From NCBI RefSeq assembly GCF_002115805.1, contig NZ_JFKC01000022.1, positions 1 through 64,000 of the forward strand: DNA of 64,000 nt, written 5' to 3'. The notes beneath the pieces were generated by a model. The model worked only from the letters and a program-made list of their open reading frames with translations, did not search any database and had not been told where the DNA came from. Below, piece by piece: positions 1 through 64,000 of this stretch. Origin of the DNA: Marivita geojedonensis. Lineage in GTDB: Bacteria > Pseudomonadota > Alphaproteobacteria > Rhodobacterales > Rhodobacteraceae. Each line of letters starts with the position of its first letter. Positions within the stretch are counted from its first letter, which is position 1. Both the position numbers and the translations under genes were made by a program.

Positions 1-1312
1 GATTGCCTATTTGATGTTGAACACCGGAATGATCTCGGGGGATCCCGAAGAGGTGCTGGACCTGTATTTTCGTCAATGCGCCTTGCGGGTAACGACGCAA
101 GATCTTGCGGTCATGGGGGCAACACTTGCGAATTGTGGGATCAACCCGCGTACCCAAGAGGAAATTCTCGGAGCAGCTGAGGTCCGCGATGTGCTCACGC
201 TCATGATGAGCTGCGGCATGTACGATTATGCCGGCGAGTGGTCATATGATGTTGGGCTGCCCGCCAAAAGCGGTGTCTCTGGGGGGTTGATAGCTGTACT
301 TCCCGGCCAGCTCTCTGTGGCAATCTGGTCCCCACCACTCGACCCGATCGGAAATACAGTCCGCGGTGTTGAGGCGTGCAGACGCATGAGCCAAGACTTC
401 GGCCTGCACCTGTTCATGAACGCGGCTACCGTGGAGGATGTTGTGCGGCGGACCACAACGGCAAACCTGCAGCACAGTTTGCGGACCCGCAATCCTAGGG
501 AGCGCGATATTCTGGCCGCCGAAGGGTATCGGATCGCGTTGGTTGAGCTTCAAGGCGCTTTGTATTTTGCGTCTTCTGAACGGATGCTGCGTGAACTCGA
601 CAAGGTGCTGGAGAAGGCAGAATTTCTGGTTCTCGATGTGCGCCGTCTCAATTCCATCGATCCAGCCGCAGAACGAGTCATTAACGATTATCTGGCACAT
701 AAACGCAGCGCGGGTATTGAGGTGTCTATTGCCGAAATCAACGAAGGTCAGACGGGCACGTGGACACGTATTGCGTCTTCCAACGATATTCGTGTGTTTA
801 CAACGGTCGATGCGGCTTTGGAAAGCAATGAGGAAATGTTGCTTGAGAGTCTGCGTCAGCCATTTGACCACACCAAGTTTTCGCTAGACAATATTGATCT
901 ATTCAAAGGCTTGTCTGCGGACCAGCTGCACAAACTGGAAGCCTCCATCCATCCTATGCAATTCGATGCGGGCGAGCGCATTTTCCAGCGGGGTGAGCAG
1001 GGCCAAATGTTTTTTGTTATTGCACGGGGATCGGTGAGCGTTTTTGTGCCAGGTTTCGGAGCCAATGATTTGCGCGTCGGATGTATTGGACCTGGTCAGT
1101 TTTTCGGAGAAATGGCTGTTCTGGGGGATGGTGTGCGATCTGCAGATGTCGTCGCGGACGAACGCCTTGTTTGTTACGGGTTGACCTCGCAGGATCTTCA
1201 AGCGCTTACTGCTGAGGATCCTGTCATTTCTTCAACTATTCTTGCAAACATGGCGCGCGAGTTTGCGGAACGTGTGCGACGTTCAAATGAGATGGTGTCC
1301 TCGCTCAAATAA
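1..1312 (+). CDS. glsA: Glutaminase fused to STAS and cyclic-nucleotide-binding domains (5' end outside window)
   Basis: The reading frame is open to the first base (codons begin at position 2), so the N-terminal half of the glutaminase domain lies upstream of the window. About 150 visible residues match serine-dependent glutaminase (glutamine to glutamate plus ammonia): LYFRQC, GMYDYAGEW and KSGVSGG carry the family's conserved tyrosines and glycine-rich active-site strand. A STAS-like domain follows (about residues 165-275, counted from the TTG at 11), then a cyclic-nucleotide-binding domain (about 295-425) with a phosphate-binding cassette FGEMAVLGDGVRSADV that keeps the FGE glutamate and the arginine. 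The protein ends in TAA. Regulation of glutaminase by a cyclic nucleotide is inferred from the fusion. The convergent neighbour also has a Popeye-type (cyclic-nucleotide-binding-like) fold. Confidence 0.93.
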   Translation, partial: IAYLMLNTGMISGDPEEVLDLYFRQCALRVTTQDLAVMGATLANCGINPRTQEEILGAAEVRDVLTLMMSCGMYDYAGEWSYDVGLPAKSGVSGGLIAVLPGQLSVAIWSPPLDPIGNTVRGVEACRRMSQDFGLHLFMNAATVEDVVRRTTTANLQHSLRTRNPRERDILAAEGYRIALVELQGALYFASSERMLRELDKVLEKAEFLVLDVRRLNSIDPAAERVINDYLAHKRSAGIEVSIAEINEGQTGTWTRIASSNDIRVFTTVDAALESNEEMLLESLRQPFDHTKFSLDNIDLFKGLSADQLHKLEASIHPMQFDAGERIFQRGEQGQMFFVIARGSVSVFVPGFGANDLRVGCIGPGQFFGEMAVLGDGVRSADVVADERLVCYGLTSQDLQALTAEDPVISSTILANMAREFAERVRRSNEMVSSLK

Positions 1313-1488
1313 GGACGTTGTTGAGACAATTGCAGTCCACGTCGAAACGCTCAGACCTTCTGACCGATAGAGTTGTTAAAGCCAAGCGAGCCCAAGGCGG
1401 AAATTCCAAATCTTCTCCAATTTTTCCATATTGAACCAAAAATAATTTCTATTTATCACCCGCACTGTGTCTCGTTGCGAAATTGATT

Positions 1489-2175
1489 TTATTCTGCAGC
1501 ATTATCCTGCTCTGATCCTTCGGGAGAACCAGCGCGAGCGACTTTGCCCGCTAGATCGATCGAGATCATCGCATCCATTGCTAGCCGGAACCTCGGGTCC
1601 CGAATTGCACGTTTTTTCAACACTGCGACCTCCCACTCCAATACATCACTGTCGCTTGCCAGATATGTCGAGGCTGAAGCACGATTCCCGGTCAGATACG
1701 CGACTTCACCCACAAAAACTCCGTCCGGAATGGAAAAACGCCGTCCAAATTTTTCAACTTCAATTTCACCATCAATGACATAGCAAAGTTTGTTGACGCG
1801 GGCACCTGCAGCAGTCAGCTGGTACCCCTTGGACCTAGTAAGGCGGCTTGCCGCGCTCATTAACTTCCGGAAGTCGCCAGGCGGCAAAAGGTCGAAATGA
1901 GCATATATATCCCTGTATTTATGGGGTATAGCCACCGTTGAGTTTCGGTAGAGCAAACTAAGCAGGCCAATGAAATTTGCTGTCCCGGTTGCGGAACTTG
2001 CCCAAATAGCTGGCCATAATGGTGTTTCGTCGACTACAGCGTAGTACCAGATGTAGAGTATCGTACCAATTAGCAGCATGGTGCGAAGCATAATCTGATT
2101 GATTATGAGATAACCAAGAACGAACATCCCGGCAGCTGCTAGCACAAGAAAGTCGGATAAGATCAGTTCTTCCAT
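1489..2175 (-). CDS. Popeye-domain membrane protein
   Basis: The product is 228 residues. Three hydrophobic segments lie in the first 80 residues, followed by a soluble domain that resembles the Popeye (POPDC) family: YRDIYAHFDLLPPGDFRKL, a beta-roll region LCYVIDGEIEVEKFGRRF, a cassette-like stretch GVFVGEVAYLTGNRASAS, and a C-terminal helix with SIDLAGKVA. In animals Popeye proteins bind cAMP through a divergent cyclic-nucleotide fold. The bacterial members are little studied, so ligand binding here is inference. The gene converges on the glutaminase-STAS-cNBD gene with a 176-base gap in which I see no clear terminator. The start is the ATG at 2175. The region upstream holds a broken IS6-type transposase. 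Confidence 0.8.
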   Translation of the reverse strand: MEELILSDFLVLAAAGMFVLGYLIINQIMLRTMLLIGTILYIWYYAVVDETPLWPAIWASSATGTANFIGLLSLLYRNSTVAIPHKYRDIYAHFDLLPPGDFRKLMSAASRLTRSKGYQLTAAGARVNKLCYVIDGEIEVEKFGRRFSIPDGVFVGEVAYLTGNRASASTYLASDSDVLEWEVAVLKKRAIRDPRFRLAMDAMISIDLAGKVARAGSPEGSEQDNAAE

Positions 2176-2243
2176 TTACTCTTTCCGGTCTTGTCAGAGA
2201 AACCCGGCATTAAGTTGGGTAGGGGGCTGAGTAGCGTTCCGCT

Positions 2244-2600
2244 ATGACCAAACCTAGCCTATTCAAGTGGTTCAAAACCAGCCCGCAGATCATACGCCCA
2301 GCGCTGATGATGTGTGTCCGTTTCCCGCCGTCGCTACGCAATGTCTAGGACCTGCTTCATGAATGCGGTGTCGACGTCAGCCACGAAACGATCCGATACT
2401 GGTGGCATCGGTTTGGTCCTATGCTTGCACGTGAGATCCGGAAAAGTCGGATCCAAGGCATGCGATCCAACCGGCGGCGATCGCAACTCGACGAAATGTT
2501 CGTGAATGTCAACTTTGAGATGGATTACCTTGGGCGCTCGGTTGATCATGAGGGGCAGGTGCTGGAAAGCTTCGTCACCAAGACCCGTGACAAGAAAAGC
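2244..2600 (+). pseudogene. IS6-family transposase remnant, interrupted and 3'-truncated
   Basis: Read from the ATG at 2244, the plus strand gives the start of an IS6/IS26-type transposase: MTKPSLFKWFKTSP, then the HTH-containing segment, GVDVSHETIRYWWHRFGP, and the DDE region QLDEMFVNVN (first catalytic Asp) followed by AVDHEGEVLES-like VDHEGQVLES and FVTKTRDKK. An in-frame TAG at 2346-2348 breaks it. Similarity stops at about 2597, roughly halfway through the usual 230-240 residues, so the later catalytic Asp and Glu are missing. The truncation point abuts the stop codon of the minus-strand gene ending at 2603. I could not recognise either terminal inverted repeat. It marks one edge of the integrated element. 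Confidence 0.85.
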
Positions 2601-2602
2601 TA

Positions 2603-3067
2603 TCATTGCAGAAACTTCAGCACCTCACCCGAAAGTTTTTTAGACGCATCCATGTCCGGTTCTGGAAGCATGGGCTCAATTAACTCGAAAAATGGGCTTG
2701 AGGGCGGTCCAGCTAATTCCATTGCCTTGGCGTCAATTCCAAAGGTGGATTGGATCGTCTTCCAAGCATGTCGAGTGTTCGCAAACTGCTGCAGGTAATC
2801 TCTAGCACTCTTCGGATCCAACCGCATCGCGACGAAGAAACCTAGTGCGCTTTCTTTGAGATCTGCCTCGGTCGCCATTGCCAAACCAAACAAGGTGTCG
2901 AGTCTCTTTGAGAAACACGGGTCAATTCGGCGGTACTCAACTCTGGGGCAACTACTCCTCAAGCGCTGCACTTCGTCTTCGTCGCCGCGGGCGAGAGCCT
3001 CAACATACGCGGCTACGCGTTGTGTCGGTGTCAATGTCGCGTAAACCTTCTGCGATATCTTCTTCAC
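2603..3067 (-). CDS. Hypothetical protein, last gene of the integrated element
   Basis: The product is 154 residues, mostly helical, with no signal peptide or membrane segment and no domain I recognise. It starts at a GTG (3067-3065) that overlaps the TAG stop of the DUF5681 gene by one base, which argues for translational coupling. The C-terminal half holds a proline-rich patch (AGPPSSPFFELIEPMLPEPDMD). The base composition is less G+C-rich than the chromosome around it. It is the promoter-distal gene of the minus-strand element operon, and its stop codon sits against the IS6 remnant. Function unknown. Confidence 0.72.
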   Translation of the reverse strand: MKKISQKVYATLTPTQRVAAYVEALARGDEDEVQRLRSSCPRVEYRRIDPCFSKRLDTLFGLAMATEADLKESALGFFVAMRLDPKSARDYLQQFANTRHAWKTIQSTFGIDAKAMELAGPPSSPFFELIEPMLPEPDMDASKKLSGEVLKFLQ

Positions 3068-3513
3068 TAGTCATGCCTCCCAATTGCTTTCTCAAGCGCG
3101 TCAAGTCGACCCTCCAACTCGGCCGTCTCCAGTGTCCGCCTATAGCTTTCCACCAAGCCCATAATGTGAGCGCCTTCGGTTGGGGTTAGGTCTCCAGACG
3201 CAACGGAATCAAGAACTGAGCCTGCCGCTTTCGCAGCGTCTTCCGCTGATCTCATCCGTGGCAGGTCAAAAGTGACCGGGGCGTCTTTGCGAGGGGGCGC
3301 AATACGCTCCAGACAAAGCCTCAGCGCCGTTGTGTCTCCCTCCAAGGCCAGTTCAACCGCTTTGCGGGTCAGTGCGTTAGCTTCGCCGTCCAACAGCGCC
3401 AGTGCGGCCTGGGTGGCTTTGTGGCGCGCGCCCTTCGGCTTGCCCGGATTGCCGTGCGCGAATGTGCCGTCAGGGCTTCGGCCTCCCGTATTTGGGCGGT
3501 TTTTACGGGTCAT
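3067..3513 (-). CDS. DUF5681 domain-containing protein
   Basis: The product is 148 residues if it begins at the ATG at 3513 (MTRKNRPNTGG), which has an AAGG 9 bases upstream. A longer frame runs back to 3624 but would overlap the preceding gene. The N-terminus has the hallmark GNPGKPKGARHKATQ stretch of DUF5681, basic and rich in Gly and Pro, followed by helices ALALLDGEANALTRKAVELAL and LRLCLERIAPPRK. DUF5681 proteins occur in phages and integrative elements, often near packaging genes. No terminase or capsid gene is present here. It is coupled to the downstream 154-residue gene by a one-base overlap. A DNA-binding role is inferred from the basic N-terminus. Confidence 0.85.
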   Translation of the reverse strand: MTRKNRPNTGGRSPDGTFAHGNPGKPKGARHKATQAALALLDGEANALTRKAVELALEGDTTALRLCLERIAPPRKDAPVTFDLPRMRSAEDAAKAAGSVLDSVASGDLTPTEGAHIMGLVESYRRTLETAELEGRLDALEKAIGRHD

Positions 3514-3574
3514 TTCTGAACACCTTGTTGTTGCAAATCCGCTTCGCGAGCGCTTTGCGCCGTGATCTGGATTG

Positions 3575-3913
3575 TCATGTCTTCCTCGGAGGCCTTCCAA
3601 CTTCCAAGGCAAAGCTGCTTCCATCGATCATCCGACTTACGATTAAAGCGCGGGTGCAGGTTTGCCAGTTGACCATCTCCATGCTCCATACCTTGGCCCC
3701 CCGTGACACTTGCATGACGCTTGACATGATGTTTGCCACACCCTTCTCAGACAGCCCGAATTTATCCGTCATAAGCGTCACAAGTGTCATGCCTTCTGAT
3801 TTCATTGGGTTTTTTATGACGCTTTGTGACACTTGTGACGGATGTGTCATAGCGCCATGACGGATATGACGCTTATGACGTTGGTTTTGCGGTTCGCTTA
3901 GAAGGTATTTCAT
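3575..3913 (-). CDS. Hypothetical protein encoded across the iteron-like repeats
   Basis: The product is 112 residues. The ATG at 3913 overlaps the stop of the DUF3631 gene by four bases (ATGA). Its first half is encoded by DNA full of TGACGC/TGACAC repeats, giving the odd low-complexity peptide QRHKRHIRHGAMTH and the stretch MTLVTLMTDKFGL. The second half is an ordinary mixed sequence ending in GRPPRKT. I recognise no family. Either this is a real small protein into which repeats were built, or translation is incidental and the DNA is the functional part, as in an origin. The overlap with the upstream stop is the main support for coding. Confidence 0.55.
   Translation of the reverse strand: MKYLLSEPQNQRHKRHIRHGAMTHPSQVSQSVIKNPMKSEGMTLVTLMTDKFGLSEKGVANIMSSVMQVSRGAKVWSMEMVNWQTCTRALIVSRMIDGSSFALEVGRPPRKT
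3704..3880. repeat. Iteron-like cluster of TGACRC motifs
   Basis: At least thirteen copies of TGAC followed by GC, AC, G or a near variant occur in 177 bases. Forward copies start at 3704, 3715, 3722, 3817, 3827, 3836, 3858, 3867 and 3876. Reverse copies start at 3767, 3775, 3784 and 3844. TGACGCTTATGACG at 3867-3880 is repeated exactly in reverse at 3767-3780. TGACACTTGTGACG at 3827-3840 is repeated in reverse at 3776-3789. The copies form half-sites spaced about 9-11 bases in two inverted groups. They lie directly downstream of the helicase-like DUF3631 gene. This resembles iterons at replication origins of satellite elements; origin activity is inference. Confidence 0.6.
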
Positions 3914-5205
3914 AGGGCATACCTCCCGACTGCGCCGCGCAATGCCGCGACTGAGTAAAAGCGTTTATGCATGTCACGCTCAGGACGGACGTCGTAAGGC
4001 TTCAGCAGCGATGCCACCATCCGCGTCGTGATCGGTTCGCCGGCCTTCCACACGGCCCACGGTCCATCCTCGATCGCCACAAGTTCAGTGACTAGATCAG
4101 CGCTTGTGATCCTATCGCCCTTCCACCGTTCGAGAATGTCGGCAATGTCGGTGAGCAACATGACGCCTTTGGACTTTGGCTCATCGCCAGCGCGAGCCGC
4201 TGCCATCCCGACAAGTGCCGCCCGGATGCGCGTCGGCCATGCACCACCAGCAGCGTCGGCAATGGCACAAAGACAGCGAGAGTTGTCTTGCGCCCGATCG
4301 TTCAGTTCTACGGGAACGTCCGGATCAGCGTTTGACAGCTTGATCTCGTTATCGGCCACCCAACGTGCCGCCAGCCGCCGAACGAATTTCAGTTCGTTAA
4401 CGCGCTTGGCGTTCATCCGCTCGACGATCTCGTGACCTTCTTTCCGCTTCAGTTGCACCACCAGCGCCCGATCTTCGAGTGTGTCAGGCAAGTTGCCGAT
4501 CATGGCTACCGCCTTCGGTGCCCAGACGTTGAATCGCTTAGGCTCGTGATCGTCGCCCTCGCAGCGCCAGACGAATGCGAGTTGCCGATTGTGTCCCCCG
4601 TTTATCATCCCGCGCATTTCCTCACGCGCCTCAAGGAAAGTGTCGGCTTCGTCGATCAGCAGTGTCGGCTTGTGCCGCTCGATCAAACGGAACATGACAG
4701 CCGCCGTGATGTTCGCGGCAATCTCAGCTTTGGGTGCCAGCGCGTGAACGACAGACATGGCGGTTGATTTCCCGCACCGCTTTTCCGGTGACGTGAACGC
4801 CAGGACGGGACTAATGTCCGCCGTGTCGTGCGCCCATGCGTGAACGATCCACGCCGCCATGAGCGGCGCGGCGTGTTCCGGCAACACACAGAACCGCTCA
4901 ATCTGGCGAACAATCTCATTTAGAAGAACCGCGCCGTCGACGGGATCGTCCGAAGGCGTGACCTCCTCGAACGCGCAAGTTTCGCTTTTGACGGCCTCAT
5001 TCTTCGGACGGTGCTTTTCGATTTCAGCATCGAGAACGGAAACACGGATTTTGTGTTCCTTCGCGAACGCTTCCCGCTTTTGCTCATATTCGAGCGGGGG
5101 AAGTTTGGCCAAAGTCTCGATCAGTTCGGCAAGCGTCGGGTCCGGATTGAACGTGTCCTCGAACGATGCATCAAAGTCGATGTTGTCGAAATTTCCATCC
5201 ATCAT
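3910..5205 (-). CDS. DUF3631 domain-containing P-loop ATPase (helicase-like)
   Basis: The product is 431 residues. A P-loop ATPase core carries a Walker A SPEKRCGKST and a Walker B PTLLIDEAD, with MIGNLPDTLEDRALVV further on; the C-terminal half fits DUF3631 (LTDIADILERW, then a winged-helix-like SADLVTELVAIEDGPWAVW). Proteins of this type replace or accompany primase-helicase genes in integrated elements and prophages and are thought to act in replication. There is no primase domain here, so it may work with host primase. The gene overlaps its upstream neighbour by four bases and its downstream neighbour by four, so it is translated in one tight operon. The iteron-like cluster just downstream is a plausible target. 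Confidence 0.88.
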   Translation of the reverse strand: MMDGNFDNIDFDASFEDTFNPDPTLAELIETLAKLPPLEYEQKREAFAKEHKIRVSVLDAEIEKHRPKNEAVKSETCAFEEVTPSDDPVDGAVLLNEIVRQIERFCVLPEHAAPLMAAWIVHAWAHDTADISPVLAFTSPEKRCGKSTAMSVVHALAPKAEIAANITAAVMFRLIERHKPTLLIDEADTFLEAREEMRGMINGGHNRQLAFVWRCEGDDHEPKRFNVWAPKAVAMIGNLPDTLEDRALVVQLKRKEGHEIVERMNAKRVNELKFVRRLAARWVADNEIKLSNADPDVPVELNDRAQDNSRCLCAIADAAGGAWPTRIRAALVGMAAARAGDEPKSKGVMLLTDIADILERWKGDRITSADLVTELVAIEDGPWAVWKAGEPITTRMVASLLKPYDVRPERDMHKRFYSVAALRGAVGRYAL

Positions 5206-5480
5206 TGCGCGTCCTCCTCGGCCATGTGCTGCCTGACAAGGAAGGCGACGGCCTCCGGGTTATTGCCTAGATGCCAGATGATGCCGCGAATGTTGCGAAG
5301 GAGAGTGACGATCTTCTGGACGTCTTGATGATCCAAATTCACCGTCCAGTCGGGATCGAAGTAAGTGCTTTCGGGATCGTCCTCCCAGATGCTGAGTTGG
5401 CGCTCCAAGAATGAGACAGCCGTTTCCAGAGCGTCGGCCACTTCCGTGCAGTCGGCCTTGATGTTCCTGAAGCCGCTCAT
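5202..5480 (-). CDS. Hypothetical protein of the integrated element
   Basis: The product is 92 residues, acidic and helical, with tryptophans in LSIWEDDPESTYFDPDW and HQDVQKIVTLLRNIRGIIW. It has no signal peptide, membrane segment or family I recognise. The ATG at 5480 overlaps the previous stop by four bases, and its own stop overlaps the DUF3631 start by four. Position directly before the replication-type ATPase suggests an accessory role for that protein, but this is context only. Confidence 0.72.
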   Translation of the reverse strand: MSGFRNIKADCTEVADALETAVSFLERQLSIWEDDPESTYFDPDWTVNLDHQDVQKIVTLLRNIRGIIWHLGNNPEAVAFLVRQHMAEEDAQ

Positions 5481-5695
5481 GCTGCCACCTCCGCAACCGC
5501 AGAGGCGTGTTCGTCACTCAGAGACATGAGAGCCGCGAACGCTAGCGCCGCGCGTTCCTGATCTGAAAGACGCGAGATCAACACGGTTGTCAGACCGTGC
5601 CACGCCGCTTCGTTGCCAAGTGTCAGCGCGTATCCGACACAGCGGGCAACGCGCTTGTGGTCTGATTTTGCAAAGGCTCGCGTGGCGCCTGTCAT
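5477..5695 (-). CDS. Hypothetical small protein of the integrated element
   Basis: The product is 72 residues from the ATG at 5695, whose first two bases overlap the stop of the 32-residue ORF upstream. A start 15 bases further upstream is possible but would ignore that overlap. The protein is alanine-rich and helical (RLSDQERAALAFAALMSLSDEHA), with an Arg/Lys-rich N-terminus. Its stop overlaps the next gene's ATG by four bases. Function unknown. Confidence 0.7.
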   Translation of the reverse strand: MTGATRAFAKSDHKRVARCVGYALTLGNEAAWHGLTTVLISRLSDQERAALAFAALMSLSDEHASAVAEVAA

Positions 5696-5790
5696 ACGCC
5701 CGCCCCCCAAATCAAAACTGCAAGAGCGTGCGCCTGCGCCTCGGTCAAGCCGTGAACGCGACGAGGGAAGAACATCTGAAATTTGGTCAT
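5692..5790 (-). CDS. Micro-ORF (32 residues) in the integrated element
   Basis: This frame is too short for ordinary gene callers. It is supported by context: a strong ribosome-binding sequence GGAAAGGGGG lies just upstream of the ATG at 5790, that ATG overlaps the stop of the 56-residue ORF, and its own stop overlaps the next ATG. The peptide starts MTKFQMFFPRRVHGL and ends in a hydrophobic, alanine-rich tail AVLIWGAGV. It could be a real micropeptide or only a means of keeping ribosomes engaged between genes. Confidence 0.55.
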   Translation of the reverse strand: MTKFQMFFPRRVHGLTEAQAHALAVLIWGAGV

Positions 5791-5957
5791 TGCGCGCCCC
5801 CTTTCCAGTCAGGGGTCAGGCTGCAGGGTGCGCCAGAAAAGTAGCGCTGGGATTTGCGATGTCTTATATTGGAAAGGTCAATTTGAGTGGATTGACGTTT
5901 CTCTTGACCCGGTCCTTGTCCCCACAGGTGCCGGGTCACCTCATTTTCTCTCTCCAT
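5787..5957 (-). CDS. Small ORF (56 residues) following the AlpA-like gene
   Basis: The ATG at 5957 follows the AlpA-like gene's TAA after two bases, and the TGA at 5787-5789 overlaps the next ATG. The peptide begins MERENEVTRHLWGQGP, is strongly charged, and ends SGAPCSLTPDWKGGAQ. I recognise no family. The DNA inside also holds a 7-base inverted repeat (GACCCGG, then CCGGGTC, about 5913-5944), which could be structural or regulatory. The unbroken chain of overlaps from 5962 down to 3910 is the main argument that this is coding. Confidence 0.55.
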   Translation of the reverse strand: MERENEVTRHLWGQGPGQEKRQSTQIDLSNIRHRKSQRYFSGAPCSLTPDWKGGAQ

Positions 5958-5959
5958 GA

Positions 5960-6142
5960 TTACGCCACCTCATCGCGAAGGTTGCGCAGATGGGTGTCAA
6001 CATCGCTTTCAGGCCAGTAAATCCGCGCCCCGAGTTTGATCGGTTGCGGCAGTCGGCCAACGGCCAGATCGTTATAAATCGCGCTTCGGGAGCGATTTCC
6101 CAGCTTGGCGCTCAATTCACTCAAAGTGAGGTAACGTTGCAT
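5960..6142 (-). CDS. AlpA-family transcriptional regulator / excisionase-like protein
   Basis: The product is 60 residues and the match to AlpA/MerR-type helix-turn-helix proteins is clear: RYLTLSELSAKLGNRSRSAIYNDLAVGRLPQPIKLG, then RIYWPESDVDTHL. These short proteins act as activators or excisionases of integrative elements and satellites. The position between the integrase pair and the replication-type genes fits a switch that controls both excision and the downstream operon. A 69-base gap separates it from the gene at 6212, the only real gap in the element after the integrase, so a promoter there is likely. Confidence 0.88.
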   Translation of the reverse strand: MQRYLTLSELSAKLGNRSRSAIYNDLAVGRLPQPIKLGARIYWPESDVDTHLRNLRDEVA

Positions 6143-6211
6143 ATTCAGCCATCCTGTTCTGCTTCGGATGGTGCAACGGTGCCCTACATAGTACGTTTAC
6201 TTCCAAAGGAG

Positions 6212-6814
6212 TTAATCTGTCTTACCCTCGGACCTAAACTCCTTAACCGCAGCCTTTGCTTGGCTTTCTGCGCTGGCATCGACGCCAAGAATAAGAAAGA
6301 TGTCTGACACAAGATCGAAAAATGGTCCGTAGGCTTTTGAGTCTATTGGGTTAACCGAAACGGTGGGGCGTTTACCGGTAATTTCTTCGTATGCTTTTGC
6401 TAGGATTTTTGTAACCGCAGGCGCATATCTTAGCTTCGGCTGCCCGCATTGCGCTTTTTGATCATGCTTTATGAACTTGGCGGCGCCATTGGATAGTTTG
6501 ACCTGATCGGCCATTTGCCAAGCTAGATTAATCACGTCAGTTTCGGTTGAGCGGGCTTGCCTTAAAGCATCAACGGCAGTCTTGCTCATTGAGCAAATGT
6601 GCTTTTCGAGCCGGTCACAGAGTTGTTGAAATTCGGCAATTTCGTTTTTCGCCGCTGTGGAACTTACCACGCGACTAAAAGGACGACGCTCGTTCCACTT
6701 TTCGAAGATTGTTAAGGAAATCTTTTCTGTCCACTTTTTGACCTCTGGATTCGTGCTGTCAGGAGTGTTGGTAAGGGCACTGAGCCGCGCCGCTATCTTT
6801 TCTTCACGCGTCAC
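6212..6814 (-). CDS. Hypothetical protein coupled to the integrase
   Basis: The product is 200 residues, mainly helical and charged. The ATG at 6814 overlaps the integrase stop by four bases. A C-terminal stretch (VTKILAKAYEEITGKRPTVS, then GPFFDLVSDIFLILG) resembles unnamed proteins often found beside integrases of small genomic islands; this is from memory of the pattern, not a search. There is no enzyme motif, signal peptide or membrane segment. The gene is less G+C-rich than chromosomal neighbours, which supports transfer. Confidence 0.72.
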   Translation of the reverse strand: MTREEKIAARLSALTNTPDSTNPEVKKWTEKISLTIFEKWNERRPFSRVVSSTAAKNEIAEFQQLCDRLEKHICSMSKTAVDALRQARSTETDVINLAWQMADQVKLSNGAAKFIKHDQKAQCGQPKLRYAPAVTKILAKAYEEITGKRPTVSVNPIDSKAYGPFFDLVSDIFLILGVDASAESQAKAAVKEFRSEGKTD

Positions 6815-8007
6815 TTAGCCACCGTCGCAATCCTAACGATCTGCCCAGCGCCCCCGGTCACATGCTTAGCCCACCAGTCGGCCAGTTTGGCGCGGGGTTC
6901 GAGGTAATCAGTTCGCCTGTAGGCGCGCACCACACCACCGTCCACCACATGCGCCAGCATCGCCTCGGCGACTTCGTGCGGGGCGTCGGTCGCTTCGGCC
7001 AGCCATGTGCGCAACGACGTGCGGAACCCATGCGGGCGCGCTTCCAAGCCGCGCCGTTCCATATGCCGCGAAAGCGTCATGTCGCTAATCACGCCATTGC
7101 GGCTGTTCGGAAATAAAAACCCGTTCCGAGCGTGCGGGCGCGCAAGGTCAATGACACACTTGGCTTCTGCCGACAGGGGCACACGAAAATCCTCGGTCGC
7201 GCCTTTGCGGCCCTTCATTGCTTCGGCGGGTATTGTCCAAACATCGCCGCCAATTTGGTCTAGCCGGATATTGCGGAGCGGCCCCGAACGCACGCCTGTC
7301 AGGATAAGAAGGCGGAGCGCCAGATGTGTCAGCGTCGGTTCTTCAAGGCTTGCATAGAAGTCAGGCACATCGCGCCAATCCATCGCCGGTATATGTTTCG
7401 GCTGGTGCCGAGACTTTCCCAAGAGCGCTCTGGCTTTGGCGGTTGCTTGTAAGTCTACATCTAGTCCGAGCGCAGCAGCGTGCCTAATAATGATGGACAG
7501 GCGGTCTAATGCCTTCTGCGCGGTCGCAGCTTTTACGTGCCAGATTGGGGCCAGTGTGTCGCGAATATCGCGCTGGTCCACTTCGGTCACGGGCACACGT
7601 CCAAGCTTGGGCAGAACGTGAAGGGTGAGGGGCGACAGCCATCGGCCTGCCGTGCCATCGCCTTTCAATTCGGCTTTGCGGGACTCAAACGCATCAGCCG
7701 TGATGACGGCAAGCGAGATATCTTCGCGCCGGGCCGCTCTCTGTTCTGCCTCACGTTCTCTAATTGGATTGCGCCCTGCCGCCGCGACCTTGCGCCATCG
7801 GTCACGCAACTTGCGGGCCTCTGCCAAAGAGACATTTGGAAAACCACCCAAACCCATTTCTCTGCGCCTACCGTAAACGGTGACACGCAACACCCACTGT
7901 GCCCCGCCATCATCGCGCTTCACAAGCCACAGCCCAGCGCCGTCACAATGTTTTCCCACGGGAGCGGTTTTGATGAATTGAGCCGATAGCCTGTTTTGAG
8001 CGCGCAT
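6811..8007 (-). CDS. Tyrosine recombinase / integrase (P4-like, DUF4102 N-terminus)
   Basis: The product is 398 residues, usual for P4-type integrases. The N-terminal part has the DUF4102 pattern (DGAGLWLVKRDDGG, then RREMGLGGFPNVSLAEARKLRD). The catalytic domain shows TGVRSGPLRNIR (first Arg), HGFRTSLRTW (His and second Arg), AHVVDGG (second His) and AYRRTDYL (Tyr nucleophile). It integrates or excises the element at an attachment site that normally lies next to the integrase gene. No tRNA or tmRNA gene is found within 200 bases of 8007, so the site is not the usual tRNA end. It leads the minus-strand operon. Confidence 0.95.
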   Translation of the reverse strand: MRAQNRLSAQFIKTAPVGKHCDGAGLWLVKRDDGGAQWVLRVTVYGRRREMGLGGFPNVSLAEARKLRDRWRKVAAAGRNPIREREAEQRAARREDISLAVITADAFESRKAELKGDGTAGRWLSPLTLHVLPKLGRVPVTEVDQRDIRDTLAPIWHVKAATAQKALDRLSIIIRHAAALGLDVDLQATAKARALLGKSRHQPKHIPAMDWRDVPDFYASLEEPTLTHLALRLLILTGVRSGPLRNIRLDQIGGDVWTIPAEAMKGRKGATEDFRVPLSAEAKCVIDLARPHARNGFLFPNSRNGVISDMTLSRHMERRGLEARPHGFRTSLRTWLAEATDAPHEVAEAMLAHVVDGGVVRAYRRTDYLEPRAKLADWWAKHVTGGAGQIVRIATVAK

Positions 8008-8128
8008 TCTGTGTCCACCAAAATATCCACCTTATGATATTGGATGCAGGCGGATGCGGCAAGACAGTGCCGGACAGAAATGGCAATGTTTCTATGGGAA
8101 TGCAGTCAAAGATGGACAAATAAAAGCA

Positions 8129-8139
8129 TTGTAATACAA
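8129..8139. promoter_or_regulatory. GntR (FadR-type) operator-like palindrome
   Basis: TTGTAATACAA matches the FadR-subfamily consensus TNGTNNNACNA exactly, and the symmetry extends by two more bases on each side (CATTGTA, A, TACAATG at 8127-8141). It lies 84 bases upstream of the gamma-glutamyltransferase-like gene. No GntR regulator is in the window, so the cognate protein would have to be elsewhere. Confidence 0.45.
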
Positions 8140-8222
8140 TGTGTTGGTGCGCACCGCCCGCACCACATTCCAAATAACCCGGTTTCAGCATTACCCAATC
8201 GGGAACTTACTCCGGAGGCACC

Positions 8223-10004
8223 ATGTCCGACTTTACCACCCGCCCGGAAATCCGCGGAACATTCGGTGTCGTGACCTCAACGCACTGGATCGCATCTTCG
8301 GTCGGGATGAGCATTCTCGAAAAAGGCGGCAACGCCTTTGATGCGGCGGTCGCGACGGCGCTGACTTTGCAGGTGGTCGAACCGCACCTGAACGGGCCTG
8401 CGGGGGACATGCCGGCGCTTTTCTATTCTGCGCATACGGGCCGGGTGGATGTGGTCTGCGCGCAGGGCGTGGCGCCTGCGGGTGCGACGCTGGAGCATTA
8501 TCTGGATCAAGGTCTGACGCTTGTGCCGGGGTCGGGGCTGCTGTCGACCGTCGTGCCCGGTGCGTTCGATGGCTGGATGCTCATGCTGCGCGATCATGGC
8601 ACGATGACGCTGCGAGAGGTGATGCAGCCTGCGATTGACTATGCGCGCGACGGCCATCCCGTTCTGCCCCGCGTGGCGCAGACCATCGCCGGTTTGGAGG
8701 AGTTTTTCGTTGCAGAGTGGCCCAGCTCGGCAAAGGTCTGGATGCCTGACGGCAAGGCGCCTGAGCCGCATACGCTGTTCAGGAACCTTGAACTGGCCGC
8801 TACCTACGACCGCCTGGCCAACAGTGACGGGGCAACCCGTGAAGACCAGATCGATGCCGCGCGGCAGGAATGGCGCGAAGGTTTTGTCGCCGAGGCCATA
8901 TTCGATTACCTCGCTGGCGCGAAAGTCATGGACGTTTCTGACAGGAAACACGCCGCGGTTCTGGCTCCTTCGGATATGGCTGACTGGCGGGCCACCTACG
9001 AGGCGCCGTTGAGCTACGAGTATCACGGTTGGACGGTGCACAAGACGCAGCCGTGGTCACAGGGGCCGGTTCTGCTTCAGGCGCTGGCCATTCTCAAGGG
9101 GTTCGACCTGTCGACGATGGACCCGAACGGGGCAGAGTTCGTGCACACGGTGATCGAGGCAATCAAGCTGGCCTATGCAGACCGTGAAGCCTATTACGGC
9201 GATCCCGATTTCAGTGAAATACCGATGGATGTGCTTCTGAGCGAAGGCTACAACGCCCAGCGGCGCAAACTGATAGCGGACACTGCGTCCTTGGAGCAGC
9301 GCCCCGGTCGTGTTCCGGGGTTCGAGCATCTTGCCGATGCGTATGTCGAACGCGCGAAACGGGATTTCAATGTCAGTGCGGTCGCAGCGCAGGAACCGAC
9401 CATGTCGCACCTGACCGAAAAGCGGGGCGACACGGTGCATCTCGACATCATCGACCGCTGGGGCAACATGGTGTCGGCCACGCCCTCGGGTGGTTGGCTG
9501 CAAAGCAATCCGGTCATTCCCGGCCTTGGCTTCCCGCTCAACTCACGCGCGCAGATGTTCTGGCTCGAAGAGGGGTTGCCGACCTCGCTTGCGCCCAGGC
9601 GCCGTCCTCGCACGACCCTGACCCCGAGCCTTGCGGAAAAGGAGGGCCGTCAGCTTGTTTTCGGGACGCCCGGCGGTGACCAGCAGGACCAGTGGCAGTT
9701 GATCTGGTTCCTGCGCTTCGTTCATTTCGGCATGGGGTTACAGGACTGCATGGACCAGCCGCTGTTCCATTCGATGCATTTTCAGGGCTCGTTCTACCCG
9801 CGTGAGGTGCGGGCGGGCGAAATGATGATCGAACCGAATGTGGGTGAGCACGTGATCGCTGATCTGCGGGCGCGGGGCCACATCGTGACGGTAGCAGAGC
9901 CTTGGACCGTCGGGCGCCTGACGGCTGCTTTGCGCGAACCGGATGGCCTGTTGCGCGCGGCTGCGACCCCACGCTTGATGCAAGCGTATGCGGTCGGGCG
10001 TTAA
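8223..10004 (+). CDS. Gamma-glutamyltransferase family N-terminal nucleophile hydrolase
   Basis: The product is 593 residues. The large-subunit part has the family pattern EKGGNAFDAAVATALTLQVVEPHLNGPAGD. The small subunit would begin at the conserved threonine in EKRGDTVHLDIIDRWGNMVSATPSGG, followed by PTSLAPRRRPRTTLTPSL and GTPGGDQQDQWQL, which fits a protein that cleaves itself before the Thr. No signal peptide is visible, so it is probably cytoplasmic, unlike classical periplasmic Ggt. It removes or transfers gamma-glutamyl groups; the natural substrate is unknown. AGGCACC precedes the ATG. First gene of a three-gene operon with an M20 amidohydrolase and an acetamidase/formamidase. Confidence 0.9.
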   Translation: MSDFTTRPEIRGTFGVVTSTHWIASSVGMSILEKGGNAFDAAVATALTLQVVEPHLNGPAGDMPALFYSAHTGRVDVVCAQGVAPAGATLEHYLDQGLTLVPGSGLLSTVVPGAFDGWMLMLRDHGTMTLREVMQPAIDYARDGHPVLPRVAQTIAGLEEFFVAEWPSSAKVWMPDGKAPEPHTLFRNLELAATYDRLANSDGATREDQIDAARQEWREGFVAEAIFDYLAGAKVMDVSDRKHAAVLAPSDMADWRATYEAPLSYEYHGWTVHKTQPWSQGPVLLQALAILKGFDLSTMDPNGAEFVHTVIEAIKLAYADREAYYGDPDFSEIPMDVLLSEGYNAQRRKLIADTASLEQRPGRVPGFEHLADAYVERAKRDFNVSAVAAQEPTMSHLTEKRGDTVHLDIIDRWGNMVSATPSGGWLQSNPVIPGLGFPLNSRAQMFWLEEGLPTSLAPRRRPRTTLTPSLAEKEGRQLVFGTPGGDQQDQWQLIWFLRFVHFGMGLQDCMDQPLFHSMHFQGSFYPREVRAGEMMIEPNVGEHVIADLRARGHIVTVAEPWTVGRLTAALREPDGLLRAAATPRLMQAYAVGR

Positions 10005-10084
10005 GCGCTTTTTTTCCCGTTTGCCACTCCCTCGGATATCGGGTCTGATGCGGGCATCCACCCACATCAGTCACGGGAGTCACT

Positions 10085-11251
10085 ATGCCCATCCGCAATC
10101 GTTTTGCCGAATTGCATCCTGAAATCACCGCATGGCGTCGGGATTTGCACGAGCACCCGGAGCTGCAATACGACCTGCCGCGCACCGCCGGGATCGTGGC
10201 CGACAAGCTGCGCGCGTTCGGCTGTAACAGCGTGGTGGAAGGGATCGGGCAGACCGGGGTCGTTGCGCTGATCCACGGCAAGACGAACACATCCGGCAAG
10301 ACCATCGCCTTCCGCGCCGATATGGACGCCTTGCCGATCTTTGAGGCGACCGGAGCGGTCCATGCGTCGAAGACACCCGGCAAGATGCATGCCTGCGGTC
10401 ATGACGGCCACACCGCGATGCTGCTGGGTGCGGCACAGTACCTTGCCGAGACCCGCAATTTCGACGGCACGGTTGCCGTGGTCTTTCAGCCTGCTGAAGA
10501 AGGAGGGGCCGGGGCCGAAGCGATGGTTCAGGACGGTTTGATCGACAAATTCGGCATCTCGGAAATCTACGGGCTGCACAACTCGCCGCTGCTGCCACTG
10601 GGCACCTTCGCGATCCGGCCCGGCGCGTTCTATGCCGCAGTCGACAGCTTCCACATCAATGTACGCGGCAAGGGCGGCCATGCCGCGCGCCCGAACAACA
10701 CGGTGGACACGACACTTGCGGCATCGGCCATCGTGATGGCTCTTCAATCGGTGGTGTCGCGCAACACCGATCCGCAGCAGCCACTGGTTGTCTCGGTGAC
10801 GTCGTTCCGCACTGAAACCGAGGCGTTCAACGTCATCCCCGAACATGTCACGCTGCGCGGAACGGTCCGCAGCTTCGACATGGATGTTCGGGCCAATACG
10901 CTTGAGCGGATCAAGGCATTGGCGACGCTCACGGCACAAAGCTATGGGGCCGAGGCCGAGTTCGGGTTCGACGAAGAGCCCTATCCCGTCATGGCCAACC
11001 ACGAGCAGGAAACAGATCATTGCATCAGCGCTGCAAAAGAGGTTGCGGGCGACTGCATTGCAAACGCGCCGATGACAACCGGAGGCGAGGATTTTGCCTA
11101 CATGCTGCAGGCCTGCCCCGGCGCTTACATCCAGTTGGGGATCGGGCCGGGACCGGGGCTTCACCATCCTGAATACGACTTCAACGACGAGGTGATCCCG
11201 ACAGGGTGCTCATATTGGGTCACGCTGGCCGAGCAAAGGCTTCCGGCATGA
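10085..11251 (+). CDS. M20 family (M20D) amidohydrolase / aminoacylase
   Basis: The product is 388 residues, the usual length. The motifs of M20D metal hydrolases are present: WRRDLHEHPEL, FRADMDALPI, MHACGHDGHTAMLLG (metal-binding Cys and His), QPAEEGGAGA (catalytic Glu pair), a dimerisation lid with RGKGGHAARPN, and C-terminal TGGEDFAYML and GLHHPEYDFND. Relatives hydrolyse N-acyl amino acids, hippurate or indole-acetyl conjugates. The stop overlaps the next start (ATGA). Between two other amide-cleaving enzymes it probably acts on one shared amide compound, which is inference. Confidence 0.93.
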   Translation: MPIRNRFAELHPEITAWRRDLHEHPELQYDLPRTAGIVADKLRAFGCNSVVEGIGQTGVVALIHGKTNTSGKTIAFRADMDALPIFEATGAVHASKTPGKMHACGHDGHTAMLLGAAQYLAETRNFDGTVAVVFQPAEEGGAGAEAMVQDGLIDKFGISEIYGLHNSPLLPLGTFAIRPGAFYAAVDSFHINVRGKGGHAARPNNTVDTTLAASAIVMALQSVVSRNTDPQQPLVVSVTSFRTETEAFNVIPEHVTLRGTVRSFDMDVRANTLERIKALATLTAQSYGAEAEFGFDEEPYPVMANHEQETDHCISAAKEVAGDCIANAPMTTGGEDFAYMLQACPGAYIQLGIGPGPGLHHPEYDFNDEVIPTGCSYWVTLAEQRLPA

Positions 11252-12171
11252 TCGTTCCCGCCGGGCCGAAAACCTGTCACTGGGGCTTTTTCGATGCAGG
11301 TCTCATGCCCGTGGCCACGGTGTCGAGCGGGTCCGAAGTGACAATGCAATCCGTGTCCGGAGGAAAGGCCGTCCTGCCAGGTGAGGGATTTCATGTCCCA
11401 CCGGAACTGCTGGAACTGCATGCCTCGGGCGAACCAGCCATGCCGGGGCATATCCTGACAGGTCCGGTTGCGGTTGACGGTGCGATGCCGGGAGATGTGC
11501 TTCAGATCGACATTCTCGACGTCCAGCTTCGGCAGGATTGGGGATATAACGTGATCCGCCCGCTGGCGGGAACGCTTCCGCTTGAGTTTGACAGGATGCA
11601 TCACACGACGATTCTGCTCGACCTCGAAGCGAACGAAGCGGTCATGCCCTGGGGGCTTCGGCTTCCGCTGTCTCCCTTCTTCGGTGTGATGGCGGTTGCA
11701 CCGCCTCCGGGCTGGGGTCGGATCTCAACCATCGAGCCGCGTGCGCATGGAGGGAACCTGGACAACAAGGAACTCGTCGCGGGCACCACGCTCTATCTGC
11801 CGGTATTCGTCGAAGGCGCATTGTTCTCCTGCGGGGACGGGCACGGAGCCCAGGGCGATGGAGAGGTCTGCGTGACCGCCATCGAAACTGCGCTGCAGGG
11901 CCGGTTCAGGCTGACCGTTCGCCGGGATCTGGACTTTGCCTACCCGGAGGCTGAGACCCCGACACACTGGATTACCATGGGGATGCACGCAGATCTGGAC
12001 GTCTGTACCGAAATTGCCCTGCGCCGGATGATCGACCTTGTTTCCACAAAAGCGGGGATCAGCCGGGAAGAGGCGTATATGCTGTGTTCGCTGGCAGGAG
12101 ACCTGCGGATCACCCAGACCGTGAATCGCGAAAAGGGCGTTCACATGATGATGTCCAAGGCGCTGATCTGA
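11248..12171 (+). CDS. Acetamidase/formamidase family protein
   Basis: The product is 307 residues from the ATG at 11248, which overlaps the M20 stop by four bases. A start at 11206 would lie inside the upstream gene. Family features are present: LTGPVAVDGAMPGDVLQIDILDV, FFGVMAVAPPPGWG, PRAHGGNLDNKEL, LYLPVFVEGALFSCGDGHGAQGDGEV. These enzymes hydrolyse short-chain amides to ammonia and the acid. The length is typical. It ends the operon, and ammonia release would fit a nitrogen-scavenging function. Confidence 0.93.
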   Translation: MIVPAGPKTCHWGFFDAGLMPVATVSSGSEVTMQSVSGGKAVLPGEGFHVPPELLELHASGEPAMPGHILTGPVAVDGAMPGDVLQIDILDVQLRQDWGYNVIRPLAGTLPLEFDRMHHTTILLDLEANEAVMPWGLRLPLSPFFGVMAVAPPPGWGRISTIEPRAHGGNLDNKELVAGTTLYLPVFVEGALFSCGDGHGAQGDGEVCVTAIETALQGRFRLTVRRDLDFAYPEAETPTHWITMGMHADLDVCTEIALRRMIDLVSTKAGISREEAYMLCSLAGDLRITQTVNREKGVHMMMSKALI

Positions 12172-12176
12172 ACTGA

Positions 12177-12341
12177 CCGAACACGGGCCACAGGGCCTGT
12201 GCCGAGCGAGGGCTCCCCTTGGTGCTCTGGCCACCAGACCCGGAACAGCTTGGAGAGATCAACCGGCTGGCCCCGATTAGGGATCTCTTCACGGGACTCG
12301 GACTGGCCCGCCTCGAAAAGCAGATGCGCGTACCGGGGTAA
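12177..12341 (+). other. Coding-like fragment without start, possibly a decayed gene
   Basis: After the in-frame TGA at 12174-12176, 54 sense codons run to a TAA at 12339-12341. The translation ends LVLWPPDPEQLGEINRLAP then IRDLFTGLGLARLEKQMRV, which looks like a real protein tail and uses G/C third positions. There is no ATG at the front and no clear ribosome-binding site. It may be the remnant of a third-party gene trapped between two convergent operons. I cannot name a family. Confidence 0.25.
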
Positions 12342-12380
12342 GTCGGTGAGGTTGAGAAGCGTTGCGTTGGGGCACCGTTC

Positions 12381-14447
12381 TCACACCCCGATGAAAGGCT
12401 GTTCCTCCGTGTGTTTCGGTGCGGTGCCGCAAACCAGCGGCACGCGGTAAGGCCCTGTTCTGGCGAGGGTTCGCGCGTCTGGTGTGATGCCGGGATAAAG
12501 CTCCGTAAAGCCCTGTCGCACGGGATGACCTGCGATGAAATTGAGCGCAATCAACCGTGTTGCAGTAGCCGCCGCAGCACTTGTGCCGATGATCCGCGCA
12601 CCTGAACCGGACAGCACGCCGATGGAGGGCAATCCCGGTCGGAACCACCCTTGATCGGCTGTGGCCGTCGCTGCTGGCAGGTTTGCATCAACAGCAGCAC
12701 CGCCCTGTGCGTCACGCTTGATCGACGCGCTGCCGCTATAGCCCGAAGGTTTGAGCGTGGACTGCATGTAGCCCGCGACGCGGAACACAGACGGCGCGGT
12801 GCCGATGCCATTGAGGCAGCCAAACCCGCGTACCGGAGTAAGAGCGGGCGGTTCGAACACCCGTGGCGGTGTCGGGTGGGACAGATCGACCAGATAGCTT
12901 TGCTGTCCACCCGTGCCGAGCTGCGTGGGGTCATCGTCGCGCTGCACCCAGACATCGAGATGTTCGCCTGCGCCAAGCGGATCGGCTGCGGTGTCGATGG
13001 TGATTGTCCATAACCCGACCGGCGTGCGCCGTCCCGCCCCCAGATTGCCCGCAGTCGGTATCATCGCCAGCATGACGCGCCAGCGATTGCCAAGATGTTT
13101 GTCTGCCGAAAGCTGGCCGATGTTCCTGCCGCCGGTCTCGATCTCAACAAAGCGGCGTGGGTCGCCGTCTTTGAGTAGGGGGTCCGCCTTGACTGCGATG
13201 CTCTGCTGCATGTCGGGCAGGTGTCCTGTAGGGGGCGTCACGGTAACAGTCCAGCCTTGCGGATCACGCCCGGGCGGTAGCCAGATTTCAAGATAACTCG
13301 ACGTGCGGTCATCGGGTTTGATCTGCCATCCAAAGCTGACAGCGCCGCCTTCCAGGTCACCGGCCGCAAACCGCGCGTGCATGTTGTTGGCGAAGTTGTT
13401 GCCCGTGGGCATGACCAGTTCCGTGCAGGGCTGAACCTTGCGCCGATCCGTGATCAGCGCCTCCACTGCGCGTTCGAAACTCGACCGCCCGTCATGGCGA
13501 TTGGCACTCCATCCGTAGCTGAAGTTGATCACCAGCGGGATCTCGGGGCAGTTGTAGGCCTGCGCGATCATGCGGGCGCGGTTGAAGATGTATTCAATCG
13601 CGCTGAGCATCATCATTTCCTTGCCAAAGCCTGACGTGTCCCAAGCGATGGTGTTCGGCAGTTGAACGGCGATCACCGCCGCATCGTCGGGCAGATCAGT
13701 GGCACCCACATAGGGGTCATTCCCGGCAGCAATCCCGGCGATATGCGCGCCATGGGTGGCGTGATGCATCAGCACCGTGTCCACCTCGGGCAGATCAGCG
13801 TCGATGGCATGGGCGGCCCTATAGGCGCGGACTTCCTGATCGCCGTATTGCGCGCGAAGCTGGTCGATCCGTGTGCCTGTGATCTCGCACCCAAAAGGAA
13901 CGGCGGCGGACGTATCGGCCCGCGCCGCCTGAAGCCAGCACAGGTTGATCCGTGTGGCACCCACCGCATCGCGGAAGGCGCGGTGCAGGAACGGGATGCC
14001 GTCGTCGATCACACCGATGATCACGCGGGGTTTGACCTTGGGCTTCTGCCATCCCTCCGGCGTGCCATTCGGATCATAACTCGCGGGCCAAGTCACCGGA
14101 TCAATCGGCATGTTGAGACGATAGCGTGTCCCGTTCAGCGCATGCAGGCAGCGGGCCAGCTCCGCGTCGTCCTGCGCCGGGTCGGAGTTTTCCGTCACCG
14201 ACTTGTTCCACATGGCAAAGGGTGTGATCTCTGGATTGTCTTTCCAAAGCGGCGGTATGCGGATTTCGACATCCGCCGTTCCCGCGATCATTCCTTCACC
14301 TTCCATCAGCGCGGTGATGTGGCTGGACGGCCCTTTGCGGATGGCGGGGAAGGCAAAGGGCCGCCCCAGATCCTCGGAAAAGATCCAGCGTTCATAGGGA
14401 CCGGTGTACTTGTCGATCCGTTCGTCATCATGGCGATGCGGGAACAT
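12381..14447 (-). CDS. S8 family serine peptidase (subtilase)
   Basis: The product is 688 residues. The triad is visible: Asp in GVIDDGI (about 148), His in HATHGAHIAGIAAG (about 232) and Ser in GTSAAAATATR (about 623). A long insert between His and Ser holds VINFSYGWS, PTGNNFANNMH and a beta-rich region. There is no signal peptide or pro-region of usual type, so it is either cytoplasmic or exported by another route. It starts three bases after the upstream PAP2-like gene and is the last of three genes. Targets could be its operon partners; that is only inferred from order. The gene has an unusually long spacing between His and Ser. Confidence 0.9.
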   Translation of the reverse strand: MFPHRHDDERIDKYTGPYERWIFSEDLGRPFAFPAIRKGPSSHITALMEGEGMIAGTADVEIRIPPLWKDNPEITPFAMWNKSVTENSDPAQDDAELARCLHALNGTRYRLNMPIDPVTWPASYDPNGTPEGWQKPKVKPRVIIGVIDDGIPFLHRAFRDAVGATRINLCWLQAARADTSAAVPFGCEITGTRIDQLRAQYGDQEVRAYRAAHAIDADLPEVDTVLMHHATHGAHIAGIAAGNDPYVGATDLPDDAAVIAVQLPNTIAWDTSGFGKEMMMLSAIEYIFNRARMIAQAYNCPEIPLVINFSYGWSANRHDGRSSFERAVEALITDRRKVQPCTELVMPTGNNFANNMHARFAAGDLEGGAVSFGWQIKPDDRTSSYLEIWLPPGRDPQGWTVTVTPPTGHLPDMQQSIAVKADPLLKDGDPRRFVEIETGGRNIGQLSADKHLGNRWRVMLAMIPTAGNLGAGRRTPVGLWTITIDTAADPLGAGEHLDVWVQRDDDPTQLGTGGQQSYLVDLSHPTPPRVFEPPALTPVRGFGCLNGIGTAPSVFRVAGYMQSTLKPSGYSGSASIKRDAQGGAAVDANLPAATATADQGWFRPGLPSIGVLSGSGARIIGTSAAAATATRLIALNFIAGHPVRQGFTELYPGITPDARTLARTGPYRVPLVCGTAPKHTEEQPFIGV

Positions 14448-14450
14448 GGC

Positions 14451-15575
14451 TCAGACCTTCTGCGCTTCGGCCACGGCCCCGGACCAGAGCCACGAAAAGG
14501 CAGGCTTGGCGGACAGTGTGGCGGTGGTGCCAGTCGTCGTCAGTCCCTTGGTCGCGGCAGTGACCGGATCGCGTTGATCTTCGCCGAAAAAGTCGTGATC
14601 CCCTGCGCTGTAGGCCAATTCCGCAACTGGTCCGCCTGTGCCAGCGCGGTTCAGCACAACCTGACCGACAATCCGGCCAAGCGCCGAACCCGCCCAGCTG
14701 TCGATCGGGTAATGAACACCCGCCACTGTCCGGTTCACGGCGATCCGTTCGGCCAGACCGCGCAGAGTCTTGATGCGCTGTTCGCCATCCGCAAGGCTGT
14801 CCCACGCCGCCACCAACGCTTCGAGGACAGTCAGCACGGCATAGGCCTCGGTCGCGTGGGCGGAGGGAAAGCTGCCATGGCCCGGTGTCGGGATCATCGG
14901 CATCAACCGTGCATCCAATTGATCGGGGCGGCGGATGGCAAGGTGGTTCTTCACGATCATCGCCGTGTGCGCTGCAGCGACCTGTGTCGCTGTGATCAAC
15001 TCGAACGTCTTTTTGTTCTGCGCGCTGTGCAATCCAAGCATCATCGCGAAATAGGCGGTGGGAAAACCCAGTTGCGACGTGATCTCGGCGCTGCGTTCGG
15101 CGCGCAGAGTGGCGTAATCCGACACCAACCGGCATTGCGACCGCAGCAGGTCGTTCGCCGGGCGATCCAGTGTCAGGAACGTTGTCCCGTCGAAAGACAG
15201 GGTCACGCGGTCGGGTGCGCCGCCAGTACCCACCATTGCGTCAGAACCTATGCCCGCAAGGTATTCGCTGACATAAAGCGATCCGCGCACCCATGTCGCC
15301 AGACCGGCAAGGTTGTTCGGGTCCGAGAACCCCAATTCCTTGTCTGTCGGCGTTGCTCCGTCCTCGGTCAGGTGACGCAACCCTTCGGCGGTGGTCTGAA
15401 GGCCCAGCGTTGTCGCGGGGTCATATCCACCAGGGTCTTCGCTGCCCAGGAAACCGCCGAGGCCGGTGAAGTTCGTTCCGCCGAAACCGCCAAACCCTCC
15501 GAAACCGCCAAACCCGCCGAAACCACCAAAGCCGCCGAAACCGCCAAAGCCTCCGAAGCCCCCATATTGTGCCAT
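14451..15575 (-). CDS. PAP2 / vanadium-haloperoxidase-like protein with GGF-repeat N-terminus
   Basis: The product is 374 residues. The acid phosphatase/haloperoxidase signature is complete: KX6RP (K209, R216-P217), FPSAHA (PSAH 237-240, where most lipid phosphatases have PSGH) and RTVAGVHYPID (R282, H288, D292). Family members remove phosphate from lipids or, with vanadate bound, oxidise halides. The core has few hydrophobic helices and looks soluble. The N-terminus is remarkable: MAQY is followed by nine GGF triplets (residues 5-31). An AAGGA lies 9 bases before the ATG. It is flanked in the same operon by the regulator (24-base gap) and the subtilase. Phosphatase or peroxidase activity cannot be told apart by eye. 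Confidence 0.88.
   Translation of the reverse strand: MAQYGGFGGFGGFGGFGGFGGFGGFGGFGGFGGTNFTGLGGFLGSEDPGGYDPATTLGLQTTAEGLRHLTEDGATPTDKELGFSDPNNLAGLATWVRGSLYVSEYLAGIGSDAMVGTGGAPDRVTLSFDGTTFLTLDRPANDLLRSQCRLVSDYATLRAERSAEITSQLGFPTAYFAMMLGLHSAQNKKTFELITATQVAAAHTAMIVKNHLAIRRPDQLDARLMPMIPTPGHGSFPSAHATEAYAVLTVLEALVAAWDSLADGEQRIKTLRGLAERIAVNRTVAGVHYPIDSWAGSALGRIVGQVVLNRAGTGGPVAELAYSAGDHDFFGEDQRDPVTAATKGLTTTGTTATLSAKPAFSWLWSGAVAEAQKV
15483..15563 (-). repeat. GGF-encoding tandem repeat
   Basis: Nine consecutive Gly-Gly-Phe codon triplets. Phe codons alternate TTC and TTT through the array, so the DNA repeat unit is 18 bases (two GGF) rather than 9. Glycine codons vary at the third base, so the protein repeat is conserved better than the DNA, which suggests selection on the peptide and not only recent slippage. 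Confidence 0.9.
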
Positions 15576-15599
15576 AGTGCTGTATCCTTTTTGAAATGC

Positions 15600-17240
15600 T
15601 CAGGAAATTCCCGCAACAGCCAGCGCTTCAAGAACCAGTTTGCCGGTTTTGCTGTCTGCAGAGGGGTGTGTCTTGCGATAGTCTTCAAGATTGAAATACG
15701 GGAACCGCCGCATCAGGTCCTGGGCGGTCTCTCGGGCTTCGCCCCCGCGGTCCAGCGCATGCAGTGCAGCAATGCGCGTGCGCAGGGTCGAGATGTGGCG
15801 GTCATTGGATTCAAGGGATCGGTCGGCCAGTTCCAAAGCCTTTTCGTAGTCGCCCCCGGCGAGGTGCGCCGAGCTTGCCAGACTGTCGAAGTAGTAGCCG
15901 AAGGGGTCGATCGGCGACAAGTCACGGGCCATTGTGGTGGCCCGGATTGCGGATTGGCCTTCGTCCCGGAATGCCATCAGCGACCCGCGCAACAGCCAGG
16001 ACAGGCTTTCGCTTGGGTTGATATCCTGCGCAGCACTGTAGCGGCGTTCCGCGACGTCCATGTTCTTGAGGATATTGCCGTTCACGAATCCGTCGATGGT
16101 CAGGCCAAAGCTCGATTGCGGGTCGAGGTCGAGCGCGCGGGCCGTGCAGTCGAGCGCTTTCTGTGTGTCGCCCTGCCGGTCCGTGCTGTAGTTCTTGAAC
16201 ACGCTCAGAACATACCATTTGCCAAGCCAGGCAAAGACGTGCGGATTGGCCGGCGCGCGGGCAGCGGCTTCGTCAAGGAACTGGCGGGCACGCAGAAAAT
16301 CCCCAAGCTTGGGGTGATGCATCGCCGTCGCCCCGGCGATCAGCAGTTTGTGATCCGGCAATTCGGGCAGGGGCGTTTGCCGTCCAGCGTGCAAGGTGGT
16401 TTCGGCAATGGCGCGCCCGACGGACTGTACCACATTGACCAGCCATCCCGATGCTTCCTGTGCGAAACTGCCAATCGGGCAGGACAGATGGCGGTTCCAA
16501 AGCAGCGTTCCGCTCTGAACGTCGGTGAAGTCGACATCGGCGATGAGCGTGTCGCCCTGGCGGCGCATTGCGCCCGTCAGCAGATAATCCACATCCAGCG
16601 TTTCGCGAACGTTCACGATATCGATGAACCGCTGGGACATGGCGCGGCCGGACAGATGCGAAATCACTGACAACAGACTGGAGCGCGACATCATGCGACT
16701 GGTTTCCTCGGCGATCCAGTCACCTGCGATGGCAAGCTCTGCATCCCCCGGCGGAACGGTCAGTGGCAGCGCACAGACCCGTGGCCGAATTCGGGTCGGG
16801 CCACGCTTGTTCGACATGAAGCACAGCGCCTTCACGGCACTTGGATCGGCGCGAATGCTGTCGCGCCATGTCACGAAGTTGGGTTCGCGTACGTTGAGGT
16901 CATAAAGAAACGGGCCGTCGGACGGATGACCGATCACCTTGACCCGCGACATGTCAATTTCGACTTCCTTGTTCGTGACGGTCAGGATCTTGTCGAAGTC
17001 CTCGCCGATCTTCTTGCGCAGATCCGAAAGCGCGCGGCGTAGGTTCTGGTGACCGCTTTCGTAATCGGCAAAGCCCCAGAGGGTCTCCTGAAGAAAGCTG
17101 CGTGACCTTCGGTTCAGAGGAGCCGTGACAAGAAGCGCGAACAGGGCGCGATGTTTCGCGCCCGTAATCTCGTCCGCTGGCGTGTCTGTGCGTCGCAGAA
17201 CGCACGAGCCAAACAAGGAAATTTCAAGCCCTGCCGCCAC
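15600..17240 (-). CDS. SARP-like transcriptional regulator with TolB-like and TPR regions
   Basis: The product is 546 residues, starting at GTG 17240 with GAGAGG upstream. Residues about 1-130 fit the winged-helix plus activator domain of SARP/BTAD proteins: ISLFGSCVLR, AKHRALFALLVTAP, ETLWGF, NLRRALSDLRKKIGEDF, then PFLYDLNVREPNFVTWRD. Residues 155-275 resemble the TolB N-terminal module seen in adenylate-cyclase-like regulators (DYLLTGAMRRQGDTLIADVDF, GTLLWNRHL). Residues 300-540 are TPR-type helices (ADRSLESNDRHISTLRTRI). It lies 24 bases upstream of the GGF-PAP2 gene and probably activates this operon. Two TTCACAC heptamers spaced like SARP sites lie upstream at 17300-17317. Confidence 0.85.
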   Translation of the reverse strand: MAAGLEISLFGSCVLRRTDTPADEITGAKHRALFALLVTAPLNRRSRSFLQETLWGFADYESGHQNLRRALSDLRKKIGEDFDKILTVTNKEVEIDMSRVKVIGHPSDGPFLYDLNVREPNFVTWRDSIRADPSAVKALCFMSNKRGPTRIRPRVCALPLTVPPGDAELAIAGDWIAEETSRMMSRSSLLSVISHLSGRAMSQRFIDIVNVRETLDVDYLLTGAMRRQGDTLIADVDFTDVQSGTLLWNRHLSCPIGSFAQEASGWLVNVVQSVGRAIAETTLHAGRQTPLPELPDHKLLIAGATAMHHPKLGDFLRARQFLDEAAARAPANPHVFAWLGKWYVLSVFKNYSTDRQGDTQKALDCTARALDLDPQSSFGLTIDGFVNGNILKNMDVAERRYSAAQDINPSESLSWLLRGSLMAFRDEGQSAIRATTMARDLSPIDPFGYYFDSLASSAHLAGGDYEKALELADRSLESNDRHISTLRTRIAALHALDRGGEARETAQDLMRRFPYFNLEDYRKTHPSADSKTGKLVLEALAVAGIS

Positions 17241-17299
17241 CTTAGCCTCTCTCGTTACGTGGCGTGATGCTAGCTTTGGTTGCCGCAGGAACCAAGCAG

Positions 17300-17317
17300 T
17301 TCACACTGAATTCACAC
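17300..17317 (-). promoter_or_regulatory. Tandem heptamer repeat, candidate SARP-type operator
   Basis: TTCACAC occurs twice (17300-17306 and 17311-17317) with a four-base spacer, so the period is 11 bases. SARP activators are known to bind direct heptamers with this period. On the minus strand the site is GTGTGAA, TTCA, GTGTGAA, 60-77 bases before the regulator's GTG; TAGCAT downstream could serve as a -10 element. Autoregulation is inference. Confidence 0.5.
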
Positions 17318-17375
17318 CGGGATGTGCTGCCACTTTGTTAGTCTGCTGAAACGGCAAGGTAAAAAGGACCAAACT

Positions 17376-17582
17376 ATGTCCAAGCAACAGGCGCATATTG
17401 CGATTGTGGATGCAGTGGATTTTTATGAACAGTGGCCGATACTGAGACAGCGCGCGGAAAAGCTTGTCGAAACCCAGCAAATGACAAAAGAAGACGCCCT
17501 GCTGCTGCACTGGATGATCCGGATGGTCGACATGGTTGGTCCCAGGGATATTCCGTCTGACGATGCCTCAGACCGACGATAA
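17376..17582 (+). CDS. Conserved small hypothetical protein
   Basis: The product is 68 residues from the ATG at 17376, with AAAAAGGA just upstream. The ORF can be extended to 17322 but has no ribosome-binding site there. It is helical and acidic (HIAIVDAVDFYEQWPIL, KLVETQQMTKEDALLLHWMIRMVD), with no membrane segment. It is divergent from the SARP-like regulator and converges on the amino acid binding protein gene, sharing a hairpin terminator. Function unknown. Confidence 0.7.
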   Translation: MSKQQAHIAIVDAVDFYEQWPILRQRAEKLVETQQMTKEDALLLHWMIRMVDMVGPRDIPSDDASDRR

Positions 17583-17612
17583 AAAAAAGCCGGCCCTGGG
17601 GCCGGCCTTTCC
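17581..17612. terminator. Bidirectional rho-independent terminator
   Basis: A perfect 8-base stem GCCGGCCC (17589-17596) with GGGCCGGC (17599-17606) is preceded by eight A and followed by TTT. It sits between two convergent genes (17376-17582 plus, 17632-18408 minus) and would serve both. Confidence 0.85.
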
Positions 17613-17631
17613 GGTTTCTTTCGGGCGGCTG

Positions 17632-18408
17632 TCAGAGGCCCCACTTTGCAGCAGTTGCCTCAAAGAAACCCTGTGCCTTCTTGAGCTCGATCCAGCTGTT
17701 CACGTAGTTGATCCAAACCTGATCATCCTGCGGCAGCAGCATCGCAATCGGAGTCGGCGCGCGCGGGCCGTCGGTTTCGATCTGACGCAGGTTCGGGAAC
17801 TTGGACAGCAGCGTGGAGCCTTCGATGTTCGACGTGATGAACACGTCCGAACGACCTGACAGCACTTCCTGATAGCCACGTGCCGGGGCCTCGACCACGG
17901 TCAACTGAGCATCCGGAAACCATTCGTTAACCAGTTTTTCAAACGTGGTGCCCAGCGTGGTGGCCACTTTGACATCCGCGGCGTTGATCGAGTCCCAGCC
18001 CGAGAAGCGATCCACCTTGTCGTCGGTGGTGAAAGGGAAGATCTCCACCGCGATATAGCTGTCTGAATAACCGGCGGCCTTGAGGCGGGCCGGGCTGATC
18101 GAGGCTGAACCGGTCATGTGGTAGTTGCCGGCGACGACGCCATTGACGAGGGTTTTCCAGTCGGTCGGAACAAACTCGAGTTCCACGCCAAGGTCCGTGG
18201 CCAGTTCGGTCATGACGTCGATGTCATATCCCTTGTAGCTGTTCGTGGCCGGATCGCGCACCGACATCGGGTTCCAGTCTCCGGTCGTCCCAACCTTCAG
18301 GACCCCTTCGCTGAGAATCTCCTGAAGGGCAGATTGTGCCGACGCGGGCGCGGCGAGGAAAGAAGCGGCAAAGGCAGCCGCCAGTCCAAGTGATTTCAGA
18401 AAACGCAT
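17632..18408 (-). CDS. Periplasmic substrate-binding protein of an amino acid ABC transporter
   Basis: The product is 258 residues with a clear signal peptide (about 1-24, ending PASAQS). The body is the bacterial family-3 solute-binding fold: GVLKVGTTGDWNPMSVRDP, YKGYDIDVMTELATDLGVELEFVPTDW, SASISPARLKAAGYSDSY, KVATTLGTTFEKLV. Some members of this branch are cyclohexadienyl or arogenate dehydratases, so the call is not certain without structure. The gene is divergent from the matching ATPase-permease pair (128-base shared region), which supports a transporter role. Substrate unknown, likely a polar amino acid. Confidence 0.88.
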   Translation of the reverse strand: MRFLKSLGLAAAFAASFLAAPASAQSALQEILSEGVLKVGTTGDWNPMSVRDPATNSYKGYDIDVMTELATDLGVELEFVPTDWKTLVNGVVAGNYHMTGSASISPARLKAAGYSDSYIAVEIFPFTTDDKVDRFSGWDSINAADVKVATTLGTTFEKLVNEWFPDAQLTVVEAPARGYQEVLSGRSDVFITSNIEGSTLLSKFPNLRQIETDGPRAPTPIAMLLPQDDQVWINYVNSWIELKKAQGFFEATAAKWGL

Positions 18409-18536
18409 GGTATTTCCCTTTTCGTGTATGTCTCGATGCAGTTACATAGGTTGAAAGCTCCGACGGCCATCACGACACGCTGACTTTTTGGCGCGCGCGC
18501 TATCTTGAGAGCACTGAAGATGGATCGGAGGCACGG

Positions 18537-19277
18537 ATGAGCGCAGAGCGCGTCATAGAAATAAGTTCGTTGAACAAGTCGTTCGGGGATTTCCGGGTTC
18601 TGACCAATGTCGATCTGAGCGTCAGTCTGGGCGAGCGTATCGTCATTTGCGGACCTTCGGGATCGGGTAAGTCTACTTTAATCAGATGTGTCAACGGATT
18701 GGAACAGTTCGATTCCGGACACATACTTGTCGATGGAATATCACTCGAGGAACCGGGTGGGGTTGATCGGGTCCGATCCGAGGTCGGAATGGTGTTCCAG
18801 CAGTTCAATCTGTTCCCCCATCTCAGCGTCTTGGACAACCTCACGCTTGGCCCGATGAAAGCGCGCGGTCTTTCGCGGACCGACGCCGAAGCGCTCGCGA
18901 TGGAGTACCTCGAGCGTGTCCGTATTCCCGAACAGGCCCGGAAACGTCCGCGCGAGTTGTCTGGGGGACAGCAACAGCGAGTGGCAATCGCCCGGTCATT
19001 GTGCATGAAACCCAAGATCATGCTCTTCGATGAACCAACCTCCGCGCTTGATCCCGAGATGATCTCGGAAGTGCTCGATGTCATGGTCGAACTTGCTCAG
19101 GAAGGCATGACGATGCTGGTCGTGACCCATGAAATGGGTTTCGCCCGCAAGGTCGCTGACCGGATGGTGTTCATGGATGGCGGCGAGATCGTTGAGACCG
19201 GAACACCGTCTGCAGTGTTCGAGGCCCCGAAATCCGAACGCTTCCGGGCGTTTCTCGACAAGATTCTGCAACATTGA
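18537..19277 (+). CDS. Amino acid ABC transporter ATP-binding protein (GlnQ type)
   Basis: The product is 246 residues, full length for the family. Walker [14 protein letters not shown]-loop [12 protein letters not shown], signature [13 protein letters not shown], Walker [15 protein letters not shown] and H-loop VTHEMGFA are all intact. GGATCGGAGGCACGG precedes the ATG. The permease follows after 10 bases and the binding protein is divergent. Confidence 0.95.
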
Positions 19278-19287
19278 GGCACCCGGC

Positions 19288-20061
19288 ATGACGCGGACGA
19301 CAAAACTCTGGTTGGCTCTGTTTGGTGTGCTGTTCGTTGCCGGATGCAGCGGAACCAGCGGGGCTTGGGGCTGGTACGTGATCGATCCGAGCACGGCGCA
19401 GGGACAGTCGAACATCCGTTTCCTCGTCGGCGGCTTCTGGGCAACGATCCTGCTGTCGCTGATTGCTGCCGCGCTCTCGATGATGATCGGTCTGCTGGTG
19501 GCCCTGCCGGGCATGTCGTCGAACCGTTGGGTCCGGTTGCCATCGCGGATCTATATCGAGTTCATCCGCTCCATCCCGCTTCTGCCGATGCTGTTTTGGG
19601 TTTTCTATGGCCTTCCGGTTGTCATGCGGTCGCTCGGGTTTCCGATAACCATCGATGCTTTCTGGGGCGCGATCATCACGCTGGCCATCTCGGACAGTGC
19701 ATTCACGGCCGAGATCTATCGCGCCGGGATACAGTCCATCCCGAAAGGTCAGACCGAGGCCGCGCGTACGGTGGGCCTCACCTACAGCCAGACCATGCGC
19801 TACGTGATCCTGCCACAGGCGATCCGCCGGATCCTGCCGCCCTTGGCCAACCAGTTCATCTACATCGTGAAAATGTCCGCGTTTGCCTCTGTCATCGGAA
19901 TGCAGGAACTGACCCGCCGCGCAAACGAGCTTGTGGTCACGGAATACAGGCCGCTCGAAATCTATTCGCTCTTGATCCTAGAATACCTTGTTCTGGTGTT
20001 GATCATCAGCTTCTTCGTGCGCTGGCTGGAACGCAAAATGGGATCGGACGAAAGCCGCTGA
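19288..20061 (+). CDS. Amino acid ABC transporter permease
   Basis: The product is 257 residues from the ATG at 19288. The first residues contain FVAGCSG, but the protein is a polytopic inner-membrane permease with about five membrane segments. The EAA loop reads GQTEAARTVGLTYSQTMRYVILPQAIR, which contacts the ATPase, and FIYIVKMSAFASVIGMQELTRRA follows. It forms the channel with the adjacent ATPase. The longer frame from 19129 overlaps the ATPase gene and is rejected. Only one permease is present, so a homodimer is expected. Confidence 0.94.
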   Translation: MTRTTKLWLALFGVLFVAGCSGTSGAWGWYVIDPSTAQGQSNIRFLVGGFWATILLSLIAAALSMMIGLLVALPGMSSNRWVRLPSRIYIEFIRSIPLLPMLFWVFYGLPVVMRSLGFPITIDAFWGAIITLAISDSAFTAEIYRAGIQSIPKGQTEAARTVGLTYSQTMRYVILPQAIRRILPPLANQFIYIVKMSAFASVIGMQELTRRANELVVTEYRPLEIYSLLILEYLVLVLIISFFVRWLERKMGSDESR

Positions 20062-20073
20062 GGGAGGATCGTG

Positions 20074-20430
20074 ATGAGTTGGTCAGAGTTCATGCAGGAC
20101 ACGCTGAAACGCCTGGACGTGATGCAGAGGGAAACCCCTGAAACCTTTTCGGGTTTCAACCAGATGGGGCGGGCGGCCAAGACCAACGGCGCGCTGGACG
20201 AGAAGACCAAGGAACTGATTGCCCTGGGCATTGCAATCTCGACCCGCTGCGACAGCTGCATTGCCTTCCATGTGAAATCGCTGGTTCGGCTGCGCACAAC
20301 GCGCGAAGAGTTCTGCGAAGCCCTTGCCATGATTGCCTATATGGGTGGCGGCCCATCGGTGGCCTTCAGCGCCAAAGCTCTGGAAGCCTATGATGAATTC
20401 ACCGGCGGTCCGGCTGGCAGTTCGGTCTGA
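20074..20430 (+). CDS. Carboxymuconolactone decarboxylase / AhpD-like family protein
   Basis: The product is 118 residues from the ATG at 20074 with GGGAGG upstream; a GTG three bases earlier is in the same frame. The core AISTRCDSCIAFHVKSLVRL carries the CxxC-x3-H that is catalytic in AhpD-type peroxidases of this family, then TREEFCEALAMIAYMGGGPSVAFSAKAL. The role is probably thiol-based peroxide or alkyl hydroperoxide chemistry, but many relatives are uncharacterised. It follows the permease after 12 bases and may be co-transcribed. Confidence 0.9.
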   Translation: MSWSEFMQDTLKRLDVMQRETPETFSGFNQMGRAAKTNGALDEKTKELIALGIAISTRCDSCIAFHVKSLVRLRTTREEFCEALAMIAYMGGGPSVAFSAKALEAYDEFTGGPAGSSV

Positions 20431-20440
20431 GCGGGTCTCA

Positions 20441-21025
20441 TCACGTGACCGTCTTGCGTACCATGTCCCAGTAGATCGCTTCCACCTCTGGAAGCGACAG
20501 GCGCCCACCGCTGCGGTACCACGTGTTGACGCCTGTCAGCATCGCGATGATCGCGAGGGTCGTGATCTTCGTATCGGCAACATGGAACACACCGCTGTCA
20601 CGTCCGTCACACAGGATGGTCTCCAAAACTCCCTCATACCGACGGCGCAGGTCCTCGATTTCTGTAAAATTCTCAGGAGTCAGGTTGCGCAGTTCCATGT
20701 ACGAAATGAACACGGCCTGCGGTCGCTCCAGGTGAAAGCGGATGTGAAACCGTGTGAATGCCTCGAGCCGGTCATGGGGCGTGTCCTGTCTTGGCTCGTC
20801 TGCGAGGGCTGACAGAAGGTCATCCATGTGCCCCTTGAGCAGATCGAAGAGCAGCGACTGTTTGTCCGGAGTGTAATTGTAAAGCGCGCCGGCCTGCACG
20901 CCGACCTCTTTTGCGATCTGCCGCATCGAAACCGCTGCGTATCCATGCTGTGCAAAAAGCGACAGCGCCGCCTCGCGGACACGGGGGCCGGTGATGTCTG
21001 AATGTGATCCTGCTGTGCGCGCCAT
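20441..21025 (-). CDS. TetR/AcrR family transcriptional regulator
   Basis: The product is 194 residues from the ATG at 21025; the frame runs on to 21241 but that part is not protein-like. The N-terminal helix-turn-helix is typical (REAALSLFAQHGYAAVSMRQIAKEVGVQAGALYNYTPDKQSL is residues of that domain, given here in pieces: FAQHGYAAVSMRQ, GVQAGALYNY). The C-terminal part has the ligand-binding shape seen in regulators of fatty acid or CoA metabolism. It ends 10 bases from the convergent CMD gene and lies next to the palindrome CTGAACGCTTGTTCAG. Confidence 0.92.
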   Translation of the reverse strand: MARTAGSHSDITGPRVREAALSLFAQHGYAAVSMRQIAKEVGVQAGALYNYTPDKQSLLFDLLKGHMDDLLSALADEPRQDTPHDRLEAFTRFHIRFHLERPQAVFISYMELRNLTPENFTEIEDLRRRYEGVLETILCDGRDSGVFHVADTKITTLAIIAMLTGVNTWYRSGGRLSLPEVEAIYWDMVRKTVT

Positions 21026-21039
21026 GTGGGGCAGGGTAA

Positions 21040-21055
21040 CTGAACGCTTGTTCAG
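21040..21055. promoter_or_regulatory. TetR-type operator (palindrome CTGAAC-N4-GTTCAG)
   Basis: A perfect six-base inverted repeat with a four-base spacer, 14 bases upstream of the TetR gene start and 68 bases upstream of the divergent lipoprotein gene. The sequence TGAACG...GTTCA matches the kind of site bound by AcrR-like TetR proteins. Autorepression is likely; control of the lipoprotein gene is possible. Confidence 0.6.
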
Positions 21056-21123
21056 ATCAAGCCCGTGGTTGCGCCGCCGCGCGTGCTGCGGCAAGAGAGG
21101 GACATAGTCAGGGAGCAGCGCAG

Positions 21124-21405
21124 ATGTGGCGGGCATGGATGATCCTCGGTTTGGCATTGGCCGCCTGCGCGGAATTTCCTCAGGTGGATGCCGCGTTGGC
21201 CGAGGGTGACCCCGACGCTGACTACCCCGAGCTTCTGCCATTCGAGCAATTGCTTGCCGGCGACGAACCTCAACTGTCTGAAACGGATGATACGGCCTTG
21301 CTTGCCCGCGCGGCGGAACTGCGCAACCGGGCGAATGGTCTGCGCGGTCCGGTTATTGATCGTGACACCCGTGACCGAATGGACGATGGAGTCACGGAAC
21401 CCTGA
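21124..21405 (+). CDS. Small predicted lipoprotein
   Basis: The product is 93 residues. A type II signal peptide is visible (MILGLALAACAEFP, with the lipobox LAAC near residue 15). The mature part is short and acidic (EGDPDADYPELLPFEQLL, LARAAELRNRANGLRG). It sits 75 bases before homoserine dehydrogenase and divergent from the TetR gene. No function is known. Confidence 0.78.
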   Translation: MWRAWMILGLALAACAEFPQVDAALAEGDPDADYPELLPFEQLLAGDEPQLSETDDTALLARAAELRNRANGLRGPVIDRDTRDRMDDGVTEP

Positions 21406-21480
21406 TCTGGGCCGTTGCAGGTAGCCCCGCGAGGCGCTATTGCGGGCCAGATTTCGCTTGTCTTCATAAGGATCGCCCCA

Positions 21481-22767
21481 ATGACTGAACCTCTGCGCCT
21501 TGGAATTGCGGGTCTGGGCACTGTCGGCGCGGGCGTCGTCAAGATCATTCGTCAGAAAGCCGCGCTGCTTGAAGCGCGTGGGGGCCGTCCGATCACGATC
21601 TCTGCGGTTTGCGCCCGGAACCGCGTCAAGGACCGTGGCGTGCCGCTGGACAGCTACGACTGGGAAGACGATCCGGTCGCGCTCGCTCAGCGCGACGATG
21701 TGGATGTTTTTGTCGAACTGGTCGGTGGCAGCGACGGTCCGGCCAAAGCCGCGACCGAGGCGGCCCTTCGGGCGGGCAAGGATGTGGTCTCGGCAAACAA
21801 GGCCCTGCTTGCGCACCATGGACAGGCGCTTGCCGAATTGGCCGAGGCAAGCGGCTCGGTCCTGCGTTTCGAGGCCGCTGTCGCAGGAGGCATCCCGGTT
21901 GTCAAAGCGCTGACCGAAGGTTTGGCCGGGAACGACATCGAACGTGTCATGGGTGTGATGAACGGCACCTGCAATTACATCCTGACCCGGATGGAATCTG
22001 CTGGTCTGACCTATGACCAGGCGTTCGCCGAAGCCGACGGGCTTGGTTATCTCGAAGCTGATCCGAACCTTGACGTGGGCGGCATCGACGCGGGTCACAA
22101 GCTGTCCCTTCTGGCAGCCATTGCGTTCGGCACTCAGGTCAATTTCGATGCGGTCGAACTTGAAGGCATCGGATGTGTCAGTATCGAGGACATCCGCCAG
22201 GCTGCGGACATGGGCTACAAGGTCAAGCTACTGGGCGTTTGCCAGATGACCGGTCGTGGTCTGGAACAGCGCATGTCGCCCTGTCTCGTTCCGGCGACAT
22301 CGCCGCTTGGGCAGCTTGAAGGTGGCACCAACATGGTGGTGATCGAAGGCGATCAGGTGGGGCAGATCGTACTGCGCGGTGCTGGCGCGGGCGAAGGGCC
22401 GACGGCGAGCGCCGTGCTTGGTGATGTGCTCGACATCGCGCGGGGCACACGTGTGTCGACCTTCGGACAACCGTCCGCAAACCTGTCCAAAGCCAAGCCT
22501 GCAAAGACCGCAACACCGGCACCCTATTACCTGCGACTGGTATTGCTCGACAAACCCGGAGCGCTGGCAAAAGTTGCCGCGGTACTTGGTGAGGCGGGCG
22601 TGTCTATCAACCGCATGCGCCAACGCAGCCATGATCAGAACACGGCACCCGTGCTGATCGTCACTCACAAAACCACCCGCGCTGCGCTGGACAATGCGCT
22701 TGCGGCGATGGTTGGCACCGGCGTTGTCGAAGGTGAACCCGTTGCGCTGCGGATCGAACAGGTCTGA
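21481..22767 (+). CDS. hom: Homoserine dehydrogenase
   Basis: The product is 428 residues from the ATG at 21481; the frame to 21415 is not needed. It reduces aspartate semialdehyde to homoserine with NAD(P)H on the path to methionine and threonine. The Rossmann motif GIAGLGTVGAGVV is near the start, followed by SANKALLAHHG, EAAVAGGIPVVKALTEGL, GVMNGTCNYILT, DGLGYLEADPNLDVGGIDAGHKL (catalytic Lys and Asp region), and a C-terminal ACT domain (LDKPGALAKVAAVLGEAGVSI). Followed by glpX and recJ, an order common in Rhodobacteraceae. Confidence 0.97.
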   Translation: MTEPLRLGIAGLGTVGAGVVKIIRQKAALLEARGGRPITISAVCARNRVKDRGVPLDSYDWEDDPVALAQRDDVDVFVELVGGSDGPAKAATEAALRAGKDVVSANKALLAHHGQALAELAEASGSVLRFEAAVAGGIPVVKALTEGLAGNDIERVMGVMNGTCNYILTRMESAGLTYDQAFAEADGLGYLEADPNLDVGGIDAGHKLSLLAAIAFGTQVNFDAVELEGIGCVSIEDIRQAADMGYKVKLLGVCQMTGRGLEQRMSPCLVPATSPLGQLEGGTNMVVIEGDQVGQIVLRGAGAGEGPTASAVLGDVLDIARGTRVSTFGQPSANLSKAKPAKTATPAPYYLRLVLLDKPGALAKVAAVLGEAGVSINRMRQRSHDQNTAPVLIVTHKTTRAALDNALAAMVGTGVVEGEPVALRIEQV

Positions 22768-22850
22768 CAGCTTTAGCGCAACCAACCTTGCCAGCATGGG
22801 GCCTCGGGCTTAACAGGCTGTGTAACGACTGTTTTTGACTGGAGAGCCCT

Positions 22851-23819
22851 ATGAACACGCGCCCTGATTTCAACGACCGCATGTTGTCCCTCGGTCTGGC
22901 GCGTGTGGCCGAGCAGGCCGCCATTGCCACCGTCGATCTGATCGGGCGCGGCGATGAGAAGGCGGCAGACCAGGCAGCGGTGAACGCGATGCGGGAACAG
23001 CTCAACCTGCTTGATATTGCCGGGGTTGTGGTGATCGGCGAAGGCGAACGCGATGAAGCGCCGATGCTGTTCATCGGTGAAGAGGTCGGCACGGGCAACG
23101 GACCGGGTGTGGACATTGCGCTTGACCCGCTTGAAGGCACGACCCTGACGGCCAAGGACATGCCGAACGCCCTGACTGTGATCGCGATGGGGCCGCGCGG
23201 CTCCATGTTGCATGCGCCTGACGTTTATATGGAAAAACTGGCGGTGGGTCCGGGCTTTGAAGAGGCCGTGGTCACGCTCGACATGACACCCAAGGAACGG
23301 GTCATCGCTCTGTCCGAAGCCAAGGGCTGCCGCCCGGATGACATCACGGTCTGCGTTCTCGAACGTCCGCGACATGAGGACATGATCGCTGAAATCCGGT
23401 CCACCGGCGCGGCGATCCGGCTCATCACCGACGGGGACGTGGCCGGTGTGATGCACTGCGCTGAACCGGCCCAGACCGGGATCGACATGTATATGGGCAT
23501 CGGTGGTGCGCCGGAAGGCGTGCTTGCGGCCGCTGCTCTGAAATGCATGGGCGGGCAGATCCAGGGACGGCTGCTGTTCCGCAACGACGACGAGAAAGGC
23601 CGCGCCGCGAAGGCAGGGATCACCGATCTCGACAAGATCTACACCCGGGACGAAATGGTCACGCAGGACGTGATCTTCGCGGCCACGGGTGTGACCAGTG
23701 GCTCGTTGCTGCCCGGAATCAAACGTGAAGTCGGATATTTTACGACCGAAACGCTTCTTATGCGCTCCAAGACCGGTTCGGTCCGGCGCATGACATACCG
23801 GAACCCGATGAAACGATGA
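22851..23819 (+). CDS. glpX: Class II fructose-1,6-bisphosphatase
   Basis: The product is 322 residues. It hydrolyses fructose 1,6-bisphosphate to fructose 6-phosphate in gluconeogenesis. Family motifs are VVIGEGERDEAPMLF (metal site), DPLEGTTLTAKDMPNALTVI and GPGFEEAVVTLDM, and the C-terminal GVTSGSLLPGIKR. A GGAGAGCC element precedes the ATG. RecJ starts 7 bases after the stop, so they are probably co-transcribed. Confidence 0.97.
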   Translation: MNTRPDFNDRMLSLGLARVAEQAAIATVDLIGRGDEKAADQAAVNAMREQLNLLDIAGVVVIGEGERDEAPMLFIGEEVGTGNGPGVDIALDPLEGTTLTAKDMPNALTVIAMGPRGSMLHAPDVYMEKLAVGPGFEEAVVTLDMTPKERVIALSEAKGCRPDDITVCVLERPRHEDMIAEIRSTGAAIRLITDGDVAGVMHCAEPAQTGIDMYMGIGGAPEGVLAAAALKCMGGQIQGRLLFRNDDEKGRAAKAGITDLDKIYTRDEMVTQDVIFAATGVTSGSLLPGIKREVGYFTTETLLMRSKTGSVRRMTYRNPMKR

Positions 23820-23826
23820 GGCTGCT

Positions 23827-25575
23827 GTGACCGGCTATCTCGGCGTTGACCGGTCGCTGACCGGGCGGCGCTGGATCGGTCCGGCGCCAGAAGTCGCGCG
23901 GCAGGCGGAAGCGCTTGTCCAGCAGACAGGTTTGGCCCCTGCGCTGTGCCAGACGCTGGCGCGTCTGGGTGTGCCGCCCGAAGAGGTCTCCACATATCTG
24001 GAGCCCACCCTGCGGGCCTTGTTGCCTGACCCAAGATCGCTGAGGGACATGGAACGCGCTGCGGAGCGCCTGCTCCGCGCGGTCAGGAACCGCGAGCGGA
24101 TTGCGATCTTCGCGGATTACGACGTGGACGGGGGGGCGTCAGCGGCGCTTCTGATCGACTGGTTGCGCCAGTTGGATCGGCGCGCGACGCTCTACGTGCC
24201 CGACCGTATCGACGAAGGCTACGGGCCCAATGAACCGGCGATGCAGGATTTAGCGCGTGATCATGACCTGATCGTGTGTGTCGATTGCGGAACGCTGTCA
24301 CATGGTCCCATCGCGGCAGCGGACGGCGCGGATGTGGTTGTTCTCGACCACCATCTCGGAGGCGAGACCCTTCCGGACGCATACGCCGTGGTGAACCCGA
24401 ATCGGCAGGACGAAGATGGATCTCTGGCCCATCTTTGCGCGGCAGGCGTCGTATTTCTTGCTCTGGTCGAAGCCGGACGTCAGATGCGCGAAGCGGGCGG
24501 GCAGGGCCCCGACCTGATGTCGATGCTCGACCTCGTGTCTCTGGCCACGGTGGCGGATGTTGCACCGCTCAAAGGGGTCAACCGGGCCTTGGTGCGCCAG
24601 GGTCTCAAGGTGATGGCGCAACGCGCGCGGCCGGGTATTGTCGCCCTGTGCGATGTCGGGCGTCTGGACACGGCACCGAAATCTTATCACCTCGGATTTG
24701 TGCTTGGACCGCGGGTCAATGCCGGAGGACGCATCGGAAAGGCGGATCTTGGCGCGCGACTTTTATCGACAATGGACCCGCACGAGGCCCGCGCGATGGC
24801 CGAGCGTCTCGATGCGCTCAACTCGGAACGGCGCGAGATCGAGGAGGCAGTGCGCGCCCAGGCGTTGGAGCAGGCAGAAGAGCGGGGGCTCGACGCGCCC
24901 CTGGTCTGGGCGGCCGGGGAAGGCTGGCATCCGGGGGTCGTCGGCATCGTGGCGTCACGGCTCAAGGAACGCACCAACCGCCCGGCTGTCGTCATCGGGT
25001 TCGATGGTGACGAGGGTAAGGGGTCCGGACGCTCCGTCAGTGGAATTGACCTTGGTGCCTCGATCCAGAAACTCGCCGCAGAAGGTCTGCTTCAGAAAGG
25101 CGGAGGGCACAAGATGGCTGCGGGCCTGTCGCTCTCGCGCGATCAGCTTGAACCTGCCATGGCGCGCCTGTCGGAACTTCTGACCCGGCAGGGGGCAGAC
25201 CAGTTGGGCGCGTCCGACCTGCGCCTTGACGGGCCGCTGATGCCGGGCGCCGCGACACCTGAACTGGTCGACCTGCTCGAAGATGCCGGGCCGTTCGGCG
25301 CCGGGGCGGCAGCTCCCAGATTCGTCTTTCCGGATGTGCAGATCGGCTTTGCCAAACGGGTCGGGTCGTCCCACCTGAAACTGAGCTTTGGCGACGGGAT
25401 CGGTGCGCGGATCGATGCGATTTGCTTTGGCGCGTTCGACGGCCCGCTGGGGCCGGCACTAGAACAGCATGGCGGCGCGCGATTCCATTTGGCCGGTCGT
25501 CTGGAAATCAATGAGTGGGGCGGGCGTCGTTCCGTTCAATTGCGCCTTGAAGATGCGGCTCAAGCCACGGAATAG
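23827..25575 (+). CDS. recJ: Single-stranded-DNA-specific exonuclease RecJ
   Basis: The product is 582 residues, starting at GTG. It degrades single-stranded DNA 5' to 3' in recombination and repair. The DHH phosphoesterase core shows IFADYDVDGGASAALL, VCVDCGTLSHGP, VVVLDHHLGGE, LCAAGVVFLAL, and the DHHA1 part shows GRSVSGIDLGASI and KGGGHKMAAGLSL, followed by an OB-like C-terminal domain. Seven bases after glpX. Confidence 0.96.
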   Translation: MTGYLGVDRSLTGRRWIGPAPEVARQAEALVQQTGLAPALCQTLARLGVPPEEVSTYLEPTLRALLPDPRSLRDMERAAERLLRAVRNRERIAIFADYDVDGGASAALLIDWLRQLDRRATLYVPDRIDEGYGPNEPAMQDLARDHDLIVCVDCGTLSHGPIAAADGADVVVLDHHLGGETLPDAYAVVNPNRQDEDGSLAHLCAAGVVFLALVEAGRQMREAGGQGPDLMSMLDLVSLATVADVAPLKGVNRALVRQGLKVMAQRARPGIVALCDVGRLDTAPKSYHLGFVLGPRVNAGGRIGKADLGARLLSTMDPHEARAMAERLDALNSERREIEEAVRAQALEQAEERGLDAPLVWAAGEGWHPGVVGIVASRLKERTNRPAVVIGFDGDEGKGSGRSVSGIDLGASIQKLAAEGLLQKGGGHKMAAGLSLSRDQLEPAMARLSELLTRQGADQLGASDLRLDGPLMPGAATPELVDLLEDAGPFGAGAAAPRFVFPDVQIGFAKRVGSSHLKLSFGDGIGARIDAICFGAFDGPLGPALEQHGGARFHLAGRLEINEWGGRRSVQLRLEDAAQATE

Positions 25576-25712
25576 ACTGCGGAACTCACTGTTTTCAGGC
25601 CATTTCCCTCGGCTTTCGACGCTTAAGGAAGAACCTGCAAAAATCCGCATTTTCCTGTGAATTTCCGCTTGCATGGCCGCGCGCGTTTGCCTAAACACCG
25701 CTCACCAAGCGT

Positions 25713-25787
25713 GGCCCGTTCGTCTATCGGTTAGGACGCCAGGTTTTCAACCTGGAAAGAGGGGTTCGATTCCCCTACGGGCTGCCA
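25713..25787 (+). tRNA. tRNA-Glu (anticodon TTC)
   Basis: 75 bases with a seven-base acceptor stem (GGCCCGT with ACGGGCT, one G-T pair), D-loop TCGGTTAGGA, anticodon stem CCAGG/CCTGG around TTTTCAA (anticodon TTC), a T-loop GGTTCGATTCC and an encoded CCA. It sits between recJ and the Do-type protease gene. Confidence 0.97.
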
Positions 25788-25843
25788 CATTCTCCGAACA
25801 TCAGCGACTTGCAAAACGGCCTCGGCAGCGACATATCCGGCGC

Positions 25844-27241
25844 ATGGGTGTGATCAGAGCGATTTTGTGTTGTGCGGCGCTTGTGCTGGCGTTGCCGGTT
25901 CAGGCTCAGGCGGAACAGAGCGTGCGGGTGCCGACCTCCGCCGCCGAAATCAGCCTGTCGTTTGCTCCTATCGTCAAGGAAGCCGCGCCGGCGGTGGTGA
26001 ACATCTACGCCCGTCGCGTTGTCCAGACGCGGCGCAGCCCGTTTCAGGGCGATCCCTTCTTTGGGGGACTGTTTCGGGATTTCGGCGCCACGCGCCCGCG
26101 GGTGCAGAACTCACTTGGGTCCGGAGTGATCGTTTCTCCGGACGGTTATGTCGTGTCGAACTATCATGTGGTCGGGCAGGCAGATGACATTCGGGTTGTC
26201 TTGAACGACCGTCGTGAATTCGAAGCCCGCGTCCTGATCGGGGACGAGGATTCGGACCTCGCCATTCTCAAGATCGAAGCCCGGGACATGCCCTATCTCG
26301 AGTTGCGTGACAGCGATACGGTCGAGGTGGGAGAACTCGTTCTGGCAATCGGCAATCCGTTCGGTGTCGGGCAGACCGTGTCTTCGGGCATTGTGTCCGG
26401 TCTGGCGCGTTCGGGGGCCGCAACCGGCAGCGCGCGCGGCTATTTCATTCAGACCGATGCACCGATCAATCCCGGCAATTCCGGCGGGGCGCTGATCGAT
26501 GTGGCCGGTCGCATGATCGGGATTAACACATCGATCCTGACCCGGTCGGGTGGATCGAACGGAATTGGTTTCGCGATACCGGCGGCACTGGTGGACCAGT
26601 TTCTGAAACAGGCGCGCGACGGGAAGACTGTCTTCGAACGGCCCTGGGCCGGTGCCACCGGTCAGCCGGTGGATGCAGATCTGTCTGACGGGCTGGGCCT
26701 GTTGCGTCCCGAGGGTGTGATCATAACGGCGCTTCATCGCGCCAGCCCCTTGGCGCAGGCAGGCATTTCCGTCGGTGATGTGATCGTTGAGGTTGCCGGG
26801 CAGCCCGTCAATACACCGGCCGAGATGCTGTTTCGAATGTCGGTTCAGGGTCTGGGTGAAACGGTCGAGATGCTGTATCTGCGTGAAGGTGAGGCGCAGC
26901 GCACGGAAGTCGCGCTGATTGCGCCTCCCGATGACCCACCCAGAGAGGCTAAAAGGCTTGGGGATCGGGATGTCCTGCCGGGGCTTGAGGTTGCCCGGAT
27001 CAATCCTGCGGTCACGGCAGAGCTTGGTTTGCCACTCAGCAAGGAAGGGATCGTGGTCACGAATCCTGGGCCGATCGGGCGGCGTGTGGGTTTGCAGACG
27101 GGGGACGTGATCCGCCGCGTGGATCGGGTGATCCTGCAACGCCCGTCCGACCTTGGACCCGCGCTGCGCCAGGCCGCACCCAACATCACAATCGAAGCAG
27201 AACGTGGAGGCCAGCGGCTTCTGTTGCGGTTCCGGGCCTGA
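25844..27241 (+). CDS. Do/HtrA-family periplasmic serine protease
   Basis: The product is 465 residues from the ATG at 25844, preceded by a signal peptide in the protein (MGVIRAILCCAALVLALPVQ, cut after QAQA). The trypsin-like triad is visible: His in SNYHVVGQ, Asp in DSDLAILKIE, Ser in PINPGNSGGALID. Two PDZ-type regions follow (LGLLRPEGVIITALHRASPL and GLPLSKEGIVVTNPGPI). It degrades or refolds damaged periplasmic proteins. RarA follows after 3 bases. The longer frame across the tRNA (from 25673) is spurious. Confidence 0.95.
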   Translation: MGVIRAILCCAALVLALPVQAQAEQSVRVPTSAAEISLSFAPIVKEAAPAVVNIYARRVVQTRRSPFQGDPFFGGLFRDFGATRPRVQNSLGSGVIVSPDGYVVSNYHVVGQADDIRVVLNDRREFEARVLIGDEDSDLAILKIEARDMPYLELRDSDTVEVGELVLAIGNPFGVGQTVSSGIVSGLARSGAATGSARGYFIQTDAPINPGNSGGALIDVAGRMIGINTSILTRSGGSNGIGFAIPAALVDQFLKQARDGKTVFERPWAGATGQPVDADLSDGLGLLRPEGVIITALHRASPLAQAGISVGDVIVEVAGQPVNTPAEMLFRMSVQGLGETVEMLYLREGEAQRTEVALIAPPDDPPREAKRLGDRDVLPGLEVARINPAVTAELGLPLSKEGIVVTNPGPIGRRVGLQTGDVIRRVDRVILQRPSDLGPALRQAAPNITIEAERGGQRLLLRFRA

Positions 27242-27244
27242 CGC

Positions 27245-28555
27245 ATGGCAGACCTGTTCGATACCGGCCCTGACGACACCGCCGAAAATGCACCCAGACC
27301 GCTGGCTGACCGGCTCCGTCCGAAAAAGCTGTCCGAGGTCATTGGGCAGTCGCAGGTCATCGGACCTGACGCCCCACTGACCGTGATGCTTGAGGCGGGC
27401 AGCCTGGGATCCGTGATATTCTGGGGGCCGCCGGGCGTCGGCAAAACAACCATCGCGAGGCTTCTCGCGGACGAAACGGATCTGCATTTCGTTCAGATCA
27501 GCGCAATCTTCTCCGGTGTTCCCGAACTGCGCAAAGTGTTCGAAGCCGCAAAGCAGAGACGCAGAACAGGGCAGGGCACGCTCTTGTTCGTCGATGAGAT
27601 CCATCGGTTCAACAAGGCACAGCAGGACGGGTTCTTGCCGCATATGGAAGACGGCACGATCCTTCTGGTCGGTGCCACGACCGAAAACCCGTCGTTCGAA
27701 CTGAACGCGGCTCTGCTCAGCCGGGCGCAGGTGCTTGTGCTCGAACGGCTTGAACTTGCCGATCTCGAGCGTCTTGCGCAGCGCGCCGAGGTCGAACTCG
27801 GACGCACTCTGCCGCTTGATGGCCCGGCCCGCGAGAACCTGCTCGAAATGGCGGACGGGGATGGCCGCGCGCTTCTGAATCTGGTCGAACAGGTGATGGC
27901 GTGGAACGTGGAAAAACCGCTCAACAGCGCGGCGTTGGCGCAGCGGTTGATGAAACGCGCTGCTCAGTATGACAAGTCTGGCGACGCGCATTACAATCTG
28001 ATCTCGGCCTTGCACAAATCGGTGCGTGGGTCAGACCCGGATGCCGCGCTTTACTGGTTTTCGCGGATGCTGGATGCCGGCGAGGACCCCCGTTACCTGG
28101 CACGGCGCATCACGCGCATGGCGGTTGAGGATATTGGTCTCGCCGACCCGCAGGCGCAGGCGATCTGCCTTCAAAGCTGGGAAACCTTCGAACGCCTCGG
28201 AAGCCCCGAAGGCGAACTGGCGATAGCGCAGGCGCTCGTTTACATCGCGCTCGCGCCGAAATCGAACGGGGTATATGTGGCGTACAAGGCCGCGCGCGCG
28301 GCGGCACGAAAGACCGGCTCTCTTGTGCCTCCGAAACACATCCTGAACGCACCGACCCAGATGATGAAAGATCAGGGATACGGGTCTGGCTATGCCTATG
28401 ATCACGACGCTGAAGACGGGTTCTCCGGTCAGGATTACTTCCCGGAAAGCATGGGGCGGACCGAGTTTTACAATCCGGTCGAGCGTGGCTTCGAACGCGA
28501 ATTGAAAAAGCGCGTGGAGTATTTCGCCCGGCTCCGCGCCAAGCGAAACACCTGA
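27245..28555 (+). CDS. rarA: Replication-associated recombination protein A
   Basis: The product is 436 residues. An AAA+ ATPase related to clamp loaders and to RuvB, acting at stalled replication forks. Walker A GPPGVGKTTIARLL, Walker B LLFVDEIHRFNKAQQDG, sensor 1 GATTENPSFE and the C-terminal SVRGSDPDAALYWFSRML match. Starts three bases after the Do-type protease gene. Confidence 0.96.
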   Translation: MADLFDTGPDDTAENAPRPLADRLRPKKLSEVIGQSQVIGPDAPLTVMLEAGSLGSVIFWGPPGVGKTTIARLLADETDLHFVQISAIFSGVPELRKVFEAAKQRRRTGQGTLLFVDEIHRFNKAQQDGFLPHMEDGTILLVGATTENPSFELNAALLSRAQVLVLERLELADLERLAQRAEVELGRTLPLDGPARENLLEMADGDGRALLNLVEQVMAWNVEKPLNSAALAQRLMKRAAQYDKSGDAHYNLISALHKSVRGSDPDAALYWFSRMLDAGEDPRYLARRITRMAVEDIGLADPQAQAICLQSWETFERLGSPEGELAIAQALVYIALAPKSNGVYVAYKAARAAARKTGSLVPPKHILNAPTQMMKDQGYGSGYAYDHDAEDGFSGQDYFPESMGRTEFYNPVERGFERELKKRVEYFARLRAKRNT

Positions 28556-28558
28556 CAG

Positions 28559-29923
28559 TCAGGCCGACACCCGGATCCACGTCCCCATGCCCGCCTGATG
28601 ATGGGCGAGCATGTGGCAATGGAACAACCAATTCCCCGGATTGTGTGCCTGGAACGCGATCTCCCGTGTTTCCTGCGGATTGAGCAGGATCGTATCGCGC
28701 AATGGCCCAAGCGACCCATCGGGAAGGACTTCTGCGAAATGCATCCCGTGCAGGTGCATCGCATGAGGAAACGCCGTGTCATTCGCCATGCCGACCCGGA
28801 CGCTTTCCCCGCGTGACAGATCAAGAAGTGGCGTCTCGGGCCGCCCTGCGATGCCATTCAGGGCCCAGAACAGGCCGCGCCCGGCAAGTTCGCGCGCAAC
28901 CAGACGTTCCCCGTCAACCTCTGCCGCCCGCATCCCTCCCATCGCGCCGCCTTCGACCAGCAGCGTCGCCGTCCGTGCGTTGGCCAGATCGATCGGGAAT
29001 TCCGGGTTTGGTGGCAGGGCCGAGGGTGCATCGCGCCGAGCCCGGCTCGGTCCGCCGACCGGAAAATGCGTGATCGCATAGCCGCCATCGCGTTCGAACG
29101 TGATCAGAAATGCCTCTTCGTCATCGGTCGTGACATCCACGATGAGGTCCATGCGCTGTGCTGGCGCCAGCGTCAGTTCCTCGCCCAGAGGTTCCGGAGC
29201 AGCAAGTGGCATGCCATCCAGTGCGACCACCCACCCCTCGAACCCCTGAAGACCAAGTGTGAAGACCCGTGCATTGGCTGCACTGATCAATCTCAGACGC
29301 AGTCGCTCGCCGCGTTTGACGGGATATCCCGGGTCAATCTGACCGTTGGACAGCCACAGATTTCCGATGCGGCCCGCGTGGCTGAGGTCGTGGAAGTTGT
29401 CGAAACCGGACACGCTGCCATCACGCTCCAGCCGGATGTCGTCCAAAACGAGAACCAGATCCTGATCGACGTCGGGCGGCTCGGTTTCATCAATGATCAG
29501 AGGTCCATAAAGCCCGCGTTCCACCTGCTCCATGCTCTGGGCATGACTGTGATACCAGTATGTGCCGGCATCGGGCAGCGTGAATTCGTAGGCAAATCTG
29601 TCACCGGGGGCAATCGGGGCCTGAGTCAATCCGGGAACACCATCCATCGCATTGTCGAGCCGCAGCCCGTGCCAGTGAACCGCCGTGGCCTGCGGCAGTT
29701 GGTTTTCGACCTCGATGGACACGCGGTCGCCCTGCGTCGCACGCAGGATGCGACCGGGAAAGGTGGCGTCGAAGCTCCACAGTTCGGTGTCCGGATACTC
29801 GGCGGGCAGGATCTGCTGCCGGTGCGGTGCGGCGCGCAGAACCTGCGGGGCTGTCCGTGCCAGACCGACGCCGGGCAACAGCCCGACAGCCGCGGCACTT
29901 CCCAGAAACTGACGGCGATACAT
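28559..29923 (-). CDS. Multicopper oxidase
   Basis: The product is 454 residues. The N-terminus MYRRQFLGSAAAVG has an RR-x-FL pattern of Tat export, as expected for a periplasmic folded copper enzyme. The copper-binding histidines are all visible: AVHWHGLRLD, YWYHSHAQSM, FPHAMHLHGMHF, and LFHCHMLAHHQAGMGTW. It oxidises a small electron donor and reduces O2 to water. Substrate not predictable; copper or bilirubin-like phenol oxidation are both possible. Adjacent genes give no metal-handling context. It converges on rarA. Confidence 0.93.
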   Translation of the reverse strand: MYRRQFLGSAAAVGLLPGVGLARTAPQVLRAAPHRQQILPAEYPDTELWSFDATFPGRILRATQGDRVSIEVENQLPQATAVHWHGLRLDNAMDGVPGLTQAPIAPGDRFAYEFTLPDAGTYWYHSHAQSMEQVERGLYGPLIIDETEPPDVDQDLVLVLDDIRLERDGSVSGFDNFHDLSHAGRIGNLWLSNGQIDPGYPVKRGERLRLRLISAANARVFTLGLQGFEGWVVALDGMPLAAPEPLGEELTLAPAQRMDLIVDVTTDDEEAFLITFERDGGYAITHFPVGGPSRARRDAPSALPPNPEFPIDLANARTATLLVEGGAMGGMRAAEVDGERLVARELAGRGLFWALNGIAGRPETPLLDLSRGESVRVGMANDTAFPHAMHLHGMHFAEVLPDGSLGPLRDTILLNPQETREIAFQAHNPGNWLFHCHMLAHHQAGMGTWIRVSA

Positions 29924-30025
29924 GGATGGATCCTCCCATTGATCCGCTTAAAGAGTAGGCGGCCCATGCAAAAGCGCAATGGGGCTTTGCTTGACATCTC
30001 TCAGGCTGCGCGCGACAGAGCCTGC

Positions 30026-30406
30026 ATGTTAACAACCCTTTCTCTTGTAGCCCTTGGCGGGGCCATCGGCGCAACGCTCCGGTATCTGACCGGCGTTGGA
30101 GTCATGCGCATGTTCGGACATGGCGACTTCCCGTTGGCAATCATCACCGTCAACGTGGTTGGATCGTTCCTCATGGGCGTCTTCGTCGTGGCTGCTGCCC
30201 AGCGGGGGCTGACTCACATGTCACCCTTCGTGATGACCGGCTTGCTGGGCGGCTTTACCACGTTCTCCGCCTTTTCGCTTGAGACGATGACTCTGATCGA
30301 GCGTGGCAACATGGGGTCCGCAGCGCTCTACGTGGCGCTGTCGGTCGGATTGTCGGTCGGTGGGTTGGCTCTGGGTCTGCTGACTGCGCGGAGTGTCTTT
30401 GCATGA
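30026..30406 (+). CDS. crcB: Fluoride exporter CrcB/Fluc
   Basis: The product is 126 residues from the ATG at 30026; the frame from 29066 is a shadow of the oxidase gene. Four membrane helices with the family motifs ALGGAIGATLRYLTG, ITVNVVGSFLMG and GLLGGFTTFSAFSLET. It exports fluoride ions. No fluoride riboswitch motif is evident in the 100 bases upstream. The stop overlaps the next start by four bases. Confidence 0.94.
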   Translation: MLTTLSLVALGGAIGATLRYLTGVGVMRMFGHGDFPLAIITVNVVGSFLMGVFVVAAAQRGLTHMSPFVMTGLLGGFTTFSAFSLETMTLIERGNMGSAALYVALSVGLSVGGLALGLLTARSVFA

Positions 30407-31446
30407 GCCGGGTACAAACCATAACAATCGGGCCCGGAGACGCGGACCAGCGTCTGGATCGCTGGCTCAAGCGCAAGTTTCCGCATCTGGGGCAAGGGCG
30501 CATCGAAAAGATGTGCCGTAAAGGCGAATTGAGGGTCGACGGTGGGCGGGTCAAGGCCAGCACTCGACTTTCGACCGGGCAGGAGGTTCGGATTCCACCG
30601 CTGCCGGAACCCGGCGAGGTTGCCTCTCAGCCAAAGCCTGCCGTGTCCGACAAGGATGCCGCGATGATGAAGGAGCTGGTTCTCTACAAGGACGATCACA
30701 TCATCGCGCTGAACAAACCGCCCGGCCTTCCGACACAGGGAGGCAGCAAACAGACGCGCCATGTCGACGGGCTGGCCGAAGCATTGAAATTCGGGTTCGA
30801 AGAAAAACCGCGTCTGGTGCATCGGCTTGACAAGGACACCTCGGGGGTTCTGTTGCTGGCACGGACCCGCAAGGTGGCCGGTGCGCTGACCGAGGCATTT
30901 CGCGCCCGCGAGACCCGCAAGATCTATTGGGCCGCGGTTGCTGGCGTTCCCGCCCCGCAGATGGGAACCATCAAGTTCGGTCTCGTGAAAGCACCGGGAC
31001 ACGGCTCGGGGGGCGAAAACGAAAAGATGCGCGCCGTACACCCGCGCGACGTCGCCACAACCGAAGGCGCAAAGCACGCGACCACGGATTACGCGGTTCT
31101 CAGCGCGCTGGGCAAACGCGCCGCTTGGGTGGCGATGGTTCCGGTGACCGGACGGACCCACCAGTTGCGCGCCCATATGGCGGAGCTCGGTCATCCGATC
31201 ATCGGGGATGGCAAATATGGTGGCTCCGGTCAGGAAAACCTAGGCGATGGATGGGGCGCGATGCTGGGTGGCGCGATCAGCCGGAAACTGCATCTGCATG
31301 CGCGCTCGATCTCGTTCCTGCATCCTGTCACCGGTTCGAAGCTGACCGTCACCGCGCCATTGCCGGAGCACATGCAGCGGACCTGGGAATTCCTGCAATG
31401 GGATCCGAAAGATGTCCCCGCCGATCCGTTCGAGGACCTCGAATAA
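30403..31446 (+). CDS. RluA-family pseudouridine synthase (RluC-like)
   Basis: The product is 347 residues. The N-terminal S4 RNA-binding part (DQRLDRWLKRKFPHLGQGRIEKMC) is followed by the catalytic core with HRLDKDTSGVLLLART (the Asp nucleophile) and PVTGRTHQLRAHMAELGHPI. It converts specific uridines in 23S rRNA to pseudouridine. Overlaps crcB and the next gene (TAATG). Confidence 0.95.
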   Translation: MSRVQTITIGPGDADQRLDRWLKRKFPHLGQGRIEKMCRKGELRVDGGRVKASTRLSTGQEVRIPPLPEPGEVASQPKPAVSDKDAAMMKELVLYKDDHIIALNKPPGLPTQGGSKQTRHVDGLAEALKFGFEEKPRLVHRLDKDTSGVLLLARTRKVAGALTEAFRARETRKIYWAAVAGVPAPQMGTIKFGLVKAPGHGSGGENEKMRAVHPRDVATTEGAKHATTDYAVLSALGKRAAWVAMVPVTGRTHQLRAHMAELGHPIIGDGKYGGSGQENLGDGWGAMLGGAISRKLHLHARSISFLHPVTGSKLTVTAPLPEHMQRTWEFLQWDPKDVPADPFEDLE

Positions 31447-32123
31447 TGTCGCAACCGCTTCGGCTGGTGGTGTTTGATGTCGATGGCACGCTGATCGACA
31501 GCCGCGCGCATATCCTGCTGGCAATGCAGCAGGCGTTTCGGGAACTCGATCTACCCGAACCGTCCCACGCCGAGATCCTCCACGGTGTGGGCCTGTCTTT
31601 GCCTGAACTCATGCGCCAGCTTGTGCCCGATCACGGGTCAGACATGCACCTTGCCCTTGCCGACCGCTACCGGGCGCTTTCGCTCGCGCATCATGTCACG
31701 TCCGGTCAGGACGCGGTTTTCTTTCCGGGTATGCGCGCAGTGCTTGACCATTTCCACGCCGACGATTTCACGCTGATGGCCACCGCCACGGGTATGTCGC
31801 GGCGCGGATTGGATCGGATTATCGCGCAACACGGCCTGCATGGATATTTCCAGTCGACGCAGGTGGCGGACACGCACCCATCAAAGCCGCATCCTTCCAT
31901 GCTCTTTTCCGCCTTGGCGGATACCGGGGTGGACCCGGACTCCGCCGTGATGATTGGCGACACCAGCTATGACATGCAGATGGGACGGGCCGCCGGCCTG
32001 CGCACGATTGGCGTCACATGGGGCAATCATGGCCCCGAACACCTGTCAGAAGCTGATATCCTCGTTTCTGACAGCGATGCACTCATTTCTGAACTCACCC
32101 GCTGGATGGAGGGTCTCTCATGA
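31446..32123 (+). CDS. HAD-superfamily hydrolase (subfamily IA)
   Basis: The product is 225 residues from the ATG at 31446, overlapping the previous TAA by one base. Motif I FDVDGTLIDS (nucleophile Asp), motif II ATATGMSRRG, motif III KPHPSML and motif IV GDTSYDMQMG are intact; a helical cap lies between I and II. It resembles phosphoglycolate phosphatase-like proteins; the substrate is not predictable. The stop overlaps the ATP12 start. Confidence 0.92.
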   Translation: MSQPLRLVVFDVDGTLIDSRAHILLAMQQAFRELDLPEPSHAEILHGVGLSLPELMRQLVPDHGSDMHLALADRYRALSLAHHVTSGQDAVFFPGMRAVLDHFHADDFTLMATATGMSRRGLDRIIAQHGLHGYFQSTQVADTHPSKPHPSMLFSALADTGVDPDSAVMIGDTSYDMQMGRAAGLRTIGVTWGNHGPEHLSEADILVSDSDALISELTRWMEGLS

Positions 32124-32830
32124 GCGAATGGGCTCCGAAACGGTTCTGGAAGAAAGCCGAAACCGCCAAAACCGAGCAGGGATACAGCGTCCTTCTGGAC
32201 GGGCGTCCCGTCCGCACGCCGGCCAAGGCGCAGCTCCACGTGCCAAGCGTCGCCATTGCAGACCGGATTGCGGCCGAGTTCGATGCACAGGAAGACCGCA
32301 TCGACCCCCGCACCATGCCGTTTACCCGCACGGCCAATGCGGCTGTCGACAAGGTGTCGATCCAGCATTCCGAAGTCGCTGATATGCTCGCCGATTACGG
32401 CGACAGCGATCTTCTGTGCTACCGCGCGTCTTCGCCTGACGAACTGGTCGAACGACAGGCCGAACAATGGGATCCGCTGCTCGATTGGGCGGCAGAAGCC
32501 CTGAACGCGCGGTTGCATCCAAGGGTTGGCGTCATACACGATCCTCAGGACACAAGTTCCCTGAAGACTCTCAGAACGCGCGTCCACGCGTTGAACAATT
32601 TCGAACTGGCGGCATTCCACGATCTTGTCTCGATCAGCGGATCGCTTGTGATCGGGTTCGCCGCAAAGGCGCGCGCTTTCGATGCGATTCAGCTCTGGAA
32701 TGTATCGCGCCTCGATGAGCTTTGGCAGGAAGAGCAGTGGGGCCGTGACGAGGAAGCTCACGAAATGGCCGAACACAAAAAGGCTGCCTTTTTGCACGCC
32801 GACTGCTTCATGAGACTGCTGGACGAATAA
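32120..32830 (+). CDS. ATP12 family chaperone
   Basis: The product is 236 residues. It is related to mitochondrial ATP12, which binds the F1 ATPase alpha subunit during assembly. Visible family features: SVLLDGRPVRTPAKAQLHVPS, MPFTRTANAAVDKV, DLLCYRASSPDELVERQAEQWDPLLDW. The F1 genes are not in this window. Start overlaps the HAD gene stop by four bases. Confidence 0.92.
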   Translation: MSEWAPKRFWKKAETAKTEQGYSVLLDGRPVRTPAKAQLHVPSVAIADRIAAEFDAQEDRIDPRTMPFTRTANAAVDKVSIQHSEVADMLADYGDSDLLCYRASSPDELVERQAEQWDPLLDWAAEALNARLHPRVGVIHDPQDTSSLKTLRTRVHALNNFELAAFHDLVSISGSLVIGFAAKARAFDAIQLWNVSRLDELWQEEQWGRDEEAHEMAEHKKAAFLHADCFMRLLDE

Positions 32831-33021
32831 TCTCTGGACTGACGTTAGGGAAAGTCGGGCGAGCTGACCAAAAAATAGGCTATTCGGCTTGACCTCTGCG
32901 AATGAATCCCCACAAAATCGGTGCCATCGCGAGTGGGGGCTTCCCTACTTTCGTCGCATGGGCGTTTATGCGCTCGTCAGAAACCGCGCCTGAAGGTGCG
33001 GGCTAACAGGAAGAGGTAAAC

Positions 33022-34041
33022 ATGAAAAAACTTGCAATTCTTGGCGCGATGACCGCGGCTGGCCTGTCGGCTGGCGTTGCGTCGGCTGCCACGCTTGACG
33101 ACGTCAAAGCACGCGGCAAGCTGAACTGCGGCGTGACCACCGGTCTCGTCGGATTTGCAGCGCCGAACGCAAATGGCGAATGGGAAGGTTTTGACGTTGG
33201 TGTCTGCCGTGCCGTTGCCGCTGCTGTTCTCGGCGACCCGACCGCGGTCGAATTCGTACCGACCACAGGTAAGACACGCTTCACAGCCCTCGCTTCGGGC
33301 GAGATCGACATGCTCGCACGGAACACCACCTGGACGTTCTCGCGTGACGTCGACCTCGGCTTCGAGTTCGTCGGCATCAACTACTACGACGGTCAGGGCT
33401 TCATGGTTCCGAAGGAACTGGGTGTGTCCTCGGCGAAAGAGCTGGATGGCGCAACCGTCTGCATCCAGACCGGTACCACCACCGAGCTGAACCTCGCGGA
33501 CTTCTTCCGTGCCAACAACATCAGCTACGAGCCGGTCCCGATCGAAACCAACGCTGAAGCACAGCCGCTGTACCTCGAAGGTGCGTGCGACGTTTACACA
33601 ACCGACGCATCCGGCCTTGCCGCGACCCGCGCCGCGTTCGAAAATCCGGGCGACCACGTCGTTCTGCCGGAAATCATCTCGAAAGAGCCGCTGGGTCCGC
33701 TCGTCCGTCACGGCGACAACCAGTGGGGCGACATCGTTCGCTGGAGTCTGAACGCGCTGATCGCGGCTGAAGAACTGGGCGTGACCTCGGCAAACGTTGC
33801 AGAAATGTCCGCAGCTGCAGGCAGCAACCCGGAAATCAACCGTCTGCTGGGCACCGAAGGTACGCTGGGCGAAATGCTCGGCCTCGAAGCGGACTGGGCC
33901 GTCAAGGCGATCTCCGCTGGTGGCAACTACGGTGAGCTGTTCGAAAAGAACATCGGTGAGAACACACCGATCGGTCTGGCACGGGGCCTGAACGCACAGT
34001 GGACTGAAGGCGGTCTGCTCTACTCCCCGCCCTTCCGCTAA
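33022..34041 (+). CDS. bztA: Amino acid ABC transporter substrate-binding protein (glutamate/glutamine/aspartate/asparagine)
   Basis: The product is 339 residues with a signal peptide (cut near VASAAT). Periplasmic binding fold of the AapJ/BztA type: GKLNCGVTTGLVGFAAPNANG, EWEGFDVGVCRAVAAAVLGD, RFTALASGEIDMLARNTTW, FSRDVDLGFEFVGINYYDGQGFM. First gene of bztABCD. A strong hairpin with a T-tract just after the stop probably reduces readthrough into bztB, so the binding protein is made in excess. Confidence 0.96.
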   Translation: MKKLAILGAMTAAGLSAGVASAATLDDVKARGKLNCGVTTGLVGFAAPNANGEWEGFDVGVCRAVAAAVLGDPTAVEFVPTTGKTRFTALASGEIDMLARNTTWTFSRDVDLGFEFVGINYYDGQGFMVPKELGVSSAKELDGATVCIQTGTTTELNLADFFRANNISYEPVPIETNAEAQPLYLEGACDVYTTDASGLAATRAAFENPGDHVVLPEIISKEPLGPLVRHGDNQWGDIVRWSLNALIAAEELGVTSANVAEMSAAAGSNPEINRLLGTEGTLGEMLGLEADWAVKAISAGGNYGELFEKNIGENTPIGLARGLNAQWTEGGLLYSPPFR

Positions 34042-34055
34042 GACAGTGACTACGG

Positions 34056-34086
34056 AAAAGGGCGCGGATCACTCCGCGCCCTTTTT
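34056..34086 (+). terminator. Intra-operon terminator/attenuator between bztA and bztB
   Basis: A perfect nine-base stem GGGCGCGGA (34060-34068) with TCCGCGCCC (34073-34081), a four-base loop, a preceding AAAA and a following TTTTT. Partial termination here, or protection of the bztA mRNA end, would give more binding protein than permease. Confidence 0.85.
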
Positions 34087-34169
34087 CAAATCAAAGAACA
34101 CGCCTTCGGATCAGGCAGCAGAGCGCGTTAAGCGCCGCCAAGAGAATCCGGAAAAACAGGGATAACAAA

Positions 34170-35384
34170 ATGTCCACGATATCAGACCCACCATCGGGGT
34201 CGTTTCAGCTGTCCATGCTGATCAACGACACGCGGTACCGGTCCTACACGTTCCAGTTTATCGCTCTCATCCTGCTGATTCTGGCCTTCGGCTACCTCGG
34301 CTCAAACCTTCTGGCCAACCTTAAGGCCGCTGGTCTGAACATCTCCTACCAGTTTCTCGGAGAGCCTGCAGGCTATGACATCAACCAGACGCTGATCCCC
34401 TATACCAGCCAGTCGACCCACTGGCAGGCGTCCCTCGTCGGTGTGCTCAACACGCTGCTGGTTGCCTTCCTCGGCTGTCTGATGGCGACCGTCATCGGGG
34501 TTGTGGTGGGCGTTCTGCGGCTGAGCGACAACTGGCTTGTGCGGCAGCTGATGTCGATCTACGTGGAAATCTTCCGCAACGTGCCGGTCCTTATCTGGAT
34601 CCTGATCATCATGGCGGTCTTCATCGCGGTCCTGCCGCAGCCGCGCGATTTCCGGGGCGAGGACGCAGAAGCATCGATGGTGCTGGGCATGTTCGCATTC
34701 ACCGGTCGTGGCTTCTATACCCCGGCACCGATCTTCGGCGTCGGCTCGGGTTTCGTGGTGGCCGTGTTCCTTGCTTCAATTGCCGGCATCTTCGCGTTCC
34801 GCAACTATGCCAAGAAAGCGCTGTATGAGCGGGGGCGACTGATCCCGACTTTCTGGCCGTCGGTGGCGATTTTCTTTATCCCGTCGATCCTTGCCTACTT
34901 CATCCTCGGCCGGCCCATTTCTCTGGAATATCCCGAACTCAAGGGCTTCAACTTCCAGGGTGGCATCTTCATGCGCAACTCGCTGATTGCGCTGTGGTTC
35001 GCTCTGTCCATCTACACGGCGGCGTTCATCGCCGAGAACGTGCGCGCCGGTATTCTTGCTGTCAGCAAGGGCCAGACCGAAGCAGCGGCGTCCCTCGGGC
35101 TGCGTCCGGGCCGGATCATGAATCTCGTGGTGCTGCCTCAGGCGCTGCGCGTGATCATTCCGCCGCTGATCTCTCAGTACCTGAACCTGACCAAGAACTC
35201 GTCTCTGGCGATCGCGGTGGGCTACATGGATCTGACCGGCACGCTGGGCGGCATCACGCTCAACCAGACCGGCCGCGCGATCGAGGCGATCTTCCTGCTC
35301 ATGCTGTTCTACCTCGCCATCTCGCTTGCGATCTCGGCGATCATGAACGTCTACAACAACGCCGTTAAGCTGAAGGAGCGCTGA
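34170..35384 (+). CDS. bztB: Amino acid ABC transporter permease
   Basis: The product is 404 residues with several membrane helices. It belongs to the larger permease type of the AapQ/BztB group, with an extra extracytoplasmic region between the first helices and the permease domain. The EAA loop is GQTEAAASLGLRPGRIMNLVVLPQALR. LNLTKNSSLAIAVGYMDLTGTL lies near the end. Works with BztC as a heterodimer. Confidence 0.95.
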   Translation: MSTISDPPSGSFQLSMLINDTRYRSYTFQFIALILLILAFGYLGSNLLANLKAAGLNISYQFLGEPAGYDINQTLIPYTSQSTHWQASLVGVLNTLLVAFLGCLMATVIGVVVGVLRLSDNWLVRQLMSIYVEIFRNVPVLIWILIIMAVFIAVLPQPRDFRGEDAEASMVLGMFAFTGRGFYTPAPIFGVGSGFVVAVFLASIAGIFAFRNYAKKALYERGRLIPTFWPSVAIFFIPSILAYFILGRPISLEYPELKGFNFQGGIFMRNSLIALWFALSIYTAAFIAENVRAGILAVSKGQTEAAASLGLRPGRIMNLVVLPQALRVIIPPLISQYLNLTKNSSLAIAVGYMDLTGTLGGITLNQTGRAIEAIFLLMLFYLAISLAISAIMNVYNNAVKLKER

Positions 35385-35385
35385 G

Positions 35386-36681
35386 ATGTCAGATACACAT
35401 GCACAGACAGTCGCTTTCGTCCGCGAGACGATGTTGCCCGAGCAGCCACCCCCCGCCTCCGAGGCCGGGGTCATCAAGTGGATGCGCGAGAACCTGTTCA
35501 AAGGCTGGTTCAACTCGATCCTGACGATCCTGTCGCTCTACTTCATCTTCAAGATCGTGACCGGCGCCTATCCGTGGTTCGCAAACGGTATCTGGACGAC
35601 GAGTTCGCTTGCGGAGTGTCGTGAGATCCTCGATGGCGCGACGGGGGCCTGTTTCTCGGTTCTGACAGAGCGCTGGAACCAGCTTCTGTTCGGGTTCACA
35701 TACCCGCCCGAAGCCTACTGGCGTCCGACCCTCGCCTTTGTGCTGCTGATCGTTGCAATTGCACCGGTTCTGTATCCGAAGGCCCCGCGTCAGATGCTTT
35801 TCTTCACCGGCATCTATCCCTTCCTGGCCTACTGGCTGATCTGGGGTGGCACATTGCTCACTCCGCTGATGGTGCTGCTTGGGTTCGTCGCTGGCTACTT
35901 CGCGTTCAAGCAGTTCGAACGCCAGAGCTTTGCCATGGGGCTGGTCGCGGGTGTGATTGCCGCTATCGTGGTGATCTGGGCGGGCGGTGTCGTTCCGGCG
36001 TCGATGCCCGATGTGCTGGCCATTCAGGCGATCCCGTCCCGCGATCTGGGCGGCTTCATGCTGAACATGATCCTCGGCACTGTCTGCGTATCGCTGTCCC
36101 TGCCGCTCGGGATTCTTCTTGCGCTGGGACGCCAGTCCTCCATGCCGATCATCAAATGGATCTGCGTGATCTTCATCGAGTTCATCCGGGGTGTTCCGCT
36201 AATCACGCTGCTCTTCGTCGCAAACGTGGTGCTGGCCTACTTCTTCCCGCCCGATGCGAATATCGACCTCGTGCTGCGTGTGATCATCATGATCACCATG
36301 TTCTCGGCTGCCTATATTGCCGAAGTGATCCGTGGTGGTCTCGCAGCACTTCCGCGTGGGCAGTACGAAGCAGCCGACAGCCTTGGTCTGGACTATGCAC
36401 AGTCGATGCGTCTGATCATCCTGCCGCAAGCGCTCAAGATCTCCATTCCGGGTATCGTGAACGTGGCGGTGGGCCTGTTCAAAGACACCACGCTGGTGTC
36501 GGTGATTTCGATGTTCGACCTCGTGGGGATGATCCGCGGGCCGATCCTCGCATCGACGGAATGGAACGGTGTCTATTGGGAACTCTGGGGCTTTGCGGTC
36601 TTCGTGTTCTTCATCGTCTGCTTCAGCATCTCGAAATATTCACAGTGGCTCGAGCGTCAGCTTGCCACCGATCACCGATAA
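35386..36681 (+). CDS. bztC: Amino acid ABC transporter permease
   Basis: The product is 431 residues and starts two bases after the bztB stop (TGAG ATG). The EAA loop is GQYEAADSLGLDYAQSMRLIILPQALK. The N-terminal half holds several membrane helices (VLLIVAIAPVLYPKAPRQML) before the shared permease domain. Forms the heterodimeric channel with BztB. Confidence 0.95.
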   Translation: MSDTHAQTVAFVRETMLPEQPPPASEAGVIKWMRENLFKGWFNSILTILSLYFIFKIVTGAYPWFANGIWTTSSLAECREILDGATGACFSVLTERWNQLLFGFTYPPEAYWRPTLAFVLLIVAIAPVLYPKAPRQMLFFTGIYPFLAYWLIWGGTLLTPLMVLLGFVAGYFAFKQFERQSFAMGLVAGVIAAIVVIWAGGVVPASMPDVLAIQAIPSRDLGGFMLNMILGTVCVSLSLPLGILLALGRQSSMPIIKWICVIFIEFIRGVPLITLLFVANVVLAYFFPPDANIDLVLRVIIMITMFSAAYIAEVIRGGLAALPRGQYEAADSLGLDYAQSMRLIILPQALKISIPGIVNVAVGLFKDTTLVSVISMFDLVGMIRGPILASTEWNGVYWELWGFAVFVFFIVCFSISKYSQWLERQLATDHR

Positions 36682-36729
36682 TGCCCTCCGGTCGCGACTG
36701 CGATAGGGCAAGATACAGGAGGCCAATCC

Positions 36730-37503
36730 ATGGCTGATACTGCACATGCACAAATGGCTGTCTCGGATGAGGTGGCGATCCAGATTGAAAATATGAACAA
36801 GTGGTACGGCACGTTCCACGTCCTTCGTGACATCGACCTGACGGTGTACCGGGGCGAACGGATCGTGATTGCGGGGCCCTCCGGGTCCGGCAAGTCGACG
36901 CTGATCCGCTGCATCAACGCGCTGGAAGAGCACCAGAAGGGCTCGATCACGGTTGATGGCACCCTGCTGTCCTCGGACATCAAGAACATCGACACGATCC
37001 GCTCCGAGGTTGGGATGGTGTTTCAGCACTTCAACCTGTTCCCGCATCTGACCATTCTGGAAAACTGCACGCTGGCCCCGATCTGGGTGCGCAAGATCCC
37101 CAAGCGCGAGGCCGAAGAGACGGCGATGCACTTTCTTGAGAAGGTCAAGATCCCCGAGCAGGCCAACAAGTATCCCGGTCAGCTCTCGGGTGGTCAGCAG
37201 CAGCGTGTGGCGATTGCCCGCTCGCTCTGCATGCGGCCGCGCATCATGCTGTTCGACGAACCGACATCGGCGCTTGACCCGGAAATGATCAAGGAAGTGC
37301 TCGACACGATGGTGAGCCTCGCGGAAGAGGGCATGACCATGCTCTGCGTGACGCACGAGATGGGTTTTGCCCGTCAGGTCGCCAACCGCGTGATCTTTAT
37401 GGATGCGGGCCAGATCGTGGAACAGAACGAACCGGAAGAGTTCTTCAACAACCCGCAGAACGATCGGACCAAGCTCTTCCTGAGCCAGATCCTCGGCCAC
37501 TGA
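36730..37503 (+). CDS. bztD: Amino acid ABC transporter ATP-binding protein
   Basis: The product is 257 residues. Walker [21 protein letters not shown]-loop [12 protein letters not shown], signature [13 protein letters not shown], Walker [16 protein letters not shown]-loop VTHEMGFA. It supplies energy to BztB/BztC. A strong terminator follows the stop. The protein is closely similar to the ATPase at 18537, which belongs to another amino acid transporter. Confidence 0.97.
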
Positions 37504-37520
37504 CGCGTCTGTACCGAATG

Positions 37521-37554
37521 AAAAAGCCCCGGACGACAGTTCGGGGCTTTTTTC
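37521..37554 (+). terminator. Rho-independent terminator after bztD
   Basis: AAGCCCCG and its complement CGGGGCTT close a stem around a short loop (GACGACAGTT), preceded by AAAAA and followed by TTTTTT. It could also stop transcription from the convergent SixA-like gene. Confidence 0.88.
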
Positions 37555-37564
37555 GTCAAGAGAT

Positions 37565-38071
37565 CTATCCAGCCTCCTGTGCCGCGATGACCTCGCGCGG
37601 GATGGCGAAATCATCGCAGATCCCGGTGCCCGGCAACAGGTATCCCCAGTCGGTGATGTCGAACCGGATCAGGCTGGTGGCGCAGGTGGGATAATCCGAG
37701 AAACGGGGATGATCGGGCGGCTCGGCCACAAGCTGCTGCGCGCAGTCGGCAATGCCGTAGTTATGACCCAGCAGCAAAACGCAGTCACCGCTTGCGCCAC
37801 GCAGGACATCGATGATCTCGTCCCCTTCGGCCAGGTAAAGGGCCCGCTCAAAGCGCGTCTCCACCTTGGGCAGTCCAAGCAGATCAAGCGTTTGTCGTGT
37901 GCGGGTGGATGATGAACACAGGACTTCGTCAGGCAGCCAACCCTGATCGCGCAGCCAGGCCCCCATCGCCGGTGCGCTGGCCTGACCTCGCTTGTTCAGG
38001 GGGCGGCTGTGATCATCCCCGCTGGCCGACCAGTCCGATTTGGCATGGCGCATGAGGATCAGTCTTTTCAC
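37565..38071 (-). CDS. SixA-like histidine phosphatase
   Basis: The product is 168 residues from the GTG at 38071 (VKRLILMRHAKSDW), with AGGCGG upstream; the frame to 38191 is longer but runs into the next gene. The catalytic RHG-type motif reads LMRHAKSDW, and a second His is in LLLGHNYGIAD. This clade resembles SixA, which dephosphorylates phosphohistidine in ArcB and other relay proteins. No partner kinase is here. Confidence 0.9.
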   Translation of the reverse strand: MKRLILMRHAKSDWSASGDDHSRPLNKRGQASAPAMGAWLRDQGWLPDEVLCSSSTRTRQTLDLLGLPKVETRFERALYLAEGDEIIDVLRGASGDCVLLLGHNYGIADCAQQLVAEPPDHPRFSDYPTCATSLIRFDITDWGYLLPGTGICDDFAIPREVIAAQEAG

Positions 38072-38097
38072 GGTGAACCGCCTTTCCCTGGGTCGGT

Positions 38098-38751
38098 TCA
38101 CTCTCCCAAAAATGCGCGCATGTGGAAAGCGGATTGTTCCGTCAGCCTGCCGAACCGGGCTGAAACAGGGCATGCCCTGCGGACAAGACAACCCTCGCGG
38201 CAGGCTGCGCCGTTGGCTGACTTCAGATGCGCAACGCAGGCTGGGACGTCATAATCCTGACCCGGAGCCAGCGCACCGACCGGGCAAGCCGTCTGGCAGG
38301 GTTTGTCCTCACAGGTCGGACACGGATTAGCGGGTGTCCCGGGCAGGTCGAGCATTGTTGGCAGCGCCAGCGCAGACCGGAAGCTGATGAACAGACCGGC
38401 TGTGTCATGCACCAGCAATGACACCGGGGATGACCAACTGGTGCCGCAGCGCGCGGCCCATCGCAGGAATGGCGCGTAGGGTGGACCATCATAGGGAAAG
38501 ATCCCTGTCGCTCCGAAGGGCGCGCCCAGACCGCCCGTCACGCGTTTTGACCATCGATCCAACGGATGTGGTCGCCCGTCGCGGTATTCCGCAGACGATT
38601 TGAACAGATCCCAGAAGCCCGGCTCATCCGGACCCAGCAGCACAAGTGTGCCCGTTCCCTCCGGAGCTGCATCTTCAGGGGCGGGGTGCAAGGCCCCGCG
38701 CACCGCCAGTCCAAGCGGTCGCGCGGTCCGATCCAGTTCGTCCAGTGTCAC
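38098..38751 (-). CDS. 4Fe-4S ferredoxin-like protein
   Basis: The product is 217 residues from the GTG at 38751, whose GTGA overlaps the argB stop. A longer ORF would overlap argB by 61 bases and I reject it. The Cys clusters are [14 protein letters not shown] and [15 protein letters not shown], so the first has the spacing CX2CX4CX3CP, one longer gap than in ordinary ferredoxins. The N-terminal half resembles QueG-like or unnamed Roseobacter proteins without a cobalamin motif I can see. Sits downstream of argB in the same direction. Confidence 0.8.
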
Positions 38752-39617
38752 CGGACGGGACGGATCAGGGACCCGGCCCCATGTTCTGTAAACAGTTCGA
38801 GCAGACACGCGTTGGGTACGCGTCCGTCAAGGATCACCACGGCGCGCACGCCGTCCTCAATGGCTTTGAGTGCGGTCTCGGTCTTGGGGATCATGCCACC
38901 GGCAATGGTGCCGTCAGCGATCATCGCCTCGACATCTTCGGGAGTCATCGCGGTGACCACATTGCCGTCCCGGTCTTTCACGCCGCTGACATCGGTCAGA
39001 AGCAGAAGCCGGTCGGCCTTGAGCGCCCCGGCAATCGCACCTGCCGCCGTGTCGCCATTCACGTTGAAGGTTTCGTTCGGCTGCATCCCCGTCGCGACGG
39101 GGGCAACCACTGGGATGATTCCCGCCTTGAACAGATCGCGAAGCACCTGCGGATTCATTTCGACCGGCCGTCCGACAAACCCCAGTTCGGGATCGTCCGC
39201 CTCACAGACCATCAGATCGTCATCCTTGCCCGACAGACCGACAGCGCGGCCGCCCTCATCCATGATCGCCTGAACGATCCGTTTGTTCACAAGGCCGGTC
39301 AAAACCATCTCAACCACCTGAACAGTGGCCTTGTCAGTGACCCGCTTTCCGCGCACGAAATCCGATTTGATGCCCAGCTTGGTCAGCATGTCATTGATCA
39401 TCGGCCCGCCGCCATGCACGACAACGGGGTTGATCCCGACCTGCCGCATCAGGACGATGTCGCGGGCGAATTCCGCCATGGCGTCGTCGTCACCCATGGC
39501 ATTTCCGCCGAATTTCACAACGACGATGGCCCCCGCGTAACGCTGCATGTACGGCAGGGCCTCGGACAGGGTGCGGGCGGTTGCGATCCAGTCGTGGTTC
39601 ATATCTCGGGATTTCAT
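38748..39617 (-). CDS. argB: Acetylglutamate kinase
   Basis: The product is 289 residues. Second step of arginine biosynthesis: phosphorylates N-acetylglutamate. Motifs: [64 protein letters not shown] typical arginine-feedback-type length. Engb lies upstream in the same direction with an 84-base gap. Confidence 0.97.
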
Positions 39618-39701
39618 GTTTGTTCTCGATCAAAACCGGACCTGTGCCCGGCGCTCACCTTGTGTGCGTCAAGGCTTCCCCGGAGGCAAGCCGTTTTCCC
39701 C

Positions 39702-40361
39702 TCACGCGATTCCGGCGATGATGCTGCGCAGAGTTGCGATGCCGTCGCCCTTGTCGCTGCTGGTCAGCACCAGTTCGGGATAGGCTGCCGGGTGTTTGGC
39801 CAGCTTGCCGCGCACCTGCTTCAACAGCCCCTCGTACTGCGATGGTTTGATCTTGTCGGCCTTGGTCAGAACAACCTGGAATGTGACCGCGCTCTTGTCG
39901 AGCAGCGTCATGATCTCTTCATCGACGGGTTTGATCCCGTGCCGACTGTCCACCAGAACAAAGGCGCGACGCAGACTGGCGCGGCCGGACAGGTACTGCT
40001 TGAGCAGCGCCTGCCACTTCTCGACAACCTTGACCGGCGCGTTGGCATAGCCATAGCCGGGCAGGTCGACGAGATACCGTTCGTCTCCAAGGGTGAAGTA
40101 GTTGATCTCCTGCGTCCGCCCCGGCGTGTTCGACGCCCGTGCCAGCGCCTTGCGGCCTGTGATCGCGTTGATCAGAGAAGACTTCCCGACATTCGATCGT
40201 CCGGCAAAGCACACCTCGATGCGGTCGTCGGGCGGCAGACCCGACATGGCCACAACGCCCTTGAGGAAATCCACTTCGCCCGCAAAGAGCTTGCGCCCGG
40301 TCTCACGACTGATGTCGTCGGGTTCTTCGGCCAAGGGAAAAGGAAGCTGGTTCTCAGACAC
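39702..40361 (-). CDS. engB: Ribosome biogenesis GTP-binding protein YihA/YsxC
   Basis: The product is 219 residues from GTG at 40361 (VSENQLPFPLAEEP); an ATG at 40394 is in the same frame but lies inside the MOSC gene. GTPase motifs: G1 GRSNVGKSSLIN, G2 region TPGRTQE, G3 VDLPGYG, G4 TKADK, G5 TSSDKG. It helps late 50S subunit assembly. Overlaps the MOSC stop. Confidence 0.95.
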   Translation of the reverse strand: MSENQLPFPLAEEPDDISRETGRKLFAGEVDFLKGVVAMSGLPPDDRIEVCFAGRSNVGKSSLINAITGRKALARASNTPGRTQEINYFTLGDERYLVDLPGYGYANAPVKVVEKWQALLKQYLSGRASLRRAFVLVDSRHGIKPVDEEIMTLLDKSAVTFQVVLTKADKIKPSQYEGLLKQVRGKLAKHPAAYPELVLTSSDKGDGIATLRSIIAGIA

Positions 40362-41097
40362 GGGACACCTCGTCGCCTTCACGGATCTGGCCACCCTCGA
40401 TCACTTCTGCACGGACCGAGAAATCCTGATGGCCCCAACTGTCCAATGCGCTCAGAACGTCTGCATCGCGCTTGCCGGTCTCGGGGTTGCTGTGGGTGGA
40501 TTTGCAGCGGTCCGTCCGCTCACGGATCCGCAGGACCGTTTCACCGATCCGAACGTCCCGGCCGTCCCAGTCGAATTCCTCCCACGGGGCAAGCCCGTCG
40601 ATCCAGATATTCCCGCGCCAGCGCAGATGGGACAGGGGGCGTCCGACCCGTTGCTCGACGGCCCGGTGAGACGCGTGATTGCACAGCGTCACACTTGGAA
40701 AGTCGCTGTCCGTGAATGCGGGGCCCTGTGCCCGGATCAGCCGGGCGGGCTGCAACGTGTCCTCCGGGACAATCGCGCTGATCCACGCGAAGAACTCTGC
40801 ACTGTCATGGTCCGGGTCAAACCTCAGCGGTTCGCGATCCGGGTGCTGGAGCGTGATCAGACCACTGTCCTCGTCATACGTGGACGTAACCGCCATGAGG
40901 CTCGCGATCTTGGCAACCCGGCAGAAGTGGCCACAGCTGACCCACTCGCTGCCATCGGCTTTGGACCGTTCATGTGCAACGGCCCAGACCCGGTCGAGGG
41001 GCAACGCCTTGCCTGCGCTGAGCATCACCGAGTTCAGGCGTTCCCGACCGTGGCTCTTGATCGGGTGGCGCCAGATCTCGGTGACGGTCGCGGTCAT
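40354..41097 (-). CDS. MOSC domain-containing protein
   Basis: The product is 247 residues. The N-terminal beta-barrel (TATVTEIWRHPIKSHGRERL) and the MOSC core with the conserved Cys in TDRCKSTHSNPETGKRDADVL are present. MOSC proteins bind sulfur from Moco sulfurases or handle molybdenum cofactor-linked N-hydroxylated compounds. Sits between yidC and engB, overlapping yidC by four bases. Confidence 0.93.
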   Translation of the reverse strand: MTATVTEIWRHPIKSHGRERLNSVMLSAGKALPLDRVWAVAHERSKADGSEWVSCGHFCRVAKIASLMAVTSTYDEDSGLITLQHPDREPLRFDPDHDSAEFFAWISAIVPEDTLQPARLIRAQGPAFTDSDFPSVTLCNHASHRAVEQRVGRPLSHLRWRGNIWIDGLAPWEEFDWDGRDVRIGETVLRIRERTDRCKSTHSNPETGKRDADVLSALDSWGHQDFSVRAEVIEGGQIREGDEVSRV

Positions 41098-42908
41098 TTC
41101 TGGCCTGTCTTCGAACTGCGTGACAGGCTCGACTTGATGTTGCCGAACACGTCGGGCTTATACCCCTGTGACCGCATGATCAGGTACTGCTGGGTAAAGG
41201 TGATCGTGTTGTTGGCGATCCAGTAGACGACCAGCCCGCTGGCAAAGCCGCCCAGCATGAACATGAACACCCACGGCATCCAGGCAAAGATCATGGCCTG
41301 TGTCGGATCGGTGGGCGCCGGGTTCAGCTTCTGTTGCAGCCACATGGAGATACCCAGAAGCAGCGGCAGGATCCCGATGAACACCAGTGCGAGAAGCGAT
41401 CCCGGTGTCGGTGCCGCCCAGGGCAGCAACCCAAAGAAGTTGAAGATCGAGGTGGGGTCGGGGGCAGAAAGATCCTGGAACGGGCCAAGCCAGGGCGCAT
41501 GACGCAGTTCAAGCGTGACGAAGATCACCTTGTAGAGCGAGAAGAAAATCGGAATCTGAAGAAGGATGGGCAGACAGCCCGAGGCCGGGTTCACCTTTTC
41601 CTTCTTGTAAAGCTCCATCATCTCCTGCTGGAGCTTCTGACGGTCTTCTCCGGCACGCTCCTTGATCTTTTCCATTTGGGGCTGAAGCTCTTTCATCTTC
41701 GCCATCGAAACGTAGGACTTGTACGCCAGCGGAAAGAGGATGGCCTTGATGATCAGCGTCAGGCCGATGATGGCCCAGCCCATATTGCCGATCAGCAGGT
41801 TCAGATTGTGCAGCAGCCAGAAGATCGGCTTGGTCAGGAAGAAGAACCAGCCCCAGTCGATGCTGTCGATGAAGCGATCGACGCCGCGGTTCTGGTACTC
41901 CCGGATGGTTTCCCATTCCTTCGCTCCGGCGAAAAGCTGGGTCGCGACTTCCTGCGTCTGCCCCGGCGCGATGGTCACCGTGGGCTGAACTGCCTCGGTC
42001 TGATAGATGTTGCTTGCTGCGTTGTATTTCGCGACCTGGCGGAAGGCGGTGCCGTTTTCCGGAATGACAGAGGTCATCCAGTAGTGATCGGTGAAGCCGA
42101 TCCAACCGCTTTCGGTTACCTGCGTGACCTCGGCCTGCGCACCTTCAGAGGGCACAACGGCAAAGTCGGTCATGTCGTCGTAGTCGATCTCGGCCAACGT
42201 GCCGTCAGCCATGGCGACAACGCCTTCATGAAGGATGAAGAAATTCTTGAGTTCCACCGGCTCTCCATGCCGGGCAATCAGGCCGTAGGGCGCAAGTGTC
42301 AGTGCCGCGTCGCCGGTGTTCTCGACCGACTGCGTCACCGTGAACATGAAATCCTCGTCCACCGCGATGGTGCGCCGGAAGGTGGCACCTGCAGGGCTGT
42401 CCCAGCGCAGGGTGATCGGGCTGTCGTGCGTCAGGGTTTCACCGGTCTCAAGCGTCCAGTCGGTCAGCACGCTTGGCACGTCGTCCAGGGTCAGCCCGCC
42501 ACCGGGCGCCCATCCGAACAGCGCATAATAGGGGTTTGCAGATCCGACCGGGTTCAGCAGGCGGACGATGTCAGCATCGTCTGCGCGGGTGACGCGGTAG
42601 TCCTTCAGGGACAGGTCGTCGAGCCGCCCACCGGCCAGCGAGATCGAGCCGGTCAGGCGCCCGGTTTCGATCGGCACACGCGGGGCGTCGGCAACCTCTG
42701 TCGCACCTGTCTGCGTCGCGGCAGGCTGGTTCGCCGGGGCCGCCTCAGGCGTTGTGGCCACGGTCGGAGCCTGCGCTTCGGTTGCGGTCGGCAGAGCCGT
42801 TTCCGGATCCAGCGTCGGCTCGGGCGGCGGGAACAGGACAAACCAGCCCAGAATGACCGCAAAACTCAGCGCTGTCGCGATAAGAAGGTTCTTGTTCTGA
42901 TCGTCCAT
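41094..42908 (-). CDS. yidC: Membrane protein insertase YidC
   Basis: The product is 604 residues. An N-terminal membrane anchor, a large periplasmic domain (residues about 60-370) and the conserved C-terminal core with helices MGWAIIGLTLIIKAILFPLAY, LQIPIFFSLYKVIFV and MIFAWMPWVFMFMLGGFASGLVVYWIANN. Inserts proteins into the inner membrane with or without Sec. Start ATG 42908. Order yidC, MOSC, engB is typical of the group. Confidence 0.97.
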   Translation of the reverse strand: MDDQNKNLLIATALSFAVILGWFVLFPPPEPTLDPETALPTATEAQAPTVATTPEAAPANQPAATQTGATEVADAPRVPIETGRLTGSISLAGGRLDDLSLKDYRVTRADDADIVRLLNPVGSANPYYALFGWAPGGGLTLDDVPSVLTDWTLETGETLTHDSPITLRWDSPAGATFRRTIAVDEDFMFTVTQSVENTGDAALTLAPYGLIARHGEPVELKNFFILHEGVVAMADGTLAEIDYDDMTDFAVVPSEGAQAEVTQVTESGWIGFTDHYWMTSVIPENGTAFRQVAKYNAASNIYQTEAVQPTVTIAPGQTQEVATQLFAGAKEWETIREYQNRGVDRFIDSIDWGWFFFLTKPIFWLLHNLNLLIGNMGWAIIGLTLIIKAILFPLAYKSYVSMAKMKELQPQMEKIKERAGEDRQKLQQEMMELYKKEKVNPASGCLPILLQIPIFFSLYKVIFVTLELRHAPWLGPFQDLSAPDPTSIFNFFGLLPWAAPTPGSLLALVFIGILPLLLGISMWLQQKLNPAPTDPTQAMIFAWMPWVFMFMLGGFASGLVVYWIANNTITFTQQYLIMRSQGYKPDVFGNIKSSLSRSSKTGQK

Positions 42909-43052
42909 TTGGGACCGCCACCTGTGGTTTTCGGATTACCGCCGCGTTCAACAGGCACTGTGCCTGAAGGTCAAGCGGATTCACAGGAAAGACAGGTCGG
43001 TGCGGCATTTCTTCAGCAGGAATTTACTGCTCTGCTACTGACGTCACCGGCC

Positions 43053-44582
43053 TTATTTCACGCGGCGGAGTTTGGGATGTGCCTCCGGCGCGTTGGTGTT
43101 CTGCCGCTCTGACAGCCAGGCCGACATCTCCGCTGCCGGGGCAGGGTGGGCGAACAGAAACCCCTGACCAAGCGCAAATCCCGCGTGCTTCAATGCGCCG
43201 TTTTCACCCACGGTCTCGATCCCTTCGGCGAGGACCTCAAGACCAAGACGGTCGGTCATCGAGACCAATGCCGAAAGCATTTCCCGCTTGTCCTCATGTC
43301 GATCCGCTTCTCGAATGAAGCTGCGGTCGATCTTGACCCGTGTGACCGGAAAGCGTCTCAGCATCTGTATGGATGCAGAACTGGTTCCGAAATCGTCCAG
43401 TTCGTTCCTGCATCCGGCCTCTGCCAGACTGCGCAGGTTGTGACAGGTGACATCGTCTGTATCCGCCGCAATCACATCCTCCAGCACTTCGATCCCAAGC
43501 CGGTGTGCGGGCACTTCGTGGCGATCCAACAAGGCCAGAACATCGTCGGAAAAGGACGGCATCTGCAATTCGCAGCCCGATACGTTCACGCTGACTGAAG
43601 GCACGTGCAGGCCTTCACTGTCCCATACGCGCAGAGCCGCAAGCGCGTCAGAGAGGATGATCTGGCCGAGGCGGGGCAACGTTCCGCTGGCGGCGACCAG
43701 AGGCAGAAACTCTGAGGGCAGCAGGGTGCCGCGCGCAGGATGATCCCAGCGGGCCAAGGCCTCCACCCCGACAACTTCGCCGGACAGCAGATTGACCTGT
43801 GGTTGGAAAAACGCCTGTATCTGTCCCGCGTCAAATGCCGTCCGGAGATCATCCCTGAGACTGTGGCGCGACTTTACCTTCCGGGAGAGCTTGTCAGACC
43901 AGACCCTCGTCCCCGAGGGATCGGTCAGTGCGGCATCCTCCAACGCCTCGACTGCCGAAGCCAGCCAGATCTGTGCCGTTACATTGCGCCCAAAGGTCAG
44001 GGACGACGCCACACCCATGGCAACCGACAGATATTGCCGTGTGCCAGCGACGGACAGCGGCGCTTCGGCTGCCGCGCGCAGCCGTTTTCCCAGATCAAGA
44101 AGGCTGTCCAGCTTGAGACGAAATCCCGGCGCGATCAGCACCGTGAAGCGGGTATCCCCCGTCTGAAACACCTGATCGCCCTGCCGCAAGGCCGAACGCA
44201 ACCGCGCTTTGACAACCTGCCGCGCCTCTTGCGCAGCATGGTCCCCAAACGCAGGACCGATTTCGGAAAGCCCGGACAGCGACAGCTGGAAACAGGCGGT
44301 CGTCTGTCCGTTATGCTGTGCGATTTCGAGAAATTGCTGCGACACAACATCCGGACCGGGAGGGACGTCGGCCGCCATATACCCCACCGGAGCGAGGCGG
44401 CCGAAACCGCCTGTCAGTGCGTATAGCAAGGGGGTCACCAAGGCGCAGAGCACCAACAGAACCTCGCCCCCGCCCCAATAGGCCGACAGGCAGATCGCGG
44501 GAAGAAACGCCAGCATGTGCGGGCCGTAAATCCCCCGTTTCAACACGTCCGAAACCTGTTTGAACGTCTGTTCGATCTGCAT
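43053..44582 (-). CDS. EAL-domain protein with degenerate GGDEF domain
   Basis: The product is 509 residues. Two membrane helices are near the N-terminus (FLPAICLSAYW, LLVLCALVTPLLYALT). A GGDEF-like domain follows but the signature reads GDTRF, so diguanylate cyclase activity is unlikely. The EAL domain (about 255-495) has VVGVEALARWDHP, SVNVSG, LGIEVLEDV, NELDDFGTSS, VKIDRSFIREA and LAEGIETVGE; the catalytic Glu, Asn, Asp-Asp and Lys are kept, so cyclic di-GMP hydrolysis is plausible. DDFGTSSAS replaces the usual DDFGTGYSS loop. Confidence 0.88.
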   Translation of the reverse strand: MQIEQTFKQVSDVLKRGIYGPHMLAFLPAICLSAYWGGGEVLLVLCALVTPLLYALTGGFGRLAPVGYMAADVPPGPDVVSQQFLEIAQHNGQTTACFQLSLSGLSEIGPAFGDHAAQEARQVVKARLRSALRQGDQVFQTGDTRFTVLIAPGFRLKLDSLLDLGKRLRAAAEAPLSVAGTRQYLSVAMGVASSLTFGRNVTAQIWLASAVEALEDAALTDPSGTRVWSDKLSRKVKSRHSLRDDLRTAFDAGQIQAFFQPQVNLLSGEVVGVEALARWDHPARGTLLPSEFLPLVAASGTLPRLGQIILSDALAALRVWDSEGLHVPSVSVNVSGCELQMPSFSDDVLALLDRHEVPAHRLGIEVLEDVIAADTDDVTCHNLRSLAEAGCRNELDDFGTSSASIQMLRRFPVTRVKIDRSFIREADRHEDKREMLSALVSMTDRLGLEVLAEGIETVGENGALKHAGFALGQGFLFAHPAPAAEMSAWLSERQNTNAPEAHPKLRRVK

Positions 44583-44638
44583 GCCGAGCCCGCCCGTTTG
44601 CCTTTCCGGGACGGTGGCGGGAAATGGTAACGCGCGGC

Positions 44639-45508
44639 TTAACGCAGCTTGGGAATGTCCGGAGAATTGTCGCTATCTTCGGGTGTGTTCAGAGAAAGCC
44701 CTTTGAAATCAAATAGCCTTTCATCCAAAAGATGTGACGGTCGCGCGTTGGTCAGCGCCCGAAACATGACCTGACGGCGACCAGGGCTGTTCTTTTCCCA
44801 GGTGTCCAGGATCGCCTTGACCTGTTGCCGTTGCAGCCCGTCCTGACTGCCGCAGAGATCGCAGGGGATGATCGGATACTTCATCGCGTTGGCGAATTTC
44901 TCGCAGTCGGCTTCCGCGACATGGGCGAGCGGTCGATAGACGAACAGATCACCGTCCTCGTTGACCAGTTTCGGCGGCATCGTGGCCAGCCGTCCACCGT
45001 GAAACAGGTTCATGAAGAAAGTTTCGAGGATATCGTCCCGATGGTGCCCCAACACCACGGCCGAGCATCCTGCTTCCCGGGCGATCCGGTAAAGATTGCC
45101 GCGCCTCAGCCGTGAACAGAGCGCGCAGTATGTGCGCCCCTGCGGTACCTTGTCGACAACGATGGAATAGGTGTCCTGGTATTCGATCCGATGTGGAACG
45201 CCCATCTTTTCGAGGAATTCCGGCAGCACGGTTGCGGGAAAACCCGGCTGCCCCTGATCGAGGTTGCAGGCCAGTAGATCGACCGGCAAAAGCCCGCGCC
45301 ATTTCAGCTCGTGCAGTACGGCAAGCAGCGTATAGCTGTCCTTTCCGCCCGAAAGGCACACCAGCCAGCGCGCATCGCGCTCGATCATGCCGTACTGTTC
45401 CACTGCCTCGCGCACGTTTTGCACGATGCGCTTGCGCAGCTTCTTGAACTCGGTGGTCTTGGGAGCACCGTAGAACAGCGGGTGGATATCGTCGGCATCA
45501 TCAAGCAT
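44639..45508 (-). CDS. ttcA: tRNA 2-thiocytidine synthetase TtcA
   Basis: The product is 289 residues. It adds sulfur to C32 of tRNA using ATP and a 4Fe-4S cluster. PP-loop [10 protein letters not shown], Cys motif [11 protein letters not shown] and a third cluster Cys in [15 protein letters not shown] all match. The gene runs opposite to nothing nearby; the FkbM-like gene lies upstream in the same direction, 38 bases away. Confidence 0.95.
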
Positions 45509-45545
45509 GCGCCGGGTCTACGGCGGAACTGAGGCCGCGACAAGC

Positions 45546-46226
45546 CTAGTCGATACGCTGGGCGGTCACGTTCTGGCCCTCGATGCTGGCATGATATCGA
45601 TGCGTGTCGAACCACGCGAGCATGTCAGATCTCTCGGCCTCGTTCAGACAGACGATTTCCGCATGGATGATCGCAGGCCGGCCAAAGCGCTCCACGTCCC
45701 ATTGGCGCAGGATCTCCCAGTCATGGCCCTCGGCGTCGGACAGCAGCAGGTCGCACCCGGAAACGCCTATCTCCTCAAGGGCTTCGGCAAGTGAACGGCA
45801 GGGCACATCCACCTTGCGAATGAACGGCTTGATGGTCTCGTAAAGCGCGGCAGCCTGTGGCGACCCCACCCCGCCAAGCGCGTTCTTGTCATCGTAGAAC
45901 GAACAAAGCCCCATCGTCCATCGCGGCAGGTTGTGTGTTGTTACGTCGTCGGGATGAATGAAATACAAAGCCTGCTCTGCGGGTCCGCCTTCCGACCCGA
46001 TTGCGCAGTTGTGGCAGGTGATCTGCGCGAACTTCCCGAGGTTCCGCACCAGCCGCTCGAAATACACAGGGTTCGGCTCGAACACGTGGCCTGCCGCCAC
46101 ATGCCGGTCTCCGCCATCCCGCAGAAACGGCCAGAGCGGGTCTGCCAGCACCCCGTCATTGCCACCGAACTGGACATAGGAAAACGGGCCCTTGGCGGCG
46201 AGTTGGGTCAGCAGGTCGTTCAGCAT
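45546..46226 (-). CDS. FkbM-family methyltransferase-like protein
   Basis: The product is 226 residues from the ATG at 46226 with GGAGGATGAACC before it; the longer frame reaches into the hrpB gene. SAM-binding-like segment YVQFGGNDGVLADPLWPFL, then FEPNPVYFERLVRNL, and a C-terminal CDLLLSDAEGHDWEIL typical of the FkbM domain. Substrate unknown. Starts five bases after hrpB, so probably co-transcribed with it. Confidence 0.85.
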   Translation of the reverse strand: MLNDLLTQLAAKGPFSYVQFGGNDGVLADPLWPFLRDGGDRHVAAGHVFEPNPVYFERLVRNLGKFAQITCHNCAIGSEGGPAEQALYFIHPDDVTTHNLPRWTMGLCSFYDDKNALGGVGSPQAAALYETIKPFIRKVDVPCRSLAEALEEIGVSGCDLLLSDAEGHDWEILRQWDVERFGRPAIIHAEIVCLNEAERSDMLAWFDTHRYHASIEGQNVTAQRID

Positions 46227-46230
46227 CGGT

Positions 46231-48684
46231 TCATCCTCCGCTGCGCCGCTTGGCGCGTAGTGTGGGGTCCGCTTCGGTCGGATCGTCCGGCCATGGATGT
46301 TTCGGATAGGCCGCGCGCATGTCCTTGCGGACATCGGCATAGGATCCTGCCCAGAACCCCGGCAAATCCATCGTGGTCTGTACCGGTCGCTGCGCCGGGG
46401 ACAGAAGTGTGACCCGCAAGGGTGTCTTGCCCACCATGGGATGCGTCTTCTGTCCGAACATCTCCTGCAGCCTGAGCGAGATTTCCGGGTGTTCGCCGGA
46501 ATAGTCGATCGGGATGTCGCGCCCCAGAGGCGTGGTGAACTTTCCCGGCACCGATTGATCCAGTGCCTGCATCTGCGACCAGTCCAGCATACCCCGCAGC
46601 GCGTTCAACAGATCGAACCGCTTCCAGTCCTCGGCGCTGCGGACACCGGTCAGATGTGGCAGAAGCCAATCCCCGAGAGTTTCCATCAGGCCGGACTCGG
46701 TCATGTCCGGCATTGTCATCCCGGCCGAACTGGCGATCCGAACCCGCGCAACAAAGCGTCGCGCGGCATCTGACAGTGCAGGCGCGAGACCAAGGTCACG
46801 CACACCATCCAGCATTGCCTCAGCCACCGTTTCGGGTGGTACGTCTTTCCAGATACGGTCATCCAGCGCGATGGCGCCGAGGCGTTCCTGCTGCCGGGCC
46901 ACCACCCGCCTGTCGCGCTTGGACCATTCGCACAGATCGACCCATGTGATCCGGTCGGAAAATAGCTTGCGCAAATGGCTCTCCGAGATCTGGATCGCCT
47001 GACGGATTCGGGCCTCCCGCGGATTGCCGTCGAGATCGGTGGCCACGATGAGCCGCGCCCCCGCAAGCGGATCACTCTCATCCATCACCGCGCCCTTGCC
47101 ACCAGAAAGCTGGTAGCGCGGGGTATCGCCCTTGCGTCGCAACCCGATGCGGTCGGGATAGGCCAGAGCCGCCATCTCCGCAGCGCTCAGCCCCGGCGTC
47201 TGCGCCGCAGAAGAGGCATGCCGCAGGCGCTTTGCCTCGGTCCGGATCCGCTCCAAAGCGCCCCGGTTCAAAGTGGCACGGCGGGTCTCGGTGAACCTCT
47301 TGGGGTCGTTCAGCGCTTCCAGTCGCAGCGACAGATCCACTCCACCGCCCTGAACGGGGTCCCGGTCGGCCATCAGTGCGGCCAGAGGCGCGGCCTCCGG
47401 TCCCGCAAGGCTGAGCATATGTCCAAGCCTCGGATGCAGGGGCAGGGCGGCCAGACTGCGCCCGTGCGGTGTGATCCTGTTCTGCGCGTCCAGCGCCCCC
47501 AGCATCTGCAACAGGGCCTGGGCCTCGGCAAACGCACCGACTGGAGGCTGTGTGAGAAACGGAAGGTCGGAAGGCTGCGCGCCCCAAAGCGCCAGTTCAA
47601 GTGCGAGGCTGGCAAGGTCCGCCGCTTCGATCTCGGCAGGTGGGAACGCAGACAGCGCCCCGTCCTCACCTTTGGTCCAAAGCCGGTAGGCAATCCCTTC
47701 AGCCACGCGTCCGGCACGACCGGCCCGTTGCGTCGCCTCGGCTTTGGTGACCTTCTCGGTCACCAGCCGCGACATGCCCGAGCCGGGATCGAACCGCGCG
47801 CGCCGCGCGCGTCCTCCGTCAACCACAACCCGAATATCTTCGATGGTGAGCGATGTTTCGGCAATTGATGTTGCCAGAACCAGCTTGCGCCCCTGCGGCT
47901 CGGGACGGATCGCCTCTTGCTGCGCCTTGAACGGCATCGCCCCGAAAAGCGGGCGGATGTGACAATCCTCGGGCACACGCCCCGCCAGCGCCGCCTCGAC
48001 CCGGCGGATCTCACCCTCGCCCGGCAGAAAAACCAGCAGCCCCCCCTCGGTTTCCGACACCGCCTGTACGATCAGATCCGTCATGGCCGTTTCGAACCGG
48101 GCGTTTCGGTCCACGGGGCGGTCCAGCCAGCGTGTTTCGACCGGGAAACTGCGTCCCTCGGATGTGACAATCGGGGCGTGCATCAAACCCGCCACTGGTT
48201 CTGCATCAAGCGTCGCGGACATGGCCAGCAGGATCAGATCGTCCCGCAGGGCTCCGGTGATCTCCAGGCACAGCGCAAGGCCCAGATCGGCGTTGAGTGA
48301 ACGCTCGTGAAACTCGTCAAAAATGACCGCGCCGATGCCTGCAAGTTCCGGGTCTGACTGAATCATGCGGGTCAGGATGCCTTCGGTCACGACCTCAATG
48401 CGCGTGGCTTTGGAAACCTTGGACTCTCCCCGCACCCGGTATCCGACCGTTTGACCGGCGGCTTCCCCAAGCGTCTGCGCCATCCGTTCGGCGGCCGCAC
48501 GTGCGGCCAGGCGGCGGGGTTCCAGCATGATGATCTTCTGATCGGTCAGTCCCGCATCGAGCATCGCCAACGGCACGCGCGTCGTCTTGCCTGCACCCGG
48601 AGGCGCCTGCAATACCGCGCGGCCCTGCGCGCTCAGATGCGCGACAAGCTCGGGCAGGACATCGTCGATGGGCAAACGGGTCAT
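46231..48684 (-). CDS. hrpB: ATP-dependent helicase HrpB
   Basis: The product is 817 residues from the ATG at 48684; the frame to 48846 has no protein-like sequence. DEAH-type RNA helicase: Walker A LQAPPGAGKTTRVP, motif II VIFDEFHERSL (the DEFH variant typical of HrpB), SATLDAEPVAG, and QRAGRAGRVAEGIAYRLWT, followed by HrpB C-terminal regions with YSGEHPEISLRLQEMFG. Its role in bacteria is not well defined. Confidence 0.95.
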   Translation of the reverse strand: MTRLPIDDVLPELVAHLSAQGRAVLQAPPGAGKTTRVPLAMLDAGLTDQKIIMLEPRRLAARAAAERMAQTLGEAAGQTVGYRVRGESKVSKATRIEVVTEGILTRMIQSDPELAGIGAVIFDEFHERSLNADLGLALCLEITGALRDDLILLAMSATLDAEPVAGLMHAPIVTSEGRSFPVETRWLDRPVDRNARFETAMTDLIVQAVSETEGGLLVFLPGEGEIRRVEAALAGRVPEDCHIRPLFGAMPFKAQQEAIRPEPQGRKLVLATSIAETSLTIEDIRVVVDGGRARRARFDPGSGMSRLVTEKVTKAEATQRAGRAGRVAEGIAYRLWTKGEDGALSAFPPAEIEAADLASLALELALWGAQPSDLPFLTQPPVGAFAEAQALLQMLGALDAQNRITPHGRSLAALPLHPRLGHMLSLAGPEAAPLAALMADRDPVQGGGVDLSLRLEALNDPKRFTETRRATLNRGALERIRTEAKRLRHASSAAQTPGLSAAEMAALAYPDRIGLRRKGDTPRYQLSGGKGAVMDESDPLAGARLIVATDLDGNPREARIRQAIQISESHLRKLFSDRITWVDLCEWSKRDRRVVARQQERLGAIALDDRIWKDVPPETVAEAMLDGVRDLGLAPALSDAARRFVARVRIASSAGMTMPDMTESGLMETLGDWLLPHLTGVRSAEDWKRFDLLNALRGMLDWSQMQALDQSVPGKFTTPLGRDIPIDYSGEHPEISLRLQEMFGQKTHPMVGKTPLRVTLLSPAQRPVQTTMDLPGFWAGSYADVRKDMRAAYPKHPWPDDPTEADPTLRAKRRSGG

Positions 48685-48724
48685 GGCGCCTTTTAGGCCG
48701 GGCAGGACGGGCCGGGCAAGCGGA

Positions 48725-49102
48725 TCAGCCGCCCCCGTCCGGGAACGCGGCCACACAGGCGGCCGCACCGCGTTCAGCGGCCCGCTCAAGCCCCGGCAAG
48801 TCACGGGCAAGCTGCGCATCGCGGGCCTGCAGGGCGGCGCGATCAACGGGAACGCGGCGGGTCACGGGATAGGTTTCCCGATCCCAGCAGGGGACCCAAC
48901 CGCCATCCGCTGTCTTGCAGCGCGTAAAGACCCGGCGGGTTTCGTATTCAGTCACATAGTCAAATCCGCGCGACAGGGACTTGGCGATCTCTGCCCGTTC
49001 CTTCAGCGCCGCGCGATAGGGCGCTGCGGCATCGTTGATGCAGCGCTCCTGCGGCGTGGCGCAGGCGGCAAGCAAAAGGAAGATCGGGATCAGGCGGCGC
49101 AT
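48725..49102 (-). CDS. Predicted small lipoprotein
   Basis: The product is 125 residues. Lipobox LLLAACATPQ at residues about 10-19. Mature part with YRAALKERAEIAKSLSRGFDYVTEYETRRVFTRCKTADGGWVPCWDRE, which holds two cysteines, then helical and alanine-rich. It is separated from hrpB by 40 bases and lies in the same direction. Unknown function; similar small lipoproteins are common in this group of bacteria. Confidence 0.8.
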   Translation of the reverse strand: MRRLIPIFLLLAACATPQERCINDAAAPYRAALKERAEIAKSLSRGFDYVTEYETRRVFTRCKTADGGWVPCWDRETYPVTRRVPVDRAALQARDAQLARDLPGLERAAERGAAACVAAFPDGGG

Positions 49103-49204
49103 GTCCGAACGCTACCGCAGGCGGGACCATCCGGCAATGGAGATACGCTGCCTCAGGTCAGGGGCGCGGCCATCGCGTCTTCTGAAAAGAGGTATGTTGA
49201 GAGG

Positions 49205-49675
49205 TCAGCCCTTGCTGACCAATGCCGATGAGCGCACCTCGACAAGCTGATCGCTCGGGCAATTGCGGAATTCCTCGACCGCCGGGGCCGCGCCGTCAAG
49301 AGACACGGGGACTTCAAGATCGCCCAGAACGGCAACCGCGCGGGTGTTGAAATGCAATCCGTTCAAGACGTTTCCAAATCCCCGGTCCCGGACCGTCAGC
49401 GTACGTGTGTCCCCGGTTTCGATCACATGGCGCGTGGTCGAAATGGTCAGCCCGCGCGGCCCCTCGAAACGCATTGAAAACACACCCGCATCGGGCCAGC
49501 CGCCTTCGCGCGACAGATGGATGGCGTACTCGCGGACACCCGGATCATAGGTGACCATGACTGCCATATCCGCGCCCTGATGAAACAGGGTACAGATGGG
49601 TGCCGGGGTAAATTCCCAAGCCGCCACCGGGGTGGCTGCAGTAAGACAGGTCAGGGCCAGAACAAACGCACGCAT
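49205..49675 (-). CDS. Secreted hypothetical protein
   Basis: The product is 156 residues from the ATG at 49675 (MRAFVLALTCLTAATPVAA, then signal cleavage before WEF). The mature part is beta-rich with two cysteines (APICTLFHQGADMAVMVTYD, EEFRNCPSDQLVEVR) that could form a disulfide. I recognise no domain. Alone between two intergenic gaps. Confidence 0.78.
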   Translation of the reverse strand: MRAFVLALTCLTAATPVAAWEFTPAPICTLFHQGADMAVMVTYDPGVREYAIHLSREGGWPDAGVFSMRFEGPRGLTISTTRHVIETGDTRTLTVRDRGFGNVLNGLHFNTRAVAVLGDLEVPVSLDGAAPAVEEFRNCPSDQLVEVRSSALVSKG

Positions 49676-49884
49676 GTCGTTATGGTAGCGTGTCACAGAA
49701 TTTGAACCAGTCCGAACATCGGGAAAATCTCACCCTGCGCCGCGTATGGAGTCACGTCCCTGTGTTCCACACCACGTTCGGGCAATAGATCCGGATGCCA
49801 CCGGCCCGTGGACCTGTAAGACCCGTTCGACTTTGCCTTCTGTCTCGCCTAAGGGTGAAACCGGATCCGACCTGTGGAGGCGAT

Positions 49885-49959
49885 ATGCGTGTTTGGTTAG
49901 CGATGGCTCTTTTGATGACACTCGGAGCGTGCGGAGTACCTTTTGTACCGTTTATCTGA
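49885..49959 (+). CDS. Micro-lipoprotein (24 residues)
   Basis: The ORF is MRVWLAMALLMTLGACGVPF followed by VPFI: a short signal peptide ending in the lipobox LGAC and an eight-residue tail. GGAGG sits seven bases before the ATG at 49885. It resembles the very small entericidin-like lipoproteins of other bacteria. It was too short for a normal ORF search; the lipobox and ribosome-binding site are the evidence. Confidence 0.6.
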   Translation: MRVWLAMALLMTLGACGVPFVPFI

Positions 49960-49986
49960 CGCCCGTTTGTGATCCACGCTCCGGGC

Positions 49987-50565
49987 TCATCCCGACCGGG
50001 CCCCGCGCAGCAATCCGGCGACACGGCGCAATTCGGTGTCCAACAGCAACAGCGCAGAGCGCAGCAGCACCTTGTTTGAATCGATCACCGACGCGATGCG
50101 CGTGTAGTGGGGTCGCTGCTGCGCGGAAGGCGATCTGAGAAGTAGGGTCTGCGCTTCATCCATCGCCCTGATCGTCTCACGCCGCAGAACGGGAATCGCA
50201 GCCTCCGTCACGGCGTTGAACACACGCCCACCCTGGCGGATCGGACGTCTGGACCTGTCGATGTTGGCGGACACCACGGAGGATATGCGGGTCTGGACCA
50301 GACGAAGCGCCTCTTGCGCCGGGGCGTAACCGGGCAGACCATCCAACCTGTCTGCGGCGCTTCGGTAGCTTTGACTGTAGCAATCGTAGCGGAACACAAT
50401 GATCAACTCGCCACATTCCCGAAAATCGCGTTGCAGGATGCGAATGACGGCGTCTGTGGTGCGATTACTGAGCCCGCCAGCCTGGCCATATTGCGCTTGC
50501 GCTGCACAGGCCAAGGAAAACGTCACAACCAGTGTTGCGGCGACGCAAAACAAGAAATTCCGCAT
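49987..50565 (-). CDS. Secreted hypothetical protein
   Basis: The product is 192 residues from the ATG at 50565 with a signal peptide (MRNFLFCVAATLVVTFSLAC, cut near AAQAQ). Mature part helical (TDAVIRILQRDFRECGELI, YDCYSQSYRSAADRL, RRETIRAMDEAQTLLLRS) with two cysteines. No family recognised. Confidence 0.78.
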   Translation of the reverse strand: MRNFLFCVAATLVVTFSLACAAQAQYGQAGGLSNRTTDAVIRILQRDFRECGELIIVFRYDCYSQSYRSAADRLDGLPGYAPAQEALRLVQTRISSVVSANIDRSRRPIRQGGRVFNAVTEAAIPVLRRETIRAMDEAQTLLLRSPSAQQRPHYTRIASVIDSNKVLLRSALLLLDTELRRVAGLLRGARSG

Positions 50566-50884
50566 GTGAGAAAGTCCATAAAGAATTGAGACTTGGCAGT
50601 ACGATCCGCCTGCCTGTCCCGGTTGGACAAAGCCACGGTAAAAATGTCGTAGCTTGGCCGCGCGCGTCGCGCAACGGAAGTTTTCGCAAGGCCGGGACAG
50701 CCTCTTGCGTCGTATCACAGTCCCGTCTCGCTTCTCCGATCATCCCGGTGTTGACCCGTTCGCGCGTTTACTGCCCTCTCACCTTCTGCCCCAAGCCGCT
50801 GCGGCTTTGTTGACCGACCACCAGAGGTCTACCTTTCGCTCGGTTTGTCCGGAAATGCCGCAAATCCGCGTCCGGACCGCAACC

Positions 50885-51682
50885 TCACTCTCCGGGCAAG
50901 TCACAGGCGTAGCGGGTGCCGTCCGGCAGCGTGCAAAGCCGCGTCAGAAAATCCGGCGCAACACGGTCATATTGCGGCAGCAGATGTGCTTTTTCGGTCT
51001 GGTCAAGGTAATCGAGGCAGCTCGCCACGTAATAGGCATGTGTGCGGACCTCCCCATCGAACCACGCGTCAAACGCCGCATGTGCCGCCAGAGCCAGATC
51101 TCCGTCCTCTGCAAGAGATGCGGCGAACACATCCACGATATCCGACTGCATCGGCCAGTTCTCAAGCGCCGTCCACATCGCCGGATCCCCGTCCGCCTTC
51201 AAACGGCTCGCCACCACGAGATTGGTCACAGAGGCATCGGCCTCCATCGCGAACACCGCCTGCGCGTAGTCTTTCATCCCGAGAGACAGCGACGGGCACA
51301 GCCCCTGCGCGTACTGTTCCGCATGGCGCAACTCGTGAACCATCACAGCCTGCAGCAATCCGCCCTCCAAATCGGGCGCAAGCACGATCCGCCGCGTGTC
51401 AGGTTCGAAATATCCACGGGCCACGTGCAGATGATCCGAAATGCAGATACCCCCCAGCGTCGCGTTCAGCGTGGCTTCCAGACCGTCGAAGCCTCGTATG
51501 GCGTCGAGCGTCCTCTCGACAACACCCGCAATGCGCGGGTCGCCGTCAAACGGCGGCGCTGCACAAGTCATAGCCGCCCGCGCGGCTGCCGCCTGCAGAA
51601 GCAGGCTACAGACAATCAAAGCGCGTAGAGCGGGGATCACAGGTGTTGGACCTTGCTGGAGGGTTTGACCTGTGTAGGCCAT
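50885..51682 (-). CDS. Secreted putative metallopeptidase (DUF6782-type)
   Basis: The product is 265 residues. An N-terminal hydrophobic segment (ALIVCSLLLQAAAARAA) is a likely signal peptide; a GTG at 51640 is an alternative start. The motif VHELRHAEQYAQG is an HExxH zinc site, with further acidic residues in FAMEADASVTNL that could be the third ligand. Cysteines are frequent (TCAAPP, GICISD, GLCPSL, ASCLDY, TRLCTLPD, RYACDLP), as expected for an exported, disulfide-bonded protein. The substrate is unknown. Confidence 0.7.
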   Translation of the reverse strand: MAYTGQTLQQGPTPVIPALRALIVCSLLLQAAAARAAMTCAAPPFDGDPRIAGVVERTLDAIRGFDGLEATLNATLGGICISDHLHVARGYFEPDTRRIVLAPDLEGGLLQAVMVHELRHAEQYAQGLCPSLSLGMKDYAQAVFAMEADASVTNLVVASRLKADGDPAMWTALENWPMQSDIVDVFAASLAEDGDLALAAHAAFDAWFDGEVRTHAYYVASCLDYLDQTEKAHLLPQYDRVAPDFLTRLCTLPDGTRYACDLPGE

Positions 51683-51765
51683 CGCGGGGTATGTGTGAAG
51701 GTTTCGAGAGGACGATATCCGATCTCTTTGACTGCGGCGGTTTCTTCAAAACCCGAAGCTTGCCA

Positions 51766-53946
<2,181 letters not shown>

Positions 53947-54175
53947 GGGTCACCGAACGGAATCGACAGGCACCGGAATAGGTGCGTTCAGGGGGCAGAC
54001 CGTCAAGGTGGGGGGTAAGGACCGGAATTGCAACCTAAGTCGTAGGCGGGCGTCATACAGCGAATCGTCCTTGTTTTCCGGGCATTTCGTGATTTGGACG
54101 CCGGTTGTAAGCAAAACCGATGGTATGTGTTCGATTTTTTTCCTTTAAAAGTTGTATGAATGGGGTACCTTTACC

Positions 54176-54330
54176 GTGCAAGCAGTTGGTTTAGTTTGTT
54201 TTCGGGCCGCACACACCCACCCCTCGCTCCCCGCGGCTCGCAGGTGAATGGCGCCCTGCTTGCACTGACCCCCAAATCCGGCCTGCGACATTAACATGAC
54301 CCTGAACCGCTTGCGCGTGCGGCGGTTTTT
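54176..54330 (+). ncRNA. Candidate structured RNA with closing stem and terminator-like hairpin
   Basis: The 422-base interval 53947-54368 has no convincing gene. It holds a perfect ten-base inverted repeat, GTGCAAGCAG (54176-54185) and CTGCTTGCAC (54256-54265), enclosing 70 bases, with an inner GCCGC/GCGGC pair. Farther on, AACCGC (54305-54310) pairs with GCGGTT (54322-54327) just before TTTTT, like a terminator. Together this could be a small RNA of about 150 bases on the plus strand, such as a 6S-like RNA, or only a fortuitous pairing. I could not match any known RNA family. The rest, 53947-54175, shows nothing I can name. Confidence 0.3.
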
Positions 54331-54368
54331 GACCATATCTGCATCCACAGTCTGAACAGGTGAAACCC

Positions 54369-54680
54369 ATGCGCGCCCGTATTTACCAGCCTTCGAAAAC
54401 CGCAATGTCCTCCGGTACCGCCAAGACCCGTCATTGGGTGCTGGAATTCGCCCCGGACAGCCCGCGCGAAATCGATCCGCTGATGGGGTGGACCTCGTCC
54501 TCGGACACCCAAAGCCAGGTGCGGCTGCGTTTCGAGACCCGGGAAGCGGCTGTCTCCTATGCCAAGGAACACGGCATCGAGGTGATCCAGCTTGCCCCGA
54601 ACAAGCGTAAACCGAACATCAGACCGCGCGGCTATGCCGAGAATTTCGCGGTGGACCGCAAAGGCGCCTGGACCCACTGA
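54369..54680 (+). CDS. NDUFS4-like complex I accessory subunit
   Basis: The product is 103 residues from the ATG at 54369 ([18 protein letters not shown]), with AGG 9 bases upstream; a GTG nine bases earlier is in the same frame. It matches the ETC complex I conserved-region family, homologous to the mitochondrial 18-kDa NDUFS4 subunit: [56 protein letters not shown]. Alphaproteobacterial respiratory complex I carries it. It overlaps the next start by one base. Confidence 0.92.
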
Positions 54681-55144
54681 TGCAATCGTTCCGCATCGAC
54701 CCGGTTGTGGCTCTGACCTGGGACGTGGCGGATCTGGTCAACCGACACCTCGACATGATGCGGGGCCAGACCCCATCGGAAAGCTGCCATGTGATGACGG
54801 CGGACGATCTGTTCGCGGCAGGCGCACATGTCTTTGCCCTGCGCAATGGTACCGACACGCTGGGCATCGCGGCGCTCAAACCGCTGGATGCCACCCACGG
54901 AGAGCTGAAATCCATGCACACCAAGGCAGAGGCCCGGGGTCTTGGTGTCGCTGCCGCACTTCTGCAGCACATCCTCGAAACGGCACGGGCTCTTGGTATG
55001 ACCCGGGTCAGCCTCGAAACCGGATCGGAAGAGCCTTTCGCCCCGGCACGCCGCCTCTACGAACGCCACGGTTTTGGGTATTGTCCACCCTTCGCGGGCT
55101 ACGCACCCGATCCGCTCAGCGTTTTTATGACCCGAACGCTGTGA
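54680..55144 (+). CDS. GNAT family N-acetyltransferase
   Basis: The product is 154 residues. Acetyl-CoA-binding motif A reads EARGLGVAAALLQHILETARALG. Other core features: AALKPLDATHGELKSMHTKAEA, RRLYERHGFGYCPPF. Substrate unknown. Begins inside the last codon of the NDUFS4-like gene (TGATG), so probably translationally coupled, though their roles look unrelated. Confidence 0.92.
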   Translation: MQSFRIDPVVALTWDVADLVNRHLDMMRGQTPSESCHVMTADDLFAAGAHVFALRNGTDTLGIAALKPLDATHGELKSMHTKAEARGLGVAAALLQHILETARALGMTRVSLETGSEEPFAPARRLYERHGFGYCPPFAGYAPDPLSVFMTRTL

Positions 55145-55189
55145 CGCTCTCTTGCCCCGCAAGGGCAAAACCTGCAAATAACCTTCAGC

Positions 55190-55266
55190 GGTCCCTTAGC
55201 TCAACTGGATAGAGCAGCTGACTTCTAATCAGCAGGTTGAGGGTTCGAGTCCTTCAGGGATCGCCA
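55190..55266 (+). tRNA. tRNA-Arg (anticodon TCT)
   Basis: 77 bases. Acceptor GGTCCCT pairs with AGGGATC (one G-T), anticodon stem GCTGA/TCAGC around CTTCTAA gives the anticodon TCT for AGA, T-loop GGTTCGAGTCC, encoded CCA at the end. Confidence 0.97.
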
Positions 55267-55285
55267 TTTCCGGACAAAGATCCGA

Positions 55286-56722
55286 TCAGCTCAGGTCTTT
55301 CAACGCATGATAGAGCGCGCGGTAGCGTGCAAGTCGATCGGGCAGGCCCGGAACGTCGGCCGGGTCGAACCAGTCGGCGATCTCGGGCTGCTGACCAAGA
55401 TCGGCGAGGCTCATCGCACCGGTGCCGCAGGCGGCCAGATGCGCCGCGCCCATGGCGGGGCCGGCATCTGATCCGGCGGTCCGCCCGATCCGTTTGCCTG
55501 TGGCGCTGGCGATCAGCTGCAGCAGGAAGGGGGATTTGCTGCCGCCACCGATCGCAGCCAGATGGGGCAGGGCGGAAACCGTGTCCCCAAAGCTGTCCAC
55601 GGCATCGGCAAATGTGAAAGCCACCGCCTCGACCACCGCGCGGCACAGTCCCGCCCGTGAAGTCGTGTCCTCCAGTCCGAAGAACCCCGCGCGGATATGC
55701 GGGTCGCCATGCGGGCTGCGTTCTCCGGTGAGGTAAGGCAGGAAGATCGGAACACGGGTCGGATCGGCGCTTTCGGCAAGCGCCACCACATCGCCCGCAC
55801 TGATGCCCAACTGCCCCGCCAGCCACGCGATGGGCCGCGCTCCGTTCAGCATCGCTGCCATCTGGTACCAGCGGTCGGGGACGGTGTGGGCGAAGGCATG
55901 CACGTACTTCGCGGGGTTCGGATGATAGGCGTCACCTGCGACGAACAACTGCCCGGATGTCCCCAGAGAAATGAATCCGCGTCCCGGCTCGGTCGCCCCG
56001 AGCGAGACCGCCCCCGTCGCCGCATCCCCGCCACCGGCCACTACGGGTGTCCCGATGGGCAGGCCGGTTTCGCGGGCTGCCTCCGGTGTGACCTGGCCCA
56101 CGACCTCGTGCCCGTCCGCAAGCCGAGGCAGCCATGCGGGGTCCGTGTCGCTGGCCTGTGCGACGGCGTCGCTCCAGTCGCGGCTGCTCTGGTCGAGCCA
56201 GAGCGTCCCGGCCGCGTCTGACCGATCCGTTGCCAGCGCCCCATGCAGGCGCAGGCCGATGTAATCCTTTGGCAGAAGAATACGGGAAATCCGCGCGTTT
56301 ACCTCTGGCTCTTCGCGGGCCACCCACATCAGTTTGGGCGCGGTAAAGCCGGGCAGGGGAAGCACACCCGAAATGGTGCCGATCCCGGGCAGCGCCGCCT
56401 GCAGACGGGCGCAGTCCTCCGTGGACCGGCTGTCGTTCCAAAGGATCGCCGGACGCAGCACCCTGTGCGCGTCATCAAGCAGAACCGCGCCATGCATCTG
56501 ACCGGACAGCCCAATCGCCGTGATCTGCGACAGCGGCGTGGCCCGGCCAATCTCGCTCAGAGCGGCGCAGGTGGCGGTCCACCACGCCTGCGGGTCCTGC
56601 TCCGACCAGCCGGCATGGGGGGATTGCAACGTCAGATCGGTGGTCGCCGATGCGTGAATCTCTGCGCCGTCGGTGCAGATCACCTTGACCGCAGATGTAC
56701 CTATGTCGATGCCAAGAAACAT
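55286..56722 (-). CDS. xylB: Xylulokinase
   Basis: The product is 478 residues. Phosphorylates D-xylulose to xylulose 5-phosphate. FGGY-family motifs: MFLGIDIGTSAVKVI, TAIGLSGQMHGAVLLDD, ILWNDSR, and the second-domain VVAGGGDAATGAVSLGA and ISLGTSGQLFVAG. No xylose isomerase or sugar transporter gene lies beside it here. A LacI-type palindrome sits just upstream of the start. Confidence 0.94.
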   Translation of the reverse strand: MFLGIDIGTSAVKVICTDGAEIHASATTDLTLQSPHAGWSEQDPQAWWTATCAALSEIGRATPLSQITAIGLSGQMHGAVLLDDAHRVLRPAILWNDSRSTEDCARLQAALPGIGTISGVLPLPGFTAPKLMWVAREEPEVNARISRILLPKDYIGLRLHGALATDRSDAAGTLWLDQSSRDWSDAVAQASDTDPAWLPRLADGHEVVGQVTPEAARETGLPIGTPVVAGGGDAATGAVSLGATEPGRGFISLGTSGQLFVAGDAYHPNPAKYVHAFAHTVPDRWYQMAAMLNGARPIAWLAGQLGISAGDVVALAESADPTRVPIFLPYLTGERSPHGDPHIRAGFFGLEDTTSRAGLCRAVVEAVAFTFADAVDSFGDTVSALPHLAAIGGGSKSPFLLQLIASATGKRIGRTAGSDAGPAMGAAHLAACGTGAMSLADLGQQPEIADWFDPADVPGLPDRLARYRALYHALKDLS

Positions 56723-56734
56723 GGCGCAGCTTTA

Positions 56735-56748
56735 CGTCAGCGCTAACA
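56735..56748. promoter_or_regulatory. LacI-family operator-like palindrome upstream of xylB
   Basis: CGTCAGCGCTAACA agrees with the LacI/GalR-type consensus TGTTAGCGCTAACA at 12 of 14 bases, including the central CG. It lies 13 bases before the xylB start codon, where a repressor would block transcription. No LacI-family gene is in the window. Confidence 0.4.
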
Positions 56749-56836
56749 GCGACGCAAGACGACTCACCGCGTTCTGGAACTGGCACAACCCCACAAGCCG
56801 GGCTACATAACCCCTGTCTGAACAGGGGAGTGGGAC

Positions 56837-58051
56837 ATGAGCAGTCTGGACGCAAAATTCGCGCGTCTCGGAGCGGAAAATGCGCCGGGGCAGGAGGTTC
56901 GTCAGAGCGCGGACGATCTGAAATCGGTGATGCGGGGCGACACCCTTCCGGGGGTTCCAGTGGATTTCTCGCATGGCGACGTGGATGCGTTTGAGCCGAC
57001 GCCCGGCGCGCGCGCCGCGTGGGAAGCCGGGTTCGAAGAGGGCGGGTCTCAGGCCTATACCGAATACCGTGGCGCTGCCGTGATCCGCGAAGACGTGGCT
57101 GCCAGTCTGGCCGCCTTCACCGGCGCGCCGGTCGATCCGGTGGATGAACTGATCATCACACCGGGCACGCAGGGCGCGCTGTTCCTCGCGCTTGGCGCGA
57201 CGGTGGACCGTGGCACGAAGGTCGCCATCATGGAGCCGGATTACTTTGCCAACCGCAAGCTCGTCGCCTTCTTCGGCGGAGAGATCATTCCGGTCGCGCT
57301 CCACTACCACGACGACGCTCCGCAGCGCGGCCCGGACCTTGGCCAGCTGGAAGCCGCGTTCAAAGCCGGGGCCGAGGTGCTGGTGTTTTCGACCCCCAAC
57401 AACCCGACAGGCGTGGTCACACCCGAAGACACGATCACCGAAATTGCCCGCCTCACCGCAGAGCACAACGTGACCGTGATCGTCGATCAGCTCTATTCCC
57501 GCCTGCGTTACAGCGGCGAGAGCTACACCCACATGCGGGCCTGCGCCAAACGGCCCGAGAACCTGATCACGATCATGGGTCCGTCCAAAACCGAATCCCT
57601 CAGCGGCTTCCGCCTTGGTGTTGCATTCGGATCGGCCCCCTTGATCGACCGGATGGAGAAACTGCAGGCCATCGTGTCCCTGCGTGCCGCAGGTTACAGC
57701 CAGGCCGCGCTCAAGACGTGGTTCCATGAACCCGAAGGCTGGATGGAGACCCGCATCGCCCAGCACGAGGCGATCCGCGACGACCTGCTCAAGATCTTCC
57801 GCGACGCAGGCTTCCCGACTGCCTGCCCGCAGGCAGGCAGCTACCTCTTCCCGGAGCTGCCTGAACTGGTGGTCTCGCCCGAGGATTTCGTCCGCCTTCT
57901 GCGCCTACAGGCCGGGGTCACGGTCACGCCGGGGTCTGAATTCTCACCGCACACCCATTCCAGCGTGCGGCTCAACTTCTCGCAGGATCATGCGGCGTCG
58001 GTCGCCGCAGCACATCGCATCGTCGAAATGGTCGAAAGGTATCGCGCATGA
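56837..58051 (+). CDS. Pyridoxal-phosphate-dependent aminotransferase (class I)
   Basis: The product is 404 residues. The fold-type I motifs are NNPTGVVTPE, VDQLYSRLRYSGES and GPSKTESLSGFRLGVAFG, with the PLP-binding Lys in the last. VDQLY replaces the usual DEVY. The stop overlaps the next start by four bases, so it is coupled to the aspartate dehydrogenase gene. The two may interconvert an amino acid and its oxo-acid; the true substrate is unknown. Confidence 0.9.
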   Translation: MSSLDAKFARLGAENAPGQEVRQSADDLKSVMRGDTLPGVPVDFSHGDVDAFEPTPGARAAWEAGFEEGGSQAYTEYRGAAVIREDVAASLAAFTGAPVDPVDELIITPGTQGALFLALGATVDRGTKVAIMEPDYFANRKLVAFFGGEIIPVALHYHDDAPQRGPDLGQLEAAFKAGAEVLVFSTPNNPTGVVTPEDTITEIARLTAEHNVTVIVDQLYSRLRYSGESYTHMRACAKRPENLITIMGPSKTESLSGFRLGVAFGSAPLIDRMEKLQAIVSLRAAGYSQAALKTWFHEPEGWMETRIAQHEAIRDDLLKIFRDAGFPTACPQAGSYLFPELPELVVSPEDFVRLLRLQAGVTVTPGSEFSPHTHSSVRLNFSQDHAASVAAAHRIVEMVERYRA

Positions 58052-58851
58052 AAATCGGAATTGCAGGACTTGGCGCTATCGGGCTGCACGTCGCGCAGGA
58101 ACTTGACCGGGGCGGCATCCCCGGTTGCGAATTGGGTGGCATCAGCGCCCGCAACGCAGACCGCGCCGCCGAGGCCAACGCGACCCTGTCGAAACCCGCC
58201 CCGGTCTATTCCCTGAGCGAACTCGCAGACCATTGCGACATCGTCATCGAAACCCTGCCGCCGCAGTTGTTCATGGATCTGGCTGTGCCGACCATCGAAG
58301 CGGGCAAGGAACTGATCGTCCTGTCCGCCAGCCAGTTGATGGGCCAGCAGGCGCTGCTTGACCGCGCTGCGGAAACCGGGGCCAAGATCCTCATCCCCTC
58401 AGGTGCGATCCTCGGCCTCGACGCGATCAAGGGCGCGGCGGTCGGCAATCTGAAATCGGTGGTGATCGAGACCCGCAAACCCGTTCCGGGCCTCGCCAAG
58501 GCCCCTTACGTGATCGACAACAACATCGACCTCAGCAACCTGACGGAACCGAAACTGGTTCTGGGCGGCGCCGTCACCGACGTGGCCAAGGTGTTCCCGG
58601 CCAACGTCAACGTCGCGGTCGCGGTCAGCCTTGCAGGCTTCGGCACCGATAAGACCCGCATGGAGGTCTGGGCCGATCCGTCGCTGGAAAAGAACCAGCA
58701 CACCGTCCGCGTCGTGTCGGACTCGTCAGACTTCACCATGACGATCCAGAACCGCCCGACCGAAGAAAACCCGGCCACCGGCAAGATCACCGCGCTCAGC
58801 GTGATCGCGATGCTTCGGCAGAAAACGTCGGTGCTTCAGGTCGGAACGTAG
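58048..58851 (+). CDS. Aspartate dehydrogenase-family protein
   Basis: The product is 267 residues. Rossmann motif GIAGLGAIGLHVAQEL at the start, then the family's IETLPPQLFMDLA, VLSASQLMGQQ, PSGAILGLDAIKGAAVGN and FPANVNVAVAVSLAGFG, typical of NadX-type L-aspartate dehydrogenase (DUF108). Uses NAD(P) to deaminate aspartate to oxaloacetate via iminoaspartate. No NAD-synthesis genes nearby, so the role may be catabolic with the upstream aminotransferase. Confidence 0.9.
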   Translation: MKIGIAGLGAIGLHVAQELDRGGIPGCELGGISARNADRAAEANATLSKPAPVYSLSELADHCDIVIETLPPQLFMDLAVPTIEAGKELIVLSASQLMGQQALLDRAAETGAKILIPSGAILGLDAIKGAAVGNLKSVVIETRKPVPGLAKAPYVIDNNIDLSNLTEPKLVLGGAVTDVAKVFPANVNVAVAVSLAGFGTDKTRMEVWADPSLEKNQHTVRVVSDSSDFTMTIQNRPTEENPATGKITALSVIAMLRQKTSVLQVGT

Positions 58852-58855
58852 GGGG

Positions 58856-58987
58856 TCAGTCGCCCAGACGCACATTGGAAGGGGAGGCGCCCTGTTCAGC
58901 GGCGCTGAACCCCATCTGATCCAGGGTATAATCCGCGCCAACGGCGATCACGGCGATGGCGACAAATCCAAGTAACATGGCTTTCAC
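58856..58987 (-). CDS. Small membrane-anchored peptide (43 residues)
   Basis: A GTG start (58987) overlaps the WD40-cytochrome gene stop by four bases, with GAGGAG eight bases before it. The peptide is VKAMLLGFVAIAVIAVGADY followed by TLDQMGFSAAEQGASPSN and VRLGD: one membrane helix near the N-terminus and a short polar tail. Too short for ordinary gene callers. The tight overlap argues that it belongs to the formate dehydrogenase gamma / cytochrome operon. Function unknown. Confidence 0.6.
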   Translation of the reverse strand: MKAMLLGFVAIAVIAVGADYTLDQMGFSAAEQGASPSNVRLGD

Positions 58988-60288
58988 TGCGAACTCTCCT
59001 CAGGTGCGGTTGTTTCACGCAGGTAGGCCACGAGATCAGCGCGGTCCTGCGCGCCCGTGATCCGCTGCATCGGCATCTTTGTGCCGGGAATGTAATGCTC
59101 TGGGCCGATGTCGAAAAGGGCATCAATCGTGTCATCGTCCCAGATGATGTCCGACCCGTTCAGGGCGTCGGAATAGGTGTAATCCTCGACCGTCCCGGCC
59201 CGTCTGCCAAAGAGGTCATACAGGCTCGGCCCGGCACGGCGCGCGCTGCCCGGTGTCAGCGTGTGGCAGATCGAACATTTCCGCATGAACTGCCGTTCGC
59301 CATTGGGCATCGTGTCTGCGTCCTGCAGGAAGGACGGCGATCCCGTGGCCATCGGATCGGCTTCGCCCATAGCGTCGATCGGCCATGAATACATGCGCGG
59401 GTCAAGGCCGCCCGCGTGAATGTTGGTGCCGTCATTCGAAAACGCCAGCGCCCAGACCGGCCCGCGTTCAGTGGCACGGAAATCGCGGGCAATGCGCCAC
59501 TCGGGCGTGTCGACCACCATGATGTACCCCTCACCATCTCCAACGGCGAGCATTGTGCCATCAGGGCTCGTCGCCATCGACAGGATCGGTCGCCGCTCGA
59601 GCGTCAGATCGGCCAGCGTGTCTCCGGTCGCAATGTCCAGAACCCGCGTTCCGCCATCAACCGCGCCATAGGCAAGCCAGCCTGAGTCCTCGTTCAGCTC
59701 CAGTTCGTTCACGCCGAACCCGTGCTCGATCACCCGCTGGCGTTCGCTGTTGAGGCGAAGATCCCACAGGCGAATGCTGCCATCGGCGGAGGCAGAATAA
59801 AGGCCCGTCCCATCTTCGGTGTAGACCACATCATTCACTGGCCCGCTATGCCCGGTCAGAAAGATCGGCGCGCTGCCGTCCACAGGCCAAAGCCCGATGC
59901 TCCCGTCCCAGGAGGCCGAGGCCACGGTTGCACCGTCCGGCGACAGGGCCAGTGAAACAACCTTGCCCTTGTGCCCGTCCCACACCGCCTGCGCGGTGCC
60001 GTCAGACCCCCAGACGCGCACCGTAAAATCGTCGCCCGCAGAATAGACCCGGCCATCCGGCGCAAAGACAACGGCGTTGACCGCCGCCTCGTGTCCGTCG
60101 AACCACAAAGGTGTCTGGTCCGACCAAAGCCCCACCGCGTTGTCGAAACTCACCGTGGCGATCTGGTCGCTCTCGGACACGGCGATCCCCATGATGGGGC
60201 CGCCATGGCCTTGGAGTGTGAAAAAGTCGCCTGCGGCCCCCGAGGTTGCCCAAAGCAGGGCCGCAGATGTGGCCAAAGCCGTGCGCAT
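58984..60288 (-). CDS. WD40-repeat domain fused to cytochrome c
   Basis: The product is 434 residues with a signal peptide (cut near GAAGD). Residues about 25-320 form WD40-type blades (FDGHEAAVNAVVFAPDGRVYSAGDDFTVRVW, WDGHKGKVVSLALSPDGATVASASWDGSIGLW; pieces of separate blades). A c-type cytochrome follows, with heme-binding MRKCSICHTLTPG and a distal Met region GTKMPMQRI. It is exported. It shares an operon with the FDH gamma-like gene (two-base gap) and the 43-residue peptide. An electron-transfer partner of a membrane cytochrome b is a reasonable inference. Confidence 0.9.
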   Translation of the reverse strand: MRTALATSAALLWATSGAAGDFFTLQGHGGPIMGIAVSESDQIATVSFDNAVGLWSDQTPLWFDGHEAAVNAVVFAPDGRVYSAGDDFTVRVWGSDGTAQAVWDGHKGKVVSLALSPDGATVASASWDGSIGLWPVDGSAPIFLTGHSGPVNDVVYTEDGTGLYSASADGSIRLWDLRLNSERQRVIEHGFGVNELELNEDSGWLAYGAVDGGTRVLDIATGDTLADLTLERRPILSMATSPDGTMLAVGDGEGYIMVVDTPEWRIARDFRATERGPVWALAFSNDGTNIHAGGLDPRMYSWPIDAMGEADPMATGSPSFLQDADTMPNGERQFMRKCSICHTLTPGSARRAGPSLYDLFGRRAGTVEDYTYSDALNGSDIIWDDDTIDALFDIGPEHYIPGTKMPMQRITGAQDRADLVAYLRETTAPEESSQ

Positions 60289-60289
60289 G

Positions 60290-61540
60290 TTACTCGGCGG
60301 GCGTTGCGCCGCTGGGCGCCTTGTTTTCCCGCTGCTTCACTTCCTCGACCCACAGGCTGTGGTGCTCTTTGGCCCACTGTTCCTCGACCATGCCGGTGCC
60401 CATGGCGTCATAGGCGCCTTCCATGCCGACCGAGCCGATGTAGATATGCGCCAGGATGATCGCCATCAGCACAAAGCTGACGATGGCGTGCCACAGTTGC
60501 GCATACTGCATCTCTTCATGCGGAGTGAGCGTTTCCGGCAGGATACCGAAGCCCAGCATCTCGGGCAGGCCCGTTCCGTTCAGGATGGTGAACGTCTTGG
60601 CAAACAGCGGGAGCTCGAACGGAAAGAGCAGCGAAAGCCCCGAAACAGAGATCGACCCGCCCAGCACGATCACTGACCAGAAGATCAGCTTTTGACCGGC
60701 GTTGAATTTCTTGGCCGGCGGGTGCCCGCCACCGAACAGACCGCCGCCCTTGGCGATCCACTTGATGTCGGTCTTGTCCGGGAAATTGTGGATGACCCAC
60801 ATCACGAACACCATCACCAACGCCAGCATGAAGGCCCAGGACACGTTGTTGTGCACCCATTTGGACGCTCCTGCGATCAGTGCGTAGGTTTCATGTCCGA
60901 TGGTCGGGATCAGGAATTTGCGCCCCATCAGTGAAATCAGCCCCGTGATGCCCAACAGAATGAAGGACCCCGCCAACAGCCAATGGCCGAAGCGTTCGAA
61001 ATTCTTGAAGCGTTCGATCCGTCGCCCCGTCTTCTCTCCGTCGATTTTCACGCGGCCCCGGATCAGGAAGAACAGCGCAAGGAAGCCGATGGTGCCCAGA
61101 AGCAGATAGCCGCCATAGGTCAGCAGCGGGCCCTCACGGAACTGCAGCCACCACATGCCACGGTCCTGGATCAGAACGTCAGAGGCGGGCCCGCGTGCCT
61201 GTGTGGTAATGTCCGCCGCGTTGAAGCGCATACCGCGCCACAGATCGGGGTCCGAAGCTCCGCCCAGCGTTCCCAACTGTTCGCTCAGACCAGAGGCTGC
61301 TGCGGGGTTGCCGACATTCTCGGCGCGGTAATCATTGTCGACCTGAAGCCCCTGCTGACGGCGCAGAATGTCCTCAAGCGTCGTCGCGCCACCGGTCGCG
61401 GAGCGGTCGATTTCGGCTTCCGCCGCAACGCTTTCGGCCTCCTGCGCGTTGACCGGAGACGATGTGAACCAGGTGGCAAGAAACATGAAGGCCAACGCGG
61501 CCATTACAAAACCCAAGAGTATTTTCCGAATGTCACGCAT
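60290..61540 (-). CDS. Formate dehydrogenase gamma subunit (cytochrome b556 type), orphan
   Basis: The product is 416 residues. An N-terminal hydrophobic leader (KILLGFVMAALAFMFLATWF) and a variable extracytoplasmic part are followed by four membrane helices with FERFGHWLLAGSFILLGITGLI, SKWVHNNVSWAFMLALVMVF, WSVIVLGGSISVSGLSLL and LWHAIVSFVLMAIILAHIYIG, carrying the heme-ligand histidines of the FdoI/FdnI family. It passes electrons from formate dehydrogenase to quinone. No alpha, beta or accessory FDH gene is in the window next to it; the gene starts at 61540 and the adjacent gene upstream is cardiolipin synthase on the other strand. Confidence 0.9.
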   Translation of the reverse strand: MRDIRKILLGFVMAALAFMFLATWFTSSPVNAQEAESVAAEAEIDRSATGGATTLEDILRRQQGLQVDNDYRAENVGNPAAASGLSEQLGTLGGASDPDLWRGMRFNAADITTQARGPASDVLIQDRGMWWLQFREGPLLTYGGYLLLGTIGFLALFFLIRGRVKIDGEKTGRRIERFKNFERFGHWLLAGSFILLGITGLISLMGRKFLIPTIGHETYALIAGASKWVHNNVSWAFMLALVMVFVMWVIHNFPDKTDIKWIAKGGGLFGGGHPPAKKFNAGQKLIFWSVIVLGGSISVSGLSLLFPFELPLFAKTFTILNGTGLPEMLGFGILPETLTPHEEMQYAQLWHAIVSFVLMAIILAHIYIGSVGMEGAYDAMGTGMVEEQWAKEHHSLWVEEVKQRENKAPSGATPAE

Positions 61541-61737
61541 TCCCGTGAGTCCTCCCGTGATGAGCGCGTCACGCGCCCGACCTTGCAGTTTTCAGTCTTG
61601 TTGGGTCAGATTTGACCTAGTGTATTCACGACATGTTTCCCGGCGATGGCGCGGGCAATCCGACTTTAGAAGGATATCCGGAATGACGCCAGCGGCAAGA
61701 CGTTGCGAAACCCGATCAGAAGGCCCAGATATCCGCG

Positions 61738-63141
61738 ATGGTTGAGTTTTTGACGGTCACCAACGCGATCATCGCGGCTGTCCTCGGGGTGCTGGCGCTG
61801 GTCGCGGCCTACCGGGCACTGCTGACCTCGCGCACGCCGCAGAGGGCGACGGCGTGGATCCTGCTGATCCTGCTTCTGCCTCTGGTGGGCACGTTGCTAT
61901 ACCTCGTGTTCGGCCATGCCAATTACAAACGGTTCGAACGCGAACGCCGGAAGTCGGATGAAGAAATGTTCGACACGGCCTCGGAAGCGCAGATCGTCCA
62001 GGGGCCGTCGCGGCTGGATCCGTTTGCGCGCATCGCCCGGCTGCCGGTGATCGGCGGCAACGATATGGATCTGCTGATCGACGGCAAGGCCACTTATGAT
62101 GCGGTGCTCGAGGCCATTCGCGGCGCGCAGTCGACGCTCTTTGTGCAGTTCTACACCATCGAGGACGACGACATCGGATGCGCGCTGCGCAACGCTCTGA
62201 TCGAACGCGCCGAGGCGGGGGTGTCGGTCTGGCTGCTCCACGACGAATTGCCGTTCTTCGGTTTGCCCCGCCACTTCAAGCGCAAGCTCGAAGACGCCGG
62301 GGTGCGTCTGGCACGGCCCAAGGGGCCCAAACGCCTGTTGGGTCCGTTTCAGTTCAACTACCGCAACCACCGCAAGTTGGTCGTGGTCGACAATGAGATC
62401 GCATTCACCGGCGGGCTGAACGTGTCGAAGGCCTATCTGGGGCGTGACCCGTCCATCGGACCGTGGCGCGATACCTTTGCCCGGTTCCGTGGACCGGTCG
62501 TGGCACAACTGGCGCTGCATTTCTCATCCGACTGGATGTGGGCGACGGGAGAAGACCTGAGAGGCATCGCGTCCCATGCTCCAAAGCCCGCAGGCGATGC
62601 GAACGCCGTGGCGCTGGCGCCGTCCCCGGCCGAGGACATCGCGGCCGGGAACCTCTACTTCATCGCGCTTGCCCATGCCGCAAGAACGCGTCTTTGGATA
62701 TCAACACCCTATTTCGCCCCCGACCGCGATGTGCTGACGGCCCTGCGCTTTGCAGCATTGCGTGGTGTGGATGTGCGCATCCTCGTACCCGCACGCGCGG
62801 ACCACTACATCACCTATTTCGCGGCGCTGGCCTATTTCGACGATCTTCGGTCGGTGGGTGGTGAAATCTGGATGTATGATCCCGCCTTCGTGCATCAGAA
62901 AGTGGCGCTGGTGGACGAAGATCTCGTATCGGTCGGCTCCATCAATCTCGACATCCGGTCAGGGCTGCTCAATTTCGAAATCACCGTCCTCATGGAAGGG
63001 CAGAGACCGGCGCAGCAGGTGGCCGACATGCTTGAGACCGATTTTTCCAACGCCACGCGGGTCGATATGGATCTGGCGGACCGGCCGATCCTGACCGGAA
63101 TGGTGGCGCGGGTGGCCCGGTTGTTCGCACCGGTGCTGTGA
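61738..63141 (+). CDS. cls: Cardiolipin synthase (phospholipase D family)
   Basis: The product is 467 residues. Two N-terminal membrane segments, then two HKD motifs: NHRKLVVVDNEIAFTGGLN and VHQKVALVDEDLVSVGSINLD. The first reads HRK rather than HxK with a longer spacing, which is usual in this clade. It condenses two phosphatidylglycerol molecules to cardiolipin. The TGA overlaps the next ATG. Confidence 0.93.
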   Translation: MVEFLTVTNAIIAAVLGVLALVAAYRALLTSRTPQRATAWILLILLLPLVGTLLYLVFGHANYKRFERERRKSDEEMFDTASEAQIVQGPSRLDPFARIARLPVIGGNDMDLLIDGKATYDAVLEAIRGAQSTLFVQFYTIEDDDIGCALRNALIERAEAGVSVWLLHDELPFFGLPRHFKRKLEDAGVRLARPKGPKRLLGPFQFNYRNHRKLVVVDNEIAFTGGLNVSKAYLGRDPSIGPWRDTFARFRGPVVAQLALHFSSDWMWATGEDLRGIASHAPKPAGDANAVALAPSPAEDIAAGNLYFIALAHAARTRLWISTPYFAPDRDVLTALRFAALRGVDVRILVPARADHYITYFAALAYFDDLRSVGGEIWMYDPAFVHQKVALVDEDLVSVGSINLDIRSGLLNFEITVLMEGQRPAQQVADMLETDFSNATRVDMDLADRPILTGMVARVARLFAPVL

Positions 63142-63818
63142 TGCGGATTGCCAGCTACAACATCCGCAAGGCGGTGGGCCTCGACTGGCGGCGCGATCCA
63201 CAGCGGATCATCCGGGTGCTGGCCGATCTCGACGCCGATGTGGTGGCGCTTCAGGAGGCGGACAAGCGGCTTGGCGCGCGGGCCGCCGTGCTTCCGGAAG
63301 ACGCGCTGTTCGATCACACCGGTCTTCGGGTGCTCAACGTCACCGATGGCCCAAGCTCGGGCTGGCACGGCAATGCGCTCTTGGTGCGCGAAGGCTGGCA
63401 GGTTGGCGCGACCGAACGGCTCAGCCTGCCGGGGATCGAACCGCGCGGGGCGCTGATCGCCGATCTGGAAGGGCCAGGGGCGCGGTTGACACTGGTCGGC
63501 ACCCATCTGGGCCTGCGCCGGGGCTGCCGCCAGTTGCAGTTGGCGCATCTGCTTGATGAGTTGGACGCCCGCACGGGCAGGGCGGTGATCGCCGGGGATT
63601 TCAACGAATGGTCACCGCGCATCGGCTTCGACATTCTGGAACATGCGTTCGACGTCATCAGTCCGGGCCGCAGCTTTCACGCCTCGCGCCCGATTGCGCC
63701 GCTGGACCGCTTTGCGGTCGGGCGGGATTTGCGGGTGTCCGGGGTCGGTGTCCTGACCGAGGGTGAAGCACGGCGCGCCTCGGATCATCTGCCGGTCTGG
63801 ATGGACCTCGACATCTGA
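63141..63818 (+). CDS. Endonuclease/exonuclease/phosphatase family protein
   Basis: The product is 225 residues from the ATG at 63141, overlapping the cls stop (TGATG); a GTG three bases earlier is also in frame. Core motifs: SYNIRKAVGLDW, VVALQEADKRLG (metal-binding Glu), VGTHLGLRRGCRQLQL, VIAGDFNEWSP and ASDHLPVWMDL (catalytic His). It resembles YbhP-like proteins encoded next to cardiolipin synthases, so a phospholipid-related phosphodiesterase is possible. Confidence 0.92.
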   Translation: MRIASYNIRKAVGLDWRRDPQRIIRVLADLDADVVALQEADKRLGARAAVLPEDALFDHTGLRVLNVTDGPSSGWHGNALLVREGWQVGATERLSLPGIEPRGALIADLEGPGARLTLVGTHLGLRRGCRQLQLAHLLDELDARTGRAVIAGDFNEWSPRIGFDILEHAFDVISPGRSFHASRPIAPLDRFAVGRDLRVSGVGVLTEGEARRASDHLPVWMDLDI

Positions 63819-63983
63819 GCGGTGCAAGCGCGTTCCAAAGACCGTCCACCGCGCGCTCCATTTCCTATCCCTTAACCATCCTTCCCCCATATCCACGCCC
63901 ACAAAAGCTTTTGAGCGGGAAGGGTCACTCCCATGCCGCGACACCATGAACTGACGCTCTCTTGATCCCCGCCAGGGGCGACC

Positions 63984-64000
63984 ATGAGAAACCGGTTTCA
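63984..64000 (+). CDS. Possible start of a further gene (cut by window end)
   Basis: An ATG at 63984 is preceded by AGGGGCGACC and opens a frame (MRNRF) that continues past the window. With only five codons it cannot be identified. The bases 63819-63983 hold nothing I recognise. Confidence 0.25.

Follow-up and report, generated by a model that had tools for sequence, protein, structure and literature searches.

The window, a stretch of 64,000 nucleotides from Marivita geojedonensis (contig NZ_JFKC01000022.1), contains three consecutive minus-strand genes whose open reading frames were confirmed, together with the intergenic gaps of 24 and 3 bases reported for them in an earlier, sequence-only reading. 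The first encodes a regulator of 546 amino acids with a GTG start (17240-15600), the second a PAP2-superfamily enzyme of 374 amino acids with a class A acid phosphatase-like fold and intact catalytic residues (15575-14451), and the third a subtilase of the S8 protease family of 688 amino acids (14447-12381). Near its N-terminus the enzyme carries a tandem array, (GGF)9-GG, spanning residues 5-33 (15477..15563, minus strand). In other genomes the members of such trios bear no annotation beyond ‘winged helix-turn-helix domain-containing protein’, ‘phosphatase PAP2 family protein’ or ‘S8 family serine peptidase’, if they are not simply entered as hypothetical. The endpoint first proposed for the operon, 17317, lies outside the regulator ORF, at the base with which a direct repeat, GTGTGAA-N4-GTGTGAA (GTGTGAATTCAGTGTGAA; 17300..17317, minus strand), begins; this repeat has an 11-bp period and is a candidate operator 5' of the regulator. 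In an alignment the window alone shows the perfect repeat, while 7 close relatives keep GTGAA-N6-GTGTGAA or a near form. A family-wide operator was rejected, as 117 upstream regions show no enrichment of the 11-bp direct repeat, with 6 cases at offset 11 and 10 at offset 9.

The regulator is composed of a putative N-terminal winged-helix DNA-binding region (OmpR/CadC-type, SARP-like), a TolB/CadC-like middle part and a C-terminal TPR solenoid, the last of which is contained in an AlphaFold2 model with a mean pLDDT of 89.5. The solenoid and its C-terminal cap helix (residues 296-542; 15615..16355, minus strand), delimited by the helices of the model and by co-varying columns enriched at TPR ligand positions, form the proposed groove for the array. 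The initial description of a SARP-type DNA-binding region joined to a TolB-like module and TPR repeats is borne out for the TPRs (TPR_2 exceeds its Pfam cut-off) and agrees, for ‘TolB-like + TPR’, with the CadC periplasmic domain among the fold neighbours of the model; the DNA-binding part gives a Trans_reg_C match below its cut-off (22.2 against 26.2 bits). While the protein resembles CadC/SARP-like regulators in its putative winged-helix region, and CadC in its fold neighbours, it differs in lacking the BTAD domain expected of a SARP (none in Pfam at E up to 1) and in a groove that co-varies with a partner’s array. Control of the trio by this regulator is plausible, the genes being co-directional in most systems and divergent in others.

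The complete PAP2 signature and the nine GGF repeats noted from the sequence are both present in the middle protein, the signature residues being K209-X6-R216-P217, P237-S-A-H240 and R282-X5-H288-X3-D292, and its PAP2 match is above the Pfam cut-off. Across the trios one row is gapped; in the other 128 aligned rows K209, R216, H240, R282, H288 and D292 never change, P217 is kept in 127 and S238 in 125. The fold superposes on class A acid phosphatases with Z of 16.7-19.1 and rmsd of 2.1-2.8 over about 200 residues, and on vanadium haloperoxidases with lower Z values (11.9-14.0). Signature and fold together place the protein in the PAP2 superfamily with a class A acid phosphatase fold; the haloperoxidase label was dropped because the phosphatases fit better, although fold does not decide the chemistry. 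Unlike PhoN, PhoC and the haloperoxidases, with which it shares fold and K/R/H/R/H signature, the enzyme has an N-terminal helical region and an array, and no signal peptide could be seen by eye, a reading made without a predictor.

The third protein exceeds the Pfam cut-off for Peptidase_S8 and, as claimed at the outset, has an intact Asp-His-Ser triad (D148, H232, S623), to which N350 can be added. In the trios the Asp is conserved in 126 of 127 rows (one Glu), the His and Ser in 127 of 127 each (2 rows gapped at all three) and the Asn in 129 of 129, so that both the triad and the oxyanion Asn of S8 peptidases are present. The claimed absence of a signal peptide agrees with inspection of the sequence, again by eye and not by a predictor. 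The nearest NCBIfam and PDB sequence matches are Csp-type germination proteases, also of family S8, but the CspBA cut-off is far from reached (39.9 against 1250 bits) and Csp proteases belong to a different operon. In two distant systems (L201 and L202) the S8 protease is replaced by a protein of Peptidase_A4 fold, with TPR regulator and array persisting. This protein may miss a catalytic residue of the A4 motif, so that the third gene possibly acts otherwise than by proteolysis in some systems. Of 149 genomes in that family, 1 has an A4-type third gene at E up to 1e-20, and this is the source genome; one further, more distant A4-type homologue occurs in L201.

The sequence-only reading would have been refuted by homologues that do not adjoin in other genomes; it survives this check, the three genes being neighbours there too. 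Among the best 80 of 368 relatives, which make up the scan, the regulator profile matches in 77 loci (upstream in 76) and the S8 profile in 78, and the missing matches (3 and 2) all fall at contig ends; L142 has two PAP2 genes, with the regulator upstream of the first. The trio recurs across Proteobacteria and is also found on plasmids, in unrelated settings. Twenty-four more distant places are each covered by some locus, one of which (L205) has no array and holds a secreted-type acid phosphatase without a regulator or S8 match. A phage or defence origin was rejected: the PAP2 protein has no match in 50,697 phage records and 14 weak, partial matches in viral contigs, and none of the three window proteins matches a PADLOC defence family (E up to 1). 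No fixed accessory gene emerged either, with the flanks yielding clade-limited neighbours only (animal haem peroxidase, LCAT-like and PatG-like S8 proteins), many of the listed ORFs being mechanical calls that may not be genes. Among the papers listed in literature searches, none was recognised as dealing with the trio or with such arrays.

Arrays are present in all 80 scan loci, 76 detected by script and 4 by reading the frames by eye (in L096 array and ORF are in different frames, and the contig start truncates L133 and L144); with the scan limited to the best 80 of 368, this speaks for the closer relatives. Under a criterion of at least 6 perfect units starting within the first 60 residues, no comparable array occurs in 2841 other ORFs of at least 150 amino acids from the fetched loci (six frames, mechanical ORFs), nor in a non-overlapping subset of 1282. 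This control, along with the recurrence of the trio across Proteobacteria, argues that the combination is not due to chance. The unit is nearly uniform inside each protein and differs between lineages (GGL, GGV, SGV, HGI, NGA, TAM, NAE, NWE, DAR and others); it comprises 3 residues in most systems, with periods of 2, 4 and 5 residues also found. The 129 trios analysed below show 62 cyclic unit types, one of which (L136) is a wrong-frame reading of GGL. Longest perfect runs extend over 4 to 17 units (median 8), and 8 of 129 arrays are interrupted when both sides of the longest run are checked, 6 if the check covers the far side alone.

Synonymous codons vary from unit to unit, in the window’s (GGF)9 array as well. 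Neighbouring units differ at 2031 nucleotides in 101 arrays, compared with 1766 +/- 22 after codon shuffling (0 of 500 shuffles reach this value), and a uniform peptide encoded by varied codons indicates selection on the peptide and on its uniformity. Slippage of a functionless 9-bp repeat, neutral in its effect, would fit the 5, 6 or 7 units seen among Phaeobacter strains and species, but it is already contradicted by this codon pattern and sits poorly with arrays kept throughout the scan and with periods other than three; we regard it as hardly credible. The array might also be a self-assembly or condensate tail, its uniformity structural and its lineage differences mere drift. Such a tail would be of low complexity and disordered, as the array on its own is in the AlphaFold2 model (residues 1-37 at pLDDT below 50). 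However, acidic, basic and aromatic units all occur, with no common chemistry, and from drift one would not expect the regulator’s groove to change along with the unit, making a tail of this kind very improbable. Three consecutive GGF codons occur at this locus only in the organism’s own genome (7 overlapping matches; the reversed pattern, run as control, gives 3 matches on the reverse strand). This absence of a second GGF array counts, for the tail, only against a partner bearing the same tail, and an adaptor model with a second protein carrying the same array was rejected on it.

Association between array unit and protein sequence was assessed in 129 trios, obtained from 141 by removing copies with identical C-terminal 200 residues of the PAP2 protein. 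Excluded from the set were systems without a perfect array of at least 4 units and those with a regulator or S8 match below 100 bits or more than 4.5 kb away; pairwise tests used pairs above 25% identity and columns of at least 70% occupancy. The first test was register-free, the unit register and TPR frames having been fixed after its leading column had been seen. That column, F385 of the regulator (codon 16086..16088, minus strand), ranks top of 1418 over the three proteins (r = 0.51). Located at a concave-groove position of the TPRs, residue 385 is Phe in 51 of 54 GG-X systems and in 2 of 75 others. These counts treat L128 as HGG; its first coding, changed once Val had been noted at its residue 385, was GGH and gave 51/55 and 2/74. 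For L136, which has F385, the unit was entered as VAW, but a different frame of its DNA, ahead of a masked stretch, gives MSIL(GGL)n; taken as GGL it would yield 52/55 and 1/74, and the VAW coding was kept in the tests.

Phylogeny-aware analyses lead to the same residue. With independent contrasts, the volume of unit position 1 correlates with that of residue 385 at r = -0.505 (p = 1.2e-8), the best of 1453 columns with respect to this property, the sizes of unit and pocket being anti-correlated. By parsimony 8 of 10 F385 changes match GG-X unit changes (14 or 13 in number) in branch and direction against 0.52 expected, the best of 1294 columns, and 9 of 10 do so on the regulator tree. TPR ligand positions, given as 2, 5, 6, 9, 12 and 13 in PMC1261162, are enriched in co-varying columns with p = 5e-7 when the frame is taken from conserved residues, 7e-5 with AlphaFold2 helix starts and 6e-4 with the first TPR added, and 0 of 33 shifted frames equal this enrichment in any of the three versions. 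Within the 54 GG-X systems the third unit residue is tracked best by S457, likewise at TPR position 9. Among the window’s closest relatives, GGF goes with T532 (codon 15645..15647, minus strand) in 6 of 6 and GGL with I532 in 4 of 4; over all systems Thr532 is found in 12 of 16 GGF and 0 of 11 GGL arrays. As a counterpoint, several close GGF/GGL pairs leave the six canonical TPR positions unchanged and differ only at cap-helix residue 532.

Exceptions exist. GG-X units are paired with Leu (GGI, L188), Met (GGA, L151) and His (GGE, L148) at 385, F385 occurs with SGA in L131, and residue 532 is Val, Ile or Ser in the GGF systems L059, L155, L206 and L108. Columns outside the regulator also rank high: H318 and G150 of the protease and W95 of the PAP2 protein in the register-free test, and A239, W95 and F171 of the PAP2 protein by parsimony. 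Hydropathy contrasts for the third unit residue place E243 of the PAP2 protein first (p = 3e-9) and L460 of the regulator next (9e-9), and charge contrasts place F33 of the protease and G50 of the PAP2 protein first or level; rare events on short branches are suspected behind the other columns that lead these contrasts. Charge complementarity, for which regulator columns 470, 349, 311 and 324 were suggestive by Fisher tests, was not used as evidence, since PAP2 columns reach similar p-values and the columns that lead in the charge contrasts are spread over the three proteins.

The protease might instead be the main reader of the array, its private substrate, with unit and specificity co-evolving and regulator co-variation secondary. 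It adjoins in nearly all loci, and the high rank of H318 and of G150, close to the catalytic D148, would fit. On the other hand, mean association is 0.002 for protease columns and 0.098 at TPR groove positions, the best protease columns co-change in 4 of 22 or 5 of 28 cases compared with 8 or 9 of 10 for F385, and TPR and array persist where the A4-fold protein takes the place of the protease, so this reading appears decidedly unlikely. The earlier interpretation, a protease that processes or clears the GGF protein under control of the regulator, is partly supported, with handling of the tail by the protease its hypothetical element; that the unit changes between lineages while arrays stay uniform could not be seen from one sequence. 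As far as the sequences can tell, the strongest evidence points to a regulator TPR groove that follows the array, with weaker protease signals (H318, G150) remaining.

The explanation considered probable is a self-contained regulatory module: bound by the TPR superhelix, the array would serve as a password, specific to the lineage, by which an enzyme is tied to its own regulator, and the protease would sever or degrade it. At its N-terminus the PAP2 enzyme carries an array, predicted to be disordered, in which a single short peptide recurs; the regulator’s superhelix would take this array into its concave groove, the unit side chains packing on residues 385, 457, 461, 488, 491, 532 and 536 (window numbering). 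Binding in the groove is suggested by co-variation. With its own unit and a matched groove in each lineage, the array may be a private password coupling one enzyme to one regulator; while it is held, enzyme and transcription would be linked. The adjacent protease, severing or degrading the exposed array, probably cuts this link and would thereby switch the coupling. We infer cutting by the protease, as well as the direction of regulation and the substrate of the enzyme. The broader proposal, put at about an even chance, is a natural peptide-barcode system, where in each of dozens of bacterial lineages a uniform oligopeptide polymer on a PAP2 enzyme, peculiar to that lineage, would be decoded by a matched TPR superhelix, possibly unit by unit through superhelical matching, coexisting modules in one genome being insulated by differing barcodes and the protease resetting the link.

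RRNPP-type TPR regulators (Rap, PlcR, NprR) sense short peptides that are secreted and re-imported. By analogy, the protease could chop the array into identical short peptides, a multi-copy signal sensed by the TPR regulator with the units as pherotypes, which is unlikely. As in RRNPP systems, a DNA-binding region is joined to a TPR domain thought to bind the neighbouring gene’s peptide, ligand and receptor diversify together, and a subtilisin-like protease is involved; in the trio, a TPR receptor, a repeated peptide and such a protease stand in one operon, and the units are uniform, lineage-specific and follow the receptor. Unlike in RRNPP systems, the peptide of the trio is a long uniform array, with the run lengths given above, fused to an intact, near-invariant enzyme and without a secretion signal (by eye, no predictor), the DNA-binding region is OmpR/CadC/SARP-like and the trio is proteobacterial. 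Furthermore, the co-variation extends across several TPRs and into the cap helix, as would be expected for a long ligand rather than a single tripeptide.

For the password module, a close parallel comes from protein design: according to Wu 2023 (PMC10115654), designed repeat proteins bind tripeptide repeats by superhelical matching. Both share a helical-repeat groove, a tandem tripeptide ligand and uniform units. The designs are artificial, whereas the trios are proposed as a natural set with dozens of different units and a one-to-one register that is putative. If the proposal is correct, the trios would represent a large natural collection in which tandem oligopeptides are matched to helical-repeat grooves, with about 60 units in 129 trios, and a natural counterpart of the design problem whose sequence rules could be read directly. 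They would also provide a new way of wiring an enzyme to a regulator via a private polymeric tag, and a role for a gene trio that now carries generic or hypothetical annotation.

The window carries three close-set genes on the minus strand, encoding a regulator of 546 amino acids (17240-15600), a PAP2-superfamily protein of 374 amino acids with the N-terminus MAQY(GGF)9GG (15575-14451) and an S8 protease of 688 amino acids (14447-12381), separated by gaps of 24 and 3 bases in a host genome of 4.3 Mb. The ORFs, the (GGF)9 array and Pfam thus bear out the sequence-only reading of a possible operon of regulator, GGF-repeat PAP2 protein and subtilase, with TPR, PAP2 and Peptidase_S8 above the Pfam cut-off and Trans_reg_C below it. 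In NCBIfam the protease matches CspBA best, at a score far under cut-off, and in the PDB its two sequence matches are both Csp-type germination proteases. A PADLOC search with the three window proteins gave no match, and none of the open-access papers found by the literature searches was recognised as a description of this module.

The proposed trio is also conserved as neighbours in other genomes. In a PAP2-alignment scan of named genomes, from which the best 80 of 368 relatives were kept, the regulator profile matches 77 and the protease profile 78 of these 80 loci, with the misses at contig ends and some of these genes split over two ORFs (e.g. L094, L096, L134 and L145). Hosts among the 80 include Rhodobacteraceae, Roseibium, Bradyrhizobium, Methylobacterium, Kiloniella, Hydrogenophaga, Variovorax, Polaromonas and others, and plasmids of Phaeobacter, Microvirga and Bosea keep the three-gene trio in differing surroundings. 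A protease search at E up to 1e-10 matched 75 of 292 genomes of the order; the PAP2 gene is present in 39 of 40 fetched protease places with their flanks, the exception being L072, and in L036 and L070 the contig ends within the protease gene. PAP2 matches occur in 16 of 19 further fetched places (in broken pieces in L221), with none at the places of L216, L220 and L222, whose proteases have 909, 904 and 714 amino acids. Across a phylum-wide sample the PAP2 family is found in 22 of 398 genomes, and the distant array-tagged relatives are likewise a sample rather than an exhaustive count.

On a Phaeobacter inhibens M647 plasmid (L194) the PAP2 gene is shortened (1080 vs 1170 bases). In place of the regulator and protease genes of other strains, its neighbours are ORFs annotated as hypothetical, so this is perhaps a decaying copy. 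The trio on Paracoccus zhejiangensis plasmid pPZ01 (L197) is differently arranged, near the type VI secretion system gene tssH and a gene for a calcium-binding protein, and its array holds one variant unit, SGQ among SGH. An animal-type haem peroxidase-like gene follows the S8 gene, immediately or at a short distance, in L080, L081, L082, L086, L091, L044 and L131, from some Rhodobacteraceae and Pelagibius. The assignment comes from Pfam (An_peroxidase) for the three loci scanned, L080, L044 and L131, and from similarity or eye for the others. A second S8 gene follows the trio in L037, L038, L094 and L098, that of L098, the one scanned with Pfam, lying ca. 0.33 kb downstream and containing PatG_D and PatG_C domains (cyanobactin macrocyclase type).

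An N-terminal array is present in the PAP2 protein of all 80 scan loci (the best 80 of 368), 76 being detected by script and those of L096, L133, L142 and L144 by reading frames. The units seen include GGF, GGL, GGI, GGV, GGA, GGT, SGV, TGV, AGV, SGT, NGA, NGL, QGL, HGI, HGL, HGM, HAS, TAM, QAT, EGV, SGD and GGE, to which loci outside the named-genome scan add NAY, NAQ, NAE, GKM and SGR. Units of four (SGGA, SGGL, GGYS), two (SG, in L142) and five residues (GGGGA, in L071) also occur, and distant systems add NWE, DAR, QQS, NGK, GKE, GPQ, NK and more. Just one of 24 phylum-sample places is devoid of an array, namely L205, where the protein is an acid phosphatase of secreted type and the neighbours are missing. 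No such array was found in 2841 other mechanical ORFs (at least 150 amino acids) of the same loci, or in the 1282 of a narrower control. Within each protein the array is near-perfect, interrupted in only 8 of 129 complete trios. The copy number of NSF in the Phaeobacter plasmids read is 5 to 7, differing between close relatives, and among the close relatives of the window the entire array changes from GGF to GGL. Modelled alone, the array is predicted to be disordered, as expected of an unbound ligand. Three distant PAP2 homologues (L198, L203, L204) harbour an internal, not N-terminal, (NK)n dipeptide array with a TPR regulator present, alongside a divergent S8 gene in the two checked (L203, L204).

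The units repeat the same peptide, often from different DNA. Nucleotide differences between adjacent units in 101 arrays total 2031, vs 1766 +/- 22 after shuffling codons within each array, and 0 of 500 shuffles reach this value. Fully identical neighbours occur as often as after shuffling (48 of 845, vs 47), so avoidance of identical units as such does not account for the effect. These comparisons indicate that selection acts on the array peptide; uniformity within and change between arrays would be expected if a receptor built of repeats reads the array as its ligand.

The reader of the array is probably the regulator, as judged from sequence co-variation. Association was assessed over the 129 distinct trios (copies identical over the C-terminal 200 residues of PAP2 removed) from unit composition only, register-free and corrected for overall similarity. 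Regulator residue 385 is the best of 1418 columns in the three proteins (r = 0.51), followed by protease H318 (0.35). Phe385 is found in 51 of 54 systems with GG-X units vs 2 of 75 others (51 of 55 vs 2 of 74 under the initial coding, before one unit was re-read). Of 29 systems with S/T/A-first units, 23 have Leu, Met or Ile at this position, and all five with H-first units, one of these re-read, have Val. L136 was rejected as an F385 exception, its unit having been read in the wrong frame; the rule is not without exceptions. The pattern points to size complementarity, with large pocket residues accompanying small unit residues. When the tree is built without the regulator, independent contrasts yield r = -0.505 (p = 1.2e-8), which ranks first among 1453 columns for the size property; for hydropathy and charge other columns come first, spread over all three proteins. 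By parsimony, 8 of 10 F385 changes share branch and direction with gains or losses of GG-X units (0.52 expected; first among 1294 columns), 9 of 10 coincide on the regulator's own tree, and a random-placement null stays at or below 4 in 20,000 draws. The runners-up include PAP2 A239 (5 of 7) and W95 (7 of 15, regulator tree). Protease columns H318 and G150 may also follow the array. At PAP2 residue 239, 40 of 128 proteins have Ala (PSAH) and 88 Gly (PSGH); Ala accompanies GG-X arrays in 39 of the 40, a pairing that may reflect shared ancestry or a functional link.

TPR positions 2, 5, 6, 9, 12 and 13 contact peptides in HOP co-crystals, according to Magliery and Regan (PMC1261162). In the regulator these positions have a mean association of 0.10 in a frame set from conserved residues, where F385 is position 9 of one TPR, and 0.08 in a frame from AF2 helix starts, vs approximately zero elsewhere. 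The enrichment (p = 5e-7 and 7e-5, respectively; 6e-4 with the first TPR added) persists when 385 is left out and is attained by none of 33 shifted frames. Unit register and TPR frames were chosen after the first result, a concern partly answered by the register-free test and the shifted-frame control. For the third unit residue within the 54 GG-X systems, the best column is S457, position 9 of another TPR, with protease A629 and PAP2 S99 further down. In the regulator, all 15 GGI/GGV systems have Ala in place of T488 and all 9 GGA systems have Trp in place of V536, with a contribution of shared ancestry to both. Among the closest relatives of the window GGF accompanies T532 (6 of 6) and GGL I532 (4 of 4); over the full set of trios, 12 of 16 GGF systems have Thr532 and 0 of 11 GGL systems do. 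This residue sits in the helix following the last TPR in the AF2 model, and several GGF/GGL pairs differ solely outside the canonical TPR positions.

Catalytic residues of both enzymes are kept almost without exception, which makes it unlikely that either is a relic. In fold the PAP2 protein resembles class A acid phosphatases most (Z about 17-19), with vanadium haloperoxidases less close (Z about 12-14). The protease is the natural candidate to cut the exposed array. In the distant array-bearing PAP2 systems L201:4970-5935 and L202:6552-7622, a nucleotide-cyclase domain takes the place of the regulator's DNA-binding region (Pfam in L202, by eye in L201), and a Peptidase_A4-fold protein replaces the protease (by Pfam in L202; a 38% identical homologue in L201). 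The canonical catalytic Glu of the A4 family seems to read Gln there. The constants there are the TPR-containing protein and the array-bearing PAP2 protein, which fits their being the recognition pair. L200 holds regulator and array-bearing PAP2 protein, with no S8 match at the locus.

Where two systems were read in one genome or contig, the units differ in 7 of 7 cases: GGF/NAE (L059/L062 and L056/L181), GGV/GKM (L044/L066), GGI/GKM (L038/L069), TAM/QGN (L060/L214), TAM/NAL (L054/L227) and SG/AYS (L142). The last comprises two adjoining systems, (SG)n and (AYS)n, at L142:5500-12744. The differing units lend mild support to insulation, mild because most pairs come from distant branches.

From the co-variation we infer that the regulator binds the array. 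It would then be alike in working to peptide-sensing TPR regulators, the ligand here being a uniform array on an enzyme, with no claim of RRNPP membership. Regulator and array also resemble designed repeat proteins that bind tripeptide repeats (PMC10115654). The enzyme's array would be held by the regulator's TPR superhelix, with the unit serving as a private password, and cutting or removal of the array by the protease would change the state of the complex.
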